Source: Herminiimonas fonticola
GTDB lineage: Bacteria; Pseudomonadota; Gammaproteobacteria; Burkholderiales; Burkholderiaceae_D
Reading direction: 5' to 3'
Assembly: GCF_003293745.1 (NCBI RefSeq)
Contig: NZ_PTLZ01000002.1
Location: 1-64,000 of the forward strand
Length of the DNA stretch: 64,000 nt
Shown here: piece after piece, positions 1 to 64,000 of the stretch
How the letters are laid out: each line of letters starts with the position of its first letter
Numbering within the stretch: the stretch's first letter is position 1
The notes under the pieces: model-generated
Told to the model about the DNA's origin: nothing
Database searches by the model: none
Seen by the model: only the letters and a program-made list of their open reading frames with translations
Program-made: the position numbers and the translations under genes

Positions 1-12
1 GATATATTCATG

Positions 13-43
13 ATTAAACACCCTGTAGTAGCTATAGGGTAAA
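13..43 (-). promoter_or_regulatory. MerR-type divergent metal promoter and operator
   Basis: On the minus strand a -35-like TTTACC (complement of 38-43) and a -10-like TTTAAT (complement of 13-18) are separated by exactly 19 bp, the overlong spacer that MerR-family activators require. The spacer holds a near-perfect dyad at 20-40 with half-sites ACCCTGTAG and CTATAGGGT. It points left, so the controlled gene, probably a metal efflux or sequestration gene, lies outside the window. It sits just upstream of the regulator at 66. Confidence 0.75.
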
Positions 44-65
44 GAGATATAGTAAAGGAGTTGTC

Positions 66-521
66 ATGTCTGGTTCAGCGTTGAAGATTGGCGAGTTGGC
101 GAAGATGACGGGCTCGCAAGTAGAGACAGTTCGTTATTACGAACGTGAAGGCTTGCTTCCTGCGCCTCACAGGTCGGAAGGCAATTACCGTCTTTACGAT
201 TTAGCCCACGTCGAGCATCTACAGTTTGTATTGCGGTGCAGGTCGCTTGATATGACGCTTAACGAGATACGAGAATTGCTTAAGTTTAGGGATGCGCCAG
301 AAAAAAACTGTGGTGCAGTCAATGAGCTGCTGGACCACCACATCGGACATGTGACCACTCGTATTGCGGAATTGCAGTCGTTAGAAAATCAGTTAAAGAA
401 ACTGCGGAAGTTGTGCGAAAAATCACAAATGGCGAGGGACTGTCAGATTCTGCAAGGCTTGTCCAAGCCTCAGAGTGCAAAGACGAAGAAGCTTGCTTCC
501 CACGGACGTGGGTGCTGCTAA
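66..521 (+). CDS. cadR: MerR-family Cd(II)/Pb(II)-responsive regulator
   Basis: This 151-residue protein has an N-terminal winged helix with the MerR signature around residues 7-45 (KIGELAKMTG, then VRYYEREGLL). A long dimerisation helix follows. Cysteines at 82, 117 and 126 match the three-cysteine metal site of CadR/PbrR proteins, and the tail ends in a Cys-Cys pair that could add a second site. It would bend DNA at the adjacent 19-bp-spacer promoter to activate a divergent metal-resistance gene outside the window. A GGAG-like ribosome site precedes the ATG at 66. The CadR versus PbrR assignment is by motif only. Confidence 0.85.
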   Translation: MSGSALKIGELAKMTGSQVETVRYYEREGLLPAPHRSEGNYRLYDLAHVEHLQFVLRCRSLDMTLNEIRELLKFRDAPEKNCGAVNELLDHHIGHVTTRIAELQSLENQLKKLRKLCEKSQMARDCQILQGLSKPQSAKTKKLASHGRGCC

Positions 522-594
522 TAAGAGTGATGAAGATCCGATTTCGGTCGAACCAATGATTGCTCATCAAGATTAAATTATTCCGCATTTGATT

Positions 595-610
595 TGTTAC
601 GGCCGTAACA
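595..610. promoter_or_regulatory. Perfect 16-bp palindrome upstream of ChrB-like gene
   Basis: TGTTACGGCCGTAACA is a perfect inverted repeat ending 14 bp before the ATG at 625. It resembles an operator for a dimeric repressor. No clear Shine-Dalgarno sequence lies between it and the start codon. What binds it cannot be told from sequence; the protein encoded just downstream belongs to a family that includes a chromate-sensing regulator, so autoregulation is one possibility. Confidence 0.55.
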
Positions 611-624
611 TTACAATAGATACC

Positions 625-1167
625 ATGATGTCTAAAACTTGGTTGTTGTTAACTTATAAAGTCCCACCGGAACCGGCGAAGAAGCGGATCGCTTTGTGGC
701 GCAGACTTAAAGGGTTGGGGGCGATCTATTTGCAGAGCGGCGTCTGTCTCTTGCCAAATAACGACGAGCACATCAGACGTTTGAAGATGATCGAGAATGA
801 AATTGCCGAGATGGATGGTGAATCTGTTCTTCTCGAAAGTGTCGCCCTTGATCAAGCGCAAGAGGACAAAGTGGTGGCTCGTTTCAAAAAAGACAGAGAC
901 GAGGATTACGTAGAGTTTCTCGACAAGTGCCAAGCCTTTGAAGGCGAAATTATCAAGGAAACTGCGGCAAACCATTTCACTTATGCCGAGTTAGAAGAAA
1001 ACGATTTAGATCTTAAGAAGTTACAAACATGGCTGGAAAAAATTCGGAAATTGGATTTCTATGATGCTGCGCTCGCAATTGAGTCGCAAAATCGATTGCT
1101 AGCCTGCGAAGCATTACTTGATGTGTATGCACAGAAGGTCTTCGAATCACAAGATGAAAATCGGTAG
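625..1167 (+). CDS. ChrB N-terminal-domain protein
   Basis: About 180 residues that match the N-terminal half of ChrB, the chromate-responsive regulator: TWLLLTYKVP near the start, then GAIYLQSGVCLLP, and a long helical region. The C-terminal ChrB domain is absent, unlike the full-length ChrB at 10938-11870. ATG codons at 625 and 628 are both usable, and the reading frame upstream to 589 is unlikely to be translated. A palindrome lies directly upstream. The expected role is regulatory or sensory in metal or oxyanion response, but there is no adjacent chrA, so the function is inferred by family only. Confidence 0.7.
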   Translation: MMSKTWLLLTYKVPPEPAKKRIALWRRLKGLGAIYLQSGVCLLPNNDEHIRRLKMIENEIAEMDGESVLLESVALDQAQEDKVVARFKKDRDEDYVEFLDKCQAFEGEIIKETAANHFTYAELEENDLDLKKLQTWLEKIRKLDFYDAALAIESQNRLLACEALLDVYAQKVFESQDENR

Positions 1168-1223
1168 CAATTTGCAATGCCCTACCGATTTACCTCCAAA
1201 ATGACATTATCAGGAATTTTGCA

Positions 1224-1613
1224 ATGAGCATGCTTGAATCAATCAGGGTGTGGGCGAAAAAAATAAAACGAGATGCAGTGATGCTGTGGTTTGCTCAACG
1301 TCATCCAGATACACCACTGATGGCGAAACTTATATGCATTTTCACCGTGGCATACGCTCTCAGCCCAATTGATTTAATTCCAGACTTTGTCCCAGTACTT
1401 GGCTACGTTGACGACGCCATATTGTTGCCAGCGCTGATCTGGTCAGCGGTCCGGCTGCTTCCAGATCACGTCGTTTTGCACTGTCGTTCGCAGGCGGAAG
1501 AATGGATGATCAAAGAAAAAAGCAAGCCTACGAGTTATGCAGGTGGAGTAGCCATCGCCATCCTTTGGGCTGCGACTCTGTATCTGTCTTGGTGGTGGTT
1601 TTTTGGCAGATAA
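1224..1613 (+). CDS. YkvA family (DUF1232) membrane protein
   Basis: A 129-residue protein carrying the YkvA core around residues 40-75, with the typical ALSPIDLIPDFVPVLGYVDD signature. Hydrophobic segments lie there and at the C-terminus (about 105-126). Family members are small inner-membrane proteins of unknown function that often sit in metal-resistance and stress loci. It follows the ChrB-like gene by 56 bp on the same strand and may be cotranscribed with it. Confidence 0.8.
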   Translation: MSMLESIRVWAKKIKRDAVMLWFAQRHPDTPLMAKLICIFTVAYALSPIDLIPDFVPVLGYVDDAILLPALIWSAVRLLPDHVVLHCRSQAEEWMIKEKSKPTSYAGGVAIAILWAATLYLSWWWFFGR

Positions 1614-1807
1614 ATCTATCGCTAAAAAATCACTGTCTATTTGAGCGACGAGCGTCAGATCAGCAAAGAAATAAATCTAATAGCTACACTGATTTCACAT
1701 TTAGGGACCTAACTCTCAATGGTTGTAAAGCTTCAATTGCAACTGGGCGCATATTTAGAGATGCGAGCGATGGTTAAATTACATGCTCATAGTCAATTTA
1801 TTAAATA

Positions 1808-2269
1808 TTATTTTTGATTTGGACGGTATGCATGGCGGTTCGCCTGGGCATCATAGAGCGCATGATGTTCTGGCAAACCGGAATGTTTAAAAAAATCATA
1901 AAGCATCAACTCAACAATTTCCCTATTCACCAGCTTATAGTGACACCAAGGCGGAACACGATGATCCAATACTTGGCAAAATAAATCCCAGTCGGTTTCA
2001 TAATCAACACAGATAAAGACATCTTCTTTATTGCGACGAACGATCTCAAGCCATTTGATAATCTCAAGGTGAAGATTGCCGACATTAAAGTATGAGTTCG
2101 GTATTTGTCGCAACAGCGGTACTACCACTTCACGTACAAATGCAGAGCAGGCGTTATCTGGATATGGTGTCTCTGCGTAAAAATCCTCACCGTACTCCGA
2201 TGCCATTCCCAGACTGATTAGTTTTGGTTCTCGAAAATCCGTAAATTCAGTATCTAAAAAAACATTCAT
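1808..2269 (-). CDS. DEDDh-type 3'-5' exonuclease, copy 1
   Basis: A 153-residue protein that begins with the exonuclease I motif DTEFTDF and ends with an HALYDAQANR motif that supplies the His and Asp of a DEDDh active site. It should act as a compact 3'-5' exonuclease on RNA or DNA ends. The ATG at 2269 is preferred over one four codons upstream because the second copy at 25546-26013 starts at the same residue. The two proteins differ at about 20 positions, are oriented alike and bracket roughly 23 kb of accessory genes. Confidence 0.75.
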   Translation of the reverse strand: MNVFLDTEFTDFREPKLISLGMASEYGEDFYAETPYPDNACSAFVREVVVPLLRQIPNSYFNVGNLHLEIIKWLEIVRRNKEDVFICVDYETDWDLFCQVLDHRVPPWCHYKLVNREIVELMLYDFFKHSGLPEHHALYDAQANRHAYRPNQK

Positions 2270-2362
2270 GCAGCCTCTCAAATTACAATATTAAGGGAGT
2301 AATAATGCCGCACACTTCCATTAGAGAGAAGCAGAGAAGTTATATTTGGGAAGAGTGGACAA

Positions 2363-2533
2363 ATGAAATACAGAAATCATAAGCAACGACTATACGCAAG
2401 ACTCTTGGGAAAAACGAATAGAGGACGGACCGAAGAGCAAGCATGGCTTGATATCATGCCTGTAGGTCGCGAGTTCGGTAGTAAGGACTACGAGCTATTA
2501 GGTCTTTTAGATATTCAAACTAATAATCGGTAA
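2363..2533 (+). CDS. Possible small basic protein, 56 residues
   Basis: An ATG-initiated frame encodes 56 residues starting MKYRNHKQRLYARLLGK and containing EEQAWLDIMPVGREFGSKDYELL, which looks like real protein sequence rather than random translation. I do not recognise a family. It sits in the gap between the exonuclease and a recombinase-type repeat. No strong ribosome site is visible. Confidence 0.35.
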   Translation: MKYRNHKQRLYARLLGKTNRGRTEEQAWLDIMPVGREFGSKDYELLGLLDIQTNNR

Positions 2534-2546
2534 ATAAAGACTAACC

Positions 2547-2643
2547 GACCTCAGTGTTTAAAACGCTTGCGTGTGGCAGCTTTGAAATGCGAATGCATGG
2601 CGACTTTGCGATGCGGATGAGTGGACATTAATTCGAATACTCA
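2547..2643 (+). repeat. Iterated recombinase-end-like repeat, copy A
   Basis: This block begins gacctcagtgtttaa and continues as degenerate units of about 24 bp (GTGGCA, then TTTG, then ATGCGAAT). It ends with ATTAATTCGAATACTCA at 2627-2643. The same arrangement, with one extra unit, recurs in the same orientation at 4531-4655. Such tandem binding units occur at the ends of IS21-family elements and near tyrosine-recombinase sites. A perfect 9-bp inverted repeat with an 8-bp loop follows at 2652-2677. Confidence 0.6.
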
Positions 2644-2741
2644 GATTTCATTGATACATCGCACGCTTGATGTATCAGTCAAGGCGGGCAATTTATGATT
2701 TACCACCAAAACCTTTTTAGATTTCCTCCGTTCTAATACAC

Positions 2742-3434
2742 ATGACAAAAATTTCCTTTAGCGTGCTACTCGCAGCCATATTTATCATCATAGCGGGATG
2801 TGGCAAAGAACCAGAGGCGGCACACCGATTTAGCACAGTCGATTTCGAAGGCTATAAACTGCCTGGCCGGATTGAACAGGCAAAAGCGATGGGATTTCAG
2901 AGTTGCGAATCTAGCTATGACAACTTTAAATGTCGCCGCGCCGGAGCAGAACTACTTGGAGTAAAGGCTCTAAATGCATCCTTGCTGCTTGAATATAAAG
3001 ATTATTTTCTGGATGACAGTAGTTATAAAACGGCCTTGGCACCAGATCAAAGAGCCCCGGAGAAACTGACCTATGGAAGCATCTCATTTGTCTTTCCAGA
3101 AACGAATTACGATGCGCGCTGCATTGAGAAAAAGCGGACTGCGTCATGGGATAAACCGATCGAATGCCGCAAAGGAGATACCGGAACTGACTTCTTAAAG
3201 CACAAACTATCCACAACAGGCTGGTTTGAGAGCAACTGGAAAATGCACCGCTATTATTTTAAAGAAGATCAATTGGTTGGGATTCATATTGACCGAGATG
3301 GAAAAACTGTCACCATCAAACAGATTTCTCAGAAAGAGCGGGACTCAGAAATACAGTCTATTAAACAAAAAAACAGCGATGTACAGGCGAGACAAGCCGC
3401 ACAAGATGATGTTCTAAAGAAGTTAAAGGACTGA
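2742..3434 (+). CDS. Putative lipoprotein, unknown function
   Basis: A 230-residue protein with a type II signal peptide: a hydrophobic stretch to about residue 18, then the lipobox IIAGC with the lipidated Cys near position 20. The mature part is hydrophilic and holds several cysteines that could pair in the periplasm. A lysine- and glutamine-rich helical tail starts near residue 200. I recognise no domain. It lies between two repeat copies with the unknown gene at 3674, so it may be cargo of a mobile element. Confidence 0.7.
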   Translation: MTKISFSVLLAAIFIIIAGCGKEPEAAHRFSTVDFEGYKLPGRIEQAKAMGFQSCESSYDNFKCRRAGAELLGVKALNASLLLEYKDYFLDDSSYKTALAPDQRAPEKLTYGSISFVFPETNYDARCIEKKRTASWDKPIECRKGDTGTDFLKHKLSTTGWFESNWKMHRYYFKEDQLVGIHIDRDGKTVTIKQISQKERDSEIQSIKQKNSDVQARQAAQDDVLKKLKD

Positions 3435-3673
3435 CCGATACGCTATGAATGCCAATAGAGATGCGCATTTATAGGGTATCGAAAAGAGTGCCAGTCCATT
3501 TTATAGAAGCCTATTTGACAAAAGAATTTTGGCGCGATATTCTTTTATTGGGCCGTCTGAGCCCAACCTGCCGCCGGGTTAAAACAGACGCAGTATCCTC
3601 ATCAAGATGACCTTCAATTCGGGTCGGTATGTAATCGGCGGACACCGGCCAATATTGATTGAGGGCTCATACC

Positions 3674-4420
3674 ATGGCAAGTATTCCATTATCTATGTCC
3701 GTTGTAGACGGATTAAAAAACCGTATTCGTCTTATCTATGACGAGCGCAAATCTTCTCATCTGTCCGAAGCACTTGCTGCCGCACTTGGCTTTAATACCA
3801 ACGCTGCTCTTAGAGCGGAACTGGAAAATCAGGGTAGCGATCCGCTTTATCGCCTCTTGGATGAGGTTAGGTTCGATACCCGCATGCAGGAGCTTGGGTA
3901 TCCTCCTGACCCTGAGTTTATGTTCGAAGATGCGCAAATCCCAGAAATGCTTTTGACAACATGCCCGCGAGCGCATGAGATTGAGTACGAATCTGTGCGT
4001 AAGAAAGCATGGCGGAACCTGATTGTTTGTGCTGTCAATGAAGGACTTAGGCTGAAGATTTTTTCACTACGTCCAGGCGACAATCGTTGGCCGGGCTACG
4101 ATCCTCGGGGAAGCAACGTCTATTTGTTCGACTTTATTCTGCCCTGTAATTTACCGGCGCGTGTTGCTGTCCATGATGCCGGTTACGATGAGCTTTCCAT
4201 ACATGTAGCGGTCAACCCGAAAGGAGATTGGGTTAAGGCATCTGATGCAGGCTTTAGCGCAGGCGACGTGTTTGGTACTACATGGCTAGAACGGAGAAAC
4301 GGTGCTTGGATTCAGTCTTCTGAATCATCTTTCAGTTGCCGTCGTCATCTGCTTAGCAAACTTAGCAATATGCAGGTAGCTCCCGCCGGTTATGGTGATC
4401 GAGGTTGGGTCATCATGTAG
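3674..4420 (+). CDS. Hypothetical protein, 248 residues
   Basis: No recognised domain. The first 50 residues (LKNRIRLIYDERKSSHLSEA and on) look helical and the C-terminal half is a mixed soluble fold rich in aromatic residues. The ATG at 3674 is preferred over an upstream TTG at 3659. A strong terminator at 4451 follows, so the gene is probably a single transcription unit. Its position between the two recombinase-type repeats suggests cargo carried by a mobile element. Confidence 0.6.
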   Translation: MASIPLSMSVVDGLKNRIRLIYDERKSSHLSEALAAALGFNTNAALRAELENQGSDPLYRLLDEVRFDTRMQELGYPPDPEFMFEDAQIPEMLLTTCPRAHEIEYESVRKKAWRNLIVCAVNEGLRLKIFSLRPGDNRWPGYDPRGSNVYLFDFILPCNLPARVAVHDAGYDELSIHVAVNPKGDWVKASDAGFSAGDVFGTTWLERRNGAWIQSSESSFSCRRHLLSKLSNMQVAPAGYGDRGWVIM

Positions 4421-4450
4421 CAGAGCATCTTAATCAAGAAAAAGAAGAGA

Positions 4451-4481
4451 AAAAGCCTCCATTTCCCATGGAGGCTTTTAC
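4451..4481 (+). terminator. Rho-independent terminator
   Basis: The stem AAAGCCTCCAT pairs with ATGGAGGCTTT around a five-base loop and is followed by T residues. It lies about 30 bp after the stop of the gene at 3674-4420. Confidence 0.85.
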
Positions 4482-4530
4482 ATATCGATTCTCTGCGAAG
4501 TCATGATTGAGCTATAGGTGAATACTGAGT

Positions 4531-4655
4531 GACCTCAGTGTTTAAGACGCTTGGGTGTGGCAATTTTGGAATGCGAATAAGTGGCAGGTTTGGAATGCGA
4601 ATGTATGGCAACTTTGCAATGCGGCTAGGTGGCAACATTAATGCGGATACTCACT
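4531..4655 (+). repeat. Iterated recombinase-end-like repeat, copy B
   Basis: Four degenerate units of about 24 bp (GTGGCAATTTTGGAATGCGAATAA type) run up to ATTAATGCGGATACTCAC at about 4635-4652. The block repeats copy A at 2547-2643 in direct orientation with one added unit. The terminal motif recurs inverted at 7044-7064, so the recombinase gene pair is bracketed by an 18-of-22-match inverted repeat. These may be binding sites for the recombinase or leftover ends of an IS21-type element. Confidence 0.6.
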
Positions 4656-4694
4656 AATGTTTGGGAAACTCATTATTTGGTCGTAATATCCATT

Positions 4695-6446
4695 ATGGAA
4701 TATACATACGCTCGTCTCTATGATCCGATTGGGGAAGACTACGCATGTGATATGAAGACAGTGCAACATGAGGCTCGTTACTTGGCATCATTTGTTGAGT
4801 ATCTACAATCAAGGAAAATATTTGAGACAGCCGATATTGGTCATCACGATATTCAGGATTACGTGAAGTGGCTAATACGTCGTAGAGGCCAGGCACTTAA
4901 GAAGAAAATCAAAACTGAAGCTGCGGATCTCGACTGGGTTGATGTTCGAATTCGCGCACTTCAGTCCTATCACAGCTATAACAAGCGCGTATCTCAGCAG
5001 TTGCCGATAAGGCCATTGCATGGACATTCAATATTTAAGTACTTAGGGAAAAGGCGCCGAAGAACTGAAGAGAATAGAACTCCTTTAATTCCTAAAGAGG
5101 TCTGGGATCCCTTTTTATGCGCTGCTCTTGATTATGTAGAATATTTTGCGGATGATATTCTTAGCGGCCAGAGTGCCATAGAAGATATCAGGGCGAATGT
5201 ATTGCCTCTTGCAAGGATGGCTAAGAACTTTTCTTCAAACAACTTCACAGCGAGAAAAATAAAGCCGAGACTCAACGCGATAACGGAATTTTCTATTAAC
5301 CCGAACTCAGGTATTGCCTGGCGTGAACGGTGGGTAAATGTTGATGACTTAAGAGTTGAATTATTTACCCTTTACCAAGCTTGTCTCGTAGTGGTTTCCT
5401 GTTTGTCGGGGATTCGTGAATCTGAGTTGGCGCTGATTCAGGTTGACGGATTTCAAGAGCAAACAGATGTAGACGGTGTGTCAAAGCGTTACACAGTGAT
5501 TTCCCGGATGATCAAGGGGAATATCGACCGACAACTTATTTGGGAAGTAAATAGACCGGTCTATCAGGCGTGCCATGTCATAAAAAAAATGACTAGTTAC
5601 GCTCGTTCACATCGTGCATGTAATGAGTTATTTATCCGAAGCTGGTATCGCGGGGCTGGCGAACAATTTCAGACTGACCTGCGAAAGGACTGCTTAGGAC
5701 GCTCGACCAAAGGGTCAATTCTTCCTCTAGGTCCAGACGCTATGTCACTCGCGTTAAAAAATTTCGGAGCTCGGCTTGACGTAGCGATACAAGGTACGTA
5801 TCGGCTTCCACTCGTCGACGGGGAAAAGTGGAATTTTACGATGCGGCAGCCCCGTCGGACGCTTGCGAGCCGAATCGCGCGCGAACCCTTCGGGTTGATT
5901 GCGGGAATGCTTCACTACAAGCATGTCAAACTGACGACTTTTCTGGGTTACGCTGGTAAAGATCCGTCTTGGATTCAAGATTTAGCTATGGAGGAATTTT
6001 CTGCAAACGAGGAGTTTCTTGGCCAGATTTGGGAGGATATTCAAGACGGTGCTCTCGCTGGTGCAAGGGGGCATGAATTGATTCACGAATTTAAGGGCAT
6101 GGCCGGTGACATAAAAAAGAATAGTCTTCAATATTTCATTGAGAATAATCGCCGCAACCTTCACGTTGGTCTTCTAAATTATTGCCTCTTTCAGCGAGAC
6201 CGTGCGTTATGCCTAACAAATAAGAAATCCGATCTTCCAGAGAAACCAGTTATTAACGCTTGTTACCCTGAGCGGTGTGCAAACAGTTGTATATCCAAAA
6301 ATCACATACCAATTTGGCAGGCTCAACTCAATGACGCCCAGGCGATGCTTAATCATAAAAATGTCTCGATCCCGCAAAAAATCGCTCTTACAGATGACAT
6401 AGCGAAGTCGCTTCACATTTTGAATCAATTAAACGGTACTTGTTAA
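4695..6446 (+). CDS. Large tyrosine recombinase (TnpB/GinC-like)
   Basis: A 583-residue site-specific recombinase of the large Tn554 TnpB-like or GInt type. The catalytic set is visible: Arg in SGIRESEL (near 241), Lys in MIKG (274), Arg in RQPRRT (near 387), His in LHYKH (410) and the nucleophile Tyr in TTFLGY (419). A Cys cluster (CYPERCANSC) lies near residue 530. The ATG at 4695 is chosen over a GTG inside the upstream repeat. It overlaps the closely following coiled-coil gene in operon fashion. Related systems encode two or three recombinases; none of the partners is present here, so the element may be truncated. Confidence 0.8.
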   Translation: MEYTYARLYDPIGEDYACDMKTVQHEARYLASFVEYLQSRKIFETADIGHHDIQDYVKWLIRRRGQALKKKIKTEAADLDWVDVRIRALQSYHSYNKRVSQQLPIRPLHGHSIFKYLGKRRRRTEENRTPLIPKEVWDPFLCAALDYVEYFADDILSGQSAIEDIRANVLPLARMAKNFSSNNFTARKIKPRLNAITEFSINPNSGIAWRERWVNVDDLRVELFTLYQACLVVVSCLSGIRESELALIQVDGFQEQTDVDGVSKRYTVISRMIKGNIDRQLIWEVNRPVYQACHVIKKMTSYARSHRACNELFIRSWYRGAGEQFQTDLRKDCLGRSTKGSILPLGPDAMSLALKNFGARLDVAIQGTYRLPLVDGEKWNFTMRQPRRTLASRIAREPFGLIAGMLHYKHVKLTTFLGYAGKDPSWIQDLAMEEFSANEEFLGQIWEDIQDGALAGARGHELIHEFKGMAGDIKKNSLQYFIENNRRNLHVGLLNYCLFQRDRALCLTNKKSDLPEKPVINACYPERCANSCISKNHIPIWQAQLNDAQAMLNHKNVSIPQKIALTDDIAKSLHILNQLNGTC

Positions 6447-6448
6447 GA

Positions 6449-6901
6449 ATGTCAGATTCAATGAAAGAAATAGCAGCGACTGAAACACAATTGTTTGCAG
6501 CGTTAAACAGGATCGCTCTCGGAATTTCAGAAAAAACGAATGGCCGTATGACTCAAGAAAATATTGCACTTGAAGCGGGCCTTTCGAGAGCAACTTTTAA
6601 CCGGTATCCGAACGTTATTCTTGAATATAAAAAGAAAAAGAAAAAAGAAAATTTCGTAGCTGATATTGAAAAATCACAAACTGTCGAGGATAAGCATCGA
6701 GATGTAGTGGCAGATAATATAAGATTGAAAAATGCTGCAATCGAAAATAAAGAGGAATATGACAAAAATATTCGTGCAGCAAGACAGGAAATATTCATTT
6801 TGAATCAGGCACTCGAAATGCGCGATAAAACATTGGCAGAAAAGGATCGCGAAATTGCGGAGCTTAATAAAAAAACCGTTGGGCTAAAATTGGTTCCTTG
6901 A
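6449..6901 (+). CDS. TnpC/GinD-like coiled-coil accessory protein
   Basis: A 150-residue protein with a helix-turn-helix-like segment (MTQENIALEAGLSRATFNRY, near 30-50), a poly-lysine stretch, then a long coiled coil to the C-terminus. This layout matches small accessory proteins encoded last in Tn554-like and GInt recombinase operons, where they help transposition or choose orientation. The start at 6449 is 2 bp after the recombinase stop. Low GC and the Lys-rich composition fit mobile DNA. Confidence 0.65.
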   Translation: MSDSMKEIAATETQLFAALNRIALGISEKTNGRMTQENIALEAGLSRATFNRYPNVILEYKKKKKKENFVADIEKSQTVEDKHRDVVADNIRLKNAAIENKEEYDKNIRAARQEIFILNQALEMRDKTLAEKDREIAELNKKTVGLKLVP

Positions 6902-7043
6902 TTGTCGTGGAGAGAAATACATATAAAGCTTTGAACGATTCCGTTTTGTTTGCGTAGAAACATCATGAGCTTTACGACGCGCAGGAAAATCGACATGTAT
7001 TCCATCCGCTTCTAAAAATAGCAATCAGCCTAATACGCTTTAA

Positions 7044-7075
7044 TGAGTGAGTATTCGCACTAAATTAGTCACTCA
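7044..7075. repeat. Inverted end-like repeat and dyad before ParD-like gene
   Basis: TGAGTGA (7044-7050) and TCACTCA (7069-7075) form a perfect 7-bp dyad just before the ribosome site of the ParD-like gene. It may be that gene's operator. The left part (to 7064), read on the minus strand, also matches the terminal motif of the repeat at 4635-4655, with 18 of 22 positions equal. It is therefore a candidate right end for the recombinase element. Confidence 0.5.
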
Positions 7076-7090
7076 TGCTAAGGAGTTTGC

Positions 7091-7321
7091 GTGGCAATCG
7101 CATTGAAATTATCAGACGAATTAATTGATCTGACCAAGCCATATGCCGTTGCCGAGCATCGCTCAGTTCCGAAGCAGATCGAATATTGGGCGCGTCTCGG
7201 AAAGACTGCTGAGGATAACCCTGAGCTGCCAATTCAGTTCATAAAAAATACTTTACTTGCTATTGCCGAGATAGATGCTAAACAATTTACTGAGTATTCA
7301 CCGGTGAACAATGCACGATGA
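7091..7321 (+). CDS. ParD-like antitoxin, orphan
   Basis: A 76-residue protein of the ParD-like type (PF11903): an N-terminal ribbon-helix-helix-like stretch (ALKLSDELIDLTKPYAVAEH) followed by SVPKQIEYWARLGK. It starts at a GTG six bases after AAGGAG. Such proteins neutralise a toxin and repress their own promoter, and a dyad lies upstream. No toxin gene follows: the DNA after the stop is the reverse complement of the EamA gene's His-rich end. It is either an orphan or a stabilisation remnant at the recombinase element boundary. Confidence 0.7.
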   Translation: MAIALKLSDELIDLTKPYAVAEHRSVPKQIEYWARLGKTAEDNPELPIQFIKNTLLAIAEIDAKQFTEYSPVNNAR

Positions 7322-7386
7322 CGCACTGATTAGGCGAACAGATGCCTATTTCGGGCTACAAATAGGCGGGTCTTCGATGGGAATGC

Positions 7387-8439
7387 TCAATGAGGATGGC
7401 GGTGATGAATATCCGGAAAATGTGAATGACTATGAACTAGTGGTTTATGTTGATGTGGATGAACGTGCGGTTCCTTTCCATCCCATGGAAAATCATGCTC
7501 GTGCTGATGATGCTCATCGTGACGATGAGCATGCGAATGGAATATCGGCGAATGGGTGTGTTCGTGTGCATGAACTTCCGTCACATGTAACCAGATTCCA
7601 GCTCCCATCAAAGCAGCGGCAATCCAGAAGACGGTATTCGGTGTTTCACCTAATATCAACAACGAGACGACGGCACCCACAAAAGGAGCGGCAGAAAAAT
7701 ACGCACCGGTTCGCGCAGTGCCAAGATGCCGGAGTGACAGAACAAACATGACGAGACTTAGCCCATAACCGCAGAATCCCACGATGCCTGCGCTGAAGAC
7801 GACCCGAACTTCCGGTACTGAATAGCTCAGCGCTAACGCAATAGATAAATTCACAGAGCCTGCGACCAAACCTTTAATGCCTGCGATTTGAACAGCATCA
7901 CTCGCTGATACCTTGCGGGTTAAATTATTGTCGATCGCCCAGCACAAACATGCCGCAATAATCGCAAGTGCTCCCCAAGGCACGCCTAGTTCCAAGCGTT
8001 GCCCCCATGACAGCAAGGCACCCGCTATCACGATCAGAATCATGCCGATGAAAATACGGCGATCAAAGTTTTCCTTAAAGACAAACCATGCCAGCATTGC
8101 CGTCAACACGCCTTCCATATTCAGCAACAACGATGCTGACGATGCAGGTGTAACTGCCAATCCAATCATTAGGAGTACCGGCCCGGCGACGCCTCCTGTC
8201 AATATTGCCCCGCTCAACCATGGTAGGTCACTAGCGGTTAAGCGATCACCTGAGACCGGTTTATCTCTAGAGATGAAGTAGCGCACGCCATACCATGCAA
8301 GCAGGCCCAGACCGCTACCTAGATACAGCAGTCCTGCAAGCATAACGGGTTCCATCTGCCCGACCAGCATTTTAGAGAAAGGCGTACTGGCACCAAACAA
8401 TGCGGCGGCAAGTAAGGCATAAACAACTCCTTTGTGCAC
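7387..8439 (-). CDS. EamA/DMT permease with His-rich C-terminal tail
   Basis: A 350-residue inner-membrane transporter with about ten hydrophobic helices and two EamA repeats over residues 1-285. The final 66 residues hold 24 histidines in HxH patterns, together with Asp and Glu, and should bind transition metals in the cytoplasm or periplasm. It is the last gene of the minus-strand chromate operon, 29 bp after the ChrB-C gene. A His-rich tail is unusual on a DMT permease and suggests export or sensing of a metal cation rather than chromate itself. The substrate is unknown. Confidence 0.75.
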   Translation of the reverse strand: MHKGVVYALLAAALFGASTPFSKMLVGQMEPVMLAGLLYLGSGLGLLAWYGVRYFISRDKPVSGDRLTASDLPWLSGAILTGGVAGPVLLMIGLAVTPASSASLLLNMEGVLTAMLAWFVFKENFDRRIFIGMILIVIAGALLSWGQRLELGVPWGALAIIAACLCWAIDNNLTRKVSASDAVQIAGIKGLVAGSVNLSIALALSYSVPEVRVVFSAGIVGFCGYGLSLVMFVLSLRHLGTARTGAYFSAAPFVGAVVSLLILGETPNTVFWIAAALMGAGIWLHVTEVHAHEHTHSPIFHSHAHRHDEHHQHEHDFPWDGKEPHVHPHQHKPLVHSHSHFPDIHHRHPH

Positions 8440-8468
8440 TTTACTTTCTCCTTAATCTTGCGGTATTT

Positions 8469-8924
8469 CTATTTCATGGTGGGGGGCCATTGATGCGTTT
8501 CTAACTGGCAGTTCTGACACCATGAATAGAGCGCTTCGTACATCACCATGCCATGTTTGAGCATCTCATGGTCATCGGTAAAGTTTTGCGACAGTCCCAA
8601 TGACAAGGCATACAAGCCGGCTGATTGCGGCGTGAGCCCGAGTCTTGATGTATCTGCACCCCGTACGATTTCGGCCAGTTGCTGTAATGCAGAATCCGTC
8701 AGTTTGTACTTTTTCAGGATAGCATCGAAACTGCAAAGCTCTCCGTCATGCGTCAACTCGACGCCTGGCACATCATAAGGAATCGCGCCGGTTTCTTTGG
8801 CAATACGCAGCACATCTTTTGCTGGGACATAAAGAAACTCTGCGCTTGGGTCGACGAATCGCATTATCAACCAAGGGCATGCAATACGATCAATCTTTGG
8901 ACGTTCACGCGTGATCCATTTCAT
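8469..8924 (-). CDS. Stand-alone ChrB C-terminal-domain protein
   Basis: A 151-residue protein matching the C-terminal domain of ChrB (PF09828): ITRERPKIDRIACPWLIMRFVD near the start, then a DGELCSFD motif. Family members accompany chromate transporters. Together with the N-terminal-only homologue at 625 and the full ChrB at 10938, the window has the domain in intact and split forms. Cys19 and a Cys pair near the C-terminus (CQNC) could bind metal or chromate. It lies 10 bp after the SOD gene, so it is translated from the same message. Confidence 0.8.
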   Translation of the reverse strand: MKWITRERPKIDRIACPWLIMRFVDPSAEFLYVPAKDVLRIAKETGAIPYDVPGVELTHDGELCSFDAILKKYKLTDSALQQLAEIVRGADTSRLGLTPQSAGLYALSLGLSQNFTDDHEMLKHGMVMYEALYSWCQNCQLETHQWPPTMK

Positions 8925-8934
8925 GTGATTCTCC

Positions 8935-9528
8935 TCACGAAGCCGATGTGCTCCAACGCTTCTCTACTCGGCTCCAGTCAATGTTTTTCATAAAGGCATC
9001 CACGTATCCTGCCGCTTTTGCACCGAAATCAATGTGATATGCATGTTCGTACATGTCTAGTGCCAGCACTGGCATTCCGCCAGCAAGGGTGTGGCAATGA
9101 TCTGATGCCCATTGATTGCAGAGTTTGCCATCACGCGGTGACTTCACCAGCAAGACCCAACCAGAACCGCCACCCAAGGCTTTTCCCATAGCGACAAACT
9201 CTGATTGCCAACGTTCTACACTACCGAAGTCGCGCTCTATGGCATTACGCAATGAACCATTGGGTAGCAGGCCATCGCCTCCCAGTGAATCAAAATAGAT
9301 TTCATGCAACAACATAGAGTTATAGGCAATCAACTCCTCGCGTTTTAATCCGTTGAGAAGAAATCCGGGTGCCTGATCAAAGTCAACGGTACCCAACTGC
9401 TGCTGAATCGCATTCAAACGTTTGACTGCACCGCCATAATTATTTGCATGATGACTTTGTATAAGTGTTGCAGACAATCCTGTGAGCGTTGCTGCATCGA
9501 GCGGTAGTGGAAGTAATTCATAAGACAT
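8935..9528 (-). CDS. chrC: Fe/Mn-type superoxide dismutase (ChrC-like)
   Basis: A 197-residue SOD with ligands visible at His26 (SHHANNY), His75 (LLHEIYFD), Asp158 and His162 (LALDMYEHAYHID). It converts superoxide to peroxide and oxygen. It follows chrA by 21 bp, as chrC does in known chromate operons, where it limits oxidative damage from chromate reduction. Length is normal, and there is no signal peptide, so it is cytoplasmic. Confidence 0.85.
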   Translation of the reverse strand: MSYELLPLPLDAATLTGLSATLIQSHHANNYGGAVKRLNAIQQQLGTVDFDQAPGFLLNGLKREELIAYNSMLLHEIYFDSLGGDGLLPNGSLRNAIERDFGSVERWQSEFVAMGKALGGGSGWVLLVKSPRDGKLCNQWASDHCHTLAGGMPVLALDMYEHAYHIDFGAKAAGYVDAFMKNIDWSRVEKRWSTSAS

Positions 9529-9549
9529 TTTTATTCTCCAGAATATTGA

Positions 9550-10941
9550 CTAGATAAACATAGCGAAATACACAGTAAAAACTGTTTTCAACAGGAAACC
9601 AATCACAGCACTGGCCGCGATAACGTGGATGACATTGCGTTTGTAGCGAACCAATGCAATTGCGGCAGCAATCGCCATGAGTGCAGAGATCCAGTCGAAA
9701 GAGCCTGAGAAACCTTGCGGCCATAAGACGTGATAGGCAAAGAACACGGCCAGGTTAAGAATGACACCAACTACGGCCGCCGTAATTCCACTCAATGGAG
9801 CAGTAAACTTCAAATTTCCGTGGGTAGATTCGACTAAAGGGCCGCCAGCTAGAATAAAAATAAACGACGGGAGGAAGGTGAACCAGGTCACAAGCACTGC
9901 TGCAGTAGCCCCGGCAAGAAACTGTAGATCCGGTCCGAACACAGCCTGTACATAAGCGCCGACAAAGCCTACGAACGCCACCACCATGATGAGTGGGCCA
10001 GGATTGGCCTCACCCAAGGCCAGGCCATCGATCATCTGGGTTGGCGTCAGCCAGTTGTAATGCCCGATCGCTCCCTGATAGATATATGGCAAGACGGCGT
10101 ATGCACCGCCAAATGTCACTAAAGCGGCCTTGGTAAAGAACCATCCCATTTGCGTCAAGATGTGGTCCCAACCGAAGCGCAGGGTCAAAACTGCCATAGG
10201 CAAGCACCACAGTACAGCTCCTACAGCAAGAATTTTTGTCAATCCCAACCAACGAAATTGCGCGTGCGCAGGTGGCGGTGTTTCATCGTCTATCAATGCT
10301 GGGCCATACGATTTCTTTGATTCTCCATGACCACCGCCTACCGTAAATTTGTGCGGGATATAGCGACCACCGAGATAACCAAGTAACGCAGCTGTTGCAA
10401 CGATGACCGGGAAAGGGACATTCATCGCAAAAATGGCAACAAAGGATGCTGCGGCAATCGCCCACATCAAATTGTTTTTCAATGCACGAGAACCAATACG
10501 ATGAACCGCATGGACGACCACTGCCGTAATCGCCGGCTTGATACCGTAAAACAAACCGGCGATCAGAGGCACATGGCCGTACGCGATGTATAGCCAGGAC
10601 AAAGCAATCAGAAAAAACAATGAAGGTAGTACGAACAACACGCCAGCTGCGATACCGCCTTTGGTACGGTGCATCAGCCAGCCCATATAGGTCGCGAGTT
10701 GCTGACCTTCCGGCCCCGGCAGCAGCATGCAATAGTTCAATGCATGCAGAAAACGCCGCTCGCTGATCCAGCGTCGCTGTTCAACGAGTTCTCTGTGCAA
10801 CAGAGATATTTGCGCGGCAGGACCGCCGAAGCCGATGAAGCCTAATTTGAACCACAACTTCAGAGCCTGCCAGAAAGGTACTTGATCCGGTCGAGTTTGA
10901 TCATCAGCATTCGGAGTCGTAGTTGGAGTGATGATACTCAT
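9550..10941 (-). CDS. chrA: Chromate efflux transporter ChrA
   Basis: A 463-residue inner-membrane protein of the CHR family with two homologous halves. The N-terminal CHR signature (FGGPAAQISLLHRELVE) and its second-half counterpart (FGGAYAVLPYIYQGAIGHYNW) are both clear. It uses the proton motive force to expel chromate. The start overlaps the chrB stop by 4 bp, so the two are translationally coupled. Length and two-domain layout are typical of long-chain ChrA. Confidence 0.93.
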   Translation of the reverse strand: MSIITPTTTPNADDQTRPDQVPFWQALKLWFKLGFIGFGGPAAQISLLHRELVEQRRWISERRFLHALNYCMLLPGPEGQQLATYMGWLMHRTKGGIAAGVLFVLPSLFFLIALSWLYIAYGHVPLIAGLFYGIKPAITAVVVHAVHRIGSRALKNNLMWAIAAASFVAIFAMNVPFPVIVATAALLGYLGGRYIPHKFTVGGGHGESKKSYGPALIDDETPPPAHAQFRWLGLTKILAVGAVLWCLPMAVLTLRFGWDHILTQMGWFFTKAALVTFGGAYAVLPYIYQGAIGHYNWLTPTQMIDGLALGEANPGPLIMVVAFVGFVGAYVQAVFGPDLQFLAGATAAVLVTWFTFLPSFIFILAGGPLVESTHGNLKFTAPLSGITAAVVGVILNLAVFFAYHVLWPQGFSGSFDWISALMAIAAAIALVRYKRNVIHVIAASAVIGFLLKTVFTVYFAMFI

Positions 10942-11870
10942 GCTGAAATGTCCTGTTCAAAATTGGTTATCAGGGCATCAAAGATGCCTGACGCTATCAT
11001 TAAAAGTTGATCATCATCGGCAACGGTTGAGCGTATGCCTGCCAATACCCGTTCGATACCACTTGCTTCCGGCGGCTGTATGCCACCGGCATCAATAAAA
11101 TGGACAATGGCACCGAGCCGTGAAAGTGCGGGAGAGTCCAAACCAAAGCTGGTTAGCAAGGTCTCGAACGTGACCTTGGCCCCCACATGAGAGAACGTCG
11201 CACCGTCAAAATCGAAGCCCAATGCATCAGCCGGGCAATCGGCTGGCGACGCCAGCCACAAGATGCGCGCATCAGAATCAATAAAGCGGCGAATCAGCCA
11301 TGCACTTGCCAAACGATCCATCCATGGCCGAGCACGTGTCGCCCAAGTGCGGCCGCGATAGTCGACAAGTGATAACCGTGGAATCTCTCCTGTAATGGAA
11401 TGAGGCTCATCCGGCGACAAGGTTCGAATTGCAGCCGTCTCCAACTCCAGTAATGCCGCAGCCGTTTGTTTTTGCGACTCACTGGAAAAAAAGTCGATAG
11501 AGACCAATTGGTCAAAGGTTTTGCGTAATTTGCGTGCCTGCTTGAGTATTTCATTCGCAGTCTCGTCGTTGAGCTTGGCGCGATGCTGAGCAATGTCACC
11601 TGATAACTCTGCGAACTCTGTCGAACGGTCAAACAAAGTAACGAACGCTTCGTTATCTGTGCTCGTCTGCAGTAAATGCGTCGTGCCGCCGTTCTTGTCG
11701 ATATCGTCTGCGATTTCCGATAACTTTTCTTTGTTGCCTTCTTGTTCAGGCAATAAATAAACGCCGTCGCGCAAAACTGCAGCACCGGACGATTTGAGCG
11801 CTCGCCATGCCCTCATACGCGCCGTGGCGTTTTCAGTCGGCAGGGTCAGAATAAGTAGAATCCATTTCAT
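10938..11870 (-). CDS. chrB: Chromate-sensing regulator ChrB
   Basis: A 310-residue protein with both ChrB domains: an N-terminal part with MKWILLILTLPTEN and GVYLLPEQ, and a C-terminal part from about 165 with ATRARPWMDRLASAWLIRRFID. Known ChrB proteins activate chr operons in response to chromate. It is the first gene of the minus-strand operon chrB-chrA-chrC-chrB(C)-eamA and overlaps chrA by 4 bp. Upstream on the minus strand two direct GTAGAG motifs in AT-rich DNA may be its binding sites. Confidence 0.9.
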   Translation of the reverse strand: MKWILLILTLPTENATARMRAWRALKSSGAAVLRDGVYLLPEQEGNKEKLSEIADDIDKNGGTTHLLQTSTDNEAFVTLFDRSTEFAELSGDIAQHRAKLNDETANEILKQARKLRKTFDQLVSIDFFSSESQKQTAAALLELETAAIRTLSPDEPHSITGEIPRLSLVDYRGRTWATRARPWMDRLASAWLIRRFIDSDARILWLASPADCPADALGFDFDGATFSHVGAKVTFETLLTSFGLDSPALSRLGAIVHFIDAGGIQPPEASGIERVLAGIRSTVADDDQLLMIASGIFDALITNFEQDISA

Positions 11871-12081
11871 ATTAAGTAGCTTTCTCTACATTTATGTATT
11901 TAACTCTACCATAAAATATTCTGAATACAAGGAGATCTACGTTTTTATGCATATCTGAGAGATGAGGCCAGTTGCACAGCCGAGTACGTTGATGGAGCAA
12001 AGAAGACGATTTCTAGAAATCAACGACAGGTAGAAAGCTAGCAATCAATAACTCTCATTTAGGTTTGATTGGAAAATTAGT

Positions 12082-12090
12082 TGCTATAAT
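12082..12090 (+). promoter_or_regulatory. Extended -10 promoter of RND operon
   Basis: TGCTATAAT is a consensus extended -10 element located 30 bp before the GTG start at 12120. No well-spaced -35 hexamer is seen, as is common for extended -10 promoters or for promoters needing an activator. Confidence 0.5.
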
Positions 12091-12119
12091 CGGCGCACTG
12101 TTTGGTTTGTGAGAACTTT

Positions 12120-12476
12120 GTGCGCCGCTTCTTTTGCATTTTCCTGTTGATGCTTTTACCTTTGCACAGTTTTGCTATGCAAAGTGGCTGGTTATCGACT
12201 TCAAATGCTTATGACCTCTCTCATGAACTGGTCCATCAAGAAGGCATTAGTCATCATCATGGCGACGATGGGTTAATCCATTACGATGATTCAAGCGAAT
12301 CTGCTCAGCACTTTTCAGATCACGCAGCATCCGGTCAGAGCGCAACTTTGCCTGCAAGCGTCACAACTTTGAACCCGATGATCGCGTTCATAGTTCTTGT
12401 GTCAGAACGCAGCTATTTCCACATACCAAATCCTCATCTCGAACGTCCACAGCGACCGCCTTCATCCCTCGGTTAA
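12120..12476 (+). CDS. Small exported protein leading the RND operon
   Basis: About 118 residues with a signal-peptide-like N-terminus (FCIFLLMLLPLHSFAM). The mature part has a His-rich patch (HHHGDDG, then HFSDHA) that may bind a metal ion. Start codons at 12102 (TTG) and 12120 (GTG) are possible, and the second leaves a good signal peptide. It sits 109 bp before the outer-membrane factor gene on the same strand. Small His-containing exported proteins are common at the head of heavy-metal RND loci, but their role is not established. Confidence 0.55.
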   Translation: MRRFFCIFLLMLLPLHSFAMQSGWLSTSNAYDLSHELVHQEGISHHHGDDGLIHYDDSSESAQHFSDHAASGQSATLPASVTTLNPMIAFIVLVSERSYFHIPNPHLERPQRPPSSLG

Positions 12477-12585
12477 TCTGCCGAGGGTATTGCCTTTCTA
12501 ATATTTATTAAGCTCCATACGGAAGTGTTCCGTTTGGCATGCGCATACCTTCGGTTCGCCTTTTTGGATACCGAATGGAGATCGC

Positions 12586-13800
12586 ATGTTTGCCAGTTCT
12601 ATATTTTTTCGCTTAACTCTTTTAGCGGTATTGGCGCTCACAGCGCCGATGGCGCTATCTGAATCCAATACACCACTCTCGATGGCCGTTGATGCCGCTT
12701 GGCAAAGATCGCCCTTGGCTCGCACGCTTGAAGCCCGACGCGGCGAGTCTGTTGCAGGTCAAGAATCAGCGCAATCTTGGATTGCCGGTTCACCATCAGT
12801 TGGCTTGTCTCAACGCAATGACCGCGGGAGCAATCAAACGGGTTTCCGGGAATCAGAGGTTTCTGTGTCTGCCCCGATTTGGTTGCCAGGGCAAAAATCA
12901 GCGCGAGAGTCCTTGGCCAATGTCAGCGCGGATGAATTAGAAGCGCAAATAGCGCATATGCGCCTAGTAATTGCCGGCGAAGTACGTGAACAGCTATGGG
13001 CGGTTGCTGCCGCACGGGAGGAACTGGCAGAAGCACAAGATCATCAGCGGCACCTTACCGCACTCGCAAGTGATGTGATGCGTCGTGTAAAAGCGGGTGA
13101 CCTTGCGCGCACTGATGGCTTACTCGCGCAACAGGAAGTTCTTGCGGCAAAAAGTGCTATCACTGCTGCACAGACTCGACTACAGGTCGCGATGGCGCGC
13201 TACGCCACGCTAACCGGCCAGCAAAATATCCCGTCCCCGGAACTTGAACCTATTGCGACATCAATGCAGCAGCCGCATCCACGAATGCTGTTTGCACATA
13301 AATCTATACAGCGTTCCCAGGCGTCTCTCCATGCAGTGAACTCGACGCGTAGCGATCCCCCTACTGTTGGCTTACTGATGCGACGTGAACAAGACGGTTT
13401 AGTGAGTGGTTCCAGCCAAAGTATAGGGATTGCTGTGCAGATTCCCTTCGGAACAAATGCACGCAACCGCCCGTTAGAGTCTGCAGCTCTCACAAAAATC
13501 GAGACCGCAAAAGCAGAAGCAGCGCAAACCGAAAGCATGCTCCAGAGCGATATCGAACTGGCACGCCAACAATTAACGGCCTCCAAGGAAGGATTAGCCG
13601 CCGCTTCAGAACGTGCTGCACTGACACGTGAACATACTGAACTGATTGCCAAATCATTTCGTATGGGCGAGCGGGGATTGAGCGATCTCTTACGGTCTCA
13701 CGCACTCAGCCATGAAGCTGATGTGAGTGAAAGACAGCAAAAAGTCTCAGTGGGACTAGCCCATGCCCGTTTAAATCAAGCACTAGGAATACTCCCGTGA
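12586..13800 (+). CDS. CzcC-like outer-membrane efflux factor (TolC family)
   Basis: A 404-residue protein with a signal peptide (cleavage after about residue 26) and long alpha-helical segments typical of TolC-type outer-membrane factors, grouped here with CzcC. It would form the outer-membrane exit channel for the pump at 15482. The next gene's GTG start overlaps its stop codon by 3 bp (13797-13800), and the operon continues to 19015. Confidence 0.85.
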   Translation: MFASSIFFRLTLLAVLALTAPMALSESNTPLSMAVDAAWQRSPLARTLEARRGESVAGQESAQSWIAGSPSVGLSQRNDRGSNQTGFRESEVSVSAPIWLPGQKSARESLANVSADELEAQIAHMRLVIAGEVREQLWAVAAAREELAEAQDHQRHLTALASDVMRRVKAGDLARTDGLLAQQEVLAAKSAITAAQTRLQVAMARYATLTGQQNIPSPELEPIATSMQQPHPRMLFAHKSIQRSQASLHAVNSTRSDPPTVGLLMRREQDGLVSGSSQSIGIAVQIPFGTNARNRPLESAALTKIETAKAEAAQTESMLQSDIELARQQLTASKEGLAAASERAALTREHTELIAKSFRMGERGLSDLLRSHALSHEADVSERQQKVSVGLAHARLNQALGILP

Positions 13801-14357
13801 ATCTATTCAAATTTGTCGTTCTTTATTTTTTGCTGACAGCGTCAGCTATTGCCGCACCAGGTGCGCATGGCCCAGATGGTGAGCACCTGGACGGAGCTGG
13901 TGGACACGTGCATCGCGACGCGGGGCCTCGTGTTGAAACCTTTACCGAGTCATTTGAACTGGTTGGCCGCCTACAAGCAGACGAACTCTCGATCTTGATC
14001 GACCGCTACGAAACAAACGAACCGGTACTCAATGCCAAGCTGGAAGTTGATTTGAATGGCTTGAAAGCGCTTGCCAAGTTTCATGCCGATCACGGCGACT
14101 ATGCGGTCGATGAAGAACACATGCTGAAAGCGCTAGCCAAACCGGGGAAGCACGCACTTATCTTCACGCTAACAGCTGGAAACGAAAGCGATTTGCTGGA
14201 GGGAACGCTGATCGTGTCCGATGAGGTAAAAACAGAAGACCACTCGCATTTTCCATGGGGATGGAGTGTTGTCGCCCTGTTTGTAGTGGCCGTACTGCTA
14301 TTCGCGATCATCAGATTCCGCCGCCGCAAAAAATCGACAGGAAATAATCATGCATAA
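13797..14357 (+). CDS. Small membrane-anchored periplasmic protein of RND operon
   Basis: A 186-residue protein with an N-terminal signal, a mature start carrying [15 protein letters not shown] and nearby histidines, a beta-rich domain, and one C-terminal membrane helix (about 150-172) ending in a basic tail. The same short motif opens the adaptor protein encoded next. The domain is probably periplasmic and inner-membrane anchored, perhaps handing metal to the adaptor or pump. It overlaps both neighbours and has no recognised enzyme family. Confidence 0.65.
   Translation: MNLFKFVVLYFLLTASAIAAPGAHGPDGEHLDGAGGHVHRDAGPRVETFTESFELVGRLQADELSILIDRYETNEPVLNAKLEVDLNGLKALAKFHADHGDYAVDEEHMLKALAKPGKHALIFTLTAGNESDLLEGTLIVSDEVKTEDHSHFPWGWSVVALFVVAVLLFAIIRFRRRKKSTGNNHA
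13854..13894 (+). repeat. 41-bp repeat, first copy
   Basis: This stretch matches 14422-14462 at 39 of 41 bases and encodes the motif [14 protein letters not shown] in the small anchored protein. The match at DNA level, despite unrelated flanking sequence, points to a recent duplication or gene conversion within the operon. Confidence 0.8.
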
Positions 14358-15471
14358 CAAACTGGCTTATCTCGTCATTCCAGCATTCGTACTTGGATTG
14401 CTCTCACCAATAGCTAGCGGTGCACCAGGTGCGCATGGGCCAGATGGTGAGCATCTGGACGGTGCGGTGTCAGGTAGTGGTAGCGGATTGGCACGCTTAC
14501 CTGATGGCAGCGTCAATGTCCCTAAACAAGCTCAACGAAGTATGACCATCCGAACGGTAATGGCATTAGAGAATGACCATCCACTTACCGTTGAATTGAA
14601 TGGTCGGGTAGCGATAGATCCCAATGCAGGCGGTCGCGTACAAGCGCCATTTTCGGGACGCATCGAAGCCGGGCCAAAAGGTTTGCCCGTTGCCGGACAG
14701 CGCGTTGAGAAAGGACAGATTCTTCTTCGTATAAAACCAGTCGCCAGTGCAATCGATCGAGGCAATCAAGAAGCGCAATTAGCTGACCTACGCGCCAATC
14801 GCGTTTTGGCTGAGCAACGGGTTCAACGTCTCGAATCGCTGGAAGGGAGTGTTTCTCAAAAAGACATTGAAGCTTCTCGTGCAGAGTTGAGTAGCCTGAA
14901 AGGCCGCGAACGTGCCGTATCTGCAAGTGTTGTTGGTAGCGAGGCGATTACAGCCCCTGCTTCCGGCATCGTGGCGACTGCAAATGTCCTCAGTGGACAA
15001 ATTGTAGAAGCACGCGATGTCCTGTTCGAAATTATTGACCCCGATCGCATGATCATCGAAGCAACCACCACTGATGTTGCACTTGCAAACCGGATTGACC
15101 AAGCAAGCCTAGTATCCCATCCGACAATCGATTTGATTATGTTGGGTGGCGGGCGCAGCTTGCGGGATGGTGCATTGCCGATCAATTTCCAAGCGCAGGG
15201 AAAAGGTATGGCGCTCGCTATTGGGCAACCTGTGACTGTCATAGCCAAGCTGACCGAAAAGGTAAAGGGAATCGCACTACCGGCAGAAGCACTTGTCCGT
15301 AATCCGGAAAACCAGCCCATTGTCTGGATCAAATCAGGTGCTGAACGGTTCATTGCTCAAAAGGTTGAAGCACGCGCATTGGACGCAAACACAATTGTTG
15401 TGGTGAAAGGACTTGCTCCTGAAAACCGTGTTGTTGTGTCAGGCACAGCGTTGATTAATCAAATCCGATAG
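14350..15471 (+). CDS. CzcB-like periplasmic adaptor of HME-RND efflux
   Basis: A 373-residue membrane fusion protein: signal peptide, the [15 protein letters not shown] motif, a lipoyl-like hairpin ([23 protein letters not shown] and on), a short coiled coil (about 138-195), the second lipoyl half ([20 protein letters not shown]), and beta-barrel and membrane-proximal domains. It links the inner-membrane pump to the outer-membrane factor. The start overlaps the preceding gene by 8 bp and the pump starts 10 bp downstream. Confidence 0.85.
14422..14462 (+). repeat. 41-bp repeat, second copy
   Basis: Partner of 13854-13894, located at the mature N-terminus of the adaptor. Only two positions differ. 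Confidence 0.8.
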
Positions 15472-15481
15472 GGGCGAACTC

Positions 15482-18400
15482 ATGTTTAACTGGATTGTTC
15501 GTTTCAGTCTGACCAACCGCATATTTGTTTTGGTGGCGGCATTGCTCTTGATGGTCTATGGCTCGTTAATGGCATTGCGTACACCGATTGATGTATTCCC
15601 GGATTTGAATAAGCCTTTGGTGACCATTTTGACAGAGGCAGGGGGCATGGCTCCTGAAGAAGTCGAGCAGCTAGTATCGTTTCCCGTAGAGACATCGTTA
15701 AACGGAATGCCTGGTGTAACCAGAGTGCGTTCGGTTGCTGGTGTCGGTTTGTCGATTGTGTACGCCGAGTTTGATTGGGGTACAGATATTTATCGGAACC
15801 GACAATTAGTTTCGGAACGACTTGCCTTGGTGAAGGAGCAACTACCCGATGGCATTACGCCAATCATGGGGCCAGTCTCATCCATTATGGGCGAAGTGAT
15901 GTTGATAGCATTACCTATCGATGTTGCTACAACCGATCCAATGCGCGCCCGGGAATATGCCGACTTTGTATTGCGACCGAGGTTGCTATCTATTCCGGGG
16001 GTATCGCAGGTCATACCTATTGGTGGTGACGTAAGGCAGTTGCGGGTTGAGCCGGATACAGCACGCATGGCGCAGTTCAATGTGACGCTTGAACAGATCG
16101 AAATCGCATTACGTGGCTTTGCTGCGAATACAAGCGGTGGTTTCATTGACCTCAATAGCCGTGAGTATCTAATTCGAAATTTGGGGCGTACCAACCGTCT
16201 GGAGGACGTAAAAGGATTGGCAGTTACATACCGCAATGGCACACCTGTTTTAATGGATCAGGTGGCCACCGTTCGCTTTGCTGCCGCATTTAAACGAGGC
16301 GACGCAGGACTCAATGGCAAGCCAGCAGTCATCGTCAGCGTACAGAAACAGCCCGCTGCGGATACTGTCAAATTAACGCGTGATATTGAAACCGCATTAA
16401 GTGAACTCAAACAAGGACTCCCTGCGGGTCTTTCTGCGCCGGAAGTGTTGTTCCGACAGGCCGATTTTATTGAAGCATCTATCAATAACGTAGTAGAAGC
16501 ATTACGTGACGGTGCAATCCTAGTTGCCATTATCTTGTTTGCGTTTCTACTCAATATCAGGACTACTGCAATATCACTTATTGCTATTCCTTTGTCGCTT
16601 GCAGTGACTGCAGTCGCATTTCATCTATTAGGACAATCGATCAATGTCATGACACTGGGTGGACTCGCTATTGCGATTGGCGAACTAGTCGATGACGCCG
16701 TGGTGGACGTTGAAAATATCTTGCGACGTCTCAAGCAGCGAAGTGTTGGGGACAAATCGGTATCGGTATTGGAAGTAATCTGGCGTGCATCGGTCGAGGT
16801 GCGCTCTGGCATCGTGTATGCAACCGTTATCGTTGTTCTTGTATTCGTGCCACTTTTCGCATTACCCGGAATTGAAGGTCGTTTGTTCGCGCCACTTGGA
16901 ATTGCTTACATCGTGTCGATTTTGGCATCGATGCTGGTTTCCATGACGATTACTCCCGTGTTGGCTTATTACCTGCTGCCTCAAATGAAGCAACTCGCAC
17001 ACGGTGATAGTCCAGTGGTTAGTCGCCTGAAGGCCTGGGATAAACGAGTGCTTGAGTGGTCGTTTCCAAGAGCGAAAATGATTCTTGTCGTGGCCGCATT
17101 GGTCGTCGTTACCGCAGGGTCTACGATCGCATTCTTTCCGCGTGCTTTCTTGCCGCCATTTAACGAAGGCTCATTGGTGATGGGTATGACATTCACTCCT
17201 GGCACTTCGTTGGCAGAAGCCAATCGGATGGGCGCAATGGCAGAAACACTCATTCGACAGGTTCCAGAAGTATCCAAGGTTGGACGACGCACTGGCCGTG
17301 CCGAGCTCGATGAACATGCCGAAGGTGTTCATTCGTCAGAAATCGACGTCGATTTGAAGCGTTCGGAACGCGGTCGGAAAGAAATAATGGCGGACATACG
17401 CGCACAGCTTTCGACTATCCCGGCTTCAGTGGCAATCGGCCAGCCGATTTCTCATCGACTCGACCATCTGCTCTCTGGGGTGCGCGCGCAAATCGCGTTG
17501 AAGATTTACGGTGAAGATACCGATACCTTACGTGGATTAGCGGAAGGATTGCGTTCACGCTTGGTAACCGTACCAGGACTGGTGGATCTCTCGGTCGAGC
17601 GGCAAGTTCTTATTCCGCAAATCAAGATACACGTAGATTATCGTAAGGCCGCTCAATATGGATTGGCACCCGGCCAATTGTTGACTACGTTGGAAACGCT
17701 CTCTGAAGGAAAGCGTATTGCACAAGTTGTGGATGGGGTGCGTAGATTCGATGTGACGATACGTCTGCCAGATGACGGACGCTCACCACAAGATTTGGCA
17801 CGTGTGATGATCGACACACCGGCAGGAAAAATACCTTTGTCTTCTATTGCAACGGTTGAAGAAGGTGATGGCCCCAATCAGATAGGCAGGGAAAATGGCA
17901 GAAGACGCATCGTCGTCTACGCCAATACAGATGGCTCCGACATGTCACGCATCATCGGCGATGTTCGTGCTGCGATTGCCGCTACACCAATGCCAAGTGC
18001 TTACTTCGTGAGTGTCGAAGGACAATTCCAAGCACAAGAAAAAGCAATGAAGCTTATCGTCGGCTTGTCCCTATTGTCGCTGGCAATGATTTTCCTCGTG
18101 CTCTACTCGCGTTATAAATCGAGTGTTCTGGCATTCGTCATTATGGGCAACATCCCATTTGCGTTGATTGGTAGCGTCATTGCAATGTGGATTGCAGGCG
18201 TATCGCTGTCAGTGGCCTCTATGGTTGGCTTCATTACTTTGGCAGGTATTGCGACGCGTAACGGCATCCTCAAAGTCAGTCACTACATCAATCTCTGCAA
18301 GCTCGAAGGCGAAGAGTTCGGTCTGCCTATGATTGTGCGTGGGTCGTTAGAAAGGCTGACGCCCGTACTGATGACAGCATTGGTGGCTGCGTTTGCGCTA

Positions 18401-18586
18401 ACGCCACTGCTATTGGCAGCAGATGCGCCAGGCAAAGAGATTTTGCATCCGGTTGCTGTCGTTATCTTTGGTGGTTTGATTAGCTCGACGATTCTCGATT
18501 CGCTTCTTACGCCAGTGATATTTTGGTTAGTCGGACGCAAACCGCTTGAACGGCTTGTTGCCGGGAAACAGGAAGATGCGTATTAA
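15482..18586 (+). CDS. Heavy-metal RND efflux pump (CzcA family)
   Basis: A 1034-residue RND transporter with a first helix near 12-30 and two large periplasmic loops. The helix-4 motif reads [16 protein letters not shown], rather than the DFGxxVDGAVVxxEN form of Zn/Co/Cd pumps or the VDAAIV form of Cu/Ag pumps, so it belongs to a less-characterised HME subgroup. It exports metal cations from periplasm or cytoplasm using the proton gradient. It forms an operon with the outer-membrane factor and adaptor. The substrate cannot be assigned with confidence. Confidence 0.9.
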
Positions 18587-18640
18587 AAAGGTTTATGTGG
18601 CGGCACCTATTCAAGACACGCCACACTCTTGGAGAAAATG

Positions 18641-19015
18641 ATGAGGAAAATTTTAGCTCTGGCAACTATGGCAATCGCCCTTACCGCAACTGGCCATGTA
18701 CTCGCACACGGTGCGAAAGCAAACCATGGGGGAATTGTGCAAAGTGCAAATGATTTGAATTTTGAATTAGTTGCGAAAGATGGAAAGGCCACGATTTACG
18801 TTGAAGACCATGATGAGGCGTTTTCAACTACAGGAGCAACAGGAAAACTCACCATTCTTAATGGCGCAGAAAAAACGGAAGTATCACTTGAAGCTGCAGG
18901 AAAAAATTTGCTCGTAGCTAAAGGTGAGGTCAAATTATCTAAAGGTGCAAAGGTAGTTGCAGCAATTAATTTTGCAGATAAAAGCTCAGTTAACGTTAGG
19001 TTTGCGATTAAATAA
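18641..19015 (+). CDS. Small periplasmic protein at end of RND operon
   Basis: About 124 residues with a signal peptide (cleavage near VLAHGAK). The mature protein opens with AHGAKANHGG, whose histidines could bind metal, followed by a small beta-sandwich-like region (DLNFELVAKDGKATIYVEDH). GGAG at 18631 fits the ATG at 18641 better than the one at 18638. It lies 54 bp after the pump gene and is probably a periplasmic metal carrier or chaperone. Confidence 0.65.
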   Translation: MRKILALATMAIALTATGHVLAHGAKANHGGIVQSANDLNFELVAKDGKATIYVEDHDEAFSTTGATGKLTILNGAEKTEVSLEAAGKNLLVAKGEVKLSKGAKVVAAINFADKSSVNVRFAIK

Positions 19016-19143
19016 CTTTAAACTTCTACCTTTTTTCTTGGGAGCATGGTCCTGCAGCCTTGACTCCCGAGGCTAGTCTTTAGGAATCGCCATTTGCCTC
19101 TGTTGCTCTTGAATAGAATTGGGAATTCCGTTGTACTTGCAAT

Positions 19144-19305
19144 ATGAGTACACGGATTCCACCTGCTTTAAAATGGCTGATAGACAAACGAGTCAGGCTT
19201 GGCGATGAAATTCAAAGACTCAACAGGAAGTTCAGATGTCCGGTTTCGTGTGCCCCAACTCGATGGCCTTTTTCCGTTGAGCTGAATTCAATGCTGGCCA
19301 TATGA
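19144..19305 (+). pseudogene. Possible gene fragment (53 codons)
   Basis: The first 30 codons (MSTRIPPALKWLIDKRVRLG, then DEIQRLNRKF) read like genuine protein, but the frame then runs antisense into the 19232 gene and soon stops. It may be the 5' end of a gene cut by the junction near 19230. I do not recognise the family. Confidence 0.25.
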
Positions 19306-19858
19306 ACGGAATTTGGCTTTTAGGCATTTCTCGCAGATCTCGCTGGTATTTATCCTTCTGCAGGTTGATTTTAAAGAAAGTCGGGCTGTGGTCAATAGCA
19401 TGTTTCTGAAGCCTCCACAGAACAACGAAGGAGTACTTGGGGGTTAAGTACTTATTCTTCCTGTAATACGCAAGTGCGTTGGTCAGAATTACATTGTTCT
19501 CGGTCGCTGCTAGTCGCTCCAAGGCGCGGACACAGGACTCCAGCCGCATCTGTTGCATTAAGCGATCAAGCTTCTTCTTGGCATCAGCTGGATTTAACTT
19601 TCGACCTTCTTCGAAGACGGAAAGTCCGAATTTCAAGATGCATTTCGAGCCGACCATCATTTGGTTTTTTGTCAGATGGTTTTTGATCTCGAAGTGATAG
19701 CGAAGTGCCTCCTGCTCACATAACTCGCACGTTTCAATCGGCTCCTCGTGGTCGATTGTCCTGTCCGTGAAGGACCATTCCTCAAATGCCTCCGGAAGAG
19801 TCTTACCAACCGAAAGAGGAAGAATGCTATCTCTTACCCGTTGCGGGTATGCAGTCAT
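19232..19858 (-). CDS. Zinc-finger-like protein, last gene of Ubl-divergent operon
   Basis: A 208-residue protein with a treble-clef-like metal site: CELC at 44-47, histidines at 55 and 61, then MVGSKC with Cys73. The rest is basic and helical with an aromatic patch near 140-190. It begins 27 bp after the ImmA/IrrE gene and is probably on the same transcript. CxxC-H-GSxC fingers of this type occur in phage and plasmid proteins. A nucleic-acid binding or adaptor role is inferred, and a RING-like role in the neighbouring Ubl system is only a hypothesis. Confidence 0.6.
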   Translation of the reverse strand: MTAYPQRVRDSILPLSVGKTLPEAFEEWSFTDRTIDHEEPIETCELCEQEALRYHFEIKNHLTKNQMMVGSKCILKFGLSVFEEGRKLNPADAKKKLDRLMQQMRLESCVRALERLAATENNVILTNALAYYRKNKYLTPKYSFVVLWRLQKHAIDHSPTFFKINLQKDKYQRDLREMPKSQIPFIWPALNSAQRKKAIELGHTKPDI

Positions 19859-19885
19859 AGTGCCTCCTTAATGTCTAAAAATTGA

Positions 19886-20689
19886 CTATCCCTTTTTCGC
19901 ATAGTGGGAATATCCTCGTTCAAACATTTCGATATCGTTGAGGTAGAGCATAACTAATACTTGCCCACTAACAGAGGGCATTGAACTTTCTAACAGCTCG
20001 AAATCGTCAGCGTCATCGTTTTCAAACCAAGCGTCGGCTGATTGCTTTCCACTCTTATTTCCCTCGACACGATCATTGAGGATGTCGTAAGCAAAACTGT
20101 CCTCATCGAGAAGGCGCTTCAGACGCCATTTGCTTGGGACATGGGATGCCCTACTGAACCATTTAAGACCGTTATGCCCATAGCAAGCGACGATAACCGG
20201 TAGGATATCGAGCGCTGCGAGTCGGATCGACATGGCCTGCAGGCTGACATCGAAGTCATTAGCGACACGCTGTAGATCCTGTAGCGTTGGTTTGGAAAGC
20301 GATTTGATAATGGGTCGAAGAATGTTCGTCGGCATGAGCAGATGCGATGCAAATTCGTCCGCCTCTTTTTCGAGAGCTACCTCGGAACTGTAATTCTGGA
20401 CGATGTCGTCGACCCGACATCGGAACGATCGACCTCGGTGGAGCAGCCAGTGGCCAATCTCATGTGCAACAGAAAATCGTTCTCGTCCTCGGCTGGTTGC
20501 TCTTCTGATCGTCGCAATGGCCTTGGTGTCGTAGCCCACCAAGGTGGCTTCGCACCCATTCAATGCTTCGTAACGAACTTCTACCCCTTGGTCAAAAGCA
20601 ATAGCCTCTACGTCAAGGTCGGCTGCCGAAGTAATGCATAATTCATCAACAAGCTGTTCGGCACGATGGCCCGGGCGTATGAACGACAT
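19886..20689 (-). CDS. ImmA/IrrE-family metallopeptidase
   Basis: A 267-residue protein with the zinc-peptidase motif HEIGH at 76-80 and the third ligand Glu near 109 (KEADEFASHLLMP). ImmA/IrrE peptidases cleave repressor-like proteins and so switch on phage, transposon or stress genes. It starts 3 bp after the small helical protein gene, suggesting that protein or the sigma-like regulator as substrate. The C-terminal 130 residues are an extra domain of unknown role. Confidence 0.85.
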   Translation of the reverse strand: MSFIRPGHRAEQLVDELCITSAADLDVEAIAFDQGVEVRYEALNGCEATLVGYDTKAIATIRRATSRGRERFSVAHEIGHWLLHRGRSFRCRVDDIVQNYSSEVALEKEADEFASHLLMPTNILRPIIKSLSKPTLQDLQRVANDFDVSLQAMSIRLAALDILPVIVACYGHNGLKWFSRASHVPSKWRLKRLLDEDSFAYDILNDRVEGNKSGKQSADAWFENDDADDFELLESSMPSVSGQVLVMLYLNDIEMFERGYSHYAKKG

Positions 20690-20692
20690 TGC

Positions 20693-21076
20693 TCACTCGC
20701 TATCGGATCGAAGCTTCTGCAGTTGTTGGTAAATACGCACAACATCTTCATCGGACATTTCATCCAGCTTTCTAGCAGCCAAGGTATAACGCGGATCGTT
20801 CATGGCCGATTGCACAAACGCCCGCGCCGTTTGAATATCGATCACATCAGTCTTCGTTTCATGAGCCGCAGTTTTCAAGGCGAGACCAGTCTTGGCAGCT
20901 GCAAGTCTGCGCCGTCCAATCTCGGCCCGCGCGGCAGAAAGCAGAGACAACTTCTCCTTTCGAAGCGCATCAATATCTTCACCATCCAGCAGCTCAGCAG
21001 CCGACATATTCAGTAGTTCTTGCTGCTGGCTTTCGAGCAGAGCTGACCATTCGTCCTTCTTTTCGGACTGGCTCAC
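20693..21076 (-). CDS. Small helical protein between sigma-like and ImmA genes
   Basis: A 127-residue, charged, alpha-helical protein without a recognised domain. It overlaps the upstream sigma-like gene by 4 bp and precedes the metallopeptidase by 3 bp, so expression of the three is coupled. Candidate roles are the cleavable partner of the peptidase or an anti-sigma-like factor; this is inferred from position only. Confidence 0.6.
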   Translation of the reverse strand: MSQSEKKDEWSALLESQQQELLNMSAAELLDGEDIDALRKEKLSLLSAARAEIGRRRLAAAKTGLALKTAAHETKTDVIDIQTARAFVQSAMNDPRYTLAARKLDEMSDEDVVRIYQQLQKLRSDSE

Positions 21077-21639
21077 TTTTCATTCTCCTTCATGTCTTTC
21101 AAGCGCCTGTTGAGGCGTTTGCGTGCGGCTTCATATTGTTTCATATCCCATCCTAGAGAATCCGCAGCCTCTTGCCCTGTCATCTCCATGCCCCATGCAA
21201 CCGCCAAATCTTGCAAGTCTGGCTCGTTGGCAAGTGAGTTCATGAGCTGATTGAAAAGCTCCTGGCCGCTGATAATCCGTTCTGGCGTGACTTCAGCACG
21301 TGGGATAACGAAAACGCCAGTAGCAGCGGCTTCATCGGCATCGTCACTAACAATTTCCGATACATCTACGAAATGATTGATGGCTCCCGTCGTTTCCCGC
21401 TCCCGCAAGTTGGATGCTTCGCTATGCATCGCGTTCATCAACACGACTGCGGGAGGCAGATCCCTCGGGAAGATCCTATCCTGCCCGAGCAGGGCGGTGA
21501 AAGTCTCCTGGATCAGATCTTCGGCAGACATGTTCACCAACCCTCGGACGTATGTCCGAGCTTTGTATCGAATCCGCTGGTAATCGTCATCCGAGAGCTG
21601 TTCCAGCGCCCGGTACACCTCTTCCTTGCTAAGACTCAC
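21073..21639 (-). CDS. Sigma-70-like regulator
   Basis: A 188-residue protein with a region-2-like segment (SAEDLIQETFTALL, near 40) and a region-4-like helix-turn-helix (TGQEAADSLGWDMKQYEAARKRLNRRL) at the C-terminus, similar to ECF-type sigma factors. The GTG at 21639 is chosen because GGGAGGGA lies just upstream. It is the first gene of the minus-strand arm and would control it or the divergent Ubl arm through the shared region. Confidence 0.7.
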   Translation of the reverse strand: MSLSKEEVYRALEQLSDDDYQRIRYKARTYVRGLVNMSAEDLIQETFTALLGQDRIFPRDLPPAVVLMNAMHSEASNLRERETTGAINHFVDVSEIVSDDADEAAATGVFVIPRAEVTPERIISGQELFNQLMNSLANEPDLQDLAVAWGMEMTGQEAADSLGWDMKQYEAARKRLNRRLKDMKENEK

Positions 21640-21686
21640 ACTGTCCCTCCCGTGTTTTATGAAGATGATGACTGCCCAACACACCG

Positions 21687-21729
21687 TTTCGGACGTCTTC
21701 TAGAAATATTTTTATTCCGGCGTCCGAAA
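21687..21729. promoter_or_regulatory. Divergent regulatory region with 9+9 bp dyad
   Basis: TTTCGGACG (21687-21695) and CGTCCGAAA (21721-21729) form a perfect inverted repeat with a 25-bp AT-rich spacer, placed between the divergent sigma-like and Ubl genes. It could be an operator controlling both arms or a pair of sigma-factor promoter elements. Confidence 0.6.
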
Positions 21730-21872
21730 ATCCTATCCTCGTCAGTCATACCAAGTAGATGGCAAGAATGCGAGAACGGTAACCAATGCTGCCGAAATGA
21801 TACTGCTGCAAAACCGGTTACAAAACAAGCAATTTGGGCCACTGACTTTTCTACATTTGAAGGATTAAAGAC

Positions 21873-22139
21873 ATGAGTAATGATAAAGACAAGCCCAACG
21901 GGCACAAAGACGTCACCATTTATATCAACGGTACGCCTAAGGTGGTGCGTAAGGAACGGCTGACGTTTGAAGAGATCGTTGCCCTGGCTTTCGACAACCC
22001 GCCGACCGGCGAAGGCGTGCAGTTCACGGTGCAGTATTCCCGTGGCCACTCCAACTCTAAGGGTAGTCTAGTTGAAGGCCAGTCGGTTCAAGTCAAAGAA
22101 GGGATGGAATTCGATGTCACGTCCACTAATCGCTCGTAG
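21873..22139 (+). CDS. Ubiquitin-like (multiubiquitin-domain) protein
   Basis: An 88-residue protein with the features of the prokaryotic multiubiquitin family: a beta-hairpin start (KDVTIYINGTPKVVRKERLT), a FEEIVALAF helix, and the terminal strand QVKEGMEFDVT. It carries one domain and ends STNRS, with no di-glycine, as I recall for this family. It should be activated by the E1-like enzyme encoded next, whose start overlaps its last 26 bp. GAAGGA precedes the ATG at 21873. It is the modifier of a bacterial ubiquitin-like system. Confidence 0.8.
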   Translation: MSNDKDKPNGHKDVTIYINGTPKVVRKERLTFEEIVALAFDNPPTGEGVQFTVQYSRGHSNSKGSLVEGQSVQVKEGMEFDVTSTNRS

Positions 22140-23295
22140 TCCCGACCTTCTGCGTCTGCAGAATGAAGGGTATGACATCGGAGTCCGCGATGGCTTCTTG
22201 CTCGTCAAGGACGTGCCCTACGTTACGGCCGCCCGTGAAATCAAGCGTGGAATCCTGATTTCTGCACTTGAATTGAACGGGGACAAGACCACTACACCGC
22301 AAAACCATGTGGCGATGTGGACGGGCGAGCATCCCTGTCACCATGATGGCCGGAGCATCACCACCATCGCTAATCCGAGCCCGCCGCAGGATCTAGGCGG
22401 TGGTATCCGTGCTGACTTCACATTCTCGGCCAAGGCTGCCTATCGTGATTACCATCATAAGATGACAACCTATATCGCTCGCATCTGCGGGGAGGCCAAG
22501 GCCATCGATTCATCCGTGACGGCAGCCACATTTCCGGCAATGCCTACCGAAGAAGGTGAGTCCGTATTTCGGTATCTCGATACCGCGAGCAGTCGAGTCG
22601 GCATCGGCGCGCTGAACGATCGCTTGGTAGGGCTGAAAATCGCTATTGTGGGTCTCGGCGGAACGGGGTCGTATGTCTTGGATTTGGTTGCAAAGACCTG
22701 CGTCGCGGAAATCCATCTGTTCGACGCGGATGTCTATTCTCAGCACAATGCTTTCCGCTCCCCAGGTGCGGCATCCATTGAAGACTTGCAGGCCAAGCCG
22801 TCCAAGCTTGCCTATTTGTCAGGAATCTACAACCGTATGCGACGCGGCATTTACTCACATGAGGTATATGCCGATGTCTCAACAGAAGTGCTTTATTCAA
22901 TGGATTTTGTCTTCTTGTGTTTGGATCGTGGTGCAGCGAAGAAGATCCTTGTCAATATGCTCGTCGAAAAAGGCATTCCCTTCGTGGACGTTGGTATGGG
23001 TATCCTGCAGTCCCAGGACAAGCTGACCGGTCTTATGCGCGTCACCAGCTTTGCGGCAGGGGACGATCCTTCCGTGCTGGCTCGCATTGACTACTCAGAC
23101 GAGGATATGGCGAAAAACGAATACTCTACCAATATCCAGATTGCCGAGTTGAACACCCTGAATGCTGCGTTGGCGGTGATTCAATGGAAGAAGCGCTACG
23201 GTATCTACCGCGACTCGTCGCGAGCGAACTCGTACAGCTACTCCATTGCCGCCAATGAAATGGCGAACCAAGCAGACGATGAGGAAGCGGCATGA
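22114..23295 (+). CDS. E1-like ThiF adenylyltransferase of Ubl system
   Basis: A 393-residue protein. Residues 1-160 form an N-terminal region like the DUF6791 domain of such enzymes, with the conserved-looking stretch GEHPCHHDG around Cys75. Residues 165-370 form a ThiF/E1 adenylation fold: IVGLGGTGS at 178-186, FDADVYSQHNAFR at 203-215 and FLCLDRG at 267-273. It would adenylate the Ubl C-terminus with ATP. No cysteine occurs after residue 269, where a canonical E1 would have its thioester cysteine. It overlaps the next gene in an ATGA junction. Confidence 0.85.
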   Translation: MSRPLIARSPDLLRLQNEGYDIGVRDGFLLVKDVPYVTAAREIKRGILISALELNGDKTTTPQNHVAMWTGEHPCHHDGRSITTIANPSPPQDLGGGIRADFTFSAKAAYRDYHHKMTTYIARICGEAKAIDSSVTAATFPAMPTEEGESVFRYLDTASSRVGIGALNDRLVGLKIAIVGLGGTGSYVLDLVAKTCVAEIHLFDADVYSQHNAFRSPGAASIEDLQAKPSKLAYLSGIYNRMRRGIYSHEVYADVSTEVLYSMDFVFLCLDRGAAKKILVNMLVEKGIPFVDVGMGILQSQDKLTGLMRVTSFAAGDDPSVLARIDYSDEDMAKNEYSTNIQIAELNTLNAALAVIQWKKRYGIYRDSSRANSYSYSIAANEMANQADDEEAA

Positions 23296-23687
23296 CGCGG
23301 TTGTATAGCATCAGCCACCAATATGTGGAGTACATCCCAGAACACTTACTGCCGGGGGTACTCTACATTTCTAAACGTTTCAGAACGGCCTCCCATTTGT
23401 GTTGTTGCGGTTGCGGTATGAAGGTCGTCACGCCCCTGAATCCTGCCAAGTGGAGCCTCACTGACTATGGCCCCAACGTATCGTTGTCGCCCTCAATTGG
23501 CAACTGGAATCATCCGTGCCGCTCGCACTACTTCATTATCCGTAATCATGTGCGCTGGGCAGGAAAAATGAGTCAGCGCCAAGTCGCCGCCGTACGGCAG
23601 CGGGATCATATTGACGTGGAACGTCACGCTAAAGGCAAGAACGTAGTGGCGCACCTATCCGAAATATTTAAACGCTGGTTCAAATAA
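23292..23687 (+). CDS. Cys/His-rich DUF6527-type protein
   Basis: A 131-residue protein with a metal-binding pattern: HLCCCGCG at 35-42 and NHPCRSHYFI at 73-82. This matches the DUF6527 proteins that follow ThiF genes in bacterial ubiquitin-like operons. The C-terminal third is basic. It overlaps the E1-like gene by 4 bp and closes the plus-strand arm. The role may be a ligase-like, hydrolase-like or target-binding part; family function is not established to my knowledge. Confidence 0.75.
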   Translation: MTRLYSISHQYVEYIPEHLLPGVLYISKRFRTASHLCCCGCGMKVVTPLNPAKWSLTDYGPNVSLSPSIGNWNHPCRSHYFIIRNHVRWAGKMSQRQVAAVRQRDHIDVERHAKGKNVVAHLSEIFKRWFK

Positions 23688-23790
23688 CACCACATTCACC
23701 AAGCTTAAAAAGATAGTACCCAATATATTTGTACCGATTTGATAAGCGGAAAGTTGCATTGCCGACGTTAGAAAATTTGGCTTTGAATAT

Positions 23791-23895
23791 CTATTGAATC
23801 GCCCCGAGTTTACAACACACTTCAAGCCTCTCGAAGTACTGCTTTTCGTAGTTGACAGGCGAAAGATTAGCTAAACCTTTTTTATAAGTCTTTAC
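23791..23895 (-). pseudogene. IS3-family transposase C-terminal remnant
   Basis: On the minus strand, codons read GLANLSPVNYEKQYFERLEV and end in TAG at 23791-23793. The SPVxYEKQYFERL pattern is the C-terminal end of IS3-type OrfB transposases. Nothing else of the gene remains upstream in frame. A segment at 23957-23985 (TGGAACTTTACGATGCGATT and following) resembles the iterated repeats at 4531-4655. Confidence 0.6.
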
Positions 23896-24006
23896 AACGG
23901 GGATGCCGGGCCTTATAAAAAATACGAGGACGTGGATGGTGATTTTTGAACATCAGTGGAACTTTACGATGCGATTACGCGGCAAGCTCTTCCTGCAGTC
24001 ATATGA

Positions 24007-25431
24007 TCAGTCGTCACCGAGGTCTTCGCGCTCTTCATTAATCTCACTTTCTTGGGGCAATCCAAGTTGCGAGTACTGTTGTAGTACTTCTCGAATAGCG
24101 TCTACCACACTAAGCCCCTGGCGAATGAAGCCTGCCAAACAAATAAGAACTTCTGCTTCTATCCCATCAGCTCGAGCTTTTGCCATCAATTCTTTTGATG
24201 GCAAAATAAGTAGGCCGACCTCATCTGAACTTGGAATAACGACGTCAAATATGCGAAATACTTCACTTCCGGTCGTCGTTGCATCTATGCTGAAGTAATC
24301 CCAAAAAACTTGGCCAAGCGTTCCTTCCGGGTGCTGCTCGCGCCTAGCCCATTGTTTTAAAGTATTTTCGCCTTTTGATACCTTCTCGAGGAATCGTTGT
24401 GCTTTACCAGGTATCGTTGCTGATGCTTTTCGACTGTTGGAGTAAGTTCTTTGTGAAAGGCTTGCTGCATCCTTGACTATCTTCCACACCATCGACCATA
24501 ACTCGCTTACGCTATGAATTTCAAGTGCTGTTCTAAAGATACTTTTCATCTGCTTCGACTCTTCCTCTTCTAGTTGGAAGTCGTAGTCGATGCATTGATC
24601 TAGAAGGTATCGATGGCAGTCTGCTACAGCGTAGTCGAGCCATAGATTTCGAAGGGCAAGATGATCTGTATAGTCGCGATTCTCTAATATTGATAATGCG
24701 TTCTCACTTCTACCAAGTTTGGAATCAGGGACAAGGAAGAAGCAGGCTTGCGCGGGGTAGTGCCATATTTCATCCCCGTTCATGCTGTAAGTTCCCTCTT
24801 TGGCTGCCAGATAATGTGATAGGAGGATTTGAGAATTGCGTAACTTGTCGATAAAGAAATCGGAGTCTGAGGGAGTTAAATTTATACAGTCCCGGTACAT
24901 GAATGTACCGGAAAGCAAGCGAGGATTAATAGCTTGATGTAATGCAAGTAGGATTAATGCGGCATCATCAGAAATCTCACTATAGTCGTGATCAGTCGCT
25001 AGGTTTTCTTCTGTAAGTTTTTCAAGACGTTCGCGGAGTCGTAATTTCTCTGCACGCTGATTTTCTTCTTCAAGATTTCGACAATCGACGCAGCGTGTCT
25101 TTAATTTTTGTAACGTCCGCCTTATGTCTGCGCGGACGAATACTTGATGAAAACCTTCACAATGTGAGCAAGTTTGATTTCTATCCCAAGCCTGGGAAAC
25201 TTGAGAAATGTGTTGTGTCAGTTGGTGGATATTTTTGATTTCTTTATAGGGTAGAAGATCTGCGACATTCTCTTTAAATTTGCCATCCTCATTCATTGCC
25301 CAATAGCGATCGACTAACACATGATCATCCGGATCGTCTGAATAAATTTCCACGTTTATCACGTTCTCCCTCCTTCCCTCGTTGAGTATTTTTTCATGCA
25401 GCGACGACGACACGTCGACGAAATACGGCAT
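24007..25431 (-). CDS. Unrecognised zinc-finger protein, 474 residues
   Basis: No family recognised. A zinc-ribbon-like site is formed by CSHC at 88-91 and CVDC at 114-117, followed by a short charged coiled coil (near 118-145), then a large helical domain with many aromatic residues. ATG at 25431 is preferred over GTG at 25437. It stands alone between the IS3 remnant and the second exonuclease, immediately beside the ubiquitin-like module. A defence or nucleic-acid role is possible by position but not shown. Confidence 0.6.
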   Translation of the reverse strand: MPYFVDVSSSLHEKILNEGRRENVINVEIYSDDPDDHVLVDRYWAMNEDGKFKENVADLLPYKEIKNIHQLTQHISQVSQAWDRNQTCSHCEGFHQVFVRADIRRTLQKLKTRCVDCRNLEEENQRAEKLRLRERLEKLTEENLATDHDYSEISDDAALILLALHQAINPRLLSGTFMYRDCINLTPSDSDFFIDKLRNSQILLSHYLAAKEGTYSMNGDEIWHYPAQACFFLVPDSKLGRSENALSILENRDYTDHLALRNLWLDYAVADCHRYLLDQCIDYDFQLEEEESKQMKSIFRTALEIHSVSELWSMVWKIVKDAASLSQRTYSNSRKASATIPGKAQRFLEKVSKGENTLKQWARREQHPEGTLGQVFWDYFSIDATTTGSEVFRIFDVVIPSSDEVGLLILPSKELMAKARADGIEAEVLICLAGFIRQGLSVVDAIREVLQQYSQLGLPQESEINEEREDLGDD

Positions 25432-25545
25432 CGTCACTATTTTTATGCCTCATTTTATCTTGCGTTAGAGCCATGCCCCACGAAGGAGCTGACATAAACC
25501 TGCATCCCGTGGAAAATTTCTGTTCACTTATCATGTCACTGATTG

Positions 25546-26013
25546 TTATTTTTTGGATTGATGCGGACGGTACGCGTGTCGATTCGCCTGCGCGTCGTAC
25601 AGTGCGTGATGTTCCGGCAAGCCGGAGTGCTTAAAAAAATCGTAAAGCATCAGTTCGACGATCTCGTTGCTCACTAGCTTATAGTTACACCATGGCGGCA
25701 CGCGACAATCTAAGGCCTCACAAAATAAATCCCAATCAGTCTGGGAATCTACGCAGATATAAACCTCCTCTTTGTTTCGACGGACAATTTCAAGCCATTT
25801 AATAATTTCCAGATGAAGGTTGTCGACAGTGAAGTATGAATGAGGAATTTTCCGCAACAATGGCACGACTACTTCACGTACGAATGTCGAGCAAGCGCAA
25901 TCTGGATATGGAACCTCCGCGTAAAAATCCTCTCCGTATTCGGATGCCATTCCTAAACTGATAAGGTGAGGTTCAAGAAAATCCGTGAACTCAGTATCTA
26001 GAAATACGTTCAT
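25546..26013 (-). CDS. DEDDh-type 3'-5' exonuclease, copy 2
   Basis: A 155-residue paralogue of the protein at 1808-2269, differing at about 20 of 153 positions but sharing DTEFTDF and HALYDAQANR. Cysteines replace other residues at a few places (DCACS, DCRVP). The ATG at 26013 matches the start chosen for the other copy. Same orientation and flanking position suggest an ancient duplication that now brackets the accessory interval. Confidence 0.75.
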   Translation of the reverse strand: MNVFLDTEFTDFLEPHLISLGMASEYGEDFYAEVPYPDCACSTFVREVVVPLLRKIPHSYFTVDNLHLEIIKWLEIVRRNKEEVYICVDSQTDWDLFCEALDCRVPPWCNYKLVSNEIVELMLYDFFKHSGLPEHHALYDAQANRHAYRPHQSKK

Positions 26014-26346
26014 ACAGCCCCTCTAATTAAGATTTCGGATCGCTAGCCCAGTTTGGTAAAAGTTTCGTTTGACCGTTTAGTTGACATTGAAATTTGTACA
26101 CTGGCAGGAAAGGTCTACCTGACACGAGAACCTGTTTTGGAAGATGATAAATCACCAAATAAGGTGCTTCACGTTCCGGTTCAACGCTCGTCCCAACTGG
26201 GCCTCGCCTTCGATCAATATTGAATGCATCGGAATTTCGTTTTTTCTTTGGTTACGATCATAATGCCGCAACGTTAAATGAACACTATAGATTGTAGTTC
26301 TAAAGTGTTCGTTATGAGTACATCGTGTCTTTTATGGGAGACACGG

Positions 26347-26631
26347 ATGAATTCTCGAAAAGGGTTCGCGACGGCACTGAGGGAGTTAAGGACTAGCAAA
26401 GGCCTTACGCAAGAGGATTTCTCGGATGTATCGAGCAGAACTTATTTAAGTAGCCTCGAACGAAGCATGAAATCACCTACCTTGGAAAAGGTAGAAGAGT
26501 TGTCCGGTGTGATGGAAGTGCACCCCGCGACACTACTGGTATTGGCGTATTGCAGAGCAGAAGATGTTAAATTTAAAGAATTATTTCTTCGTGTTGCTGG
26601 TGAGTTGAAGGCTATGAATATCAAAACGTGA
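26347..26631 (+). CDS. XRE-family regulator
   Basis: A 94-residue helix-turn-helix protein: FATALRELRTSKGLTQEDFS, then SSRTYLSSLERSMKSPTLEKVEEL, the standard Cro/CI fold with an IERG-like SLERS segment. Start codons at 26314 or 26278 would add sequence that does not look conserved, so 26347 (ATG) is preferred. It stands upstream of the MocR gene at 26732 on the same strand with a 100-bp gap. The target is unknown. Confidence 0.75.
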   Translation: MNSRKGFATALRELRTSKGLTQEDFSDVSSRTYLSSLERSMKSPTLEKVEELSGVMEVHPATLLVLAYCRAEDVKFKELFLRVAGELKAMNIKT

Positions 26632-26731
26632 GGACAATTACCGCATGGTTGATTTGTCTAACGGGTGCACCTTCTAGTGCATGGCGGAGGCACGAGCTTT
26701 TTTTGATGGTGTATTAAGGATAATTTGAGAA

Positions 26732-28195
26732 ATGCCTAAACGAATTGGTTCATCAATCAAGCGAGATCCGACGATCTCGGGACCTGACTTTTTGACGAAG
26801 GATGGCAATACTTCTTTGGTGCAGCAATTGGTAATGCTGATTCAGTCGAAGATTGATGACAAGGTTCTTAGAAGCGGTATTAAATTACCTTCAATTCGTG
26901 TTTGTGCAGAAGAATATTCGATTTCAAGATTTACTGTTGTAGAAGCATATGATCGACTAGTAGCGAATGGGTATTTGGACTCTCGCCGCGGTTCCGGTTT
27001 TTTCGTAAAGGAACGTAGGCATATAACTATTCCAAGAAATCCGGCTCGATCGGATATTTCCGCTCCACAGCATTTAGACATAGCATGGCTAGTACGAACT
27101 ATGTTTCGTCAGCATCCAGCGCAAGCGATGCCTGGTTCAGGATTGCTCCCTCCAGAATGGATGAATGCAGGAATTGTTGGAAATAGTTTTCGTTCTGTTG
27201 CGCGTGAAAGTTCCAACCAGATATTTCATTATGGAACTCCTGAAGGCTATTTGCCACTTCGCCAGCAACTTCAGTTAAAGCTCGCTGAGATTGAGATTGG
27301 CGCAACGCCTGATCAGATAGTCACAACTTCTGGTGTCACTCAAGGATTAGACATAGTTGCACGCCATTTTCTTGCGCCTGGTGATGTTGTATTCGTGGAT
27401 GACCCTGCTTGGTTTCTTATGTTTGCCAGTTTTGCCTCGATGGGGGCAAAAGTAATTGGCATTCCGCGAGAAGCCGATGGTCCCGATATTGCAGCGTTGG
27501 AACATTTGGCTGAACTGCATCGCCCTAAGTTGTACGTGCTTAACTCAATTCTTCATAATCCGACATCCACTTCACTATCATCAGCCAAAGCTTTCCGAGT
27601 ATTAAATATTGCGGAAAAATTTGACTTCACGATCGTCGAAGACGACATTTATTGTGATCTCGAACCTGATGGTAATCAACATTCCGGTACACGAGTTGCA
27701 ACTTTAGATCAGCTAAATAGGGTTATATATCTAGGTGGATTTTCTAAAACTCTAGCAGCAAACCTTCGCGTGGGCTTTATAGCTTGTTCGGCTGAAATCG
27801 CACGGCAACTCACAGATAGGAAAATTCTGGCTACTTTAACTTCGTCGGAAGTCGGAGAACGGGTAGTGTATAAAATTCTTGCAGAAGGATATTACCGAAA
27901 ACACGTTCAGAGATTGCGCCTTCGACTCGATACAGCTCGTGAGGATTCGACGAGATCATTGGAAAAATTTGGATTGTCGGTGCCCACCGCGCCTTCCGCT
28001 GGAATGTTTCTTTGGGTAGATGCTAAATCTGACACCAATGTTTTAGCTGAACGCGCCATGCGCGAGGGGGTGTTGTTAGCACCCGGAGCGTTGTTCTCTC
28101 CAACTCAAGCGGCCTCTCAATGGATGAGAATAAATGTAGGTGCTATGCAGGATGCCGCAGTATTGCGGTGTTTCTCTAATTTATTTGGCGTGTAA
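26732..28195 (+). CDS. MocR-type GntR/aminotransferase regulator, intact
   Basis: A 487-residue regulator with an N-terminal winged helix (LPSIRVCAEEYSISRFTVVEAYDRLVANGYL, near 50-80) and a fold-type I PLP aminotransferase domain. The PLP-binding Lys lies in YLGGFSK near 340. MocR proteins sense amino-acid-related ligands and control an exporter or catabolic gene. It is AT-rich and paralogous to the truncated MocR at 28314, which may originally have controlled the LysE gene. No obvious target gene lies immediately next to it. Confidence 0.85.
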   Translation: MPKRIGSSIKRDPTISGPDFLTKDGNTSLVQQLVMLIQSKIDDKVLRSGIKLPSIRVCAEEYSISRFTVVEAYDRLVANGYLDSRRGSGFFVKERRHITIPRNPARSDISAPQHLDIAWLVRTMFRQHPAQAMPGSGLLPPEWMNAGIVGNSFRSVARESSNQIFHYGTPEGYLPLRQQLQLKLAEIEIGATPDQIVTTSGVTQGLDIVARHFLAPGDVVFVDDPAWFLMFASFASMGAKVIGIPREADGPDIAALEHLAELHRPKLYVLNSILHNPTSTSLSSAKAFRVLNIAEKFDFTIVEDDIYCDLEPDGNQHSGTRVATLDQLNRVIYLGGFSKTLAANLRVGFIACSAEIARQLTDRKILATLTSSEVGERVVYKILAEGYYRKHVQRLRLRLDTAREDSTRSLEKFGLSVPTAPSAGMFLWVDAKSDTNVLAERAMREGVLLAPGALFSPTQAASQWMRINVGAMQDAAVLRCFSNLFGV

Positions 28196-28305
28196 GCGGC
28201 GCCAAATAATGCATTGTTATTGACCAGCTACGCTGGCGATACTCATTTGCATTAACTTCGCTGCTTGAGTGCGACGGTTTTGTCGCTTACCAACCACATA
28301 ATTTG

Positions 28306-28415
28306 TGTCGCCATTATCTGAGACAATTTAAATGTATCACTGCTTTATAAACATGATTCCCGAGGCTAACTTGCTTTCCAATTCTTTTGGAACAAAATAA
28401 GGTCAATATAATCGG
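28306..28415. mobile_element. Possible remnant of a mobile-element end
   Basis: The truncated MocR gene stops matching its family at about 28415, and foreign sequence runs down to TGTC at 28306. TGTC (28306-28309) and GACA (28322-28325) form an inverted tip like those of Mu/Tn7-type elements with TGT-starting ends. No transposase is present and the class is not certain. Confidence 0.3.
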
Positions 28416-29090
28416 CGGATCGTCGACAAAAATCGTGTCGCCAGCCTGAATAAAATGGCGCGCCACCAGATCCAGCGCCTGCGTGACGCCGGATGTGGTG
28501 ACGATTTGATCCGGCGTGGCGGAAATCTCCAGCTCTGCCATTTTCAATTGCAATTGCTGGCGCAGCGGCAGAAAACCTTGCGGCGTGCCGTATTGCAGCA
28601 GCATGTTTTGATTTTGCCGACTGACGGAGCGCAAGGCATTGCCAACCAGATCGCCATCCAGCCATTCGTTTGGTAAAGAGCCTACGCCGGGCATTTTTTC
28701 CGATGGCAGTTGGCGGAACATATTGCGTACCAGCCAGACGACATCCAGCTGTTGCGATTGTGTGGCGCTAGGACGTGGCGTACGCAATGCCAGCATGGGT
28801 GCGCGATCGCGCACATAAAACCCGGAGCCGCGTCGTGATTCAAGCAAGCCGCCGGCAACCAGCCTGTCATAAGCTTCGACCACAGTAAAACGCGACACGC
28901 TGTGCTCATCCGAGAACTGCCGTATCGACGGCATGCGTGCGCCTGTACGCAGCAATTTGTCGTCTATGCGCGAGGTCACCAGTTGCACGATTTGTTCGAT
29001 CAGCGAGCTATCGGCCTGGCGCGATAGCAGGGGACGCGGCAAATCTGTGGCGACTGAAGGTGAGCTGAGGGATTTGGCTGTATTGGTCAT
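28314..29090 (-). pseudogene. Truncated MocR-type regulator
   Basis: The frame keeps the GntR-type winged helix and the first part of the aminotransferase domain. It is well matched to the intact paralogue (for example SRFTVVEAYDRLVA, then TSGVTQALDLVARHF). It departs from the family after VDDP at about 28415 and ends in about 30 unrelated residues. The PLP-lysine region is lost, so it is probably inactive. It is divergent to the LysE exporter at 29221 and was likely its regulator. This is the right boundary of the accessory region. Confidence 0.8.
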
Positions 29091-29220
29091 ATTGCCATGA
29101 CAGTGGAGAGATTAATTCCTTAAGTGTACTGGTACTGTATTGGTTTTGTCGATTAGGATGTTTTGACTATAAAAATAGCCGGGCGATTTACGTATCGCTT
29201 TGTCATCCTACTGGAACCAT

Positions 29221-29811
29221 ATGGAATCCTTGTTGCCACTTTCCCTGTTCGCCTTCGTCTCATCGATCACGCCGGGACCGAACAACATCATGCTGACGTC
29301 GTCCGGTATCCGTTTCGGTTTTATGCGTTGCATTCCGCACATGCTGGGTGTGGTCTCGGGCTTTGGCGTGATGCTGGCGCTGTACGCCGCTGGTATTGGC
29401 AGCCTGATTGTCGCGATGCCCGTATTGCATATCATCTTGAAAACCATAGGCTCTGCTTATCTGGTTTATCTGGCGTGGCAATTGCGCAGCATGGCGTTCA
29501 GCCGTAGCGATGACGATAATGGGCACCCTATGTCTTTTATCGGCGCGGCATTGTTTCAGTTCGCGAATCCTAAAGCATGGGTGATGGCAGTGACTGGCGC
29601 TTCGGCCTTTCTGCCGCCTATGCAACCAATCTGGTTTGCGATTGCCGTGTTTTGCTTGTTATTCAGCGTGATCAATTTGCCGTGTCTGAGTATCTGGGCT
29701 GCTACCGGCGCTATTCTGCGTCGTTATCTGACACAGCCGAAATGGCGGCGTCTGTTTTGCGCAATCATGATCATATTGACGCTTTATTCAGCAGTGGCGG
29801 TCTGGTCATGA
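29221..29811 (+). CDS. LysE-family amino-acid exporter
   Basis: A 196-residue inner-membrane protein with six hydrophobic segments and the LysE/RhtB signature SSITPGPNNIML near residue 15-26. It exports amino acids or derivatives. The ATG at 29221 is preferred over an upstream frame start. It is divergent to the broken MocR gene and overlaps the next permease gene by 4 bp. Confidence 0.85.
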   Translation: MESLLPLSLFAFVSSITPGPNNIMLTSSGIRFGFMRCIPHMLGVVSGFGVMLALYAAGIGSLIVAMPVLHIILKTIGSAYLVYLAWQLRSMAFSRSDDDNGHPMSFIGAALFQFANPKAWVMAVTGASAFLPPMQPIWFAIAVFCLLFSVINLPCLSIWAATGAILRRYLTQPKWRRLFCAIMIILTLYSAVAVWS

Positions 29812-30764
29812 GCGCGCATGATAGTCAGAGTGCACTCGTCACCAATCTCGACGCGGTAGTCGACACTGATGAAGTGCCGACCACGGTGAAATCCATGACA
29901 TCTGAAACAAAAGGAATGTGGCTGGGCGCGATAGGCATCGCGATTTTCAGTTTGACCCTGCCATTCACGCGCATGGTAGTTGCAGAATTGAATCCGGTAT
30001 TGATCGCGTTAGGGCGCGCAGTTGTCGCGGCCTGTTGCTCTGTACTGTTGCTGTGGTGGACTAACGCGCCGCGTCCGACTCGATCGCAATTGAAATCGCT
30101 GCTCATTATTGCGTCAGGTGTCGTAGTTGGCTTTCCGGTGTTTTCATCGATAGCGATGAGCCAGATTTCCGCTTCGCATGGCGCGATCGTGCTGGGTATT
30201 TTGCCGCTGGCGACTGCCTTGTTTGGAGCCTTGCGTTTTGGCGAACGGCCTTCGATCGGATTCTGGATTACTGCCTTGATCGGTAGCGCGCTGGTGGCCG
30301 CATTTGCAATGGAGGAGGGCGGTGGCTCCCTTCAGCTGGGTGATCTGGCGATGCTGATTGCGGTGATTGCTGCTGCGATGGGATACGCGGAAGGCGGTCG
30401 CTTGTCGGAGTCCATGAGCGGCCAGCAAGTGATTTCATGGGCGTTGGTATTGTCGATGCCGATCGTGTTGCCGGTAACGATCTGGCTCGCGCTGCATTAC
30501 GGTGTCAAGGCATCGGCTGGCGCATGGGTAGGGTTTGCCTACGTGTCGCTGTTCTCGATGTTTATCGGATTCTTCTTTTGGTACAAAGGTCTGGCGCTGG
30601 GCGGCATTGCGCGCGTCGGCCAGGTGCAACTGATACAACCCTTCCTCACATTGCTAGGTGCTGCAGCGATTCTTGGCGAAGCGCTGGAGTTGCGTAGCTT
30701 CCTGTTTGCATTGGCGATTATTTCAGTCGTCGCAGCCGGTAAGAAAATGGCAATCAAACGTTAA
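29808..30764 (+). CDS. EamA/DMT-family permease
   Basis: A 318-residue permease with two EamA repeats and about ten hydrophobic segments beginning near residue 38. It starts in the LysE stop codon (ATGA), so both exporters are made from one message. DMT permeases of this kind export metabolites or amino acids. The N-terminal 37 residues are a soluble extension. Confidence 0.8.
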   Translation: MSAHDSQSALVTNLDAVVDTDEVPTTVKSMTSETKGMWLGAIGIAIFSLTLPFTRMVVAELNPVLIALGRAVVAACCSVLLLWWTNAPRPTRSQLKSLLIIASGVVVGFPVFSSIAMSQISASHGAIVLGILPLATALFGALRFGERPSIGFWITALIGSALVAAFAMEEGGGSLQLGDLAMLIAVIAAAMGYAEGGRLSESMSGQQVISWALVLSMPIVLPVTIWLALHYGVKASAGAWVGFAYVSLFSMFIGFFFWYKGLALGGIARVGQVQLIQPFLTLLGAAAILGEALELRSFLFALAIISVVAAGKKMAIKR

Positions 30765-31061
30765 AGTTAAGCAGCAAACGAACAGAAAACAGCTCCAGTT
30801 GGTATCATGTGCATATTGCGCTGGCAGCTGCATTTTGCGGCGCAATTCGTCTGCCTGCTTTCCTGGCATCGATAGTTGGCAAGAAATGCTGCGGATTTGA
30901 GATAATCACGCGTATTCCTGCCGTGACTGCTGGCCTTACGCACACGATTGCATGCCACTTTTGCAAGATGCGAGTTTATTGCCGCAATTGCATTTCACGG
31001 ACACCTGTTCATTTGTCATTTTTCCCTTTGAGGAAATGACATCAACTATTCTGGAGTTTGC
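30765..31061. other. Intergenic region without a gene
   Basis: About 300 bp between the EamA gene and the RidA gene. I see no convincing coding frame, hairpin terminator or RNA gene. Several short frames are present but none resembles a protein. Confidence 0.5.
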
Positions 31062-31520
31062 ATGTCTTTTTACGAAAAACTGAAAGCGCTCAATATTGAA
31101 TTGCCGGCAGTGGCGACACCCGCCGCGGCATACGTGATGTTTGCGCAAAGCGGCAACACGATTTTCCTGTCCGGTCATATCGCCAAGAAAGACGGCAAAC
31201 CGTGGGTCGGCCAGTTGGGCAAAAACATGACGACCGAAGAAGGCAAGATAGCAGCACGTGGCGTCGCCATCGATTTGATCGCCACCTTGCAAGCGGCATG
31301 CGGCGGCGACTTGAATCGCGTCAAACGCATCGTCAAAGTCATGAGCCTGGTCAATTCGACTGGCGAGTACACCGAACAACATCTGGTCACGAATGGCGCA
31401 TCTGAACTGTTCGGCGAAATCTTTGGCGAACAAGGCAAGCACGCGCGTTCGGCATTCGGCGTGGCGCAAATTCCTTTGGGCGCATGCGTAGAGATCGAGC
31501 TGATCGCAGAAGTAAATTAA
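31062..31520 (+). CDS. RidA family enamine/imine deaminase
   Basis: A 152-residue protein of the RidA/YjgF/Rid family, which clears reactive 2-aminoacrylate-type intermediates from PLP enzymes. GNTIFLSGHIAKKDGKP near residue 30 and the conserved C-terminal segment (GKHARSAFGVAQIPLGACVEIEL) carry the Arg and nearby residues of the active site. It is 70 bp upstream of a PLP aminotransferase on the same strand, a pairing that suits its role. Confidence 0.88.
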   Translation: MSFYEKLKALNIELPAVATPAAAYVMFAQSGNTIFLSGHIAKKDGKPWVGQLGKNMTTEEGKIAARGVAIDLIATLQAACGGDLNRVKRIVKVMSLVNSTGEYTEQHLVTNGASELFGEIFGEQGKHARSAFGVAQIPLGACVEIELIAEVN

Positions 31521-31589
31521 AGAAATATTGACGTCCCTGTATTGAGTGACGTCCTGGTCATCACACCGCAGTCATAGAGCATCGCAATA

Positions 31590-32783
31590 ATGAAAATCGA
31601 AAATCCAACGCCGATCAAATGGCAATTCGCGCGCCGTGCAGAGCAACTGCAAAGCTCGGTCATCCGCGAAATCCTGAAAATCACGATGCGCCCCGACATC
31701 ATTTCCTTCGCCGGTGGTTTGCCATCGCCGGAAACCTTCCCGGTCGAGCATATGAAGGCGGCGTTCGATACCGTCTTGTCGCGTCAGGGCAAGGTCGCAT
31801 TGCAATACGGGCCTAGCGATGGCTACGCGCCTTTGCGTGAATGGATCGCCGATTCATTATCGATACCAGGTGTGACGATCACGCCGGATCAAGTGTTGAT
31901 GGTGTCGGGTTCGCAGCAGGCGCTGGATTTGCTCGGCAAGGTCTTGATCGAAGATCACAGCAAAGTACTGGTTGAAACGCCTAGCTACCTCGGTGCCTTG
32001 CAGGCTTTCTCGGTCTATCACCCTGAATTCGTTTCAATTCCTACCGATGATTTCGGCTTGCTGCCGGAAGAAGTCGCAAAAATTGCAGATGGAGCGCGCC
32101 TCCTGTATGCGCTGCCGAATTTCCAGAATCCTACCGGTCGCACAATGTCGGTCGAGCGTCGCTTGGCACTGGTCGAAACCTGTGCACGCCTTGGCTTGCC
32201 TTTGATCGAAGACGACCCATACGGCGCACTCAGCTATCGCGGTGAACCATTGCCGAAGATGTTGACGATGAATCCTAGCGGCGTGATTTATCTGGGATCG
32301 TTTTCCAAAGTGCTGACACCTGGCATACGCCTGGGTTATGTGGTGGGGCCGGTGCCTCTGATCCGCAAGCTGGAACAAGCGAAACAGGCAGCTGATCTAC
32401 ACACCTCGCAATTGACGCAAATGGTGGTGTATGAAGCGATCAAGGATGGTTTCCTCGCACAACATATTCCCTCGATACGCACGCTATACGCGAATCAGTG
32501 TCAGGTCATGCTGGATGCGCTGACCGAATTTTTCCCGGCCGGTGTGACATGGAACAAACCGGAAGGCGGCATGTTCATCTGGGTGACCTTGCCCGAGCAT
32601 ATCGACGGCATGCAGTTGCTGGAAGAAGCGATTGCACAGAATGTTGCCTTCGTTCCCGGCGCGCCTTTCTATGCGAATGAACCGCAGAAAAATACCTTGC
32701 GCCTGAGTTTCGTTACTGTGCCGCCGGAGAAAATTCGTGAAGGCGTATCCAAGCTGGCGAAATTGATTGCGGCGAAAATGTGA
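31590..32783 (+). CDS. PLP-dependent aminotransferase (class I/II)
   Basis: A 397-residue fold-type I aminotransferase. The PLP Lys is in YLGSFSKVLTPGIRLGY (near 235) and the substrate-carboxylate Arg is in the C-terminal RLSF. It resembles 2-aminoadipate/aromatic aminotransferases (LysN-like). A strong terminator follows, so the RidA-aminotransferase pair forms its own unit. Exact substrate is not assignable. Confidence 0.85.
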   Translation: MKIENPTPIKWQFARRAEQLQSSVIREILKITMRPDIISFAGGLPSPETFPVEHMKAAFDTVLSRQGKVALQYGPSDGYAPLREWIADSLSIPGVTITPDQVLMVSGSQQALDLLGKVLIEDHSKVLVETPSYLGALQAFSVYHPEFVSIPTDDFGLLPEEVAKIADGARLLYALPNFQNPTGRTMSVERRLALVETCARLGLPLIEDDPYGALSYRGEPLPKMLTMNPSGVIYLGSFSKVLTPGIRLGYVVGPVPLIRKLEQAKQAADLHTSQLTQMVVYEAIKDGFLAQHIPSIRTLYANQCQVMLDALTEFFPAGVTWNKPEGGMFIWVTLPEHIDGMQLLEEAIAQNVAFVPGAPFYANEPQKNTLRLSFVTVPPEKIREGVSKLAKLIAAKM

Positions 32784-32802
32784 TTGATCGCATGCAGAAA
32801 TA

Positions 32803-32837
32803 AAACTGGCCGCTGCCGAAAGGAGCGGCCAGTTTTA
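32803..32837 (+). terminator. Rho-independent terminator
   Basis: AAACTGGCCGCT pairs with AGCGGCCAGTTT around a nine-base loop, with T residues following, directly after the aminotransferase gene. Confidence 0.9.
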
Positions 32838-32904
32838 TTTTGTGGATTTAATTTGATGGCTCTTTAGAGTTTGTTGATAGCTTGTACGGCTCTTTCTTCG
32901 TGGT

Positions 32905-33312
32905 GAGTTGCCGGGGGTGGCCCGGCAGCCACCTTCTTTCTTTGCTTCGCCAAAGAAAGAAGGCAAAGAAAGGCGACGCAGAAGCCGTTGCCCGCTGCAC
33001 GGGTACCCAAGTCAAACGACCATCAGTCGGGAGCACAAACAAACTCGCCTTCGGCTCAAACAGGTTTGCGCTCTTTATCCGCCTGATGACCGCTTATCTT
33101 GGCAACGTCACATGCGATTAAGGTCAAAAGCAACCGCAACGTCTATACCTTGATAGCGCTGTTGAGCTAGCTTGCGACAATGCTGTTGCCGTTGAACTGC
33201 CGTTGAAGTTCAACCGCTGTGACGCTGCCGTTTGTGCGGTCGCCTTCTTTTGCTTACTTTTCTTGGCGAAGCAAGAAAAGTGAGTAGCTGGCGGGCTACC
33301 CCCGGCAACTGA
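32905..33312. repeat. 0.4-kb intergenic element with inverted ends
   Basis: The two ends, about 70-80 bp each, are inverted relative to each other (agttgccgggggt and gcccg segments both sides). Each end carries a perfect hairpin: CTTCTTTCTTTG at 32933-32944 with its complement at 32951-32962, and ACTTTTCTTG at 33256-33265 with its complement at 33272-33281. There is no coding frame of substance between. It has the form of a small non-autonomous or REP-type element and lies between the aminotransferase and parC. Confidence 0.7.
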
Positions 33313-33337
33313 CTCTCATCGAATACAAATGATCAAA

Positions 33338-35668
33338 TTATTCAGCGCTAGCCTTGGTCACCGGCGTCAAGGTCGTCGCCTTGATCTTCGATTCCAAACC
33401 TTTGCCTTTGCGCGCACGCTTGCCTATGTGCACCGCGAGTCCTGATGCCGACAGCAATATCTCCTGCGCTTTGGCACCGCGTCCCATACCGGATACAACT
33501 ACGCCGCGCTGGCTGATCGGTTGTGCCGCCAGCAGCTTCTCGTTCTTTTCCAGTTCCATCAAAATCACACCGCGACCGCCTGCGGTCAGCGATTTGATTT
33601 CATCGATGCCGAATACCAGCACGCGACCTTTTTCCGACAGGCAGGCAATTGCACTTGCGCCGTTGATTACCGGACGTGGTGCCAGCGGTTCATCGCCGTC
33701 ATCCAGCGTGATGAATGATTTGCCGCCACGTGTGCGGCTGACCATGTCGCCCGACTTGGCGGTGAAGCCATAACCGGCAGTTGATGCGAGTAACAGTGTG
33801 ACATCGGCCGGGCCGGCAAAGTAATGCAGTACGCGTGTGCCGCTCGCCAGTTCGACCAGCGTGGTGATAGGTACGCCATCACCGCGCGCGCCGGGCAGGG
33901 CAGAGACAGGCACCGAGTAGATGCGACCGTTCGAACCGAATACCAATAGCGTATCGACGGTGCGGCATTCAAAGGTGTCGTACAGCGCATCACTCGCCTT
34001 GAAAGTGAATTGTGCGGCATCGTGGCCGTGGCCGGTGCGTGCACGCACCCAGCCTTTTTGCGAGATGACGACGGTCACTGGTTCATCGATTACTTTGGTT
34101 TCGACGACGGCTTTTTCTGCGACTTCGATCAGGGTGCGGCGTTTGTCACCGAACTGTTTCTCGTCGGCTTCGATTTCCTTGATGACCAGACGCTTCATCG
34201 ACGATGGATTGTCGAGCAGATCCTGCAGCGTGGATTTTTCATTGCGCAGTTCTGCCAATTCCTGCTGAATTTTGATGGTTTCCAGACGTGCCAGTTGACG
34301 CAGGCGAATTTCGAGAATGTCATCAGCCTGACGTTCAGACAAACGGAATGCATCCATCAAGGCCGGCTTAGGTTCATCCGATTCGCGAATGATCTTGATG
34401 ACCTTGTCGATGTTGAGCAGGATCGCTTCGCGACCTTCCAGAATATGGATGCGGTCATTGACTTTTTGCAGCTTGAATTGCGAGCGGCGAGTGATGGTCG
34501 TGAAGCGGAAATCTATCCACTCGCGCAGGATATCGCCGAGTGCTTTTTGGCGCGGTTTGCCGTCGCCGCCTATCATCACCAGATTGATGGAGACGCTGGT
34601 TTCCAGCGAGGTATGTGCCAACAGCATGTTGGTGAATTCGGTCTGGTCCTGATTCTTCGATTTTGGTTCGAATACCAAGCGCACAGGCGCATCGCGGCCG
34701 GACTCATCACGCACGGTATCGAGCATGGCCAGCACGGTTTGCTTCAATGCCAGTTGATCCGGCGACAGCGATTTCTTGCCTAGCTTGATTTTCGGATTAG
34801 TCAGCTCTTCGATTTCTTCCAGCACGCGTTGCGAGGAAGTGCCGTGCGGCAGTTCGGTGACGACTGCTTGCCACTGACCGCGCGCCATGTCTTCTATCTT
34901 CCACGTCGCGCGTACTTTGACGCTGCCGCGGCCGCTGCGATAGATATCGCTGATGGCGGTTGGCGAGGTGATGATCTGTCCACCACCCGGGAAATCAGGG
35001 CCCGGCACGATCGCCATCAATTCTTCATGCGTCAATTTTGGATTGCGAATGATGGCGACTGCTGCTGTCGCGACTTCGCTCAGATTGTGCGAAGGGATTT
35101 CGGTCGCCATGCCGACTGCAATACCTGACGCGCCATTCAACAAGACGAAAGGCAAACGGCTAGGCAGCAGTTTTGGTTCTTCGGTCGAACCATCATAGTT
35201 AGGCTGGAAGTCGACGGTGCCCATGTCGATTTCTTCCATCAGTAATTTGGCAATCGGCGTCAGGCGTGCTTCGGTGTAACGCATCGCCGCCGCACCGTCG
35301 CCATCGCGCGAACCAAAGTTACCCTGGCCATCGATCAAGGGATAACGCAGCGAAAAATCCTGCGCCATGCGCACCAGTGCGTCATAAACAGATTGATCGC
35401 CGTGCGGATGCAATTTGCCGAGTACGTCACCGACCACGGCTGCTGATTTGCGTGGCTTGGCAGCGGCGTTCAGTCCCAACTCATTCATCGCAAACAGAAT
35501 GCGACGTTGTACCGGTTTCTGTCCATCGCAGACATCCGGCAGGGCGCGACCCTTGACCACAGAGATTGCGTAATCCAGATATGCGCGTTCGGCAAAGGTT
35601 GCCAGTGTCAGTGATTCGCCGCCATCGGCTGGTGCTGCAGTGTCAAAAAGATTGGCTTGATCAGTCAT
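33338..35668 (-). CDS. parC: DNA topoisomerase IV subunit A
   Basis: A 776-residue type IIA topoisomerase A subunit. The winged-helix and tower region holds [18 protein letters not shown] with the catalytic Tyr near 130, and a C-terminal beta-pinwheel follows. With ParE it decatenates replicated chromosomes. It is transcribed on the minus strand after parE and a lytic transglycosylase, 27 bp downstream of the latter. ParC rather than GyrA is indicated by the short C-terminal domain and by the ParE partner nearby. Confidence 0.93.
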
Positions 35669-35695
35669 TATTGTTTTGCTTAATTTTTACGAGGA

Positions 35696-36505
35696 TTATT
35701 CGATGGAAGTAATTGGGTAAGCAGAAGACGTGTCCGCAGACGGATTACTGTCGCGACGTCCCGGGATAATCATGTGTATGCGCTTGGAATCCGAACGCCG
35801 ATTTGAAAACACAGCATTGTCGGCAAAACGCGAAGTCGGTTGATACAGATTATAGAACTGCGTAACCAGCTTCACGTAATTGCGGGTTTCCGGGAACGGT
35901 GGAATTGCATTATTGTATTTTTGCACAGCGCCTTCGCCAGCGTTATACGAAGCCAGGACCAGATGCTGTTGATTCGGATACAGATCTCGCAACACGCGCA
36001 GGTAACGTGCGCCTAAACGGATATTTGTTTTCGGATCGGTCAGTTTTTGCGCAATGCTTTTCTTGCGGTCCGCTTGCAGGCCGAAGCGCTCAGCCGTTGC
36101 CGGCATCAATTGCATCAATCCGACCGCGCCTTTCGGCGACACGGCATTTGGATTAAAACCTGATTCGGCTGCCATCACTGCTTTCAATAAGGTCGGATCG
36201 AGATTGAATTCGTTGGCTGCATCGTTCAACAGCTTTTCGTATTTTTTCAGATTCGGATGCTGTGACAGATAGCGGAATAGCGGTGTTTCTTTTTCTGCCG
36301 CATTTTCTACATTAGTCAACGGCGTCAGTCTGGACGCATTCAAGGCCTGATCGCCGCGTGCAAACAATTGATAACGTTTGTCGAGTTTTTCCGTTGCAAA
36401 ATGCGCTTCGCCATTGGCATCGATATAGCCGTATACGTCTGCATGCGCAGCGACGGATAGCAGCGATAGCGATAAAGCCAGCAGGGAAGTGCGCACGATG
36501 TTCAT
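35696..36505 (-). CDS. Lytic transglycosylase (SLT domain)
   Basis: A 269-residue periplasmic protein: signal peptide to about residue 22, a short DUF4124-like start (VYGYIDANGEAHFA), and an SLT domain from about 90. The catalytic Glu lies in AAESGFNP, followed by GLMQLMP and the LASYNAGEGAV motif. It cleaves peptidoglycan glycan strands. It is placed between parE (2 bp gap) and parC, so cell-wall remodelling and chromosome segregation genes share a transcript. Confidence 0.88.
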   Translation of the reverse strand: MNIVRTSLLALSLSLLSVAAHADVYGYIDANGEAHFATEKLDKRYQLFARGDQALNASRLTPLTNVENAAEKETPLFRYLSQHPNLKKYEKLLNDAANEFNLDPTLLKAVMAAESGFNPNAVSPKGAVGLMQLMPATAERFGLQADRKKSIAQKLTDPKTNIRLGARYLRVLRDLYPNQQHLVLASYNAGEGAVQKYNNAIPPFPETRNYVKLVTQFYNLYQPTSRFADNAVFSNRRSDSKRIHMIIPGRRDSNPSADTSSAYPITSIE

Positions 36506-36507
36506 GA

Positions 36508-38493
36508 TCAGATATCGGCCTCAGCTTCGTTGCCGTGTTCTTCTATCCATGTGCGACGTGCAGCGGCTTCGCCTTTGCCCATCAACATGTTGAAGCGCGA
36601 TTCGGAAAAATCCAGATCGAACTCGCCGAGCGAAACTGGCAGCAGGCGACGGGTATCCGGATTCATCGTGGTTTCCCACAACTGTTCCGCATTCATTTCG
36701 CCCAAGCCTTTGAAACGCGAGATGGCCCACGCAGATTCCTTGACGCCATCCTTGCGCAATTTGTCTTCGATTGCTTCCAGTTCGCCGTCATCGAGTGCGT
36801 AAATTTTCTGGATCGGTTTTTTGCCACGCGCAGGTGCATCGACGCGATACAGCGGTGGACGCGCGATGCAGATATGACCTCTATCTATCAATTGCGGGAA
36901 GTGCTTGAAGAACAGCGTCAACAGCAGCACTTGAATATGCGAGCCATCGACGTCCGCATCGGACAGGATGCAGATGCGACCGTAACGCAGACCGCTGAAA
37001 TCGACAGTATCGTTTTTGCCGTGCGGATCGATGCCGATCGCAACCGCTATATCGTGGATCTCGTTATTGGCAAACAGGCGGTCGCGTTCGGTTTCCCACG
37101 AATTGAGCACCTTGCCGCGCAAAGGCAGAATCGCCTGAAATTCCTTGTCGCGTCCCATCTTGGCCGAGCCGCCGGCAGAATCACCTTCGACCAGGAAAAT
37201 TTCATTGCGCGAAGTATCTGACGATTCGCAGTCGGTCAATTTTCCCGGCAAGACGGCGACACCCGAGGATTTTTTCTTTTCTACTTTTTGCGCGGAACGC
37301 AAACGCGATTGCGCCTGCTTGATGACGAGTTCGGCCAGCTTCTTGCCGTAGTCGACGTGCTGGTTCAACCACAGTTCAAGCGCAGGCCGCGTGTAGGTGG
37401 CGACCAGACGTACTGCATCGCGTGAGTTCAAGCGTTCCTTGATCTGGCCCTGGAATTGCGGATCAAGCACTTTGGCCGACAACACAAACGAGACACGTGC
37501 GAATACGTCTTCCGGCAACAGCTTCACGCCTTTTGGCAGCAGTGAATGCATTTCGACGAAACTTTTTACAGCGCCGAACAAGCCTTCGCGCAAACCGGAT
37601 TCATGTGTGCCGCCGTTCGAGGTTGGGATCAGATTGACGTAAGACTCTCGTATCACCGCGCCATCTTCGGTCCATGCAACGACCCATGCTGCGCCTTCAC
37701 CTTCGGCAAAACCTTCCGCATCGGCGTTCGCATATTGCTCGCCTTCGAACAGCGGGATGACGGTTTCTGCATTCGATGCCTGTGCCAGCGATTCGGTCAA
37801 ATAACCGCGCAAGCCCTGATCGTATTGCCAGGTTTGCACTTCACCGCTCTTCGCATGCACCAGCGTGACTTTGACACCAGGCAACAAAACAGCTTTAGAG
37901 CGCAACAGGCGTTGCAGTTCTGCTTGCGGGATAACTGATGAATCGAAATATTTAGCATCAGGCCATGCGGTGACTTTGGTGCCGCTGCGTTTTTCATCGC
38001 GGGCAATCGGCCGCGATTTCAAAGGTTCGATGACGTCGCCGCCGGAAAACGTCAGCGTATGCACGCCGTTTTCGCGCCATACGGTAATTTCCAGGCGAGT
38101 GGAAAGCGCATTCGTTACCGAGACGCCGACGCCGTGCAAGCCGCCCGAGAATGCGTACGCACCGCCCGATCCCTTGTCGAACTTGCCGCCCGCATGCAAA
38201 CGCGTAAAGACGATTTCTACCGTCGGGACTTTTTCTTCCGGGTGCAAGCCGACCGGGATGCCGCGACCGTCGTCTTCCACACTGACTCTACCGTCGGTAT
38301 TCAATGTGACGACGATGTTCTTGCAATAGCCGCCCAGCGCTTCATCGGACGCGTTGTCTATCACTTCCTGGATGATGTGCAGTGGGTTCTCGGTACGCGT
38401 GTACATGCCGGGGCGCTGCTTGACCGGTTCCAGTCCTTTCAGGACGCGGATGGATGATTCGCTATAGTCTGCAGGGGATTTTTTAGTGGCCAT
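36508..38493 (-). CDS. parE: DNA topoisomerase IV subunit B
   Basis: A 661-residue GHKL ATPase with EVIDNASDEALGG near residue 45, DDGRGIPVG, and the C-terminal TOPRIM acidic segment (EGDSAGGSA, then DADVDGSHIQ). It provides the ATP-driven gate for ParC. It is the first gene of the parE-slt-parC transcript on the minus strand. Confidence 0.93.
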   Translation of the reverse strand: MATKKSPADYSESSIRVLKGLEPVKQRPGMYTRTENPLHIIQEVIDNASDEALGGYCKNIVVTLNTDGRVSVEDDGRGIPVGLHPEEKVPTVEIVFTRLHAGGKFDKGSGGAYAFSGGLHGVGVSVTNALSTRLEITVWRENGVHTLTFSGGDVIEPLKSRPIARDEKRSGTKVTAWPDAKYFDSSVIPQAELQRLLRSKAVLLPGVKVTLVHAKSGEVQTWQYDQGLRGYLTESLAQASNAETVIPLFEGEQYANADAEGFAEGEGAAWVVAWTEDGAVIRESYVNLIPTSNGGTHESGLREGLFGAVKSFVEMHSLLPKGVKLLPEDVFARVSFVLSAKVLDPQFQGQIKERLNSRDAVRLVATYTRPALELWLNQHVDYGKKLAELVIKQAQSRLRSAQKVEKKKSSGVAVLPGKLTDCESSDTSRNEIFLVEGDSAGGSAKMGRDKEFQAILPLRGKVLNSWETERDRLFANNEIHDIAVAIGIDPHGKNDTVDFSGLRYGRICILSDADVDGSHIQVLLLTLFFKHFPQLIDRGHICIARPPLYRVDAPARGKKPIQKIYALDDGELEAIEDKLRKDGVKESAWAISRFKGLGEMNAEQLWETTMNPDTRRLLPVSLGEFDLDFSESRFNMLMGKGEAAARRTWIEEHGNEAEADI

Positions 38494-38924
38494 TCAATCG
38501 AATACGGTAAGAGGCTGAAAAATGTACGTTGGAAGCTTACTGTGAATCCGAGCTTCCAATAATTGCTTAATTGATTACTTTTAAAAATCGCTTTAAATCA
38601 GGAATGCGGCATTGAAGTGTCTGCATTCTAATGAAAAAAAACGATGTGGTCGCGATGCGCTCGATTTAACTGTCTTCTCGAAGGGCGCGAAATCGCCAAA
38701 TTGTTAAATAAGGTTAGATGCGTGATGCATCGCTGGCACTTTTTTAACAAAAGCGGTCAAATGTATATGTTTTGATAAATGGTGCACACAAATTTATACA
38801 TTTCCCGGTTTTTCTCCTTTATTTATGGGATGGTTAATCGGTTTCAAGAGTGTATAAATGTTAACTAGTGCGCAGGGATTATGCGCCGTCTTCCGTCCTG
38901 TGGTGTTTTGCTTTTCAAGATTTA
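38494..38924. other. Intergenic regulatory region of parE and divergent gene
   Basis: About 430 bp, AT-rich, with no coding frame of note. It holds a perfect 9-bp dyad: AAATGTATA at 38759-38767 and TATACATTT at 38795-38803, 120 bp before the receiver-like gene. The parE promoter must lie on its left side. Confidence 0.5.
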
Positions 38925-39755
38925 ATGTCAGCTAATAGTTTTCCTTTTGCGGCTCGCCTGATTGGATTTAATCAACAGGAAACCGAAATTTTCGATGCCA
39001 CATTTGCTCTGGACCAAGGCAAGGGCTATGGCTATTTTCGGCTGGCAGAAGATAACCTTCAAGATCCTGATTTATACATCGCCAATGCAGAAGAATTAAG
39101 GGCGCTGGTTGCCTTGTCTGATTTGCGTCCTAGCGATGTACGGCCTGTGCTGCTGGTTGGCACGCCAACTATTTCGCTTCCTTATACGCGTGTAGAACGA
39201 CCGATTCGTTGGCAGCGTTTGTTCGAGGCGCTGGATAATTTAATCGAAAAACGCGCTGATACCCTGGCGCGCCTGGAAGCTTCCGATGTTGTGATGGTAC
39301 CGGAGCGTCGTCGGCGCAATCGTGTTGATATCGATTTGACCGATCCGGCGGATTACGAAAGTCTGCGGACTGAGTTGCCGCATGGTGGCGCGGTGCTGAT
39401 AATCGACAAAACACCAGCGTTTCGCGATTTTGTAGCGGAATTTCTGGCTCGCTATCAGATAGAAGTTTTGTGGGCCAAAGGCGAGGCAGAAGCCGAAGGC
39501 GCGTGTGTACGTCAGCGTGTGTCGGTGGTGCTGATCAATACGTCTGTCAATGACGTCGATCCGTTTCGCTTGTGCCAGACGGTTAAAACAGCGCGACCAC
39601 ACGACAAGACTTCAGTGATTTTTCTGGTGAGTAAATCCAGTGATTACGATGTAGATGCTGCGCGCAAAGCCAGTGTGGATGGTTTCCTGACGAAACCAGT
39701 GGCGAGTCAGCACATCGTCAGTGCACTGAAAAAATTCATGCATTTTCCGCGTTAA
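38925..39755 (+). CDS. Pseudo-receiver protein, phosphoacceptor replaced
   Basis: A 276-residue protein with an N-terminal unrecognised domain (1-150) and a C-terminal receiver-like domain (about 155-274). In the latter an Asp is kept at 161 and Lys at 257 (LTKPV), but the phosphoacceptor Asp is replaced by Asn205 (VVLINTSV). It should not be phosphorylated at that site and may bind a partner or signal instead. ATG at 38925 is preferred over an upstream GTG at 38868. It stands alone, divergent to parE. Confidence 0.7.
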   Translation: MSANSFPFAARLIGFNQQETEIFDATFALDQGKGYGYFRLAEDNLQDPDLYIANAEELRALVALSDLRPSDVRPVLLVGTPTISLPYTRVERPIRWQRLFEALDNLIEKRADTLARLEASDVVMVPERRRRNRVDIDLTDPADYESLRTELPHGGAVLIIDKTPAFRDFVAEFLARYQIEVLWAKGEAEAEGACVRQRVSVVLINTSVNDVDPFRLCQTVKTARPHDKTSVIFLVSKSSDYDVDAARKASVDGFLTKPVASQHIVSALKKFMHFPR

Positions 39756-39794
39756 ATTATTTCACCTGCACGACATTCGCTGTGCAGCTTCTCT

Positions 39795-40964
39795 TTATTT
39801 GCTCAGCATGCGCATGCCGCGCTCCAGACCTTCCAGAGTCAACGGAACCATACGATTATTCATTTGCTGCCGGATGATCGCGACTGACTGTCTATATTCC
39901 CAAATGCTTTCCGGTTCCGGATTGAGCCATACATAGCTTGGGAATGCCTTGGTAAAGCGCTGCAGCCATTCGGCACCAGCTTCTTCGTTGTAATAGTCGA
40001 TTGCGCCTCCCGGGCGCAAAATTTCATACGGACTCATCGTCGCATCGCCGACAAAAATCACTTTCGTATCCGGCGTATATTTGCGCAACACATCCCAGGT
40101 AGCAAAACGCTCGGCGTGCTTGCGCTGGTTGTTGCGCCACAAGTGGTCATATACGCAGTTATGGAAGTAATAGAACTCCATATTCTTGAATTCGCTCTTG
40201 GCCGCAGAAAACAATTCTTCCGTGCGCTGTATGTGATCGTCCATAGAGCCGCCTACGTCCAGCAGCATCAAGATCTTGATGTTGTTCTTGCGCTCGGCCT
40301 GCATCTTGATGTCGAGGTAGCCCGCGTTGTTGGCGGTCGCGCGTATCGTCGCATCCAGCGCCAACTCGTCAGCCACGCCTTGCCGTGCAAACTTGCGCAA
40401 ACGACGTAATGCGACCTTGATATTGCGGGTGCCGATTTCACGCGAGGTATCGTAATCGCGGTAGGTGCGTGCTTCCCATACTTTGACAGCGGAGCGATTG
40501 GTGCTCTCGCCACCTATGCGTATACCTTCCGGATTATTGCCGCTATTGCCGAAGGGCGAAGTGCCGCCTGTGCCTATCCATTTGTTGCCGCCTTCGTGAC
40601 GTTCTTTTTGTTCCTTCAATAATTCCTGCAGGCGTTCGGCGAGTTTGTCATAGCCGAATTTTTCTATCAACGCGCGTTCTGCTGGGCTCAGGTCTTTCGC
40701 GGCACGCTTCAGTAACCAATCTAGCGGGATAGAGGCATTGTCTTCGAATATGGTGGCAATGCCTTTGAAGTACAGACCGAAGGCGCGATCGAACTTGTCG
40801 AAGTGCGCTTCATCCTTGACCAGGGTTAGGCGCGCCAGATAGTAAAAATCCTCCAGCGAGTGATGGGCGACGTCTTTTTCCAATGCTTCGAGCAAGAGCA
40901 AAAATTCCTTGATTGAAACAGGAATTTTTGCATCTTTCAGCATGAAGAAAAAATCAATTAACAC
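39795..40964 (-). CDS. VWA-domain protein (CoxE-like)
   Basis: A 389-residue protein whose C-terminal half holds a VWA domain with a MIDAS-like motif (LLDVGGSMDDH, then VGDATMSPYE). Proteins of this type pair with MoxR ATPases and act as metal-dependent adaptors in chaperone-like complexes. The MoxR gene lies 26 bp upstream on the same strand, so the pair is an operon. The client is unknown. Confidence 0.85.
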   Translation of the reverse strand: MLIDFFFMLKDAKIPVSIKEFLLLLEALEKDVAHHSLEDFYYLARLTLVKDEAHFDKFDRAFGLYFKGIATIFEDNASIPLDWLLKRAAKDLSPAERALIEKFGYDKLAERLQELLKEQKERHEGGNKWIGTGGTSPFGNSGNNPEGIRIGGESTNRSAVKVWEARTYRDYDTSREIGTRNIKVALRRLRKFARQGVADELALDATIRATANNAGYLDIKMQAERKNNIKILMLLDVGGSMDDHIQRTEELFSAAKSEFKNMEFYYFHNCVYDHLWRNNQRKHAERFATWDVLRKYTPDTKVIFVGDATMSPYEILRPGGAIDYYNEEAGAEWLQRFTKAFPSYVWLNPEPESIWEYRQSVAIIRQQMNNRMVPLTLEGLERGMRMLSK

Positions 40965-40990
40965 GGCAAGTCCTGTCGTTCAGCTTGAAC

Positions 40991-41845
40991 TTAGCGATTG
41001 GTACGCGACATGAAAACCAGTCGTTCGAACAAATGGATGTCTTGTTCGTTTTTCAGCAATGCGCCATGCAGCGGAGGGATGATGGCTTTGTCATCCTGGC
41101 TGCGCAGCGCTTCTGCCGGAATATCTTCCGCCAGCAAAAGTTTCAACCAATCCAGCAGTTCGGAGGTGGATGGTTTTTTCTTCAAGCCGCTAACATCGCG
41201 TACCTGGTAAAAAACTTCCAGCGCTTTTGCCAGCAATTCTTTTTTCAAATTCGGGAAGTGCACGGCAACGATTTGTTCCATCGTGTCGCGCTCAGGAAAC
41301 TTGATGTAGTGAAAGAAGCAACGGCGCAAGAACGCGTCAGGCAATTCCTTTTCATTATTCGATGTAATAATGACGAGCGGCCTGTGTCTGGCTTTCACCA
41401 TTTCGCGGGTTTCGTAGACATGGAATTCCATGCGGTCGAGTTCTCGCAGCAAGTCATTCGGGAATTCTATATCTGCCTTGTCGATTTCATCGATCAGCAA
41501 TACGACTTGTTCATCGGCAGTAAACGCTTGCCACAACACACCTTTGACTATGTAGTTGTCGATAACTTTGACGCGTTCATCGCCGAGTTGCGAATCGCGC
41601 AGGCGCGACACTGCATCATATTCATACAATCCCTGCTGGGCCTTGGTCGTCGATTTGATATGCCATTGCAACAAAGGCATATCGAGTGCTGCGGCAACTT
41701 CTTCTGCCAGCATGGTTTTGCCGGTGCCTGGCTCGCCCTTGATTAACAAGGGGCGCTGCAAGGTCAATGCAGCATTGACGGCGAGCTTCAGGTCGCCGGT
41801 GGTGACATAGCTCTGGGAACCTTCGAAGCGTGTTTCGTGTCGCAT
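40991..41845 (-). CDS. MoxR-family AAA+ ATPase
   Basis: A 284-residue AAA+ protein: Walker A GEPGTGKT near residue 39-46, Walker B VVLLIDEID, and a sensor-like ITSNNEKELPDAFLRRC. It acts with the VWA protein encoded downstream in folding or assembly of a partner complex. ATG at 41845 is chosen because the longer frame to 41995 adds a non-conserved leader. Confidence 0.88.
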   Translation of the reverse strand: MRHETRFEGSQSYVTTGDLKLAVNAALTLQRPLLIKGEPGTGKTMLAEEVAAALDMPLLQWHIKSTTKAQQGLYEYDAVSRLRDSQLGDERVKVIDNYIVKGVLWQAFTADEQVVLLIDEIDKADIEFPNDLLRELDRMEFHVYETREMVKARHRPLVIITSNNEKELPDAFLRRCFFHYIKFPERDTMEQIVAVHFPNLKKELLAKALEVFYQVRDVSGLKKKPSTSELLDWLKLLLAEDIPAEALRSQDDKAIIPPLHGALLKNEQDIHLFERLVFMSRTNR

Positions 41846-42012
41846 GACGGTGTCATTAAGGTGAAAAGAAATCGGAGTATAAGCGAGAAGCCATGCGAAA
41901 GCGCATGGCATAAATACACTGGATCGCCTTGTCACCGTTCTTTGCGTAGTTTTTTGATGCCCAGGAGACAGTTGGACGCTTTTTGAATGTATCAAATTAC
42001 AATAATTACTAA

Positions 42013-44157
42013 ATGAAAATCTTCTTTCTCAGAGTCTGTGCCGTATGGCGCAGATTTCGTCGTGGTGCACTCAGGCATCACACTGATCACGCACAGTATT
42101 TGCCGCAGATTGAATCTCTGATGCGTAGGGCCGATCCCGACGCGTCCTGGCATGCGCGCGCCAACTGGATGATCGATCTGGCCGACTGGATACGTCGTGA
42201 GCCTAAAGTTTCCTTGCTGGACGATAGTGAATGGCGTCGCGTCAAGCATCAGCGGATTCGTTTTTTACTTGATTGGCTGGACGGCAATCGCGATGTCAAA
42301 CAAGGCGTGCAGGCAACTTTGCGCAAGACGCTGCGCGAAGCGACTGGTCCTGAATTATTTTCCGCGACTGGTTTACCGCGCGAGTCCGCATTCTTTTCCG
42401 AATTGTCGGAACGCATGGTGAAATTGATCTTGCCGCGTCCGGTAGGGCAGCAGGATTTGTCGACCTTGTTTACTGCGATGTTTCCTGACGAATCGGATGC
42501 CGAGTGGTTGCTGGAACTCGATGTCAAAACTTTGTCGCGATTGTGGAAGCTGGGTGGCGATGACGGCATTGCGCATGGTTATCGTCAACAAATCGATGAA
42601 GCAATGTTGTATCTGGTGACGATGGTAATTTCAGTCGGTATCAGTCCGGCTTTCCGCCAGCGACTGGAGCCGCGCATGCCTTTGCTGGCAACACCTTTCA
42701 TGTCGCTGCGTCGCGAACTGGAAAACTATTTGCTGGGTAGCGTCAAGGATGAAGCGGGCTTGCGTAGTGTGCGCATGTTGCTGGCAGTGTGCCAGGCGCA
42801 AACTGACAAGATCTACGCGCATCTGGATGAGTATGGCGTATCGGTCGGGCTGGTGTATCACGTCGAACGCATGCGCGCCCATCTGGTCAGGATTGCGCGT
42901 CTGCTGGATTTGCGTGGGGCGCCACATGCCGATGCAGGCTCGGGGCAGGTGCAAGCGGTATTGGTCGATTTGATCCTTGCACATCATCGCCGCTCGTCGG
43001 TACGTGAGCTGGTGAGTCGCAGCTTTTCTTTACTGGCGCGCAAGATGGTCGAGCGCAACGCCAATCACGGTGAACATTACATTGCACGCGATCGTACTGA
43101 ATACCGTGCGATGTTGCGGGCGGCAATGTGGGGTGGTTTCATCACGGCTTTTACTGCGCTGATCAAGCTTGGGATTACCGGCCTTGGCCTCGCCCATTTT
43201 TTTGAAGGCGCATTCCTGTCGATTAACTTTGCGTTGAGCTTCCTCCTCATCACCGCGATAGGCGGCGTGTTGGCGACCAAACAGCCGGCAGTTACTGCAC
43301 CCGCGCTGGCAGCACAAATGGGCGAGCTGGATACGGTGGAAGGCTTGCGCGAATTGCTGGCACGTATTGCGGCGCTGCTGCGTTCACAAGCAGCGGCCGT
43401 ATTCGGCAATCTGCTGGCGGTGGCACCGGTTGTGATTGTCTTGTCATTTGCCGCTATGCTGATTTTCGGCAAGCCATTGATGAATCAGGAAAAAGCCTAC
43501 GCGACAATTCATTCCTTATCGATCGTTGGTGTGACGCCCCTGTTTGCAGCCTTTACCGGTTTGCTATTGTGGCTGGCCAGTTTGATGGCAGGTTTTGCCG
43601 ATAACTGGTTTGCGCTGCGCAGATTGAGAGAATCGATCGCGCATCATCGCCGTCTGGTGCATGCACTGGGCGCGCCTCGTGCCGAGCGTTGGGCGAACTG
43701 GCTGGAACACAATGTCTCCAGTATCGTCGGTAACGTGTCATTGGCAATTTTGCTCGGCATGATGCCGGTAATCGCACAGTTTTTCGGGTTGCCGCTGGAC
43801 GTACGTCATGTGACTTTGTCGACCGCGACCTTGGCGGCGGCAGTCAGTAGCATCGGCTGGGAAGCGATGGCGACGCCGCAATTCTGGCTTGCCTGCGCGG
43901 GTATTTTTGCTATCGGCGTGCTGAATGTGGGCGTGGCTTTTTCTTGTGCACTGGCTCTGGCTTTGCGCGCACGCGACGTGCCGAAGCGGGTAAGACGTTT
44001 GGTATTTCGTGCGGTATTGCGGCGCTTTACACTGACGCCTTATATCTTTTTCTGGCCGACCAAGCCGGAAAATGCCGTGGCGGTCGAGACCGCTGGCGAG
44101 CAGCTTAATGAGCAAGGAAGGGACGTGTCCAGGACCATACTTCAGCGGAAAGATTGA
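42013..44157 (+). CDS. Gcr/SpecificRecomb-family membrane protein
   Basis: A 714-residue protein of the family annotated as site-specific recombinase (PF10136). The N-terminal 350 residues are helical and soluble, and the C-terminal half has about seven hydrophobic segments (for example near 375-425, 455-500 and 550-630). This architecture does not fit a DNA recombinase, so the family name is likely misleading and a membrane role is more probable. It is divergent to the MoxR-VWA pair. Confidence 0.75.
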   Translation: MKIFFLRVCAVWRRFRRGALRHHTDHAQYLPQIESLMRRADPDASWHARANWMIDLADWIRREPKVSLLDDSEWRRVKHQRIRFLLDWLDGNRDVKQGVQATLRKTLREATGPELFSATGLPRESAFFSELSERMVKLILPRPVGQQDLSTLFTAMFPDESDAEWLLELDVKTLSRLWKLGGDDGIAHGYRQQIDEAMLYLVTMVISVGISPAFRQRLEPRMPLLATPFMSLRRELENYLLGSVKDEAGLRSVRMLLAVCQAQTDKIYAHLDEYGVSVGLVYHVERMRAHLVRIARLLDLRGAPHADAGSGQVQAVLVDLILAHHRRSSVRELVSRSFSLLARKMVERNANHGEHYIARDRTEYRAMLRAAMWGGFITAFTALIKLGITGLGLAHFFEGAFLSINFALSFLLITAIGGVLATKQPAVTAPALAAQMGELDTVEGLRELLARIAALLRSQAAAVFGNLLAVAPVVIVLSFAAMLIFGKPLMNQEKAYATIHSLSIVGVTPLFAAFTGLLLWLASLMAGFADNWFALRRLRESIAHHRRLVHALGAPRAERWANWLEHNVSSIVGNVSLAILLGMMPVIAQFFGLPLDVRHVTLSTATLAAAVSSIGWEAMATPQFWLACAGIFAIGVLNVGVAFSCALALALRARDVPKRVRRLVFRAVLRRFTLTPYIFFWPTKPENAVAVETAGEQLNEQGRDVSRTILQRKD

Positions 44158-44356
44158 GCGGAAACGCAGGTGGATAAACGCTCAAAACGGGACTGTCGGA
44201 TGCTGTACACGCATTGCGATTTGAACATGGACGCTCCCTATCTCTTGAGGTAAAATCGAGCGGTTTTGGTGTAAAGAAGCAATTTTTTCGCTGCGAAGGA
44301 CGTGTTTGCAGCGCTGTAGTAGCGGGTTTTGTATTCACTATATCCACACAGCTATC

Positions 44357-44677
44357 ATGAAAAAACTATTTGCACTTCTCGCGTTCGCGGGTGTGGCCAA
44401 CATCGCTGTTGCAGCGGAAGTTGTTGGCGATGCCAAAGCAGCTGCCAACAAGGTTTCGATGTGTATCGGATGCCATGCCATCCCGGGCTACAAAGCGACT
44501 TTTCCGGAAGTTTATCAAGTACCCATGATAGGTGGGCAGTCGGAAAAATACATAGTCAGCGCCCTGCACGCGTATAAAAAAGGCGACCGTAATCATCCTT
44601 CCATGCGCGGTATTGCAGCCAGCATGTCGGATCAGGATATCGCCGACGTTGCCGCTTATTACTCGCAACAGAAATAA
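44357..44677 (+). CDS. Cytochrome c, class I type
   Basis: A 106-residue protein with a signal peptide (to about 19) and one haem-binding motif CIGCH, with a distal Met in the SMRG or MSDQ region. It should carry electrons in the periplasm. A second mono-haem cytochrome gene follows 11 bp later, so the two are likely co-expressed. ATG at 44357 fits the signal peptide. Confidence 0.85.
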   Translation: MKKLFALLAFAGVANIAVAAEVVGDAKAAANKVSMCIGCHAIPGYKATFPEVYQVPMIGGQSEKYIVSALHAYKKGDRNHPSMRGIAASMSDQDIADVAAYYSQQK

Positions 44678-44688
44678 CGGGAGCCTAT

Positions 44689-45042
44689 ATGAAAAAAATT
44701 CTCGCATTGGCTGTTGTATCGCTGTCCGCACTTGTCTCGCTCAACGCTACAGCTGACAGCAAGATCGAAGCTGGTAAAGCCGCAGTCGCCAAATACAATT
44801 GTGCTTCCTGCCACGGTGCCGATTACCAGACACCTATCGATCCTGGTTATCCCAAGCTGGCTGGCCAGCACAAAGACTATCTGAAGCACGCGCTGGTCGC
44901 CTACAAGCGCGGCAATGAAGTGTCGAATGGTCGCAGCAATGCGATCATGGCGCCTTTGGCCAAACAATTGTCGAATCAGGATATCGAAAACATCGCTGCT
45001 TATCTGCACAGCCTGCCAACTACTTTGGTGCTGCGTAAGTAA
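44689..45042 (+). CDS. Cytochrome c, class I type (second of pair)
   Basis: A 117-residue protein with a signal peptide and one haem motif CASCH near residue 43. It resembles its upstream neighbour (QDIENIAAYLHS versus QDIADVAAYYSQ) and was probably formed by duplication. It ends before a strong terminator. Both are typical of small c-type cytochromes that feed a terminal oxidase. Confidence 0.85.
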   Translation: MKKILALAVVSLSALVSLNATADSKIEAGKAAVAKYNCASCHGADYQTPIDPGYPKLAGQHKDYLKHALVAYKRGNEVSNGRSNAIMAPLAKQLSNQDIENIAAYLHSLPTTLVLRK

Positions 45043-45067
45043 TTATTGATCGGATGTTTCGTCTAAC

Positions 45068-45097
45068 AAAAAAGCCACGGTTTTCCGTGGCTTTTTT
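45068..45097. terminator. Rho-independent terminator
   Basis: AAGCCACGG pairs with CCGTGGCTT around four T residues, flanked by A and T runs on both sides. It can serve the cytochrome pair and the converging gene at 45127. Confidence 0.9.
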
Positions 45098-45126
45098 CAT
45101 GTTCGTCAGCATTGCAAAAATCTGCT

Positions 45127-45549
45127 TCAGCGACGCTTGATGCATTCGATATAAGCGGCACCGTCTGGCGGCAAGCCATTGCGCTGCGAGTTCCAGATCA
45201 TCTCACCCAGGCATTCCATGATCTGATGATGTGCTTCATGTTCTGAGCCCAGTCTGTGCGCCAAACCAGTGTACGCAGCGCGTATGCCGGGTGGCTGGTC
45301 GATGGAAATCTGTTCTGCAATCGACAAGTGCATGGATAGATGCAGGAAAGGATTGGCCTGACCTGACTCAACCGAATAATCCTGCGCCAGAGCTGCTTCT
45401 ACATCCATTAATGCATCGGCATATTCCGGATGTTGAATCAGCCAGTCGCGCGCGATCGCTTCCAGCGGCGTGAGGATTTCATTGGCGCGCTGTTTGCGAA
45501 AAGTCTCGCAGAAAAAACGGCGTACATCGTGTTGTGAGGGTGTGAACAT
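45127..45549 (-). CDS. DUF1841-family protein
   Basis: A 140-residue protein typical of the DUF1841 family of betaproteobacteria: MFTPSQHDVRRFFCE at the start, NPFLHLSMHLSIAEQISIDQ in the middle and ECIKRR at the end. No function is known. The ATG at 45549 fits the family start better than the longer frame to 45633. Confidence 0.75.
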   Translation of the reverse strand: MFTPSQHDVRRFFCETFRKQRANEILTPLEAIARDWLIQHPEYADALMDVEAALAQDYSVESGQANPFLHLSMHLSIAEQISIDQPPGIRAAYTGLAHRLGSEHEAHHQIMECLGEMIWNSQRNGLPPDGAAYIECIKRR

Positions 45550-45755
45550 GGAAAAATAAAAGCGCAATAAAAACGATTTAAAAAAGCAGTTGAAAACGCA
45601 GTCGAAAATCCAGTTAAAAATGCATTTCATCAAGCGCAGACCGACATTGTACGTGGCTTGCTACTGAACTGCAGCGCGTGTTTCGGATAACATACGGTTC
45701 TTTGCTTTAGCGCTATTGCCGCCTTGCGGCATATTTTTTGAAATCTGAAACGGAA

Positions 45756-46346
45756 ATGACCATGTTGAATCAGGAAGCTCTCGATACGCTTTTTACCCAA
45801 GCACATACCAATTCTGTCTGGCTCGACAAGCCTGTCACTAACGGTCAATTGCGGGAAATTTATGAATTGATGAAGTGGGCACCGACTTCGATGAATTGTT
45901 CGCCGGCGCGTATTGCCTTCGTCAAGTCGCCTGAAGCGAAAGAGAAACTGGCAGCTTGCGTCTCAGCTGGCAATGTACAGAAGGTAAAAACTGCGCCGAT
46001 TACCGCAATCATCGGAATGGACATGGCATTTCCCCGCAAATTGCCGCAATTGTTTCCGCACATGGATGGACAGGCTGTCTTTGCCGGTAACGACAAATTG
46101 ATAGAAGAAACGGCTTTCCGTAATTCTTCCCTGCAAGGCGCTTACTTCATCATGGCCGCACGTGCGATTGGTCTGGATTGCGGCCCTATGTCAGGTTTTG
46201 ATGCTGAAAAAGTGAATGCTGCATTCTTCGTCGGCACGCAAGTCAAAGCTAACTTCCTTTGCAGCATAGGCTACGGCGATCACGAAAAAATCAAACCACG
46301 CTTGCCGCGTCTGACCTTTGAAGCAAGCTGCGCAATCGTGCTGTAA
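45756..46346 (+). CDS. Nitroreductase-fold protein, RutE/HadB type
   Basis: A 196-residue flavin-dependent enzyme of the malonic semialdehyde reductase (RutE) type. MKWAPTSMNCSP is the FMN-contacting segment, and ETAFRNSSLQGAYFIMAARAIGLDCGPMSGFD forms the core. It reduces aldehydes or nitro compounds with NAD(P)H. The ATG at 45756 is used. No rut operon is nearby, so the substrate remains open. Confidence 0.82.
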   Translation: MTMLNQEALDTLFTQAHTNSVWLDKPVTNGQLREIYELMKWAPTSMNCSPARIAFVKSPEAKEKLAACVSAGNVQKVKTAPITAIIGMDMAFPRKLPQLFPHMDGQAVFAGNDKLIEETAFRNSSLQGAYFIMAARAIGLDCGPMSGFDAEKVNAAFFVGTQVKANFLCSIGYGDHEKIKPRLPRLTFEASCAIVL

Positions 46347-46357
46347 AAATGGGAAGA

Positions 46358-46383
46358 GAAAGCGTTTTCTTGAAAACGCTTTC
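46358..46383. terminator. Hairpin between converging genes
   Basis: GAAAGCGTTTTC pairs with GAAAACGCTTTC with a two-base loop. It lies between the converging nitroreductase and nth genes. The T run is weak, so termination strength is uncertain. Confidence 0.6.
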
Positions 46384-46391
46384 CTTAAAAA

Positions 46392-47042
46392 TTACACGCC
46401 TTTAGACGGCAAGGGCGTCTTCTGTTTGTATTCGCACAGATCGGCAATGATGCAATTCCAGCATTTAGGTGTACGTGCGATGCAGGTATAGCGGCCGTGC
46501 AGGATCAGCCAGTGATGTGCATCCTGCTGAAATTCCGGTGCGACAAATTTCATCAGTTTTTGCTCGACGATGTCGACATTCTTGCCCGGTGCAAGGCCGG
46601 TGCGATTCGATACGCGGAAGATGTGCGTATCGACTGCAATCGTTGCTTTCCCGAATGCGGTATTCATCACCACGTTGGCCGTCTTGCGGCCTACGCCCGG
46701 CAAGGCTTCCAGCTCTTCACGCGTGCGCGGGACTTCACCGCCATGTTCCGCGAGCAGAATCCGGCAGGTTTCAATGACGTTTTTTGCCTTGGTGCGATAC
46801 AGGCCTATGGTTTGAATGTAGGGGATCAAGCCCTCGACGCCGAGTGCGTAAATTTTCCTTGGTGTGCCGGCATGAGGATACAGCTTGCGCGTCGCCTTGT
46901 TGACGGAAACATCAGTGGCCTGCGCTGACAGCATTACCGCGATCAGTAGCTGAAAGGGTGTCTGGTATTCAAGTTCGGTAGTCGGATGTGGATTGGCAGT
47001 GCGCAGTCGATTGAAAATTTCACGTCGTTTTTCTGCGTTCAT
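46392..47042 (-). CDS. nth: Endonuclease III
   Basis: A 216-residue DNA glycosylase/AP lyase with the HhH motif ([18 protein letters not shown]), catalytic Lys within it and Asp in VDTHIFRV. The C-terminal iron-sulphur loop is [17 protein letters not shown]. It repairs oxidised pyrimidines. It overlaps the upstream RnfB-like gene by 4 bp. Confidence 0.93.
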
Positions 47043-47731
47043 TTAGCGTCCTTTTCCGCTTGTTCTTTTTTCAGTCGTGCGCGTTCTATCGCGGCTTGAA
47101 TAATGGCTTTCTTGCGAGCCTGTTCGGCTTTCTCTGCATCCGAAATCGGTGTTTCGGATTGCACTTCCTTCAGTTTGGCTGCAGCTTTTGCTGCAAGCCG
47201 CGCCTCGTTTTCTTCTTTTTCGCGTTGCAAACGGGCGCTGCGGAAGTCATGTCGTGCGCGTGCCGCATCGGCTTGTGCTTGCGACCATGCATCCCAGCCA
47301 GTTTTCCCCGGCGTGACTTCTACCATCGCAATGCAATCGACCGGGCAGGGCGCCACGCACAGATCGCAACCGGTACACAGATCGGTGACGATGGTATGCA
47401 TCTGCTTGGCTGCGCCTACGATGGCATCGACCGGGCAGGCTTGTATGCACAAGGTGCAACCTATGCATAAGGCTTCATCAATGAATGCGACTGGTCGTGG
47501 CCGTTCCATGCCGTTGACCGGATTGATGGGGATGACTTTCTTGCCTAGGACTTTTGCGAGTCGTGCGACGCCTTCAATGCCGCCTGGTGGACATTGGTTG
47601 TAGCTGGCGCTGCCATCAGCCATCGCTTCCGCATACGGACGGCATGCGGGATAGCCGCACTTTGTGCATTGCGTTTGCGGCAACAGATCTTCAAGCTGAT
47701 CGGCAAGCGATTTATCGGTGGGTGATGACAC
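47039..47731 (-). CDS. rnfB: RnfB-like ferredoxin, stand-alone
   Basis: A 230-residue iron-sulphur protein: a four-Cys cluster domain ([17 protein letters not shown]) then two 4Fe-4S ferredoxin motifs ([16 protein letters not shown] and [16 protein letters not shown]), and a charged helical tail from about 155. The N-terminal membrane anchor of full RnfB is absent and no other rnf genes are nearby. It is coupled to nth by a 4-bp overlap, so a role in supplying electrons to repair or other enzymes is possible. Confidence 0.8.
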
Positions 47732-47867
47732 AGCGGAGACGCAAAGAATAAAACAGAATTATCGTCTTATACGGGCTTGTGCGCCAAATGGAAAAAGCAT
47801 GGATGTGGCATTGAGCCGATATTTCTGAAGTAATGCTAAGTGCTATCAGCTCAGTATTAGTTTCTTA

Positions 47868-49103
47868 TCAGGAATGGTTCGCAATAAAGCTGGCGATTTT
47901 CGGACAAATGATCTCGCGCCATTTGCGGCCCGAGAAGATGCCGTAATGGCCGCATTGTGGTGCGGTGAATTGCTGTTTGCTGGATTTTGCGATGGACGAA
48001 CACAAGTCTTGCGCAGCATGGGTTTGCCCCGCGCCTGAGATATCGTCTTTCTCGCCTTCGATGGTGAACAGCGCAACGGTTTTGATATCTTGCGGCCGCA
48101 CCAGCTTGCCTTCGACTTCCCATGTGCCTAGCGGTAGACGATGTTCCTGGAAAACCGTCTTGATCGTATCAAGGTAATACTCGGCAGGCATATCCAGCAC
48201 CGCATTGTATTCATCGTAGAACTTGCGATGTTCTTCCGCTGATTCGTTATCGCCCTCGCGCAAGTGCTCATAGAAATCCCAATGACTCTGCGCATGACGA
48301 CCAGGATTCATCGCAATGAAGCCTGCGTGCTGCAAAAAGCCCGGATAAACCTTGCGACCAAAGCCGGGTTGACTGGCCGGTACACTGTAGATCACTTGAT
48401 TTTCAAACCACGCATAGGTTTTTTCAAGCGCCAGATTGTTGACTTGTGTCGGCGATTTGCGTGGATCGATAGGGCCGCCCATCATCGTCATTGTCTTAGG
48501 CAATTTCGGATCTTTAGCAGTAGCCATTAGGGAAATTGCAGCCATCACCGGCACCGTAGGCTGGCAAACAGAAATGACGTGCAGGTCTGGACCGAGCTTG
48601 CGGATGAAGTCCTGAATGTAATAAACGTAATCGTGCAGATGGAAAGGACCTTCAGTCAGCGGCGCCATACGCGCATCGACCCAGTCGGTGATGTAGACGT
48701 CATGACCCGGCAGCAGACTGCGTACCGTGTCGCGTAGCAGGGTAGCGTGATGACCGGACAAGGGAGCGACCAGCAAAACCGTGGGCTGCTTCAATGCGGC
48801 GAATTCTTTTGCCGGTAGTGCTTTCTTGAAATGCAGCAAAGTGCAGAATGATTTTTCTGCTGCCACTTCTTCAACGATGCGCACGGATTTGTCGTTGATC
48901 TCTATTGTCTCGATGTCGAAATGAGGTTTTTCGTATTGCTTGCCCAGGCGGTACATCAGCTCGTAACCAGCCGCGATGCGGTGCGCAAATGGCGTATAGG
49001 AAAAAGGCGAGGCAGGATCGGTGAATAGGCGCGACGAGGCTTCAGCCCATTGCATCATGGGATTGAGCAAACTGCGGTTCAACTCATGCAATTGGTAAAG
49101 CAT
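47868..49103 (-). CDS. phaZ: Intracellular polyhydroxyalkanoate depolymerase
   Basis: A 411-residue alpha/beta hydrolase of the intracellular PhaZ family, which breaks down stored poly-3-hydroxybutyrate. The YQLHELNRSLLNPMMQWAE start is typical of the family, and the active-site Cys lies in ISVCQPTVPV rather than a Ser. The ATG at 49103 is preferred to the frame start at 49154. Other PHA-related genes occur at 52400 and 58446. Confidence 0.88.
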   Translation of the reverse strand: MLYQLHELNRSLLNPMMQWAEASSRLFTDPASPFSYTPFAHRIAAGYELMYRLGKQYEKPHFDIETIEINDKSVRIVEEVAAEKSFCTLLHFKKALPAKEFAALKQPTVLLVAPLSGHHATLLRDTVRSLLPGHDVYITDWVDARMAPLTEGPFHLHDYVYYIQDFIRKLGPDLHVISVCQPTVPVMAAISLMATAKDPKLPKTMTMMGGPIDPRKSPTQVNNLALEKTYAWFENQVIYSVPASQPGFGRKVYPGFLQHAGFIAMNPGRHAQSHWDFYEHLREGDNESAEEHRKFYDEYNAVLDMPAEYYLDTIKTVFQEHRLPLGTWEVEGKLVRPQDIKTVALFTIEGEKDDISGAGQTHAAQDLCSSIAKSSKQQFTAPQCGHYGIFSGRKWREIICPKIASFIANHS

Positions 49104-49275
49104 AGTGGCCTCCATCGATGAACGATCATTGAATTGATTGTCACAACAAAACATTTATATTGCAATGCACCATTGATAACTATGGTGATATTTCAGTGCA
49201 ATGAGGCAAATTAATTTCAAATTTGAATTAGTTTGAGGTGTTTTGTCGGAGATCGCTGCGAATTTTGGGCAATAA

Positions 49276-49307
49276 AAAACGCCCTGTGGTGAACCAGAGG
49301 GCGTTTT
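49276..49307 (-). terminator. Rho-independent terminator for fdxA
   Basis: AAAACGCCCT pairs with AGGGCGTTTT, with an inner TGG/CCA pairing and a small loop. On the minus strand a T run follows. Confidence 0.85.
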
Positions 49308-49322
49308 CATGAGGCGCAGTAT

Positions 49323-49646
49323 TTAGCGTGCCAGATATTGCAGCTTGTCCGTCTTGTCTTTCCATTCCTCTGCTTCAGGCAAAGGCGCCTTGGTCTTGGT
49401 GATGGATGGCCATTCGCGCGACAACTCTACATTCAGCTTGATGTAGTGCTGTTGATCAGCCGGTACATCTTCTTCTGCATAAATGGCGTTGACAGGGCAT
49501 TCGGCTACGCACACTGCGCAGTCTATGCACTCATCCGGGTCGATAGACAGGAAATTCGGGCCTTCGCGAAAACAATCCACCGGGCACACGTCTACGCAAT
49601 CCGTGTAACGGCAAAGTACGCAGGAATCGGTCACTACGTGGGTCAT
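49323..49646 (-). CDS. fdxA: 7Fe ferredoxin FdxA
   Basis: A 107-residue ferredoxin with the pattern CVLCRYTDCVDVCPVDCF for a 3Fe-4S plus 4Fe-4S pair and CIDCAVCVAECPVNAI, the type known as FdxA in proteobacteria. It transfers electrons in the cytoplasm. The ATG at 49646 fits; the longer frame is not conserved. It ends before a terminator. Confidence 0.92.
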   Translation of the reverse strand: MTHVVTDSCVLCRYTDCVDVCPVDCFREGPNFLSIDPDECIDCAVCVAECPVNAIYAEEDVPADQQHYIKLNVELSREWPSITKTKAPLPEAEEWKDKTDKLQYLAR

Positions 49647-49925
49647 ACCAGTCCTAACTGTAAATATTTGAAGTGGGCTGACTGCAGATGGCGGGAGCAT
49701 GCGGCTCACATATCCCGGCGACAGTCGCAAAGCATTGTATTTTAAGGCATATCGCTATTTCCCACAAACCGCAGTTATACCGTTTTCGAATAAGTACATG
49801 CGCTGTGCGTCTTTAGGATGGGGAAATTTCGATGTGCGCGCAGCAGCTTGCTTGCTGCCGTGCCCTTGCTGACAAGACATATTTTTTCTGGGATAAAATG
49901 GCTTCCCCTCAATATCGGAGTCACC

Positions 49926-51332
49926 ATGCGTGCACATTTCCTCGTCGGCATGCTTGCCCTGGCGCCAGCAATATGCGGCGCTGCAGAGTTGAACGGCAGC
50001 GGATTATCTGTGTTGTGGGGCATCCCGTTTGCCGGCTTGTTATTGTCGATTGCCTTGTGCCCGTTGCTTACGCCCGGTTTCTGGCATCACCATTTTGGTA
50101 AGGTGACGGTGGCTTGGGCACTGGCATTTTTGCTGCCATGTGCATTCCTGTTTGGGCCTGCGACCGCAATCCATGGTGCCGTGCATGCGTTTGTTGCCGA
50201 ATTTTTCCCCTTCATTATTCTGATCACCTCGCTATTCGTTGTCGCGGGCGGCATTTGTGTACGCGGTAATTTGCATGGCACGCCTGCACTCAATACCGGC
50301 TTGCTCGCTATCGGAACCGTGCTCGCCAGTTTTATGGGAACGACAGGTGCTGCCATGTTGCTGATTAGGCCCCTGATACGCGCTAACGACAACCGCAAGC
50401 ATGCTGCGCATATTGTTGTGTTCTTTATTTTTCTGGTTGCGAATGCCGGCGGCGCACTGACGCCGCTGGGTGATCCGCCGCTCTTTCTCGGATTTTTGAA
50501 AGGCGTGGATTTCTTCTGGACTGCGCGACATCTTTTTGCGCCAACCATCTTCCTTTGTGTGACGCTCCTGATTATTTTTTATTTGCTCGACAGCCACTAT
50601 TATCACAAGCGAGAAGAACTCAGCCCGCGAGAAAAAGATCCCACCCCCGATTCTGCCATTCGTTTCGATGGCAAGATCAATTTCGTCTTGCTGGCAGTCG
50701 TCATTGTGCTGGTATTAATAAGCGGTTTCTGGAAGCCCGGCATTGCATTCACCTTCTTCGGCAATACGGTGGAGTTGCCACATCTGCTGCGGGACGTTTT
50801 GCTGCTCGCCGTGATTGGCCTCTCTTTATGGCTGACGCCGCATAGTGCGCGTAGCGGTAATGAATTTTCATGGGGGCCGATCCAGGAAGTCGGTAAATTG
50901 TTTGCCGGAATTTTCATCACGATCATTCCTGTCATTGCGATGTTGCGCGCGGGTGAATCCGGTGCTTTTTCAGCCGTGGTGCGCGCCGTAACGGACGGTA
51001 ACGGGCAGCCGATTAACCAGATGTATTTCTGGGCGACCGGCTTGCTGTCGTCCTTCCTCGATAATGCGCCTACCTATCTGGTCTTTTTTAATACGGCCGG
51101 CGGGGATCCCGCAAGATTAATGACGACCATGGCGCACACGCTTGCCGCCATTTCTTGCGGCGCGGTCTTCATGGGGGCGAACAGTTATATAGGCAATGCG
51201 CCTAACATGATGGTCAAGGCCATTGCAGAAGAGCGCGGCATCAAAATGCCGTCGTTCTTTGCGTACATGGGATGGTCGTGCATGATTCTTGTCCCATTGT
51301 TCATTCTGATGACCTTCATTTTTTTCACCTGA
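49926..51332 (+). CDS. NhaD-like sodium/proton antiporter
   Basis: A 468-residue inner-membrane protein with a signal-like first helix and about 12 hydrophobic segments. Motifs GTTGAAMLLIRPLIRAN, NAGGALTPLGDPPLFLGFLKG and SSFLDNAPTYLVF are those of the NhaD/CitMHS-type transporters. It probably exchanges sodium for protons, although other anion substrates occur in the superfamily. The ATG at 49926 is preferred. It precedes the dehydrogenase gene by 10 bp, so they may be cotranscribed. Confidence 0.8.
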   Translation: MRAHFLVGMLALAPAICGAAELNGSGLSVLWGIPFAGLLLSIALCPLLTPGFWHHHFGKVTVAWALAFLLPCAFLFGPATAIHGAVHAFVAEFFPFIILITSLFVVAGGICVRGNLHGTPALNTGLLAIGTVLASFMGTTGAAMLLIRPLIRANDNRKHAAHIVVFFIFLVANAGGALTPLGDPPLFLGFLKGVDFFWTARHLFAPTIFLCVTLLIIFYLLDSHYYHKREELSPREKDPTPDSAIRFDGKINFVLLAVVIVLVLISGFWKPGIAFTFFGNTVELPHLLRDVLLLAVIGLSLWLTPHSARSGNEFSWGPIQEVGKLFAGIFITIIPVIAMLRAGESGAFSAVVRAVTDGNGQPINQMYFWATGLLSSFLDNAPTYLVFFNTAGGDPARLMTTMAHTLAAISCGAVFMGANSYIGNAPNMMVKAIAEERGIKMPSFFAYMGWSCMILVPLFILMTFIFFT

Positions 51333-51342
51333 GGACCTGCAA

Positions 51343-52326
51343 ATGAAAGCAAAGATACTGGTTGCTCGCGCAACTTTCCCGGATGTGATCGAGCGTTTGC
51401 AGCAGCAGTTCGATGTCGAATCGAATCAGGACGACAAGATTTTTTCTGCTGCGGAGTTACATGAAAAAATGCAGGGCAAAGATGCAGTAGTGATCACGAG
51501 CAGCGAGAAATTGTCTGCTGAAGTCATCGCTGCCAATTCGCATTTAAAAGCCATTTGTAATGTGGCTGTAGGCTATAACAATATCGATGTTGCGGCGGCG
51601 ACAAGCGCCGGCATCATGGTGACCAATACGCCGGATGTCTTGAATGAGACTACCGCCGATTATGCGTGGACGCTGTTGATGGCGAATGCACGTCGCGTGT
51701 CGGAATCCGAACATTATCTGCGCGCCGGCAAGTGGAAGAACTGGCGTTTCGATCAATTCCTGGGCGCCGATGTGCATGGCGCGACCTTGGGCATACTCGG
51801 TATGGGACGCATTGGTCAGGCGATTGCACGTCGCTCGATGGGATTCGACATGCAGGTGATTTATCATAATCGCAGTCGCCTCACGCCCGAGCAGGAAGCG
51901 CATGCAAACCATGCGCGTTATGTCAGCAAGGAAGAGTTGTTGCGTGGCGCGGATCACCTGATCCTGGTCTTGCCGTACTCGGCACAAACGCATCACATTA
52001 TTGGTGCGGCAGAACTGGCCTTGATGAAACCAAGCGCGACGCTGGTGAATATTGCGCGTGGCGGCATCGTTGACGATATTGCCTTGATTGCCGCATTGCG
52101 TGAAAAGCGCATCGCGTCGGCCGGGCTGGATGTCTATGAAAACGAACCGGCCTTGCATCCGGATTTCCTGACTTTATCCAATGTGGTGTTGACGCCGCAT
52201 ATCGGCAGCGCATCGGAAAAAACACGCCGCGCGATGGCCGATTGTGCGTCAGCCAATCTGGTTGCCGCGCTGAGCGGCGTGCAGCCGCCGAATTTGATTA
52301 ATCCTGAAGTAATACAAATGAAGTAA
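51343..52326 (+). CDS. D-2-hydroxyacid dehydrogenase (glyoxylate/hydroxypyruvate reductase type)
   Basis: A 327-residue enzyme with the GxGxxG nucleotide site (LGILGMGRIGQAIARRS, near 147-163) and the catalytic Arg/Glu/His set (NIARGGIVDD, GLDVYENEP, TPHIGSAS). It reduces glyoxylate or hydroxypyruvate, or oxidises D-glycerate, with NAD(P)H. It starts 10 bp after the antiporter gene. Confidence 0.85.
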   Translation: MKAKILVARATFPDVIERLQQQFDVESNQDDKIFSAAELHEKMQGKDAVVITSSEKLSAEVIAANSHLKAICNVAVGYNNIDVAAATSAGIMVTNTPDVLNETTADYAWTLLMANARRVSESEHYLRAGKWKNWRFDQFLGADVHGATLGILGMGRIGQAIARRSMGFDMQVIYHNRSRLTPEQEAHANHARYVSKEELLRGADHLILVLPYSAQTHHIIGAAELALMKPSATLVNIARGGIVDDIALIAALREKRIASAGLDVYENEPALHPDFLTLSNVVLTPHIGSASEKTRRAMADCASANLVAALSGVQPPNLINPEVIQMK

Positions 52327-52399
52327 TACAAGTGAAGTAATACGGCTGAAGTAATGCATCCGAATTAAAAGTGGTTGAAATGAAAGCGAGAGAATAAAG

Positions 52400-52684
52400 A
52401 TGGCCGATATCAGTATCAAGCAGGAGCATCAGCTCCCCTTGCAGCAGGCGAAGGACGCGGCACAAAAAGTCGCGGACAAGATGGCAAGCGAATTCGAGAT
52501 GACGACGCAGTGGGACGGCGATGTGCTGTCCTTCAAGCGTAGCGGTGTGGCCGGTACGCTGGCCCTGCGTGACAAGGAAGCACAGATCGACATCACGCTG
52601 GATTTTTTGTTCAAGGCATTTGCTTCCACACTGGAAGAAAAAGTCGCAAGAAACATGCGTAAGTTTTTTGCCGAAGCCGCGTAG
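52400..52684 (+). CDS. Polyhydroxyalkanoic-acid-system family protein
   Basis: A 94-residue protein of the small PHA-system family (MADISIKQEHQLPLQQAKDAA, then KMASEFEMTTQWDGDVLSFKRSGVAGTL). Members are found with PHA granule genes and may regulate or coat granules, though function is unproven. It follows the dehydrogenase on the same strand and is closed by a terminator. Confidence 0.75.
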   Translation: MADISIKQEHQLPLQQAKDAAQKVADKMASEFEMTTQWDGDVLSFKRSGVAGTLALRDKEAQIDITLDFLFKAFASTLEEKVARNMRKFFAEAA

Positions 52685-52715
52685 AAGGTTTAATGCAAGA
52701 ACAGCGCAGGGCAAT

Positions 52716-52747
52716 AAAAAGCCCCGTATGAAAATACGGGGCTTTTT
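52716..52747. terminator. Bidirectional rho-independent terminator
   Basis: AAAAAGCCCCGTAT pairs with ATACGGGGCTTTTT around gaaa. A and T runs on both sides allow termination of the converging PHA-system and acyl-CoA-binding protein genes. Confidence 0.92.
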
Positions 52748-52773
52748 CTATGCAAGAGATGTGAACGGACTGT

Positions 52774-53028
52774 TCAGCCTTTCAGTTCATGCACCAGATC
52801 GATGTACTGTTGCATCGCATCGTCTTTCGAGATCCCTTTCAGATTATTCCAGGCATCCCACTTTGCTCGCGCGACGAAGTCCGTCATCGCAGGTTGCTCG
52901 CCAGTGACGTCGCCACTGCCAGCCTGCTTGAATAATGCATACATTTTCAGCAGGGTCAGATTGTCCGGACGTTCAGCCAAATTCTTGGAATCGGCTTGTG
53001 CTTGATTGAATTGCTCTTGCAGGCTCAT
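52774..53028 (-). CDS. Acyl-CoA-binding protein
   Basis: An 84-residue four-helix acyl-CoA-binding domain protein: FNQAQADSKNLAERPDNLTL, KMYALFKQA and ARAKWDAWNNLKGISKDDAM match the family. It binds and buffers long-chain acyl-CoA esters. The ATG at 53028 gives the standard length; the frame up to 53115 adds an unlikely leader. Confidence 0.9.
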   Translation of the reverse strand: MSLQEQFNQAQADSKNLAERPDNLTLLKMYALFKQAGSGDVTGEQPAMTDFVARAKWDAWNNLKGISKDDAMQQYIDLVHELKG

Positions 53029-53148
53029 GAATGCTCCCGGAAAATAAAACGCAATGAAAATAATGCAGGCAATGAAACGGGATGATGACGCGTCATTCTC
53101 GGACCCCGGCATCAAGCCGAAGTTCGAGCACGATCATGCAGTCTTGGC

Positions 53149-53505
53149 TTATACGCCCAGCAGTTCCACTTCGAAAATCAGGGTGGCGTTGGGAGGGATC
53201 ACGCCGCCTGCACCACGTGCGCCATAGCCCAACGAGGCAGGAATGATCAGGGTGCGGGTGCCGCCGATTTTCATGCCTTGCACGCCTTCGTCCCAACCCT
53301 TGATGACGTGACCTGCACCCAGTGGAAACTGGAATGGGTCATTGCGGTCCTTGCTGGAGTCGAATTTTGCGCCAGCGGTGCCGTCGTCGTTACGCAGCCA
53401 GCCGGTGTAATGCACGGTTACATGGTTGCCTGCGGTCGCTTCTGCGCCGTCGCCGATAACGTTGTCTTCGTATTGCAATCCGGATGCGGTGGAGGTAGTA
53501 GCCAT
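53149..53505 (-). CDS. FKBP-type peptidyl-prolyl isomerase
   Basis: A 118-residue single-domain [16 protein letters not shown], then [63 protein letters not shown]. It catalyses proline isomerisation. No signal peptide is present, so it is cytoplasmic. It stands alone between converging or divergent neighbours. Confidence 0.92.
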
Positions 53506-53700
53506 GTTGGTTCCTTTGAAAATGAGGTCAGAAAGTGGGCAGATTGTAGCAGGTGATGCGCGATTTTTCCGGCCCGGCCCTTATCCGGGCTGCTGGCAAA
53601 CGTGGCAGAGTCGCTCACGGTAAAATGACCGCACTGCATACAGACTTGTATCAGAGGGAGGCCGCTGGTGGCGACTCTGATTTTCTAAGGATATTTTCTC

Positions 53701-54582
53701 ATGCGACCGGTAATGACTGCTTTCGGACGGGCCGTATGGTCTCAACTGCACATCAGGATGCTGCTGCTGAGCGTATTGCCTTTTGTATTGTCGATCGTGG
53801 TGTGGGGCTTTGCTTTGTGGTTATACCTGCAACCGATGATTGATGGCTTGCAAGCTTATTTTATCGAGAACGACGGTTTTCGTTTCAGCAATGATTTGTT
53901 GATGTGGGTAGGCATGGGGGCGCTGAAGACAGTGGTCGTCCCCTTGATCGCCATGTGGATATTGCTGCCCTTGATGATACTGACGGCGCTGATTTTTGTC
54001 GGCGTGATGGCAATGCCCGTCATCGCCAAGCATGTCGGTAGCAGGCAATACAAGGAACTGGAAACGCGCAGGGGCGGGACTTTCCTTGGCAGCCTGTGGA
54101 CATCAACATCGTCATTTGTCGTCTTCCTGGCGCTCTGGATCATCACCTTGCCGCTGTCGCTGATCCCGCCATTGACCTTCGTGATCCAGCCGGTATTGTG
54201 GGGCTGGCTGACCTATCGCGTGATGGCGTATGACGCCCTGGCTGATCATGCGGATGCCGCCGAGCGCAAAATCATTTTGCGCAAGCATCGCTGGCAGTTG
54301 CTGATGATCGGCGCGATGACCGGTGCGATGGGTGCCGCGCCTACCTTGCTCTGGTTGGGTGGCGCGTTGTCGGTCATTTTCTTTCCGCTGCTGGCCGCTG
54401 GTGCGATCTGGTTGTATGTACTGGTCTTCATCTTTAGCGGATTATGGTTCCAGCACTACTGCATGGAAGCATTGAAACGCCATCGTGCGACAGAAGCGGA
54501 GGTGCAGGCGCAGGCTGAACATGCTGCCCGCCAGCCGGCACCAACGTTGGTGTTAAATGCTGTCATCGAAGATGGAAAATAA
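53701..54582 (+). CDS. EI24/CysZ-like membrane protein
   Basis: A 293-residue inner-membrane protein with about six hydrophobic segments, similar in pattern to the EI24 domain (PF07264) of CysZ-like proteins. The long C-terminal tail is hydrophilic (from about 265). CysZ takes up sulfate, but the link to sulfate is only suggested. The frame begins at ATG 53701 after AAGGA. Confidence 0.72.
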   Translation: MRPVMTAFGRAVWSQLHIRMLLLSVLPFVLSIVVWGFALWLYLQPMIDGLQAYFIENDGFRFSNDLLMWVGMGALKTVVVPLIAMWILLPLMILTALIFVGVMAMPVIAKHVGSRQYKELETRRGGTFLGSLWTSTSSFVVFLALWIITLPLSLIPPLTFVIQPVLWGWLTYRVMAYDALADHADAAERKIILRKHRWQLLMIGAMTGAMGAAPTLLWLGGALSVIFFPLLAAGAIWLYVLVFIFSGLWFQHYCMEALKRHRATEAEVQAQAEHAARQPAPTLVLNAVIEDGK

Positions 54583-54644
54583 AACGGTAACTCATTTCAG
54601 TGCATTCCTCGGTGCATTCATTACCTGACGAAAGAAGGAAACCT

Positions 54645-55448
54645 ATGGCATTCGGACTCATTATCATTGGCGATGAAATTTTGTCGGGTAAGCGTGCAGA
54701 CAAGCATTTTTCAAAAGTCGTTGAATTGCTGAGCGCGCGCGGCCTGTCACTGGAATGGGCGGAGATACTTGGTGATGACAGGGCGCGTATTACTGCCACG
54801 TTGCAGCGTACTTTCGCCAGCAATGACATCGTGTTCAGTTGTGGCGGCATCGGCGCGACGCCGGACGACCACACGCGGCAATGTGCGGCAGCCGCGCTCG
54901 GCGTGCCCATCGTGTTGCATCCGCAAGCCAAACAAAAAATTCAGGAGCGCATGCAGGAAATGGCGCGCGAAGCGAATGTGCCTTTCGATCTTGAAAAACC
55001 GGAAAACCTGCATCGCCTGAAGATGGGAGAATTCCCGCAAGGGGCAGATATCATTCCCAACCCCTACAATAAAATCCCCGGCTTCGCGATTCATCACGGG
55101 CAGGGCGGCGCACATTATTTCATGCCGGGTTTTCCGGTGATGGCGTGGCCGATGATGGAATCGATACTGGATACGCAGTATGCGCACCTCTTCCATCGGC
55201 AAGCATGGTTTGAAAAATCGGTGCTGGTGTTCCAGTCCATGGAATCGGCATTAACGCCTTTGATGGAGGCGATAGAGGCTGAATTTCCAGAAGTTAAAGT
55301 GTTCAGCCTGCCTAGCGTTGGCGATGCAGAAACACGTCGTCACATTGAACTCGGCGTGAAGGGCGAAGCAGTGCAAGCCGCCGCTGCCTTCGATAAATTG
55401 ATTACGGAATTGAATCTGCTGGACGTTGAAGTCCAGCATATCCGATGA
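54645..55448 (+). CDS. CinA N-terminal-type molybdopterin-binding protein
   Basis: A 267-residue protein with the MoCF-biosynthesis fold of the CinA N-terminal region: AFGLIIIGDEILSGKR, then FSCGGIGATPDDHTRQ. The C-terminal amidase half of full CinA is missing. Short CinA-N proteins are common in betaproteobacteria. The ATG at 54645 is used. Its function in nucleotide-cofactor metabolism is uncertain. Confidence 0.82.
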   Translation: MAFGLIIIGDEILSGKRADKHFSKVVELLSARGLSLEWAEILGDDRARITATLQRTFASNDIVFSCGGIGATPDDHTRQCAAAALGVPIVLHPQAKQKIQERMQEMAREANVPFDLEKPENLHRLKMGEFPQGADIIPNPYNKIPGFAIHHGQGGAHYFMPGFPVMAWPMMESILDTQYAHLFHRQAWFEKSVLVFQSMESALTPLMEAIEAEFPEVKVFSLPSVGDAETRRHIELGVKGEAVQAAAAFDKLITELNLLDVEVQHIR

Positions 55449-55457
55449 ACTGAAGGT

Positions 55458-56549
55458 TTAGTTCGTCTTAGCGAAGGTCACCACGTGATCGGCCTCAAGT
55501 CGTATGCCTATGCGTTCACCTAGTGCGTGGTCGTGATGCGATGGTACGAGCGCAAGCACTTGCTGGCCGCTCTTCAATTTCAAGGTATATAAAAATTCAG
55601 CACCGCGGAAAGCTTTGCGTACTACTTCCGCCTGCAATGGGCTGGCGTCATCGTGGATCACGTCATCGGCGCGCAGCAAGACATCGACTTGTCCTTGTGC
55701 GTTTGCATCGCAGCTTTCCATGCCATGACAAAGCGGCAGTGAACCTAGCTCGATATTCACATGTTGCTGTGCTGGATCAATCGTGCCGGTTGTGAAAACG
55801 CCGAGTCCGATAAAGTCGGCAACAAAACGCGTGGCAGGACGGTGGTAAAGATTGTAGGCATTGTCCCATTGCACGATGGCGCCGTTTTGCATCACGCCGA
55901 TCTGGTCTGCAATGGCAAAGGCTTCATGTTGATCGTGCGTCACCAATACGGCTGTGGTGCCGATTTCCTTCAGAATATCTCGCACTTCGGTAGCTAGTCG
56001 TTCGCGCAGATCCACGTCCAGATTCGAAAACGGTTCATCCAGCAAAAGTAAATCCGGTTGCGGTGCGAGCGCTCGTGCAAGTGCCACGCGCTGCTGCTGA
56101 CCGCCGGACAATTCATGCGGGAATTTTTTCTCTTGGGAAGTCAAACCGACCAGGCTCAACAGTCTTGCAACACGTGACTGGCGTTCTTGTGCAGACAGAC
56201 CGCGCAAGCCGAATGCCAGATTATCTGCGACCGACAAATGCGGAAACAGGGCGTAATCCTGGAATACGACGCCGACATGACGTGTTTCCGGCGCTGCGGT
56301 GTGCTGTGCCCCGCTCAATTCTTTTCCACCCAGGGTAATGCTGCCGCTGATCAGCGACTCAAATCCTGCAATCGCGCGCAAGACGGTCGTTTTGCCACAA
56401 CCTGATTGACCCAGCAGGCAGCCGATTTGCCCGCGCTGCAGCGTGAATGACAGGTCATGCACAATTTCCTGCATGGTTCGGCCGAGCTGATAGCCGACGC
56501 GGATAGCGTCAACCGAAAGATGTGCCGCAGAATCTGGAATAGCTGACAT
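55458..56549 (-). CDS. fbpC: Iron(III) ABC transporter ATP-binding protein
   Basis: A 363-residue ABC ATPase: Walker A GQSGCGKTT, signature LSGGQQQRVALARAL, Walker B LLLLDEPFSNLD, and a C-terminal TOBE-like domain. It powers the iron-importing permease of the Fbp type. It is divergent to the permease at 56684, with a 134-bp intergenic region between the start codons. No substrate-binding gene is adjacent. Confidence 0.88.
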   Translation of the reverse strand: MSAIPDSAAHLSVDAIRVGYQLGRTMQEIVHDLSFTLQRGQIGCLLGQSGCGKTTVLRAIAGFESLISGSITLGGKELSGAQHTAAPETRHVGVVFQDYALFPHLSVADNLAFGLRGLSAQERQSRVARLLSLVGLTSQEKKFPHELSGGQQQRVALARALAPQPDLLLLDEPFSNLDVDLRERLATEVRDILKEIGTTAVLVTHDQHEAFAIADQIGVMQNGAIVQWDNAYNLYHRPATRFVADFIGLGVFTTGTIDPAQQHVNIELGSLPLCHGMESCDANAQGQVDVLLRADDVIHDDASPLQAEVVRKAFRGAEFLYTLKLKSGQQVLALVPSHHDHALGERIGIRLEADHVVTFAKTN

Positions 56550-56683
56550 GGTGCATGGTTCCGAAAATATCGCATGGGTGAAGTGAGCGATTGATTATAA
56601 TTCTCATCCAACTTATTGAGAACAGAACAAACGCATGCTTCTTTTCATGTCCGCCTGTATGTGCATCACTATGGGTCCTCGCC

Positions 56684-58324
56684 GTGCCTGACTCACGCCA
56701 TCAACATGGCGCATTGCACCCGCTACTGCTCGCCTCATTGCTCATTGCCTTATTGGTAGGCGTGCCGATAGCCGGCGTGCTGTCGAATCTTTTTTCGCCA
56801 TCCGAATTGAGCAACAGCATCAGCACATTTTCTCATTTGTGGGAAACGGTGCTGCCCGAGTACATCCTCAACAGTGTGATCATTGCCGTCATCGTTGCCG
56901 TGTTGACGGCGGTGATAGGCATCGCTTGTGCATGGTTGGTTGCGGTGTTTGATTTCCCCGGGCGCAGATTTTTTGAGTGGGCATTGATCCTGCCATTGGC
57001 TATGCCTGCCTATGTCGTCGCCTATGCATACACAGATTTTCTGCAATTCACCGGCCCTGTCCAAACCGCTTTGCGTTCCTGGTTTGGCTGGCAAGGACAG
57101 ACTTACTGGTTTCCGCAGATACGTTCCGTGGGTGGTGCCGGTTTTCTGTTTTCTTTTGTGCTGTATCCCTATGTTTATCTGTTGGCGCGTAATGCATTCA
57201 TAGAACGCAGTCCACGCATGCTGGACGCAGCGCGTACGCTGGGAGCAGGGCCGTGGCGCGCATTCTTCCAGGTCAGTTTGCCACTGGCGCGGCCGGCTGC
57301 CGCTGCCGGGATCGCATTGGCATTGATGGAAACACTGGCCGATTACGGTGCGGTGGCTTATTTCGGCGTGCCTACGCTGACAACGGGGATTTATAAATCC
57401 TGGTACATCTTTTCTGACCGGGCTGCGGCGGCACAAATTGCAGCCGTGCTGCTGATTGCCGTCATGGGCTTGATGCTGCTGGAGCAAAAGAATCGCGGCA
57501 GGGCGCGTTATTACGCGGTCGGTGGACGCAGCGCAGCGCAATTGCCTACGCAACTTCAAGGACGACAGGCATGGAGTGCGACCTTGTTTTGTGCGCTGCC
57601 GATATTGTTCGGATTCCTCGCACCTTTAGTCATCCTGTTGCATTTGCTGTGGCATGCAGATGTCATTTCGTTCGGCGCTCGTTACTTCGGCTGGCTGCAA
57701 AACACAATCATCCTTGGCGGCGCCACGGCATTCATTGCGGTCGCGATATGCGTCTTGATGGCCTACGCGGCGCGCGTATCGAATAGCAAGGTGCAGGCGT
57801 TTTGCAATCGTATTGTCAGCATGGGTTATGCAATACCGGGCGCAGTGATTGCTGTGGGTATTTTGATTCCATTGGCGTATATCGATGCGTGGAATAGCGA
57901 GCATGGCATTGCATTGATATTAAGCGGCAGCGTGATTGCCTTGATCTATGCTTATCTCGTACGATTTCTTGCGGTGTCTTTCCAAAGCGTACAGGCTGGC
58001 CTGGTCAAGATTACGCCTGCGATGGATGCGAGTGCGCGCAGCCTGGGACATGGAATAGCTTCCATGTTGAGGCATATTCATGTGCCTTTGTTGTGGCGCA
58101 GTGTGCTGACGGCCGGCTTGCTGGTATTCGTCGACGTGGTGAAGGAATTGCCTGCGACCTTGACGATACGTCCCTTCAATTTCGATACGCTGGCGGTGAT
58201 TACGCATCAATTGGCGTCTGACGAACGCTTGGGTGAAGCGGCATTGCCTGCTTTGACGATCGTACTGGTGGCGATAGTGCCGGTGGTAATGCTGGCGCGT
58301 GCGATTGCGAAGACAAAAGATTAA
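56684..58324 (+). CDS. fbpB: Iron(III) ABC transporter permease (fused, FbpB type)
   Basis: A 546-residue protein with two permease domains and about twelve hydrophobic segments, each half bearing the EAA-type loop (AARTLGAGPWRAFFQVSLPLARPA and ASARSLGHGIASMLRHIHVPLL). It moves ferric iron into the cytoplasm with FbpC. The GTG at 56684 is the best candidate start; the frame extends upstream to 56591 without a strong signal. It converges with the phasin gene across a terminator. Confidence 0.85.
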   Translation: MPDSRHQHGALHPLLLASLLIALLVGVPIAGVLSNLFSPSELSNSISTFSHLWETVLPEYILNSVIIAVIVAVLTAVIGIACAWLVAVFDFPGRRFFEWALILPLAMPAYVVAYAYTDFLQFTGPVQTALRSWFGWQGQTYWFPQIRSVGGAGFLFSFVLYPYVYLLARNAFIERSPRMLDAARTLGAGPWRAFFQVSLPLARPAAAAGIALALMETLADYGAVAYFGVPTLTTGIYKSWYIFSDRAAAAQIAAVLLIAVMGLMLLEQKNRGRARYYAVGGRSAAQLPTQLQGRQAWSATLFCALPILFGFLAPLVILLHLLWHADVISFGARYFGWLQNTIILGGATAFIAVAICVLMAYAARVSNSKVQAFCNRIVSMGYAIPGAVIAVGILIPLAYIDAWNSEHGIALILSGSVIALIYAYLVRFLAVSFQSVQAGLVKITPAMDASARSLGHGIASMLRHIHVPLLWRSVLTAGLLVFVDVVKELPATLTIRPFNFDTLAVITHQLASDERLGEAALPALTIVLVAIVPVVMLARAIAKTKD

Positions 58325-58370
58325 GCGCTCGATGTTTAAAGTGCGCAATGTTCACATTGAATCTTCAATA

Positions 58371-58400
58371 AAAAATGCCCCGTTTTATCGGGGCATTTTT
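58371..58400. terminator. Bidirectional rho-independent terminator
   Basis: AAAAATGCCCCG pairs with CGGGGCATTTTT around a short loop. It separates the converging fbpB and phasin genes. Confidence 0.9.
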
Positions 58401-58445
58401 ACGTGTTTTTGCAGCTCATGTTTTACATGACATGAGCAGACTGGC

Positions 58446-59015
58446 TTATGCAGACTTGCGGCTGCGGCTAGTGGTTTTTTCTGCCGCGCTGACAAATTGG
58501 CTGGCTGCCACATTCAAATTGCCTTCCAGTGTTTCTACCGCTTGCTTGGCAGTTTTGGAAAACTGGTCGTAGCCGGCATTTGCATTGCCGATTGCCGATT
58601 TGAGAATCGCGACTGCATTTTCCGAACCGGCTGGTGCATTTTTGCTCAACTCTTCAACCAGCGACAATACTTTGCGATTGGTTTCTGCGATTTGTGTTTC
58701 TGTCGCCTTGGCAAATTCGGCTTGCGTGCTGGTTGCAATGCTGGCCAGGTGGCGGCTGTAGGCGATGGCTTTTTCAGCTGTCGGCTGTGCCTGCGCGCTG
58801 GTCAGGGAAAAGAATTCCTGCGGATCTTTCGCAGTGATTAACTGATGAACGGTAGAGCTCGATTCCTGCAACGACGATTTGACGACATTCAGATTCAGGT
58901 CGACGATTTTTTGCATACTGTCGAAAGCAGTGCTGGCAAAAGAATTTATGACGGCGAGTTGCGCTTCTAACTGATTCTTGGTGGCCGCTGAAAACTGTTC
59001 TGGAATAGCAAACAT
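58446..59015 (-). CDS. Phasin family protein
   Basis: A 189-residue helical protein of the PhaP type: FAIPEQFSAATKNQLEAQLA, then FASTAFDSMQKIVDLNLNVVKSSLQ, and a basic C-terminal end (SRSRKSA). Phasins coat PHA granules and control their number and size. It fits with the phaZ gene at 47868. The ATG at 59015 gives the standard family start. Confidence 0.9.
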   Translation of the reverse strand: MFAIPEQFSAATKNQLEAQLAVINSFASTAFDSMQKIVDLNLNVVKSSLQESSSTVHQLITAKDPQEFFSLTSAQAQPTAEKAIAYSRHLASIATSTQAEFAKATETQIAETNRKVLSLVEELSKNAPAGSENAVAILKSAIGNANAGYDQFSKTAKQAVETLEGNLNVAASQFVSAAEKTTSRSRKSA

Positions 59016-59384
59016 GTGTTTCTCCTTGTGGTGATACAGACGGGGTACGGTAATGCCGCAAATGTTGCGATGCAACAGAACCCATTTTAAGTCCATCGGC
59101 TTGGATGTCAAGTAAAATATGGTGCAACGCACAAAATAAATTTTCTTTTTAGTTTCATATAGTTACGGATGGAAAGATTATTGAGTCTTGGCAAATTCAT
59201 ATCGAATAATTTGCCTTCCAAGCTACGCCATATTCCGTCTCCGGCAATCAAAGCTTGCACGGCATAAAATTGCGTCTGCTGACGTGCAAAAAATTCAACG
59301 CACAGTATTTGTTTGGCACGCACACTTCATACTTGGGTTTAGCGTGAACATTCAAATAGCCAGCCAACAATAAACAGCAATTCA

Positions 59385-60275
59385 ATGATCCCTTCGAAAA
59401 ATACCGCCGCCAGTCCGTGGCTGGCGCTCATGCCTTTTGCGTTTGTACTGATCTGGAGTACCGGCTTCATCGTCGCAAAATTCGGTTTGCCATATGCACC
59501 ACCGCTGACCTTTTTACTGTTGCGCTTCCTCGGCGTGCTGGTGTTTTTATTTCCGCTGGTATTGCTGCTGCGCGCGCAGTGGCCAGTGGGCAGCATGCAC
59601 CATATCGCTGTGGCCGGGATACTGGTGCAAGCGGGTTATCTGGCCGGCGTATGGTGCGCAATCAAGCTGGGCATGCCGGCCGGTTTGTCGGCATTGATCG
59701 TTGGAATGCAACCAGTGCTGACGGCCTTTGCTGCACCTTTGATCGGCGAGAAAGTGCGAGGTCGGCAATGGATAGGTTTGATCTTCGGTCTGTGCGGCGT
59801 CGCCCTGGTAGTCGCGAACAAAATCACCTTGATCGGTTTGACCTGGCAAAGTATCGCCTTGTGTGTGATGGCTTTGTTGTCGATCACGATAGGGACGATG
59901 TATCAAAAACGTTACTGTCCGCATTTCGATTTGCGTACCGGCACCATCATTCAGTTTGCCGCGTCTAGTGCTGTCGTTTTACCGCTGGCAATCTGGCTGG
60001 AAGATTTTTCACCTGCACTACAGACAGTGCAGTGGACGCCGAATTTTATCGGTGCCTTGCTGTGGGCGATTCTCGCCTTGTCGATAGGCTCGATATTCTT
60101 GTTGTTTACCTTGATACGCAAAAGTGCCGCGACGCAAGTCACGAGTTTGCTCTATTTGACACCGCCAACTACTGCCTTGATGGCGTGGGCAGCATTCGGT
60201 GAAGTCTTCAGTTTAATAGGGCTGGCTGGCATGTTGCTTGCTGTAATTGGAGTCGTATTTGTCGTCAAAAAATAG
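59385..60275 (+). CDS. EamA/DMT-family permease
   Basis: A 296-residue permease with ten hydrophobic segments in two EamA repeats. It probably exports a metabolite or amino acid. It stands alone, with no operon partner, and is distinct from the two other DMT permeases in the window at 7387 and 29808. Confidence 0.82.
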   Translation: MIPSKNTAASPWLALMPFAFVLIWSTGFIVAKFGLPYAPPLTFLLLRFLGVLVFLFPLVLLLRAQWPVGSMHHIAVAGILVQAGYLAGVWCAIKLGMPAGLSALIVGMQPVLTAFAAPLIGEKVRGRQWIGLIFGLCGVALVVANKITLIGLTWQSIALCVMALLSITIGTMYQKRYCPHFDLRTGTIIQFAASSAVVLPLAIWLEDFSPALQTVQWTPNFIGALLWAILALSIGSIFLLFTLIRKSAATQVTSLLYLTPPTTALMAWAAFGEVFSLIGLAGMLLAVIGVVFVVKK

Positions 60276-60490
60276 GCTGAAAAAGTAAATATCTGCGCTT
60301 CGCTATTGAAAACCATTGTCATTTGTCTATTCTGCGTGGCGGCAAAATTGCACCAATAGTGTGAGCAAAAAATCATCGCTGATTAGAAAATAGATTAATG
60401 AATGTCGCTAACTATCTAATTCTCTTGCACATTTCAAGATATTTGCTAAACTGCAATTCATATTTTCTGTGCTAATTGAAAGGCTCGCAG

Positions 60491-61684
60491 ATGCTTAAGT
60501 CCGCGTTAGGGGTATTTTTTTCACTACTCGTCATTATTCACGCCCCCATTGCGCAGGCTAAAGAGCCGAGCACTACAGCGGCGAAAAAGACAGTCGTAAA
60601 GAAATCAACCGTCAAAAAGACTAGCGTCAACAAGGCGAAGACCCCAAAAGCAGCATCGAAAAATGGTGCCGCTACGCGCAAATCATCTGTGCAAGCCAGC
60701 AAGACTTCTTCAAAATCCGCCAAGCGTGGCGCATCCAAGCAACGTGAAAACGTATCGCTCAATTCCGACGAAAAACTGGTAAAGAAAACAGTTGTTGTAC
60801 GCGGCAAGCAAAAAGTCATTTATCAACGCGTTGCCAAACCGGTAGTACCTATCGTTCCTCCCGTGATGACCGCTGGCGACATCGCCGGCTTGAGCATGAC
60901 ACGCGATACATTGGCACTGGCGTCGAGTGTGGCCTTGATACTGGATCAATCCAGTTCGGAAGTCTTGTTTGAAAAAAATGCGAATGTGACCTTGCCGATT
61001 GCATCGATCACCAAGCTGATGACAGGTTTGGTTGTGGTCGAAGCGCAGCAGGACATGAATGAAATTCTCGAAGTCACGGATGAAGATGTCGATCGCGAGA
61101 AAAACAGTTCTTCGCGCTTGCGCGTGGGTTCGCAACTGTCGCGTGCAAACATGCTGCACATTGCATTGATGAGTTCAGAGAATCGCGCAGCCTCTGCTCT
61201 TGGTCGTCACTATCCAGGCGGCATACGTGCCTTCGTCGCCGCGATGAATGCCAAGGCAAAATCCCTGGGCATGACCGGCACGCATTATGTTGATTCAACC
61301 GGCTTGTCGAGCAATAACGTGGCAAGTGCACGCGATCTGGCGAAGCTGGTCATGGCTGCTTATCATCATCCGATACTCTGCCAATATTCAACCGATACCA
61401 AATACGTGGTGGAGCCAGGTGGACGCTCCCTGCAATACGCTAATTCGAATCGTCTGGTCACCAATCCTGACTGGGAAATCGGCATCCAGAAAACCGGTTA
61501 TATCTCGGAAGCAGGTCGCTGTCTCGTCATGCAAACGAATATCAATGGTCGTCCTATAGTGATGATCTTCCTCGATTCCAAAGGCAAGTTTTCGCGTTTG
61601 GCAGATGCCGCCCGCATACGCAAATGGCTGGAAACGAAGGAGCCGCAAAACGTCGCACGCAAGCATCGCGCAGTCGAGAGTTGA
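60491..61684 (+). CDS. pbpG: D-alanyl-D-alanine endopeptidase (PBP7 type)
   Basis: A 397-residue S11-family peptidase. After a signal peptide (to about 23) a lysine- and alanine-rich linker runs to about 95. The catalytic SxxK is in IASITK, the second motif is SEN in MSSENRAASALG, and KTG lies in IQKTGYISEAG. It cleaves peptidoglycan cross-links in the periplasm. The ATG at 60491 is used, and a terminator follows. Confidence 0.88.
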   Translation: MLKSALGVFFSLLVIIHAPIAQAKEPSTTAAKKTVVKKSTVKKTSVNKAKTPKAASKNGAATRKSSVQASKTSSKSAKRGASKQRENVSLNSDEKLVKKTVVVRGKQKVIYQRVAKPVVPIVPPVMTAGDIAGLSMTRDTLALASSVALILDQSSSEVLFEKNANVTLPIASITKLMTGLVVVEAQQDMNEILEVTDEDVDREKNSSSRLRVGSQLSRANMLHIALMSSENRAASALGRHYPGGIRAFVAAMNAKAKSLGMTGTHYVDSTGLSSNNVASARDLAKLVMAAYHHPILCQYSTDTKYVVEPGGRSLQYANSNRLVTNPDWEIGIQKTGYISEAGRCLVMQTNINGRPIVMIFLDSKGKFSRLADAARIRKWLETKEPQNVARKHRAVES

Positions 61685-61698
61685 TCGATACCGATATG

Positions 61699-61728
61699 AA
61701 AAAAGGCGAACTTCGGTTCGCCTTTTTT
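61699..61728 (+). terminator. Rho-independent terminator
   Basis: AAAAAAGGCGAAC pairs with GTTCGCCTTTTTT around a TTCG tetraloop, just after pbpG. Confidence 0.92.
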
Positions 61729-61767
61729 ATTTGTGTCGCACTTAATCGGCGTTAAATAGCTTGGGTC

Positions 61768-62574
61768 TTATCTCTTGGCAGGAACAACTCCTGCGGTAGT
61801 TTCGCTATAACCGAGTGCGGCGGAAATTTCTTTTGCTGTGATCATCAAATCTTCCAGCCATTCATCCTGCAATCTGTCGGCAGGTGCGGATATCGACAAG
61901 CCGGCAATCAGCTTGCCAGTGTCGTCATAGATTCCGGCGGCCATGCAACGTACACCCAGCTCCAGCTCTTCATTGTCGCGTGCGTAACCGTGTGTGCGTA
62001 CCAGCTTCAGCTCGCCTTCCAGTTTCGCCAAATCGGTAATCGAATTTTTGTTGTGACCAGCCAAGCCGGTACGCACCGCGTAGGCATGCACAGTTCTCGC
62101 TTCATCTACCGACAGAAACAGTTTGCCGGTTGAGGTCAGATGCAAGGGGGCGCGACCGCCAACCGCACGTACCACCTGCATGCCGGAACGTTCGGAGAAG
62201 GCGCGATCGATGTAAATGATTTCGTCGTTTTGTCTTACCGATAAATTGACGGTTTGATTGGTCTTGCGATGCAGATGGCGCATCAGATCCAGTGCTGCTT
62301 CACGTACGCTCAAGCGGCTTTTAACGACATTGCCTAATTCCAGCAAGCGCATGCCAAGTCGGTAAGTGCCAGGCTCCGAGCGGTCGACAAAACGCTTGAT
62401 GACGAGGTCGTTCAGAATCCGATGAGCGGTCGAAGGATGCAAAGCGGTGACGCGGGAAAGTTCTTTCAGGCTGACTGGGTCCGGGTAAGTGGCGAGTGCG
62501 TCCAGCAACGAAGTCATGCGTTCGATGACTTGAATTGATGTTTTATCCAACTCTGCAGTGTTATTCGTTTTCAT
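61768..62574 (-). CDS. IclR-family transcriptional regulator
   Basis: A 268-residue IclR-type regulator with an N-terminal winged helix (VSLKELSRVTALHPSTAHRILNDLV) and a C-terminal effector domain (ARDNEELELGVRCMAAGIYDDTGK and on). It binds a small-molecule effector and controls a catabolic gene set not present here. ATG at 62574 is preferred; the longer frame to 62649 has no family match. Confidence 0.88.
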   Translation of the reverse strand: MKTNNTAELDKTSIQVIERMTSLLDALATYPDPVSLKELSRVTALHPSTAHRILNDLVIKRFVDRSEPGTYRLGMRLLELGNVVKSRLSVREAALDLMRHLHRKTNQTVNLSVRQNDEIIYIDRAFSERSGMQVVRAVGGRAPLHLTSTGKLFLSVDEARTVHAYAVRTGLAGHNKNSITDLAKLEGELKLVRTHGYARDNEELELGVRCMAAGIYDDTGKLIAGLSISAPADRLQDEWLEDLMITAKEISAALGYSETTAGVVPAKR

Positions 62575-62823
62575 GTTCTCTTGTGCCCATCGCAGTGCTG
62601 ACTTTATATCACATTGTGAAAGATGAGAAAAGTTTGCTGCTTGCAACATTCATGAATACACTTTTGGATAGGTTGACTCGGCTCTTGTATCCGGCTTATT
62701 AACGGGATGTTCACGGCTTGAATGTCAGCATGAAAAATACCGCACACGCAGCTTGTCTAGCTTTCTACCTCGGCTGATAATTCACACCATGCATCAAATC
62801 CCCATCAATCCGATTGAAATCGA

Positions 62824-63225
62824 ATGAACAATCCAGAACAAACAATCAGTGAATTCAAAAGTAAAAGCGGCTTGAAACGCATTTTTTCTGCATTCGGTTA
62901 TTCGATGGCCGGTTTCAAATCGGCATGGCGCAGCGAACATGCATTTCGCCAGGAATTATTTGTCGTCGTGATTGCGACGATTGCCGCCTTGCTGTTGCCG
63001 GTTCCGGCCTGGCAAAAATTAGTGCTGATCGCTGTGTTTGTGCTGGTATTGATAGTCGAACTGATCAATTCGGCGATTGAGGCAGTGGTGGATCGCGTAT
63101 CACTCGAGCGCAATCCACTATCAAAGAATGCAAAAGACTTTGGCAGCGCGGCCGTATTGTTGACCTTGATGCTGGCTCTAGCCACCTGGCTGGTTATTTT
63201 GTGGCCCTTGTTTGCGGGAAGATGA
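62824..63225 (+). CDS. dgkA: Diacylglycerol kinase
   Basis: A 133-residue inner-membrane enzyme with three hydrophobic helices and the DgkA motif ELINSAIEAVVDRVSLERNPLSKNAKDFGSAA shortened here to its key ELINSAIEAVVDR core. It phosphorylates diacylglycerol to phosphatidic acid. A strong terminator follows at 63293. Confidence 0.92.
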   Translation: MNNPEQTISEFKSKSGLKRIFSAFGYSMAGFKSAWRSEHAFRQELFVVVIATIAALLLPVPAWQKLVLIAVFVLVLIVELINSAIEAVVDRVSLERNPLSKNAKDFGSAAVLLTLMLALATWLVILWPLFAGR

Positions 63226-63292
63226 ATCTCGCTGATGCGAATGAAACATGTCGCTCATAGCTTCAGAATAAGCTAATAACAAATGTTTATAC

Positions 63293-63335
63293 CAGCCGCC
63301 TCAAGCATGTTTGCTTGCTGCGGCTGTTTTATTTT
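63293..63335 (+). terminator. Rho-independent terminator after dgkA
   Basis: CAGCCGC pairs with GCGGCTG, an inner CAAGCA pairs with TGCTTG around tgtt, and TTTTATTTT follows. Confidence 0.9.
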
Positions 63336-63474
63336 CATGTCTTATTCAAGGACTTTCATTCAATGCGGAAAATACATTCATGTGCCGCTCTGCACTCTGT
63401 GCATTAGCTTATGCGCAAGCGCACATGAAACAATTTCTGTATGAAGAATCACATTTTCTAAAGACTTGAAAAAA

Positions 63475-63501
63475 TTCCTTATGCATAAAACGCATAAGGA
63501 A
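63475..63501. promoter_or_regulatory. Perfect 10-bp dyad upstream of sbp
   Basis: TTCCTTATGC and GCATAAGGAA surround a seven-base spacer, 82 bp before the sulfate-binding protein start. It may be an operator of a sulfur-responsive regulator. The rest of the 357-bp gap from 63226 to 63582 holds only the dgkA terminator and no coding frame. Confidence 0.5.
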
Positions 63502-63582
63502 CGATGAAACAATTCGTGTCGCTTTTTTTTACAGCAATTTAATCTTCAATCCTCAGAAACGAAATGCCCAAGGGGAAATTAA

Positions 63583-64000
63583 ATGTTGCTCAAAAAATTG
63601 ATAGGCACCGCCTTCGCACTTGCACTGATTGCACCTGCAGTACATGCAGCAGAAGTCTCGTTGTTGAATGTATCTTACGATCCGACGCGTGAACTGTACC
63701 AAGATTTCAACAAGGCTTTCGCTAAAGACTGGAAAGCAAAAACCGGTGACGACATCAAAGCCAAAGTATCGCATGGCGGTTCCGGCAAACAAGGTCGCGC
63801 AGTGATCGATGGCCTGGAAGCAGACGTCGTTACCTTGGCGCTGGCGTATGACATCGACGCCATCGCTGATAAAGGCCTGCTCGCCAAAGACTGGCAAAAA
63901 CGTTTGCCGCATAACAGCTCGCCTTACACCTCGACTATCGTGTTCCTGGTTCGTAAAGGCAATCCTAAAGGCATCAAGGACTGGAACGATCTGGTCAAGC
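63583..64000 (+). CDS. sbp: Sulfate ABC transporter substrate-binding protein (partial)
   Basis: The frame is open to the window edge, so only the first 139 residues are seen. A signal peptide (to about 22) is followed by [20 protein letters not shown] and the [26 protein letters not shown] signature segment (abridged: [19 protein letters not shown]) of periplasmic sulfate-binding proteins. AGGGGA precedes the ATG at 63583. It delivers sulfate to a CysTWA-type importer that should follow outside the window. Confidence 0.93.

Follow-up and report, generated by a model that had tools for sequence, protein, structure and literature searches.

ECF sigma/anti-sigma pairs combine sigma regions 2 and 4 with an overlapping downstream partner gene and an autoregulated -35/-10 promoter, and a CapH + CapP controller was reportedly described by Lau et al. 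in 2022. CapH+CapP is an HTH repressor with an ssDNA-activated M78 protease (PMC13373217), PprI(IrrE) is an M78 protease that cuts the C-terminal loop of DdrO, in which Arg118 matters (PMC10904395), and both CapP and PprI cut their regulators on ssDNA (PMC13373217, PMC10904395). CapK+CapS (kinase/STAS) and CapW/BrxR (WYL) are likewise portable and act as repressors at Bub, CBASS and further immune operons (PMC13373217). While CapW, CapH+CapP and CapK+CapS work by lifting repression (PMC13373217), a sigma-based controller would activate; among the literature matches listed, there was no description of a sigma factor paired with CapP/IrrE or with anti-phage genes.

Our computational analysis of a 64,000-nt stretch of Herminiimonas fonticola DNA (the window) suggests that such a controller is likely: a portable cassette in which a sigma factor freed by CapP would switch on both the partner immune operon and its own operon. 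The cassette may well represent a fourth class among the portable controllers of immune operons: an ssDNA-triggered cytosolic metalloprotease would release an ECF sigma factor, and induction of whichever immune operon is attached would be positive, self-amplifying and specific to two promoters. If so, an ImmA/IrrE protease would be coupled to a sigma factor and each immune operon would have a private promoter. Because this promoter is legible in the sequence, it would become possible to predict the regulon as well as new immune genes, for example a 314-aa gene found beside several cassettes, and the induction signal of Bub-like operons, for which phage protection has not been demonstrated so far (PMC13373217), would become directly testable.

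The Ubl-E1-DUF6527 operon and the locus layout

Re-checking the ORFs of the window returned the seven genes, with the positions, overlaps and gaps of the initial annotation, in two divergent arms with a common intergenic region (Table 1). The ubiquitin-like (Ubl) and E1-like genes overlap by 26 bp and the E1-like and DUF6527 genes by 4 bp; on the other arm, the sigma gene overlaps the gene for a small helical protein (SM) by 4 bp, the SM and CapP genes are separated by 3 bp, and a 208-aa gene (19232-19858) lies 27 bp beyond the CapP gene. The sigma start is probably the GTG at 21637-21639, giving 188 aa, because the predicted -10 of the sigma promoter lies inside the longest ORF, which extends to 21684. 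The layout is more than a chance arrangement, since window positions 19881-23329 share 78% DNA identity with a contig from a different genome (L035) and since sigma-SM-CapP recurs in 49/56 loci of a genome scan seeded with sigma-linked cassette CapPs. Two pairs of locus handles, L012/L071 and L015/L072, each denote a single place.

Table 1. Features of the divergent locus (window positions).
Feature	Position	Strand	Basis
CapP-type ImmA/IrrE (M78) metallopeptidase, 267 aa, HEIGH motif	19886..20689	-	Pfam, PADLOC, PDB profile
SM, a small helical protein of 127 aa; putative anti-sigma/CapP substrate; Arg102	20693..21076	-	PADLOC capH, AF2
ECF-type sigma factor, 188 aa from probable GTG start	21073..21639	-	TIGR02937, SigH profile
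Predicted sigma-operon promoter: -35 CGTCCG 21695-21690, -10 CAGTCAT 21674-21668	21668..21695	-	Sequence pattern
AT-rich spacer between both -35 elements	21696..21720	.	Sequence
Predicted Ubl-operon promoter: -35 CGTCCG 21721-21726, -10 CAGTCAT 21743-21749	21721..21749	+	Sequence pattern
Ubiquitin-like protein, 88 aa, C-terminal TNRS, without Gly-Gly	21873..22139	+	PF14452, PDB 9cd2
E1-like enzyme, 393 aa: DUF6791 (N-terminal) + ThiF adenylyltransferase	22114..23295	+	PF20590, PF00899, BubCD
DUF6527 protein, 131 aa, Cys/His-rich	23292..23687	+	PF20137

Judged by its domains, the plus arm is a multi-ubiquitin-type (Bub-like) operon, in which sequence and fold matches identify both a Bub-type Ubl and a Bub-type E1. 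The Ubl matched Multi_ubiq in Pfam (PF14452, 1.7e-18) and the multi-ubiquitin protein PDB 9cd2 (3.8e-9), and the DUF6527 protein matched PF20137 (2.2e-22), with no sequence match in the PDB at E ≤ 0.1. The E1-like protein carries DUF6791 (PF20590, 6.9e-52) and ThiF (PF00899, 3.9e-14). Among NCBIfam models it matched PRK06153.1-4 (4.4e-164) far better than ThiF (7.4e-7) or MoeB (4.8e-4), and its profile retrieved BubCD first from the PDB (1.8e-10), ahead of UBA5 and TcdA (about 3e-7); Citrobacter BubCD is the nearest solved relative (2.7e-11 by fold, TM 0.41). On these grounds, identity as a thiamin/Moco ThiF or MoeB enzyme was rejected, and the ubiquitin-like and E1-like nature first assigned to the two proteins was borne out.

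Set against the bacterial ubiquitination-like (Bub) pathway (for example Citrobacter BubCD, PDB 9ea4, 9ea5, 9ea8, 9eae, 9eav), the operon has in common a Multi_ubiq-type Ubl and a related E1, but its Ubl is a single domain ending in TNRS and a search of the operon for a separate E2 gene found none. DUF6527 also occurs in the operon of L121. Where related loci have a JAB-type domain before ThiF (Prok-JAB, 1.2e-6, in L069), the window E1 has DUF6791, for which a possible relationship to Prok-E2_E or JAB gave hhalign P values of 0.038 and 0.15, respectively.

The sigma-SM-CapP cassette and its partner operons

The minus arm is a conserved cassette of an ECF-type sigma factor, SM and a CapP-type M78 protease. 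The window CapP matched Peptidase_M78 in Pfam (4.1e-16) and capP in PADLOC (4.2e-60), and its family profile matched CapP PDB 7t5t (6e-17); this family membership supports the earlier suggestion that proteolysis is the likely control step. HExxH is present in 50/50 sigma-linked CapPs, the window CapP among them. As in CapH+CapP, a CapP-type protease with HExxH is combined with an adjoining divergent operon and a CapH-like C-terminus, here on SM, but the window cassette lacks an HTH repressor and instead has an ECF-type sigma factor and a separate small protein. The sigma-linked and HTH(CapH)-linked CapPs also fell on opposite sides of a quick tree, with a support of 100 each; in this tree, five CapPs of <200 aa were left out, partner labels of 38/52 rows were assigned by hand from neighbour and domain scans, L097 and L101 are labelled as HTH-linked though no HTH gene was confirmed upstream of either, and L103 and L104 are only distantly related to the other CapP/IrrE proteins.

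For the window protein alone, the description as sigma-like is weak (TIGR02937, 2.2e-4; Sigma70_r2, 0.021), but for the family it is firm, with a profile of 45 relatives matching ECF SigH (5zx2) over profile positions 43-188, including both regions 2 and 4 (E 1.1e-5). The alignment (A4) holds 45/50 sigmas, L041, L056, L074, L075 and L085 being out as near-identical or badly trimmed; Sigma70_r2 was matched at E ≤ 0.01 by 12/45 members, the window sigma not among the 12, and region 2 is retained across the family, its consensus being DLLQEA. Database records annotate the first cassette gene as a sigma-70 family factor in three loci (L118, L120, L122). Regions 2 and 4 in the family profile, the overlapping SM gene and a putative promoter of its own liken the cassette to ECF sigma/anti-sigma pairs, from which the proposed release by a soluble ImmA/IrrE-type protease and a dedicated two-promoter immune regulon would distinguish it. 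Across the class, the sigma profile matched in 18/369 genomes, of which only G000 and G779 had SM and CapP at the locus fetched; the remaining matches resemble ordinary sigma factors.

From its gene position and size, we propose that SM is an anti-sigma factor; its gene overlaps the sigma gene by 4 bp in 37/50 loci. The window SM matched PADLOC capH weakly (3.4e-5, capH positions 29-101 of 103), 37/49 family members matched it at E ≤ 0.01, and a genuine CapH encoded elsewhere in this genome matched across the whole length (6.6e-30). Arg102 is invariant in 49/49 members (alignment A5, 49/51 SMs; L041 and L085 left out as near-identical or badly trimmed), lies in a loop between helices 81-92 and 109-126 in an AF2 model (pLDDT 86.8), and aligned in hhalign, weakly (P 0.002-0.05), with an Arg of nine CapH-like C-termini. 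An M78 protease and a loop Arg in its substrate, a role only proposed for SM, are likewise features of PprI(IrrE)-DdrO, where the substrate instead binds DNA and represses DNA-damage response genes. SM had no match in the PDB by sequence or by fold, no HTH family in Pfam was above the cut-off for the window SM or sigma, and the SM profile, run against 398 genomes of the phylum, found its own genome plus two weak long-frame matches that we judged to be chance.

The partner operons, which run divergently from the cassette, are Bub-like, CBASS, Qat, 6A-MBL-like or unrecognised, with Multi_ubiq/E2/JAB-ThiF, CD-NTase, SAVED, patatin, E2-ThiF, QatA (1.4e-211) and SLATT_4 domains in representatives, and the partner label changed between Bub and CBASS at least 6 times over 26 tree rows. 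Several of the partners could not be recognised as immune systems (MobA in L054, a resolvase in L072, a TonB receptor in L079). On plasmids, the E1 was matched in 136 records and a CapP of the sigma-linked kind in 26 (E ≤ 1e-20); sigma, SM and CapP were in order in 8/8 loci fetched from the latter (sigma ≤8.8e-29, SM ≤3.7e-22), and neither sigma nor SM was found at four fetched E1 loci (L091-L094). Beside the cassette on P. marcusii pMARC5, a multiubiquitin-E2-ThiF-DUF6527 operon is annotated. In 148 relatives, the cassette adjoins Multi_ubiq in 3/7 Multi_ubiq genomes (G000, G080, G099), so the plus arm is not confined to loci without the minus arm. The single seven-gene conjugation system of the initial annotation did not hold: the 208-aa zinc-finger-like gene had no match in the relatives fetched, and the sigma arm is a portable controller, because the arms are separable and it is also found next to CBASS, Qat and further operons. 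Portable control of immune operons is shared with CapK+CapS and CapW/BrxR, which differ in being repressors without a sigma factor or protease. The 314-aa gene is the first gene beside seven cassettes. The window CapP had no match at 1e-10 in 50,697 phage records, viral contigs gave two loci, and a scan of such contigs with the sigma alignment confirmed 0 of 69 stretches.

Paired promoter-like elements and the proposed switch

The intergenic region holds two back-to-back promoter-like elements, one facing the sigma gene and one the Ubl gene, in support of the joint control envisaged initially. The exact pattern CGTCCGN{14,16}CAGTCAT, derived from these two sites, has no third site in the 3.1 Mb genome, a search that looser variants would escape. 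Fixed-spacing pairs occur in both directions across the loci: the -35/-10 spacing is constant within 1 nt (-10 offset 19-21) in 68/74 arms, a count without L045 and L056, where the best candidate resembled another site, while the core-to-core -35/-35 gap spans 2-38 nt across 37 loci. Because the one spacing is fixed and the other variable, two sigma promoters fit better than a single dimer operator, which was rejected; read from sequence, the pairs are candidate -35/-10 promoters of the ECF-type sigma, its own included. Symmetric nested repeats scored ≥14 in 31/53 regions, a few of the regions being near-copies, compared with 0.03% of 3,180 shuffles, in 4/8 hold-out plasmids compared with 1/1,600 shuffles, and in 0/9 CapH-type loci; 6/53 regions had no candidate element in a scan with slack. 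The window region scored 14 with slack and only 9 in the strict scan, because its two spacers differ by one base. DNA symmetry by itself does not discriminate between activation and repression.

In the mechanism that we favor, SM would keep the ECF-type sigma inactive at rest. DNA damage, probably in the form of ssDNA, would activate CapP, which would cut SM within the C-terminal loop around Arg102, and the released sigma with RNA polymerase would fire both promoters. Firing of the sigma-SM-CapP promoter would provide feedback and also reset the switch, and firing of the other would yield operon products that may conjugate Ubl to targets, with a possible anti-phage role.

The nested inverted repeats in most regions, the kinship to CapH+CapP and the fact that the known Cap controllers are repressors (PMC13373217) would also suit a scheme in which the sigma-like protein lends only its HTH and, with SM, represses from the repeats until CapP cleavage derepresses. 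We regard this as unlikely, given the 2-38 nt gap between inner half-sites against an inner-outer spacing fixed within 1 nt in 68/74 arms, a pattern that suits two promoters and not one dimer or tetramer site, and given the region 2 (DLLQEA) retained across the sigma family. It is rather improbable that CapP cuts the sigma factor itself, or that SM is an adaptor or chaperone, in which case proteolysis would end rather than start expression: the PDB search matched SM to no known fold, as this would allow, but it is SM, not sigma, whose C-terminus is CapH-like and bears the invariant Arg, and PprI cuts its partner regulator in the C-terminal loop (PMC10904395). Many Ubl-E1 operons do lack a sigma arm, as would be expected if two unrelated modules shared an island by chance and the sigma arm controlled itself or something else; such a coincidence seems very remote, since the divergent geometry and the partner-facing promoter recur with different partners and the exact promoter pattern has only its two intergenic copies in the genome.

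Seven genes and the extent of the unit

The seven ORFs of the initial annotation were confirmed on the window sequence with their strands, overlaps and gaps. Pfam assigned Multi_ubiq to the 88-aa protein (Ubl), both DUF6791 and ThiF to the 393-aa protein (E1), DUF6527 to the 131-aa protein and M78 to the 267-aa protein; the sigma-like protein, the small helical protein (SM) and the Cys-rich 208-aa protein encoded behind this protease (window 19232-19858) gave nothing over the Pfam cut-off. PADLOC identified the protease as capP (4.2e-60), with a weak match of capH to SM (3.4e-5, residues 41-125 on capH 29-101). A metagenome contig (L035) shares 78% DNA identity with window 19881-23329, the likeness ending on the CapP side though the contig continues and, on the other side, at the contig end. 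Its Planctomycetales label may be a binning error, given that its CapP is 85% identical to that of the window. Since the 208-aa gene has no counterpart in the relatives fetched up to this comparison, we place the boundaries of the unit at CapP and DUF6527. Between the Ubl operon and the chromosomal genes, window 24007-26013 encodes two further proteins: one of 476 aa, whose family was not recognised, and one of 155 aa that weakly resembles RNase AS (1.8e-4).

By sequence, the nearest solved relative of the E1 family is Citrobacter BubCD (1.8e-10), before UBA5 and TcdA, and BubCD was also top by fold (2.7e-11, TM-score 0.41) for an AF2 model of E1 (mean pLDDT 72.7, 8 sequences). The window Ubl matches a solved multi-ubiquitin protein; all eight Ubls compared have T-x-[RKQ]-S as their last residues and no Gly-Gly. 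A paper on bacterial ubiquitination-like (Bub) operons counts CapW or CapH+CapP at 219 of 544 operons and CapK+CapS at 59, and describes phage protection by Bub as not demonstrated; in the sections consulted, sigma factors enter only where CapK and CapS are likened to anti-sigma kinases and their antagonists (EMBO J 2026, PMC13373217).

The sigma-SM-CapP cassette and its probable exchange

The proposal of a joint seven-gene conjugation system was right in kind but drew the wrong unit: judged from sequence, sigma/SM/CapP is a portable controller that in the window is attached to a multi-ubiquitin operon. Relatives of the window sigma adjoin another Ubl operon in a genome of a different family (G099, L011), CBASS genes in a plasmid locus of Cereibacter (L013, the one inspected among six matching records) and, in L012, an NTase gene read by eye. 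A CapP alignment scan of a genome collection (84,980 species) returned 56 loci, 49 of them with sigma, SM and CapP all present, a fraction that reflects a query built from sigma-linked CapPs and is not an estimate for CapPs overall. Where the full cassette was missing, L055 begins at a contig edge and L088 contains a stretch of N together with a sigma-like fragment; SM persists in L087, an HTH gene is present in L089, and no partner could be recognised in L058, L060 or L090. CapP was detected at E≤1e-20 in 26 plasmid records, and profiles placed sigma, SM and CapP in that order in all eight plasmid loci fetched. Neither sigma nor SM was found in four fetched plasmid loci with a window-type E1 (L091-L094); in L092 and L094, the Ubl-E1-DUF6527 copies adjoin genes for UvrD-type helicases, and the annotation shows no Cap controller next to the operon.

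The window's controller differs from CapH+CapP in lacking the HTH repressor; because this is a defining part, that identity was rejected, and we call sigma/SM/CapP a variant among Cap controllers. No previous description appeared in the open-access literature, among the matches listed; an earlier mention may exist elsewhere. In a quick CapP tree, 52 sigma-linked rows group with one orphan on one side of a branch (support 100), and 11 HTH-type rows, two of them (L097, L101) without a confirmed HTH neighbour, lie on another. Hand-assigned partner labels require at least 12 changes over 38 rows with four labels, and at least six over 26 rows for Bub versus CBASS, which makes the cassette look old and passed between operons. 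The window's chromosome also encodes a true CapH+CapP pair (6.6e-30 for CapH, 1.6e-76 for CapP), transcribed divergently from a cyclase-HORMA-TRIP13 CBASS, and on a Pacificitalea plasmid HTH and ImmA/IrrE genes in the CapH+CapP layout replace the sigma cassette at a window-type Ubl-E1-DUF6527 operon. These placements suggest that the sigma cassette and CapH+CapP are interchangeable controllers. In eight loci from alphaproteobacteria, a ~92-aa protein is encoded next to the promoter region and followed by genes that vary from locus to locus; it is possibly a fourth cassette member.

Paired promoter-like elements, sigma and SM

Nested inverted repeats lie upstream of sigma in most loci. A first scoring of 53 regions found a candidate in 47, with near-equal arm offsets in 39, and GTCC-anchored ungapped alignment revealed a second block at equal distance in both directions. 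With equal offsets required, 31 of the 53 regions, which include near-copies and are not all independent, scored ≥14, versus 0.03% of 3,180 shuffles. Unequal spacers (15 and 16 nt) held the window region to a score of 9; with slack it reached 14. Among plasmid loci outside the discovery set, four of eight scored ≥14 and one more did with slack (shuffles without slack, 1/1,600); none of nine CapH-type loci reached this score. In a leave-one-locus-out search using 37 of 39 loci, 68 of 74 arms had the second block 19-21 nt away from the GTCC G, and the inner core-to-core distance ranged from 2 to 38 nt. A fixed -35/-10 distance combined with a variable inner distance argues for two divergent promoters rather than the site of one symmetric protein. 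The consensus, TGTCCG followed by GCATAG, AGTCAT or GCCTA, matches ECF promoters in layout. An exact pattern derived from the window's two sites had no third copy in the 3.1 Mb genome; the reversed-pattern control gave zero.

A profile of 45 sigmas aligned with ECF SigH over both regions (1.1e-5); R70 and S88 are invariant in the family and DLLQEA is kept in the consensus. SM is predicted to form helices 9-22, 35-74, 81-92 and 109-126; the loop joining the last two holds the invariant R102. The capH profile is matched by 37 of 49 SMs, and a weak profile alignment (P 0.002-0.05) sets R102 on an Arg present in nine of nine CapH-like C-termini. A study of DdrO places Arg118 in the cleavage-site loop and reports that changing it weakens PprI contact (PMC10904395). 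By this precedent, together with the capH matches and the aligned Arg, SM is likely a CapP substrate. The sigma and SM genes overlap by 4 bp in 37 of 50 cases; from gene order, this overlap and the promoter result, we infer that the remaining half of SM would bind sigma.

Operons beside the cassette

Partner operons were assigned by domain scans of representatives and BLAST clusters for the remainder, in loci other than L048, L064, L075 and L085.

Features of the window, its genome (G000) and fetched loci (L-numbers)
Feature	Location	Strand	Remarks
Ubl tail/E1 start overlap	window 22114-22139		
Putative sigma-operon promoter	window -35 21690-21695, -10 21668-21674	minus	sequence pattern
Putative Ubl-operon promoter	window -35 21721-21726, -10 21743-21749	plus	sequence pattern
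Classical CapH+CapP pair	G000:C1 1314000-1328000 (L125 4197-7948)		beside cyclase-HORMA-TRIP13 CBASS operon
~92-aa protein	L013:7582-7860; also L048, L049, L051, L052, L054, L057, L059		
Multi-ubiquitin operon, window's kind	window, L011, L035, L046, L047, L050, L065		
Multi-ubiquitin operon with E2	L053, L062, L067-L069, L080, L081		L069, scanned representative
CBASS-type genes	L013, L040, L043, L045, L049, L059, L061, L070, L071, L077, L078, L086, L122, L124		
6A-MBL-like locus	L063		
QatA	L073		1.4e-211
OLD/Gaj-like ATPase	L066		
GmrSD_N	L051		
HNH	L056		
~314-aa protein	L036, L037, L038 (6912-7856), L039, L041, L042, L044	minus (L038)	

By its record annotation, plasmid L121 also carries a multi-ubiquitin operon with E2. 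Nothing clearly immune was seen in the scanned partners of L052, L054, L057, L072, L079, L083 and L084. The ~314-aa protein heads the divergent operon in seven betaproteobacterial cassettes, two of which are almost identical; a single representative was scanned with Pfam and PADLOC and matched neither, and the protein is a candidate new immune gene. On an IMG/VR contig (L111 4339-8759), a multi-ubiquitin operon with E2 and its sigma cassette adjoin genes that, read by eye, look like Mu-type phage structural genes.
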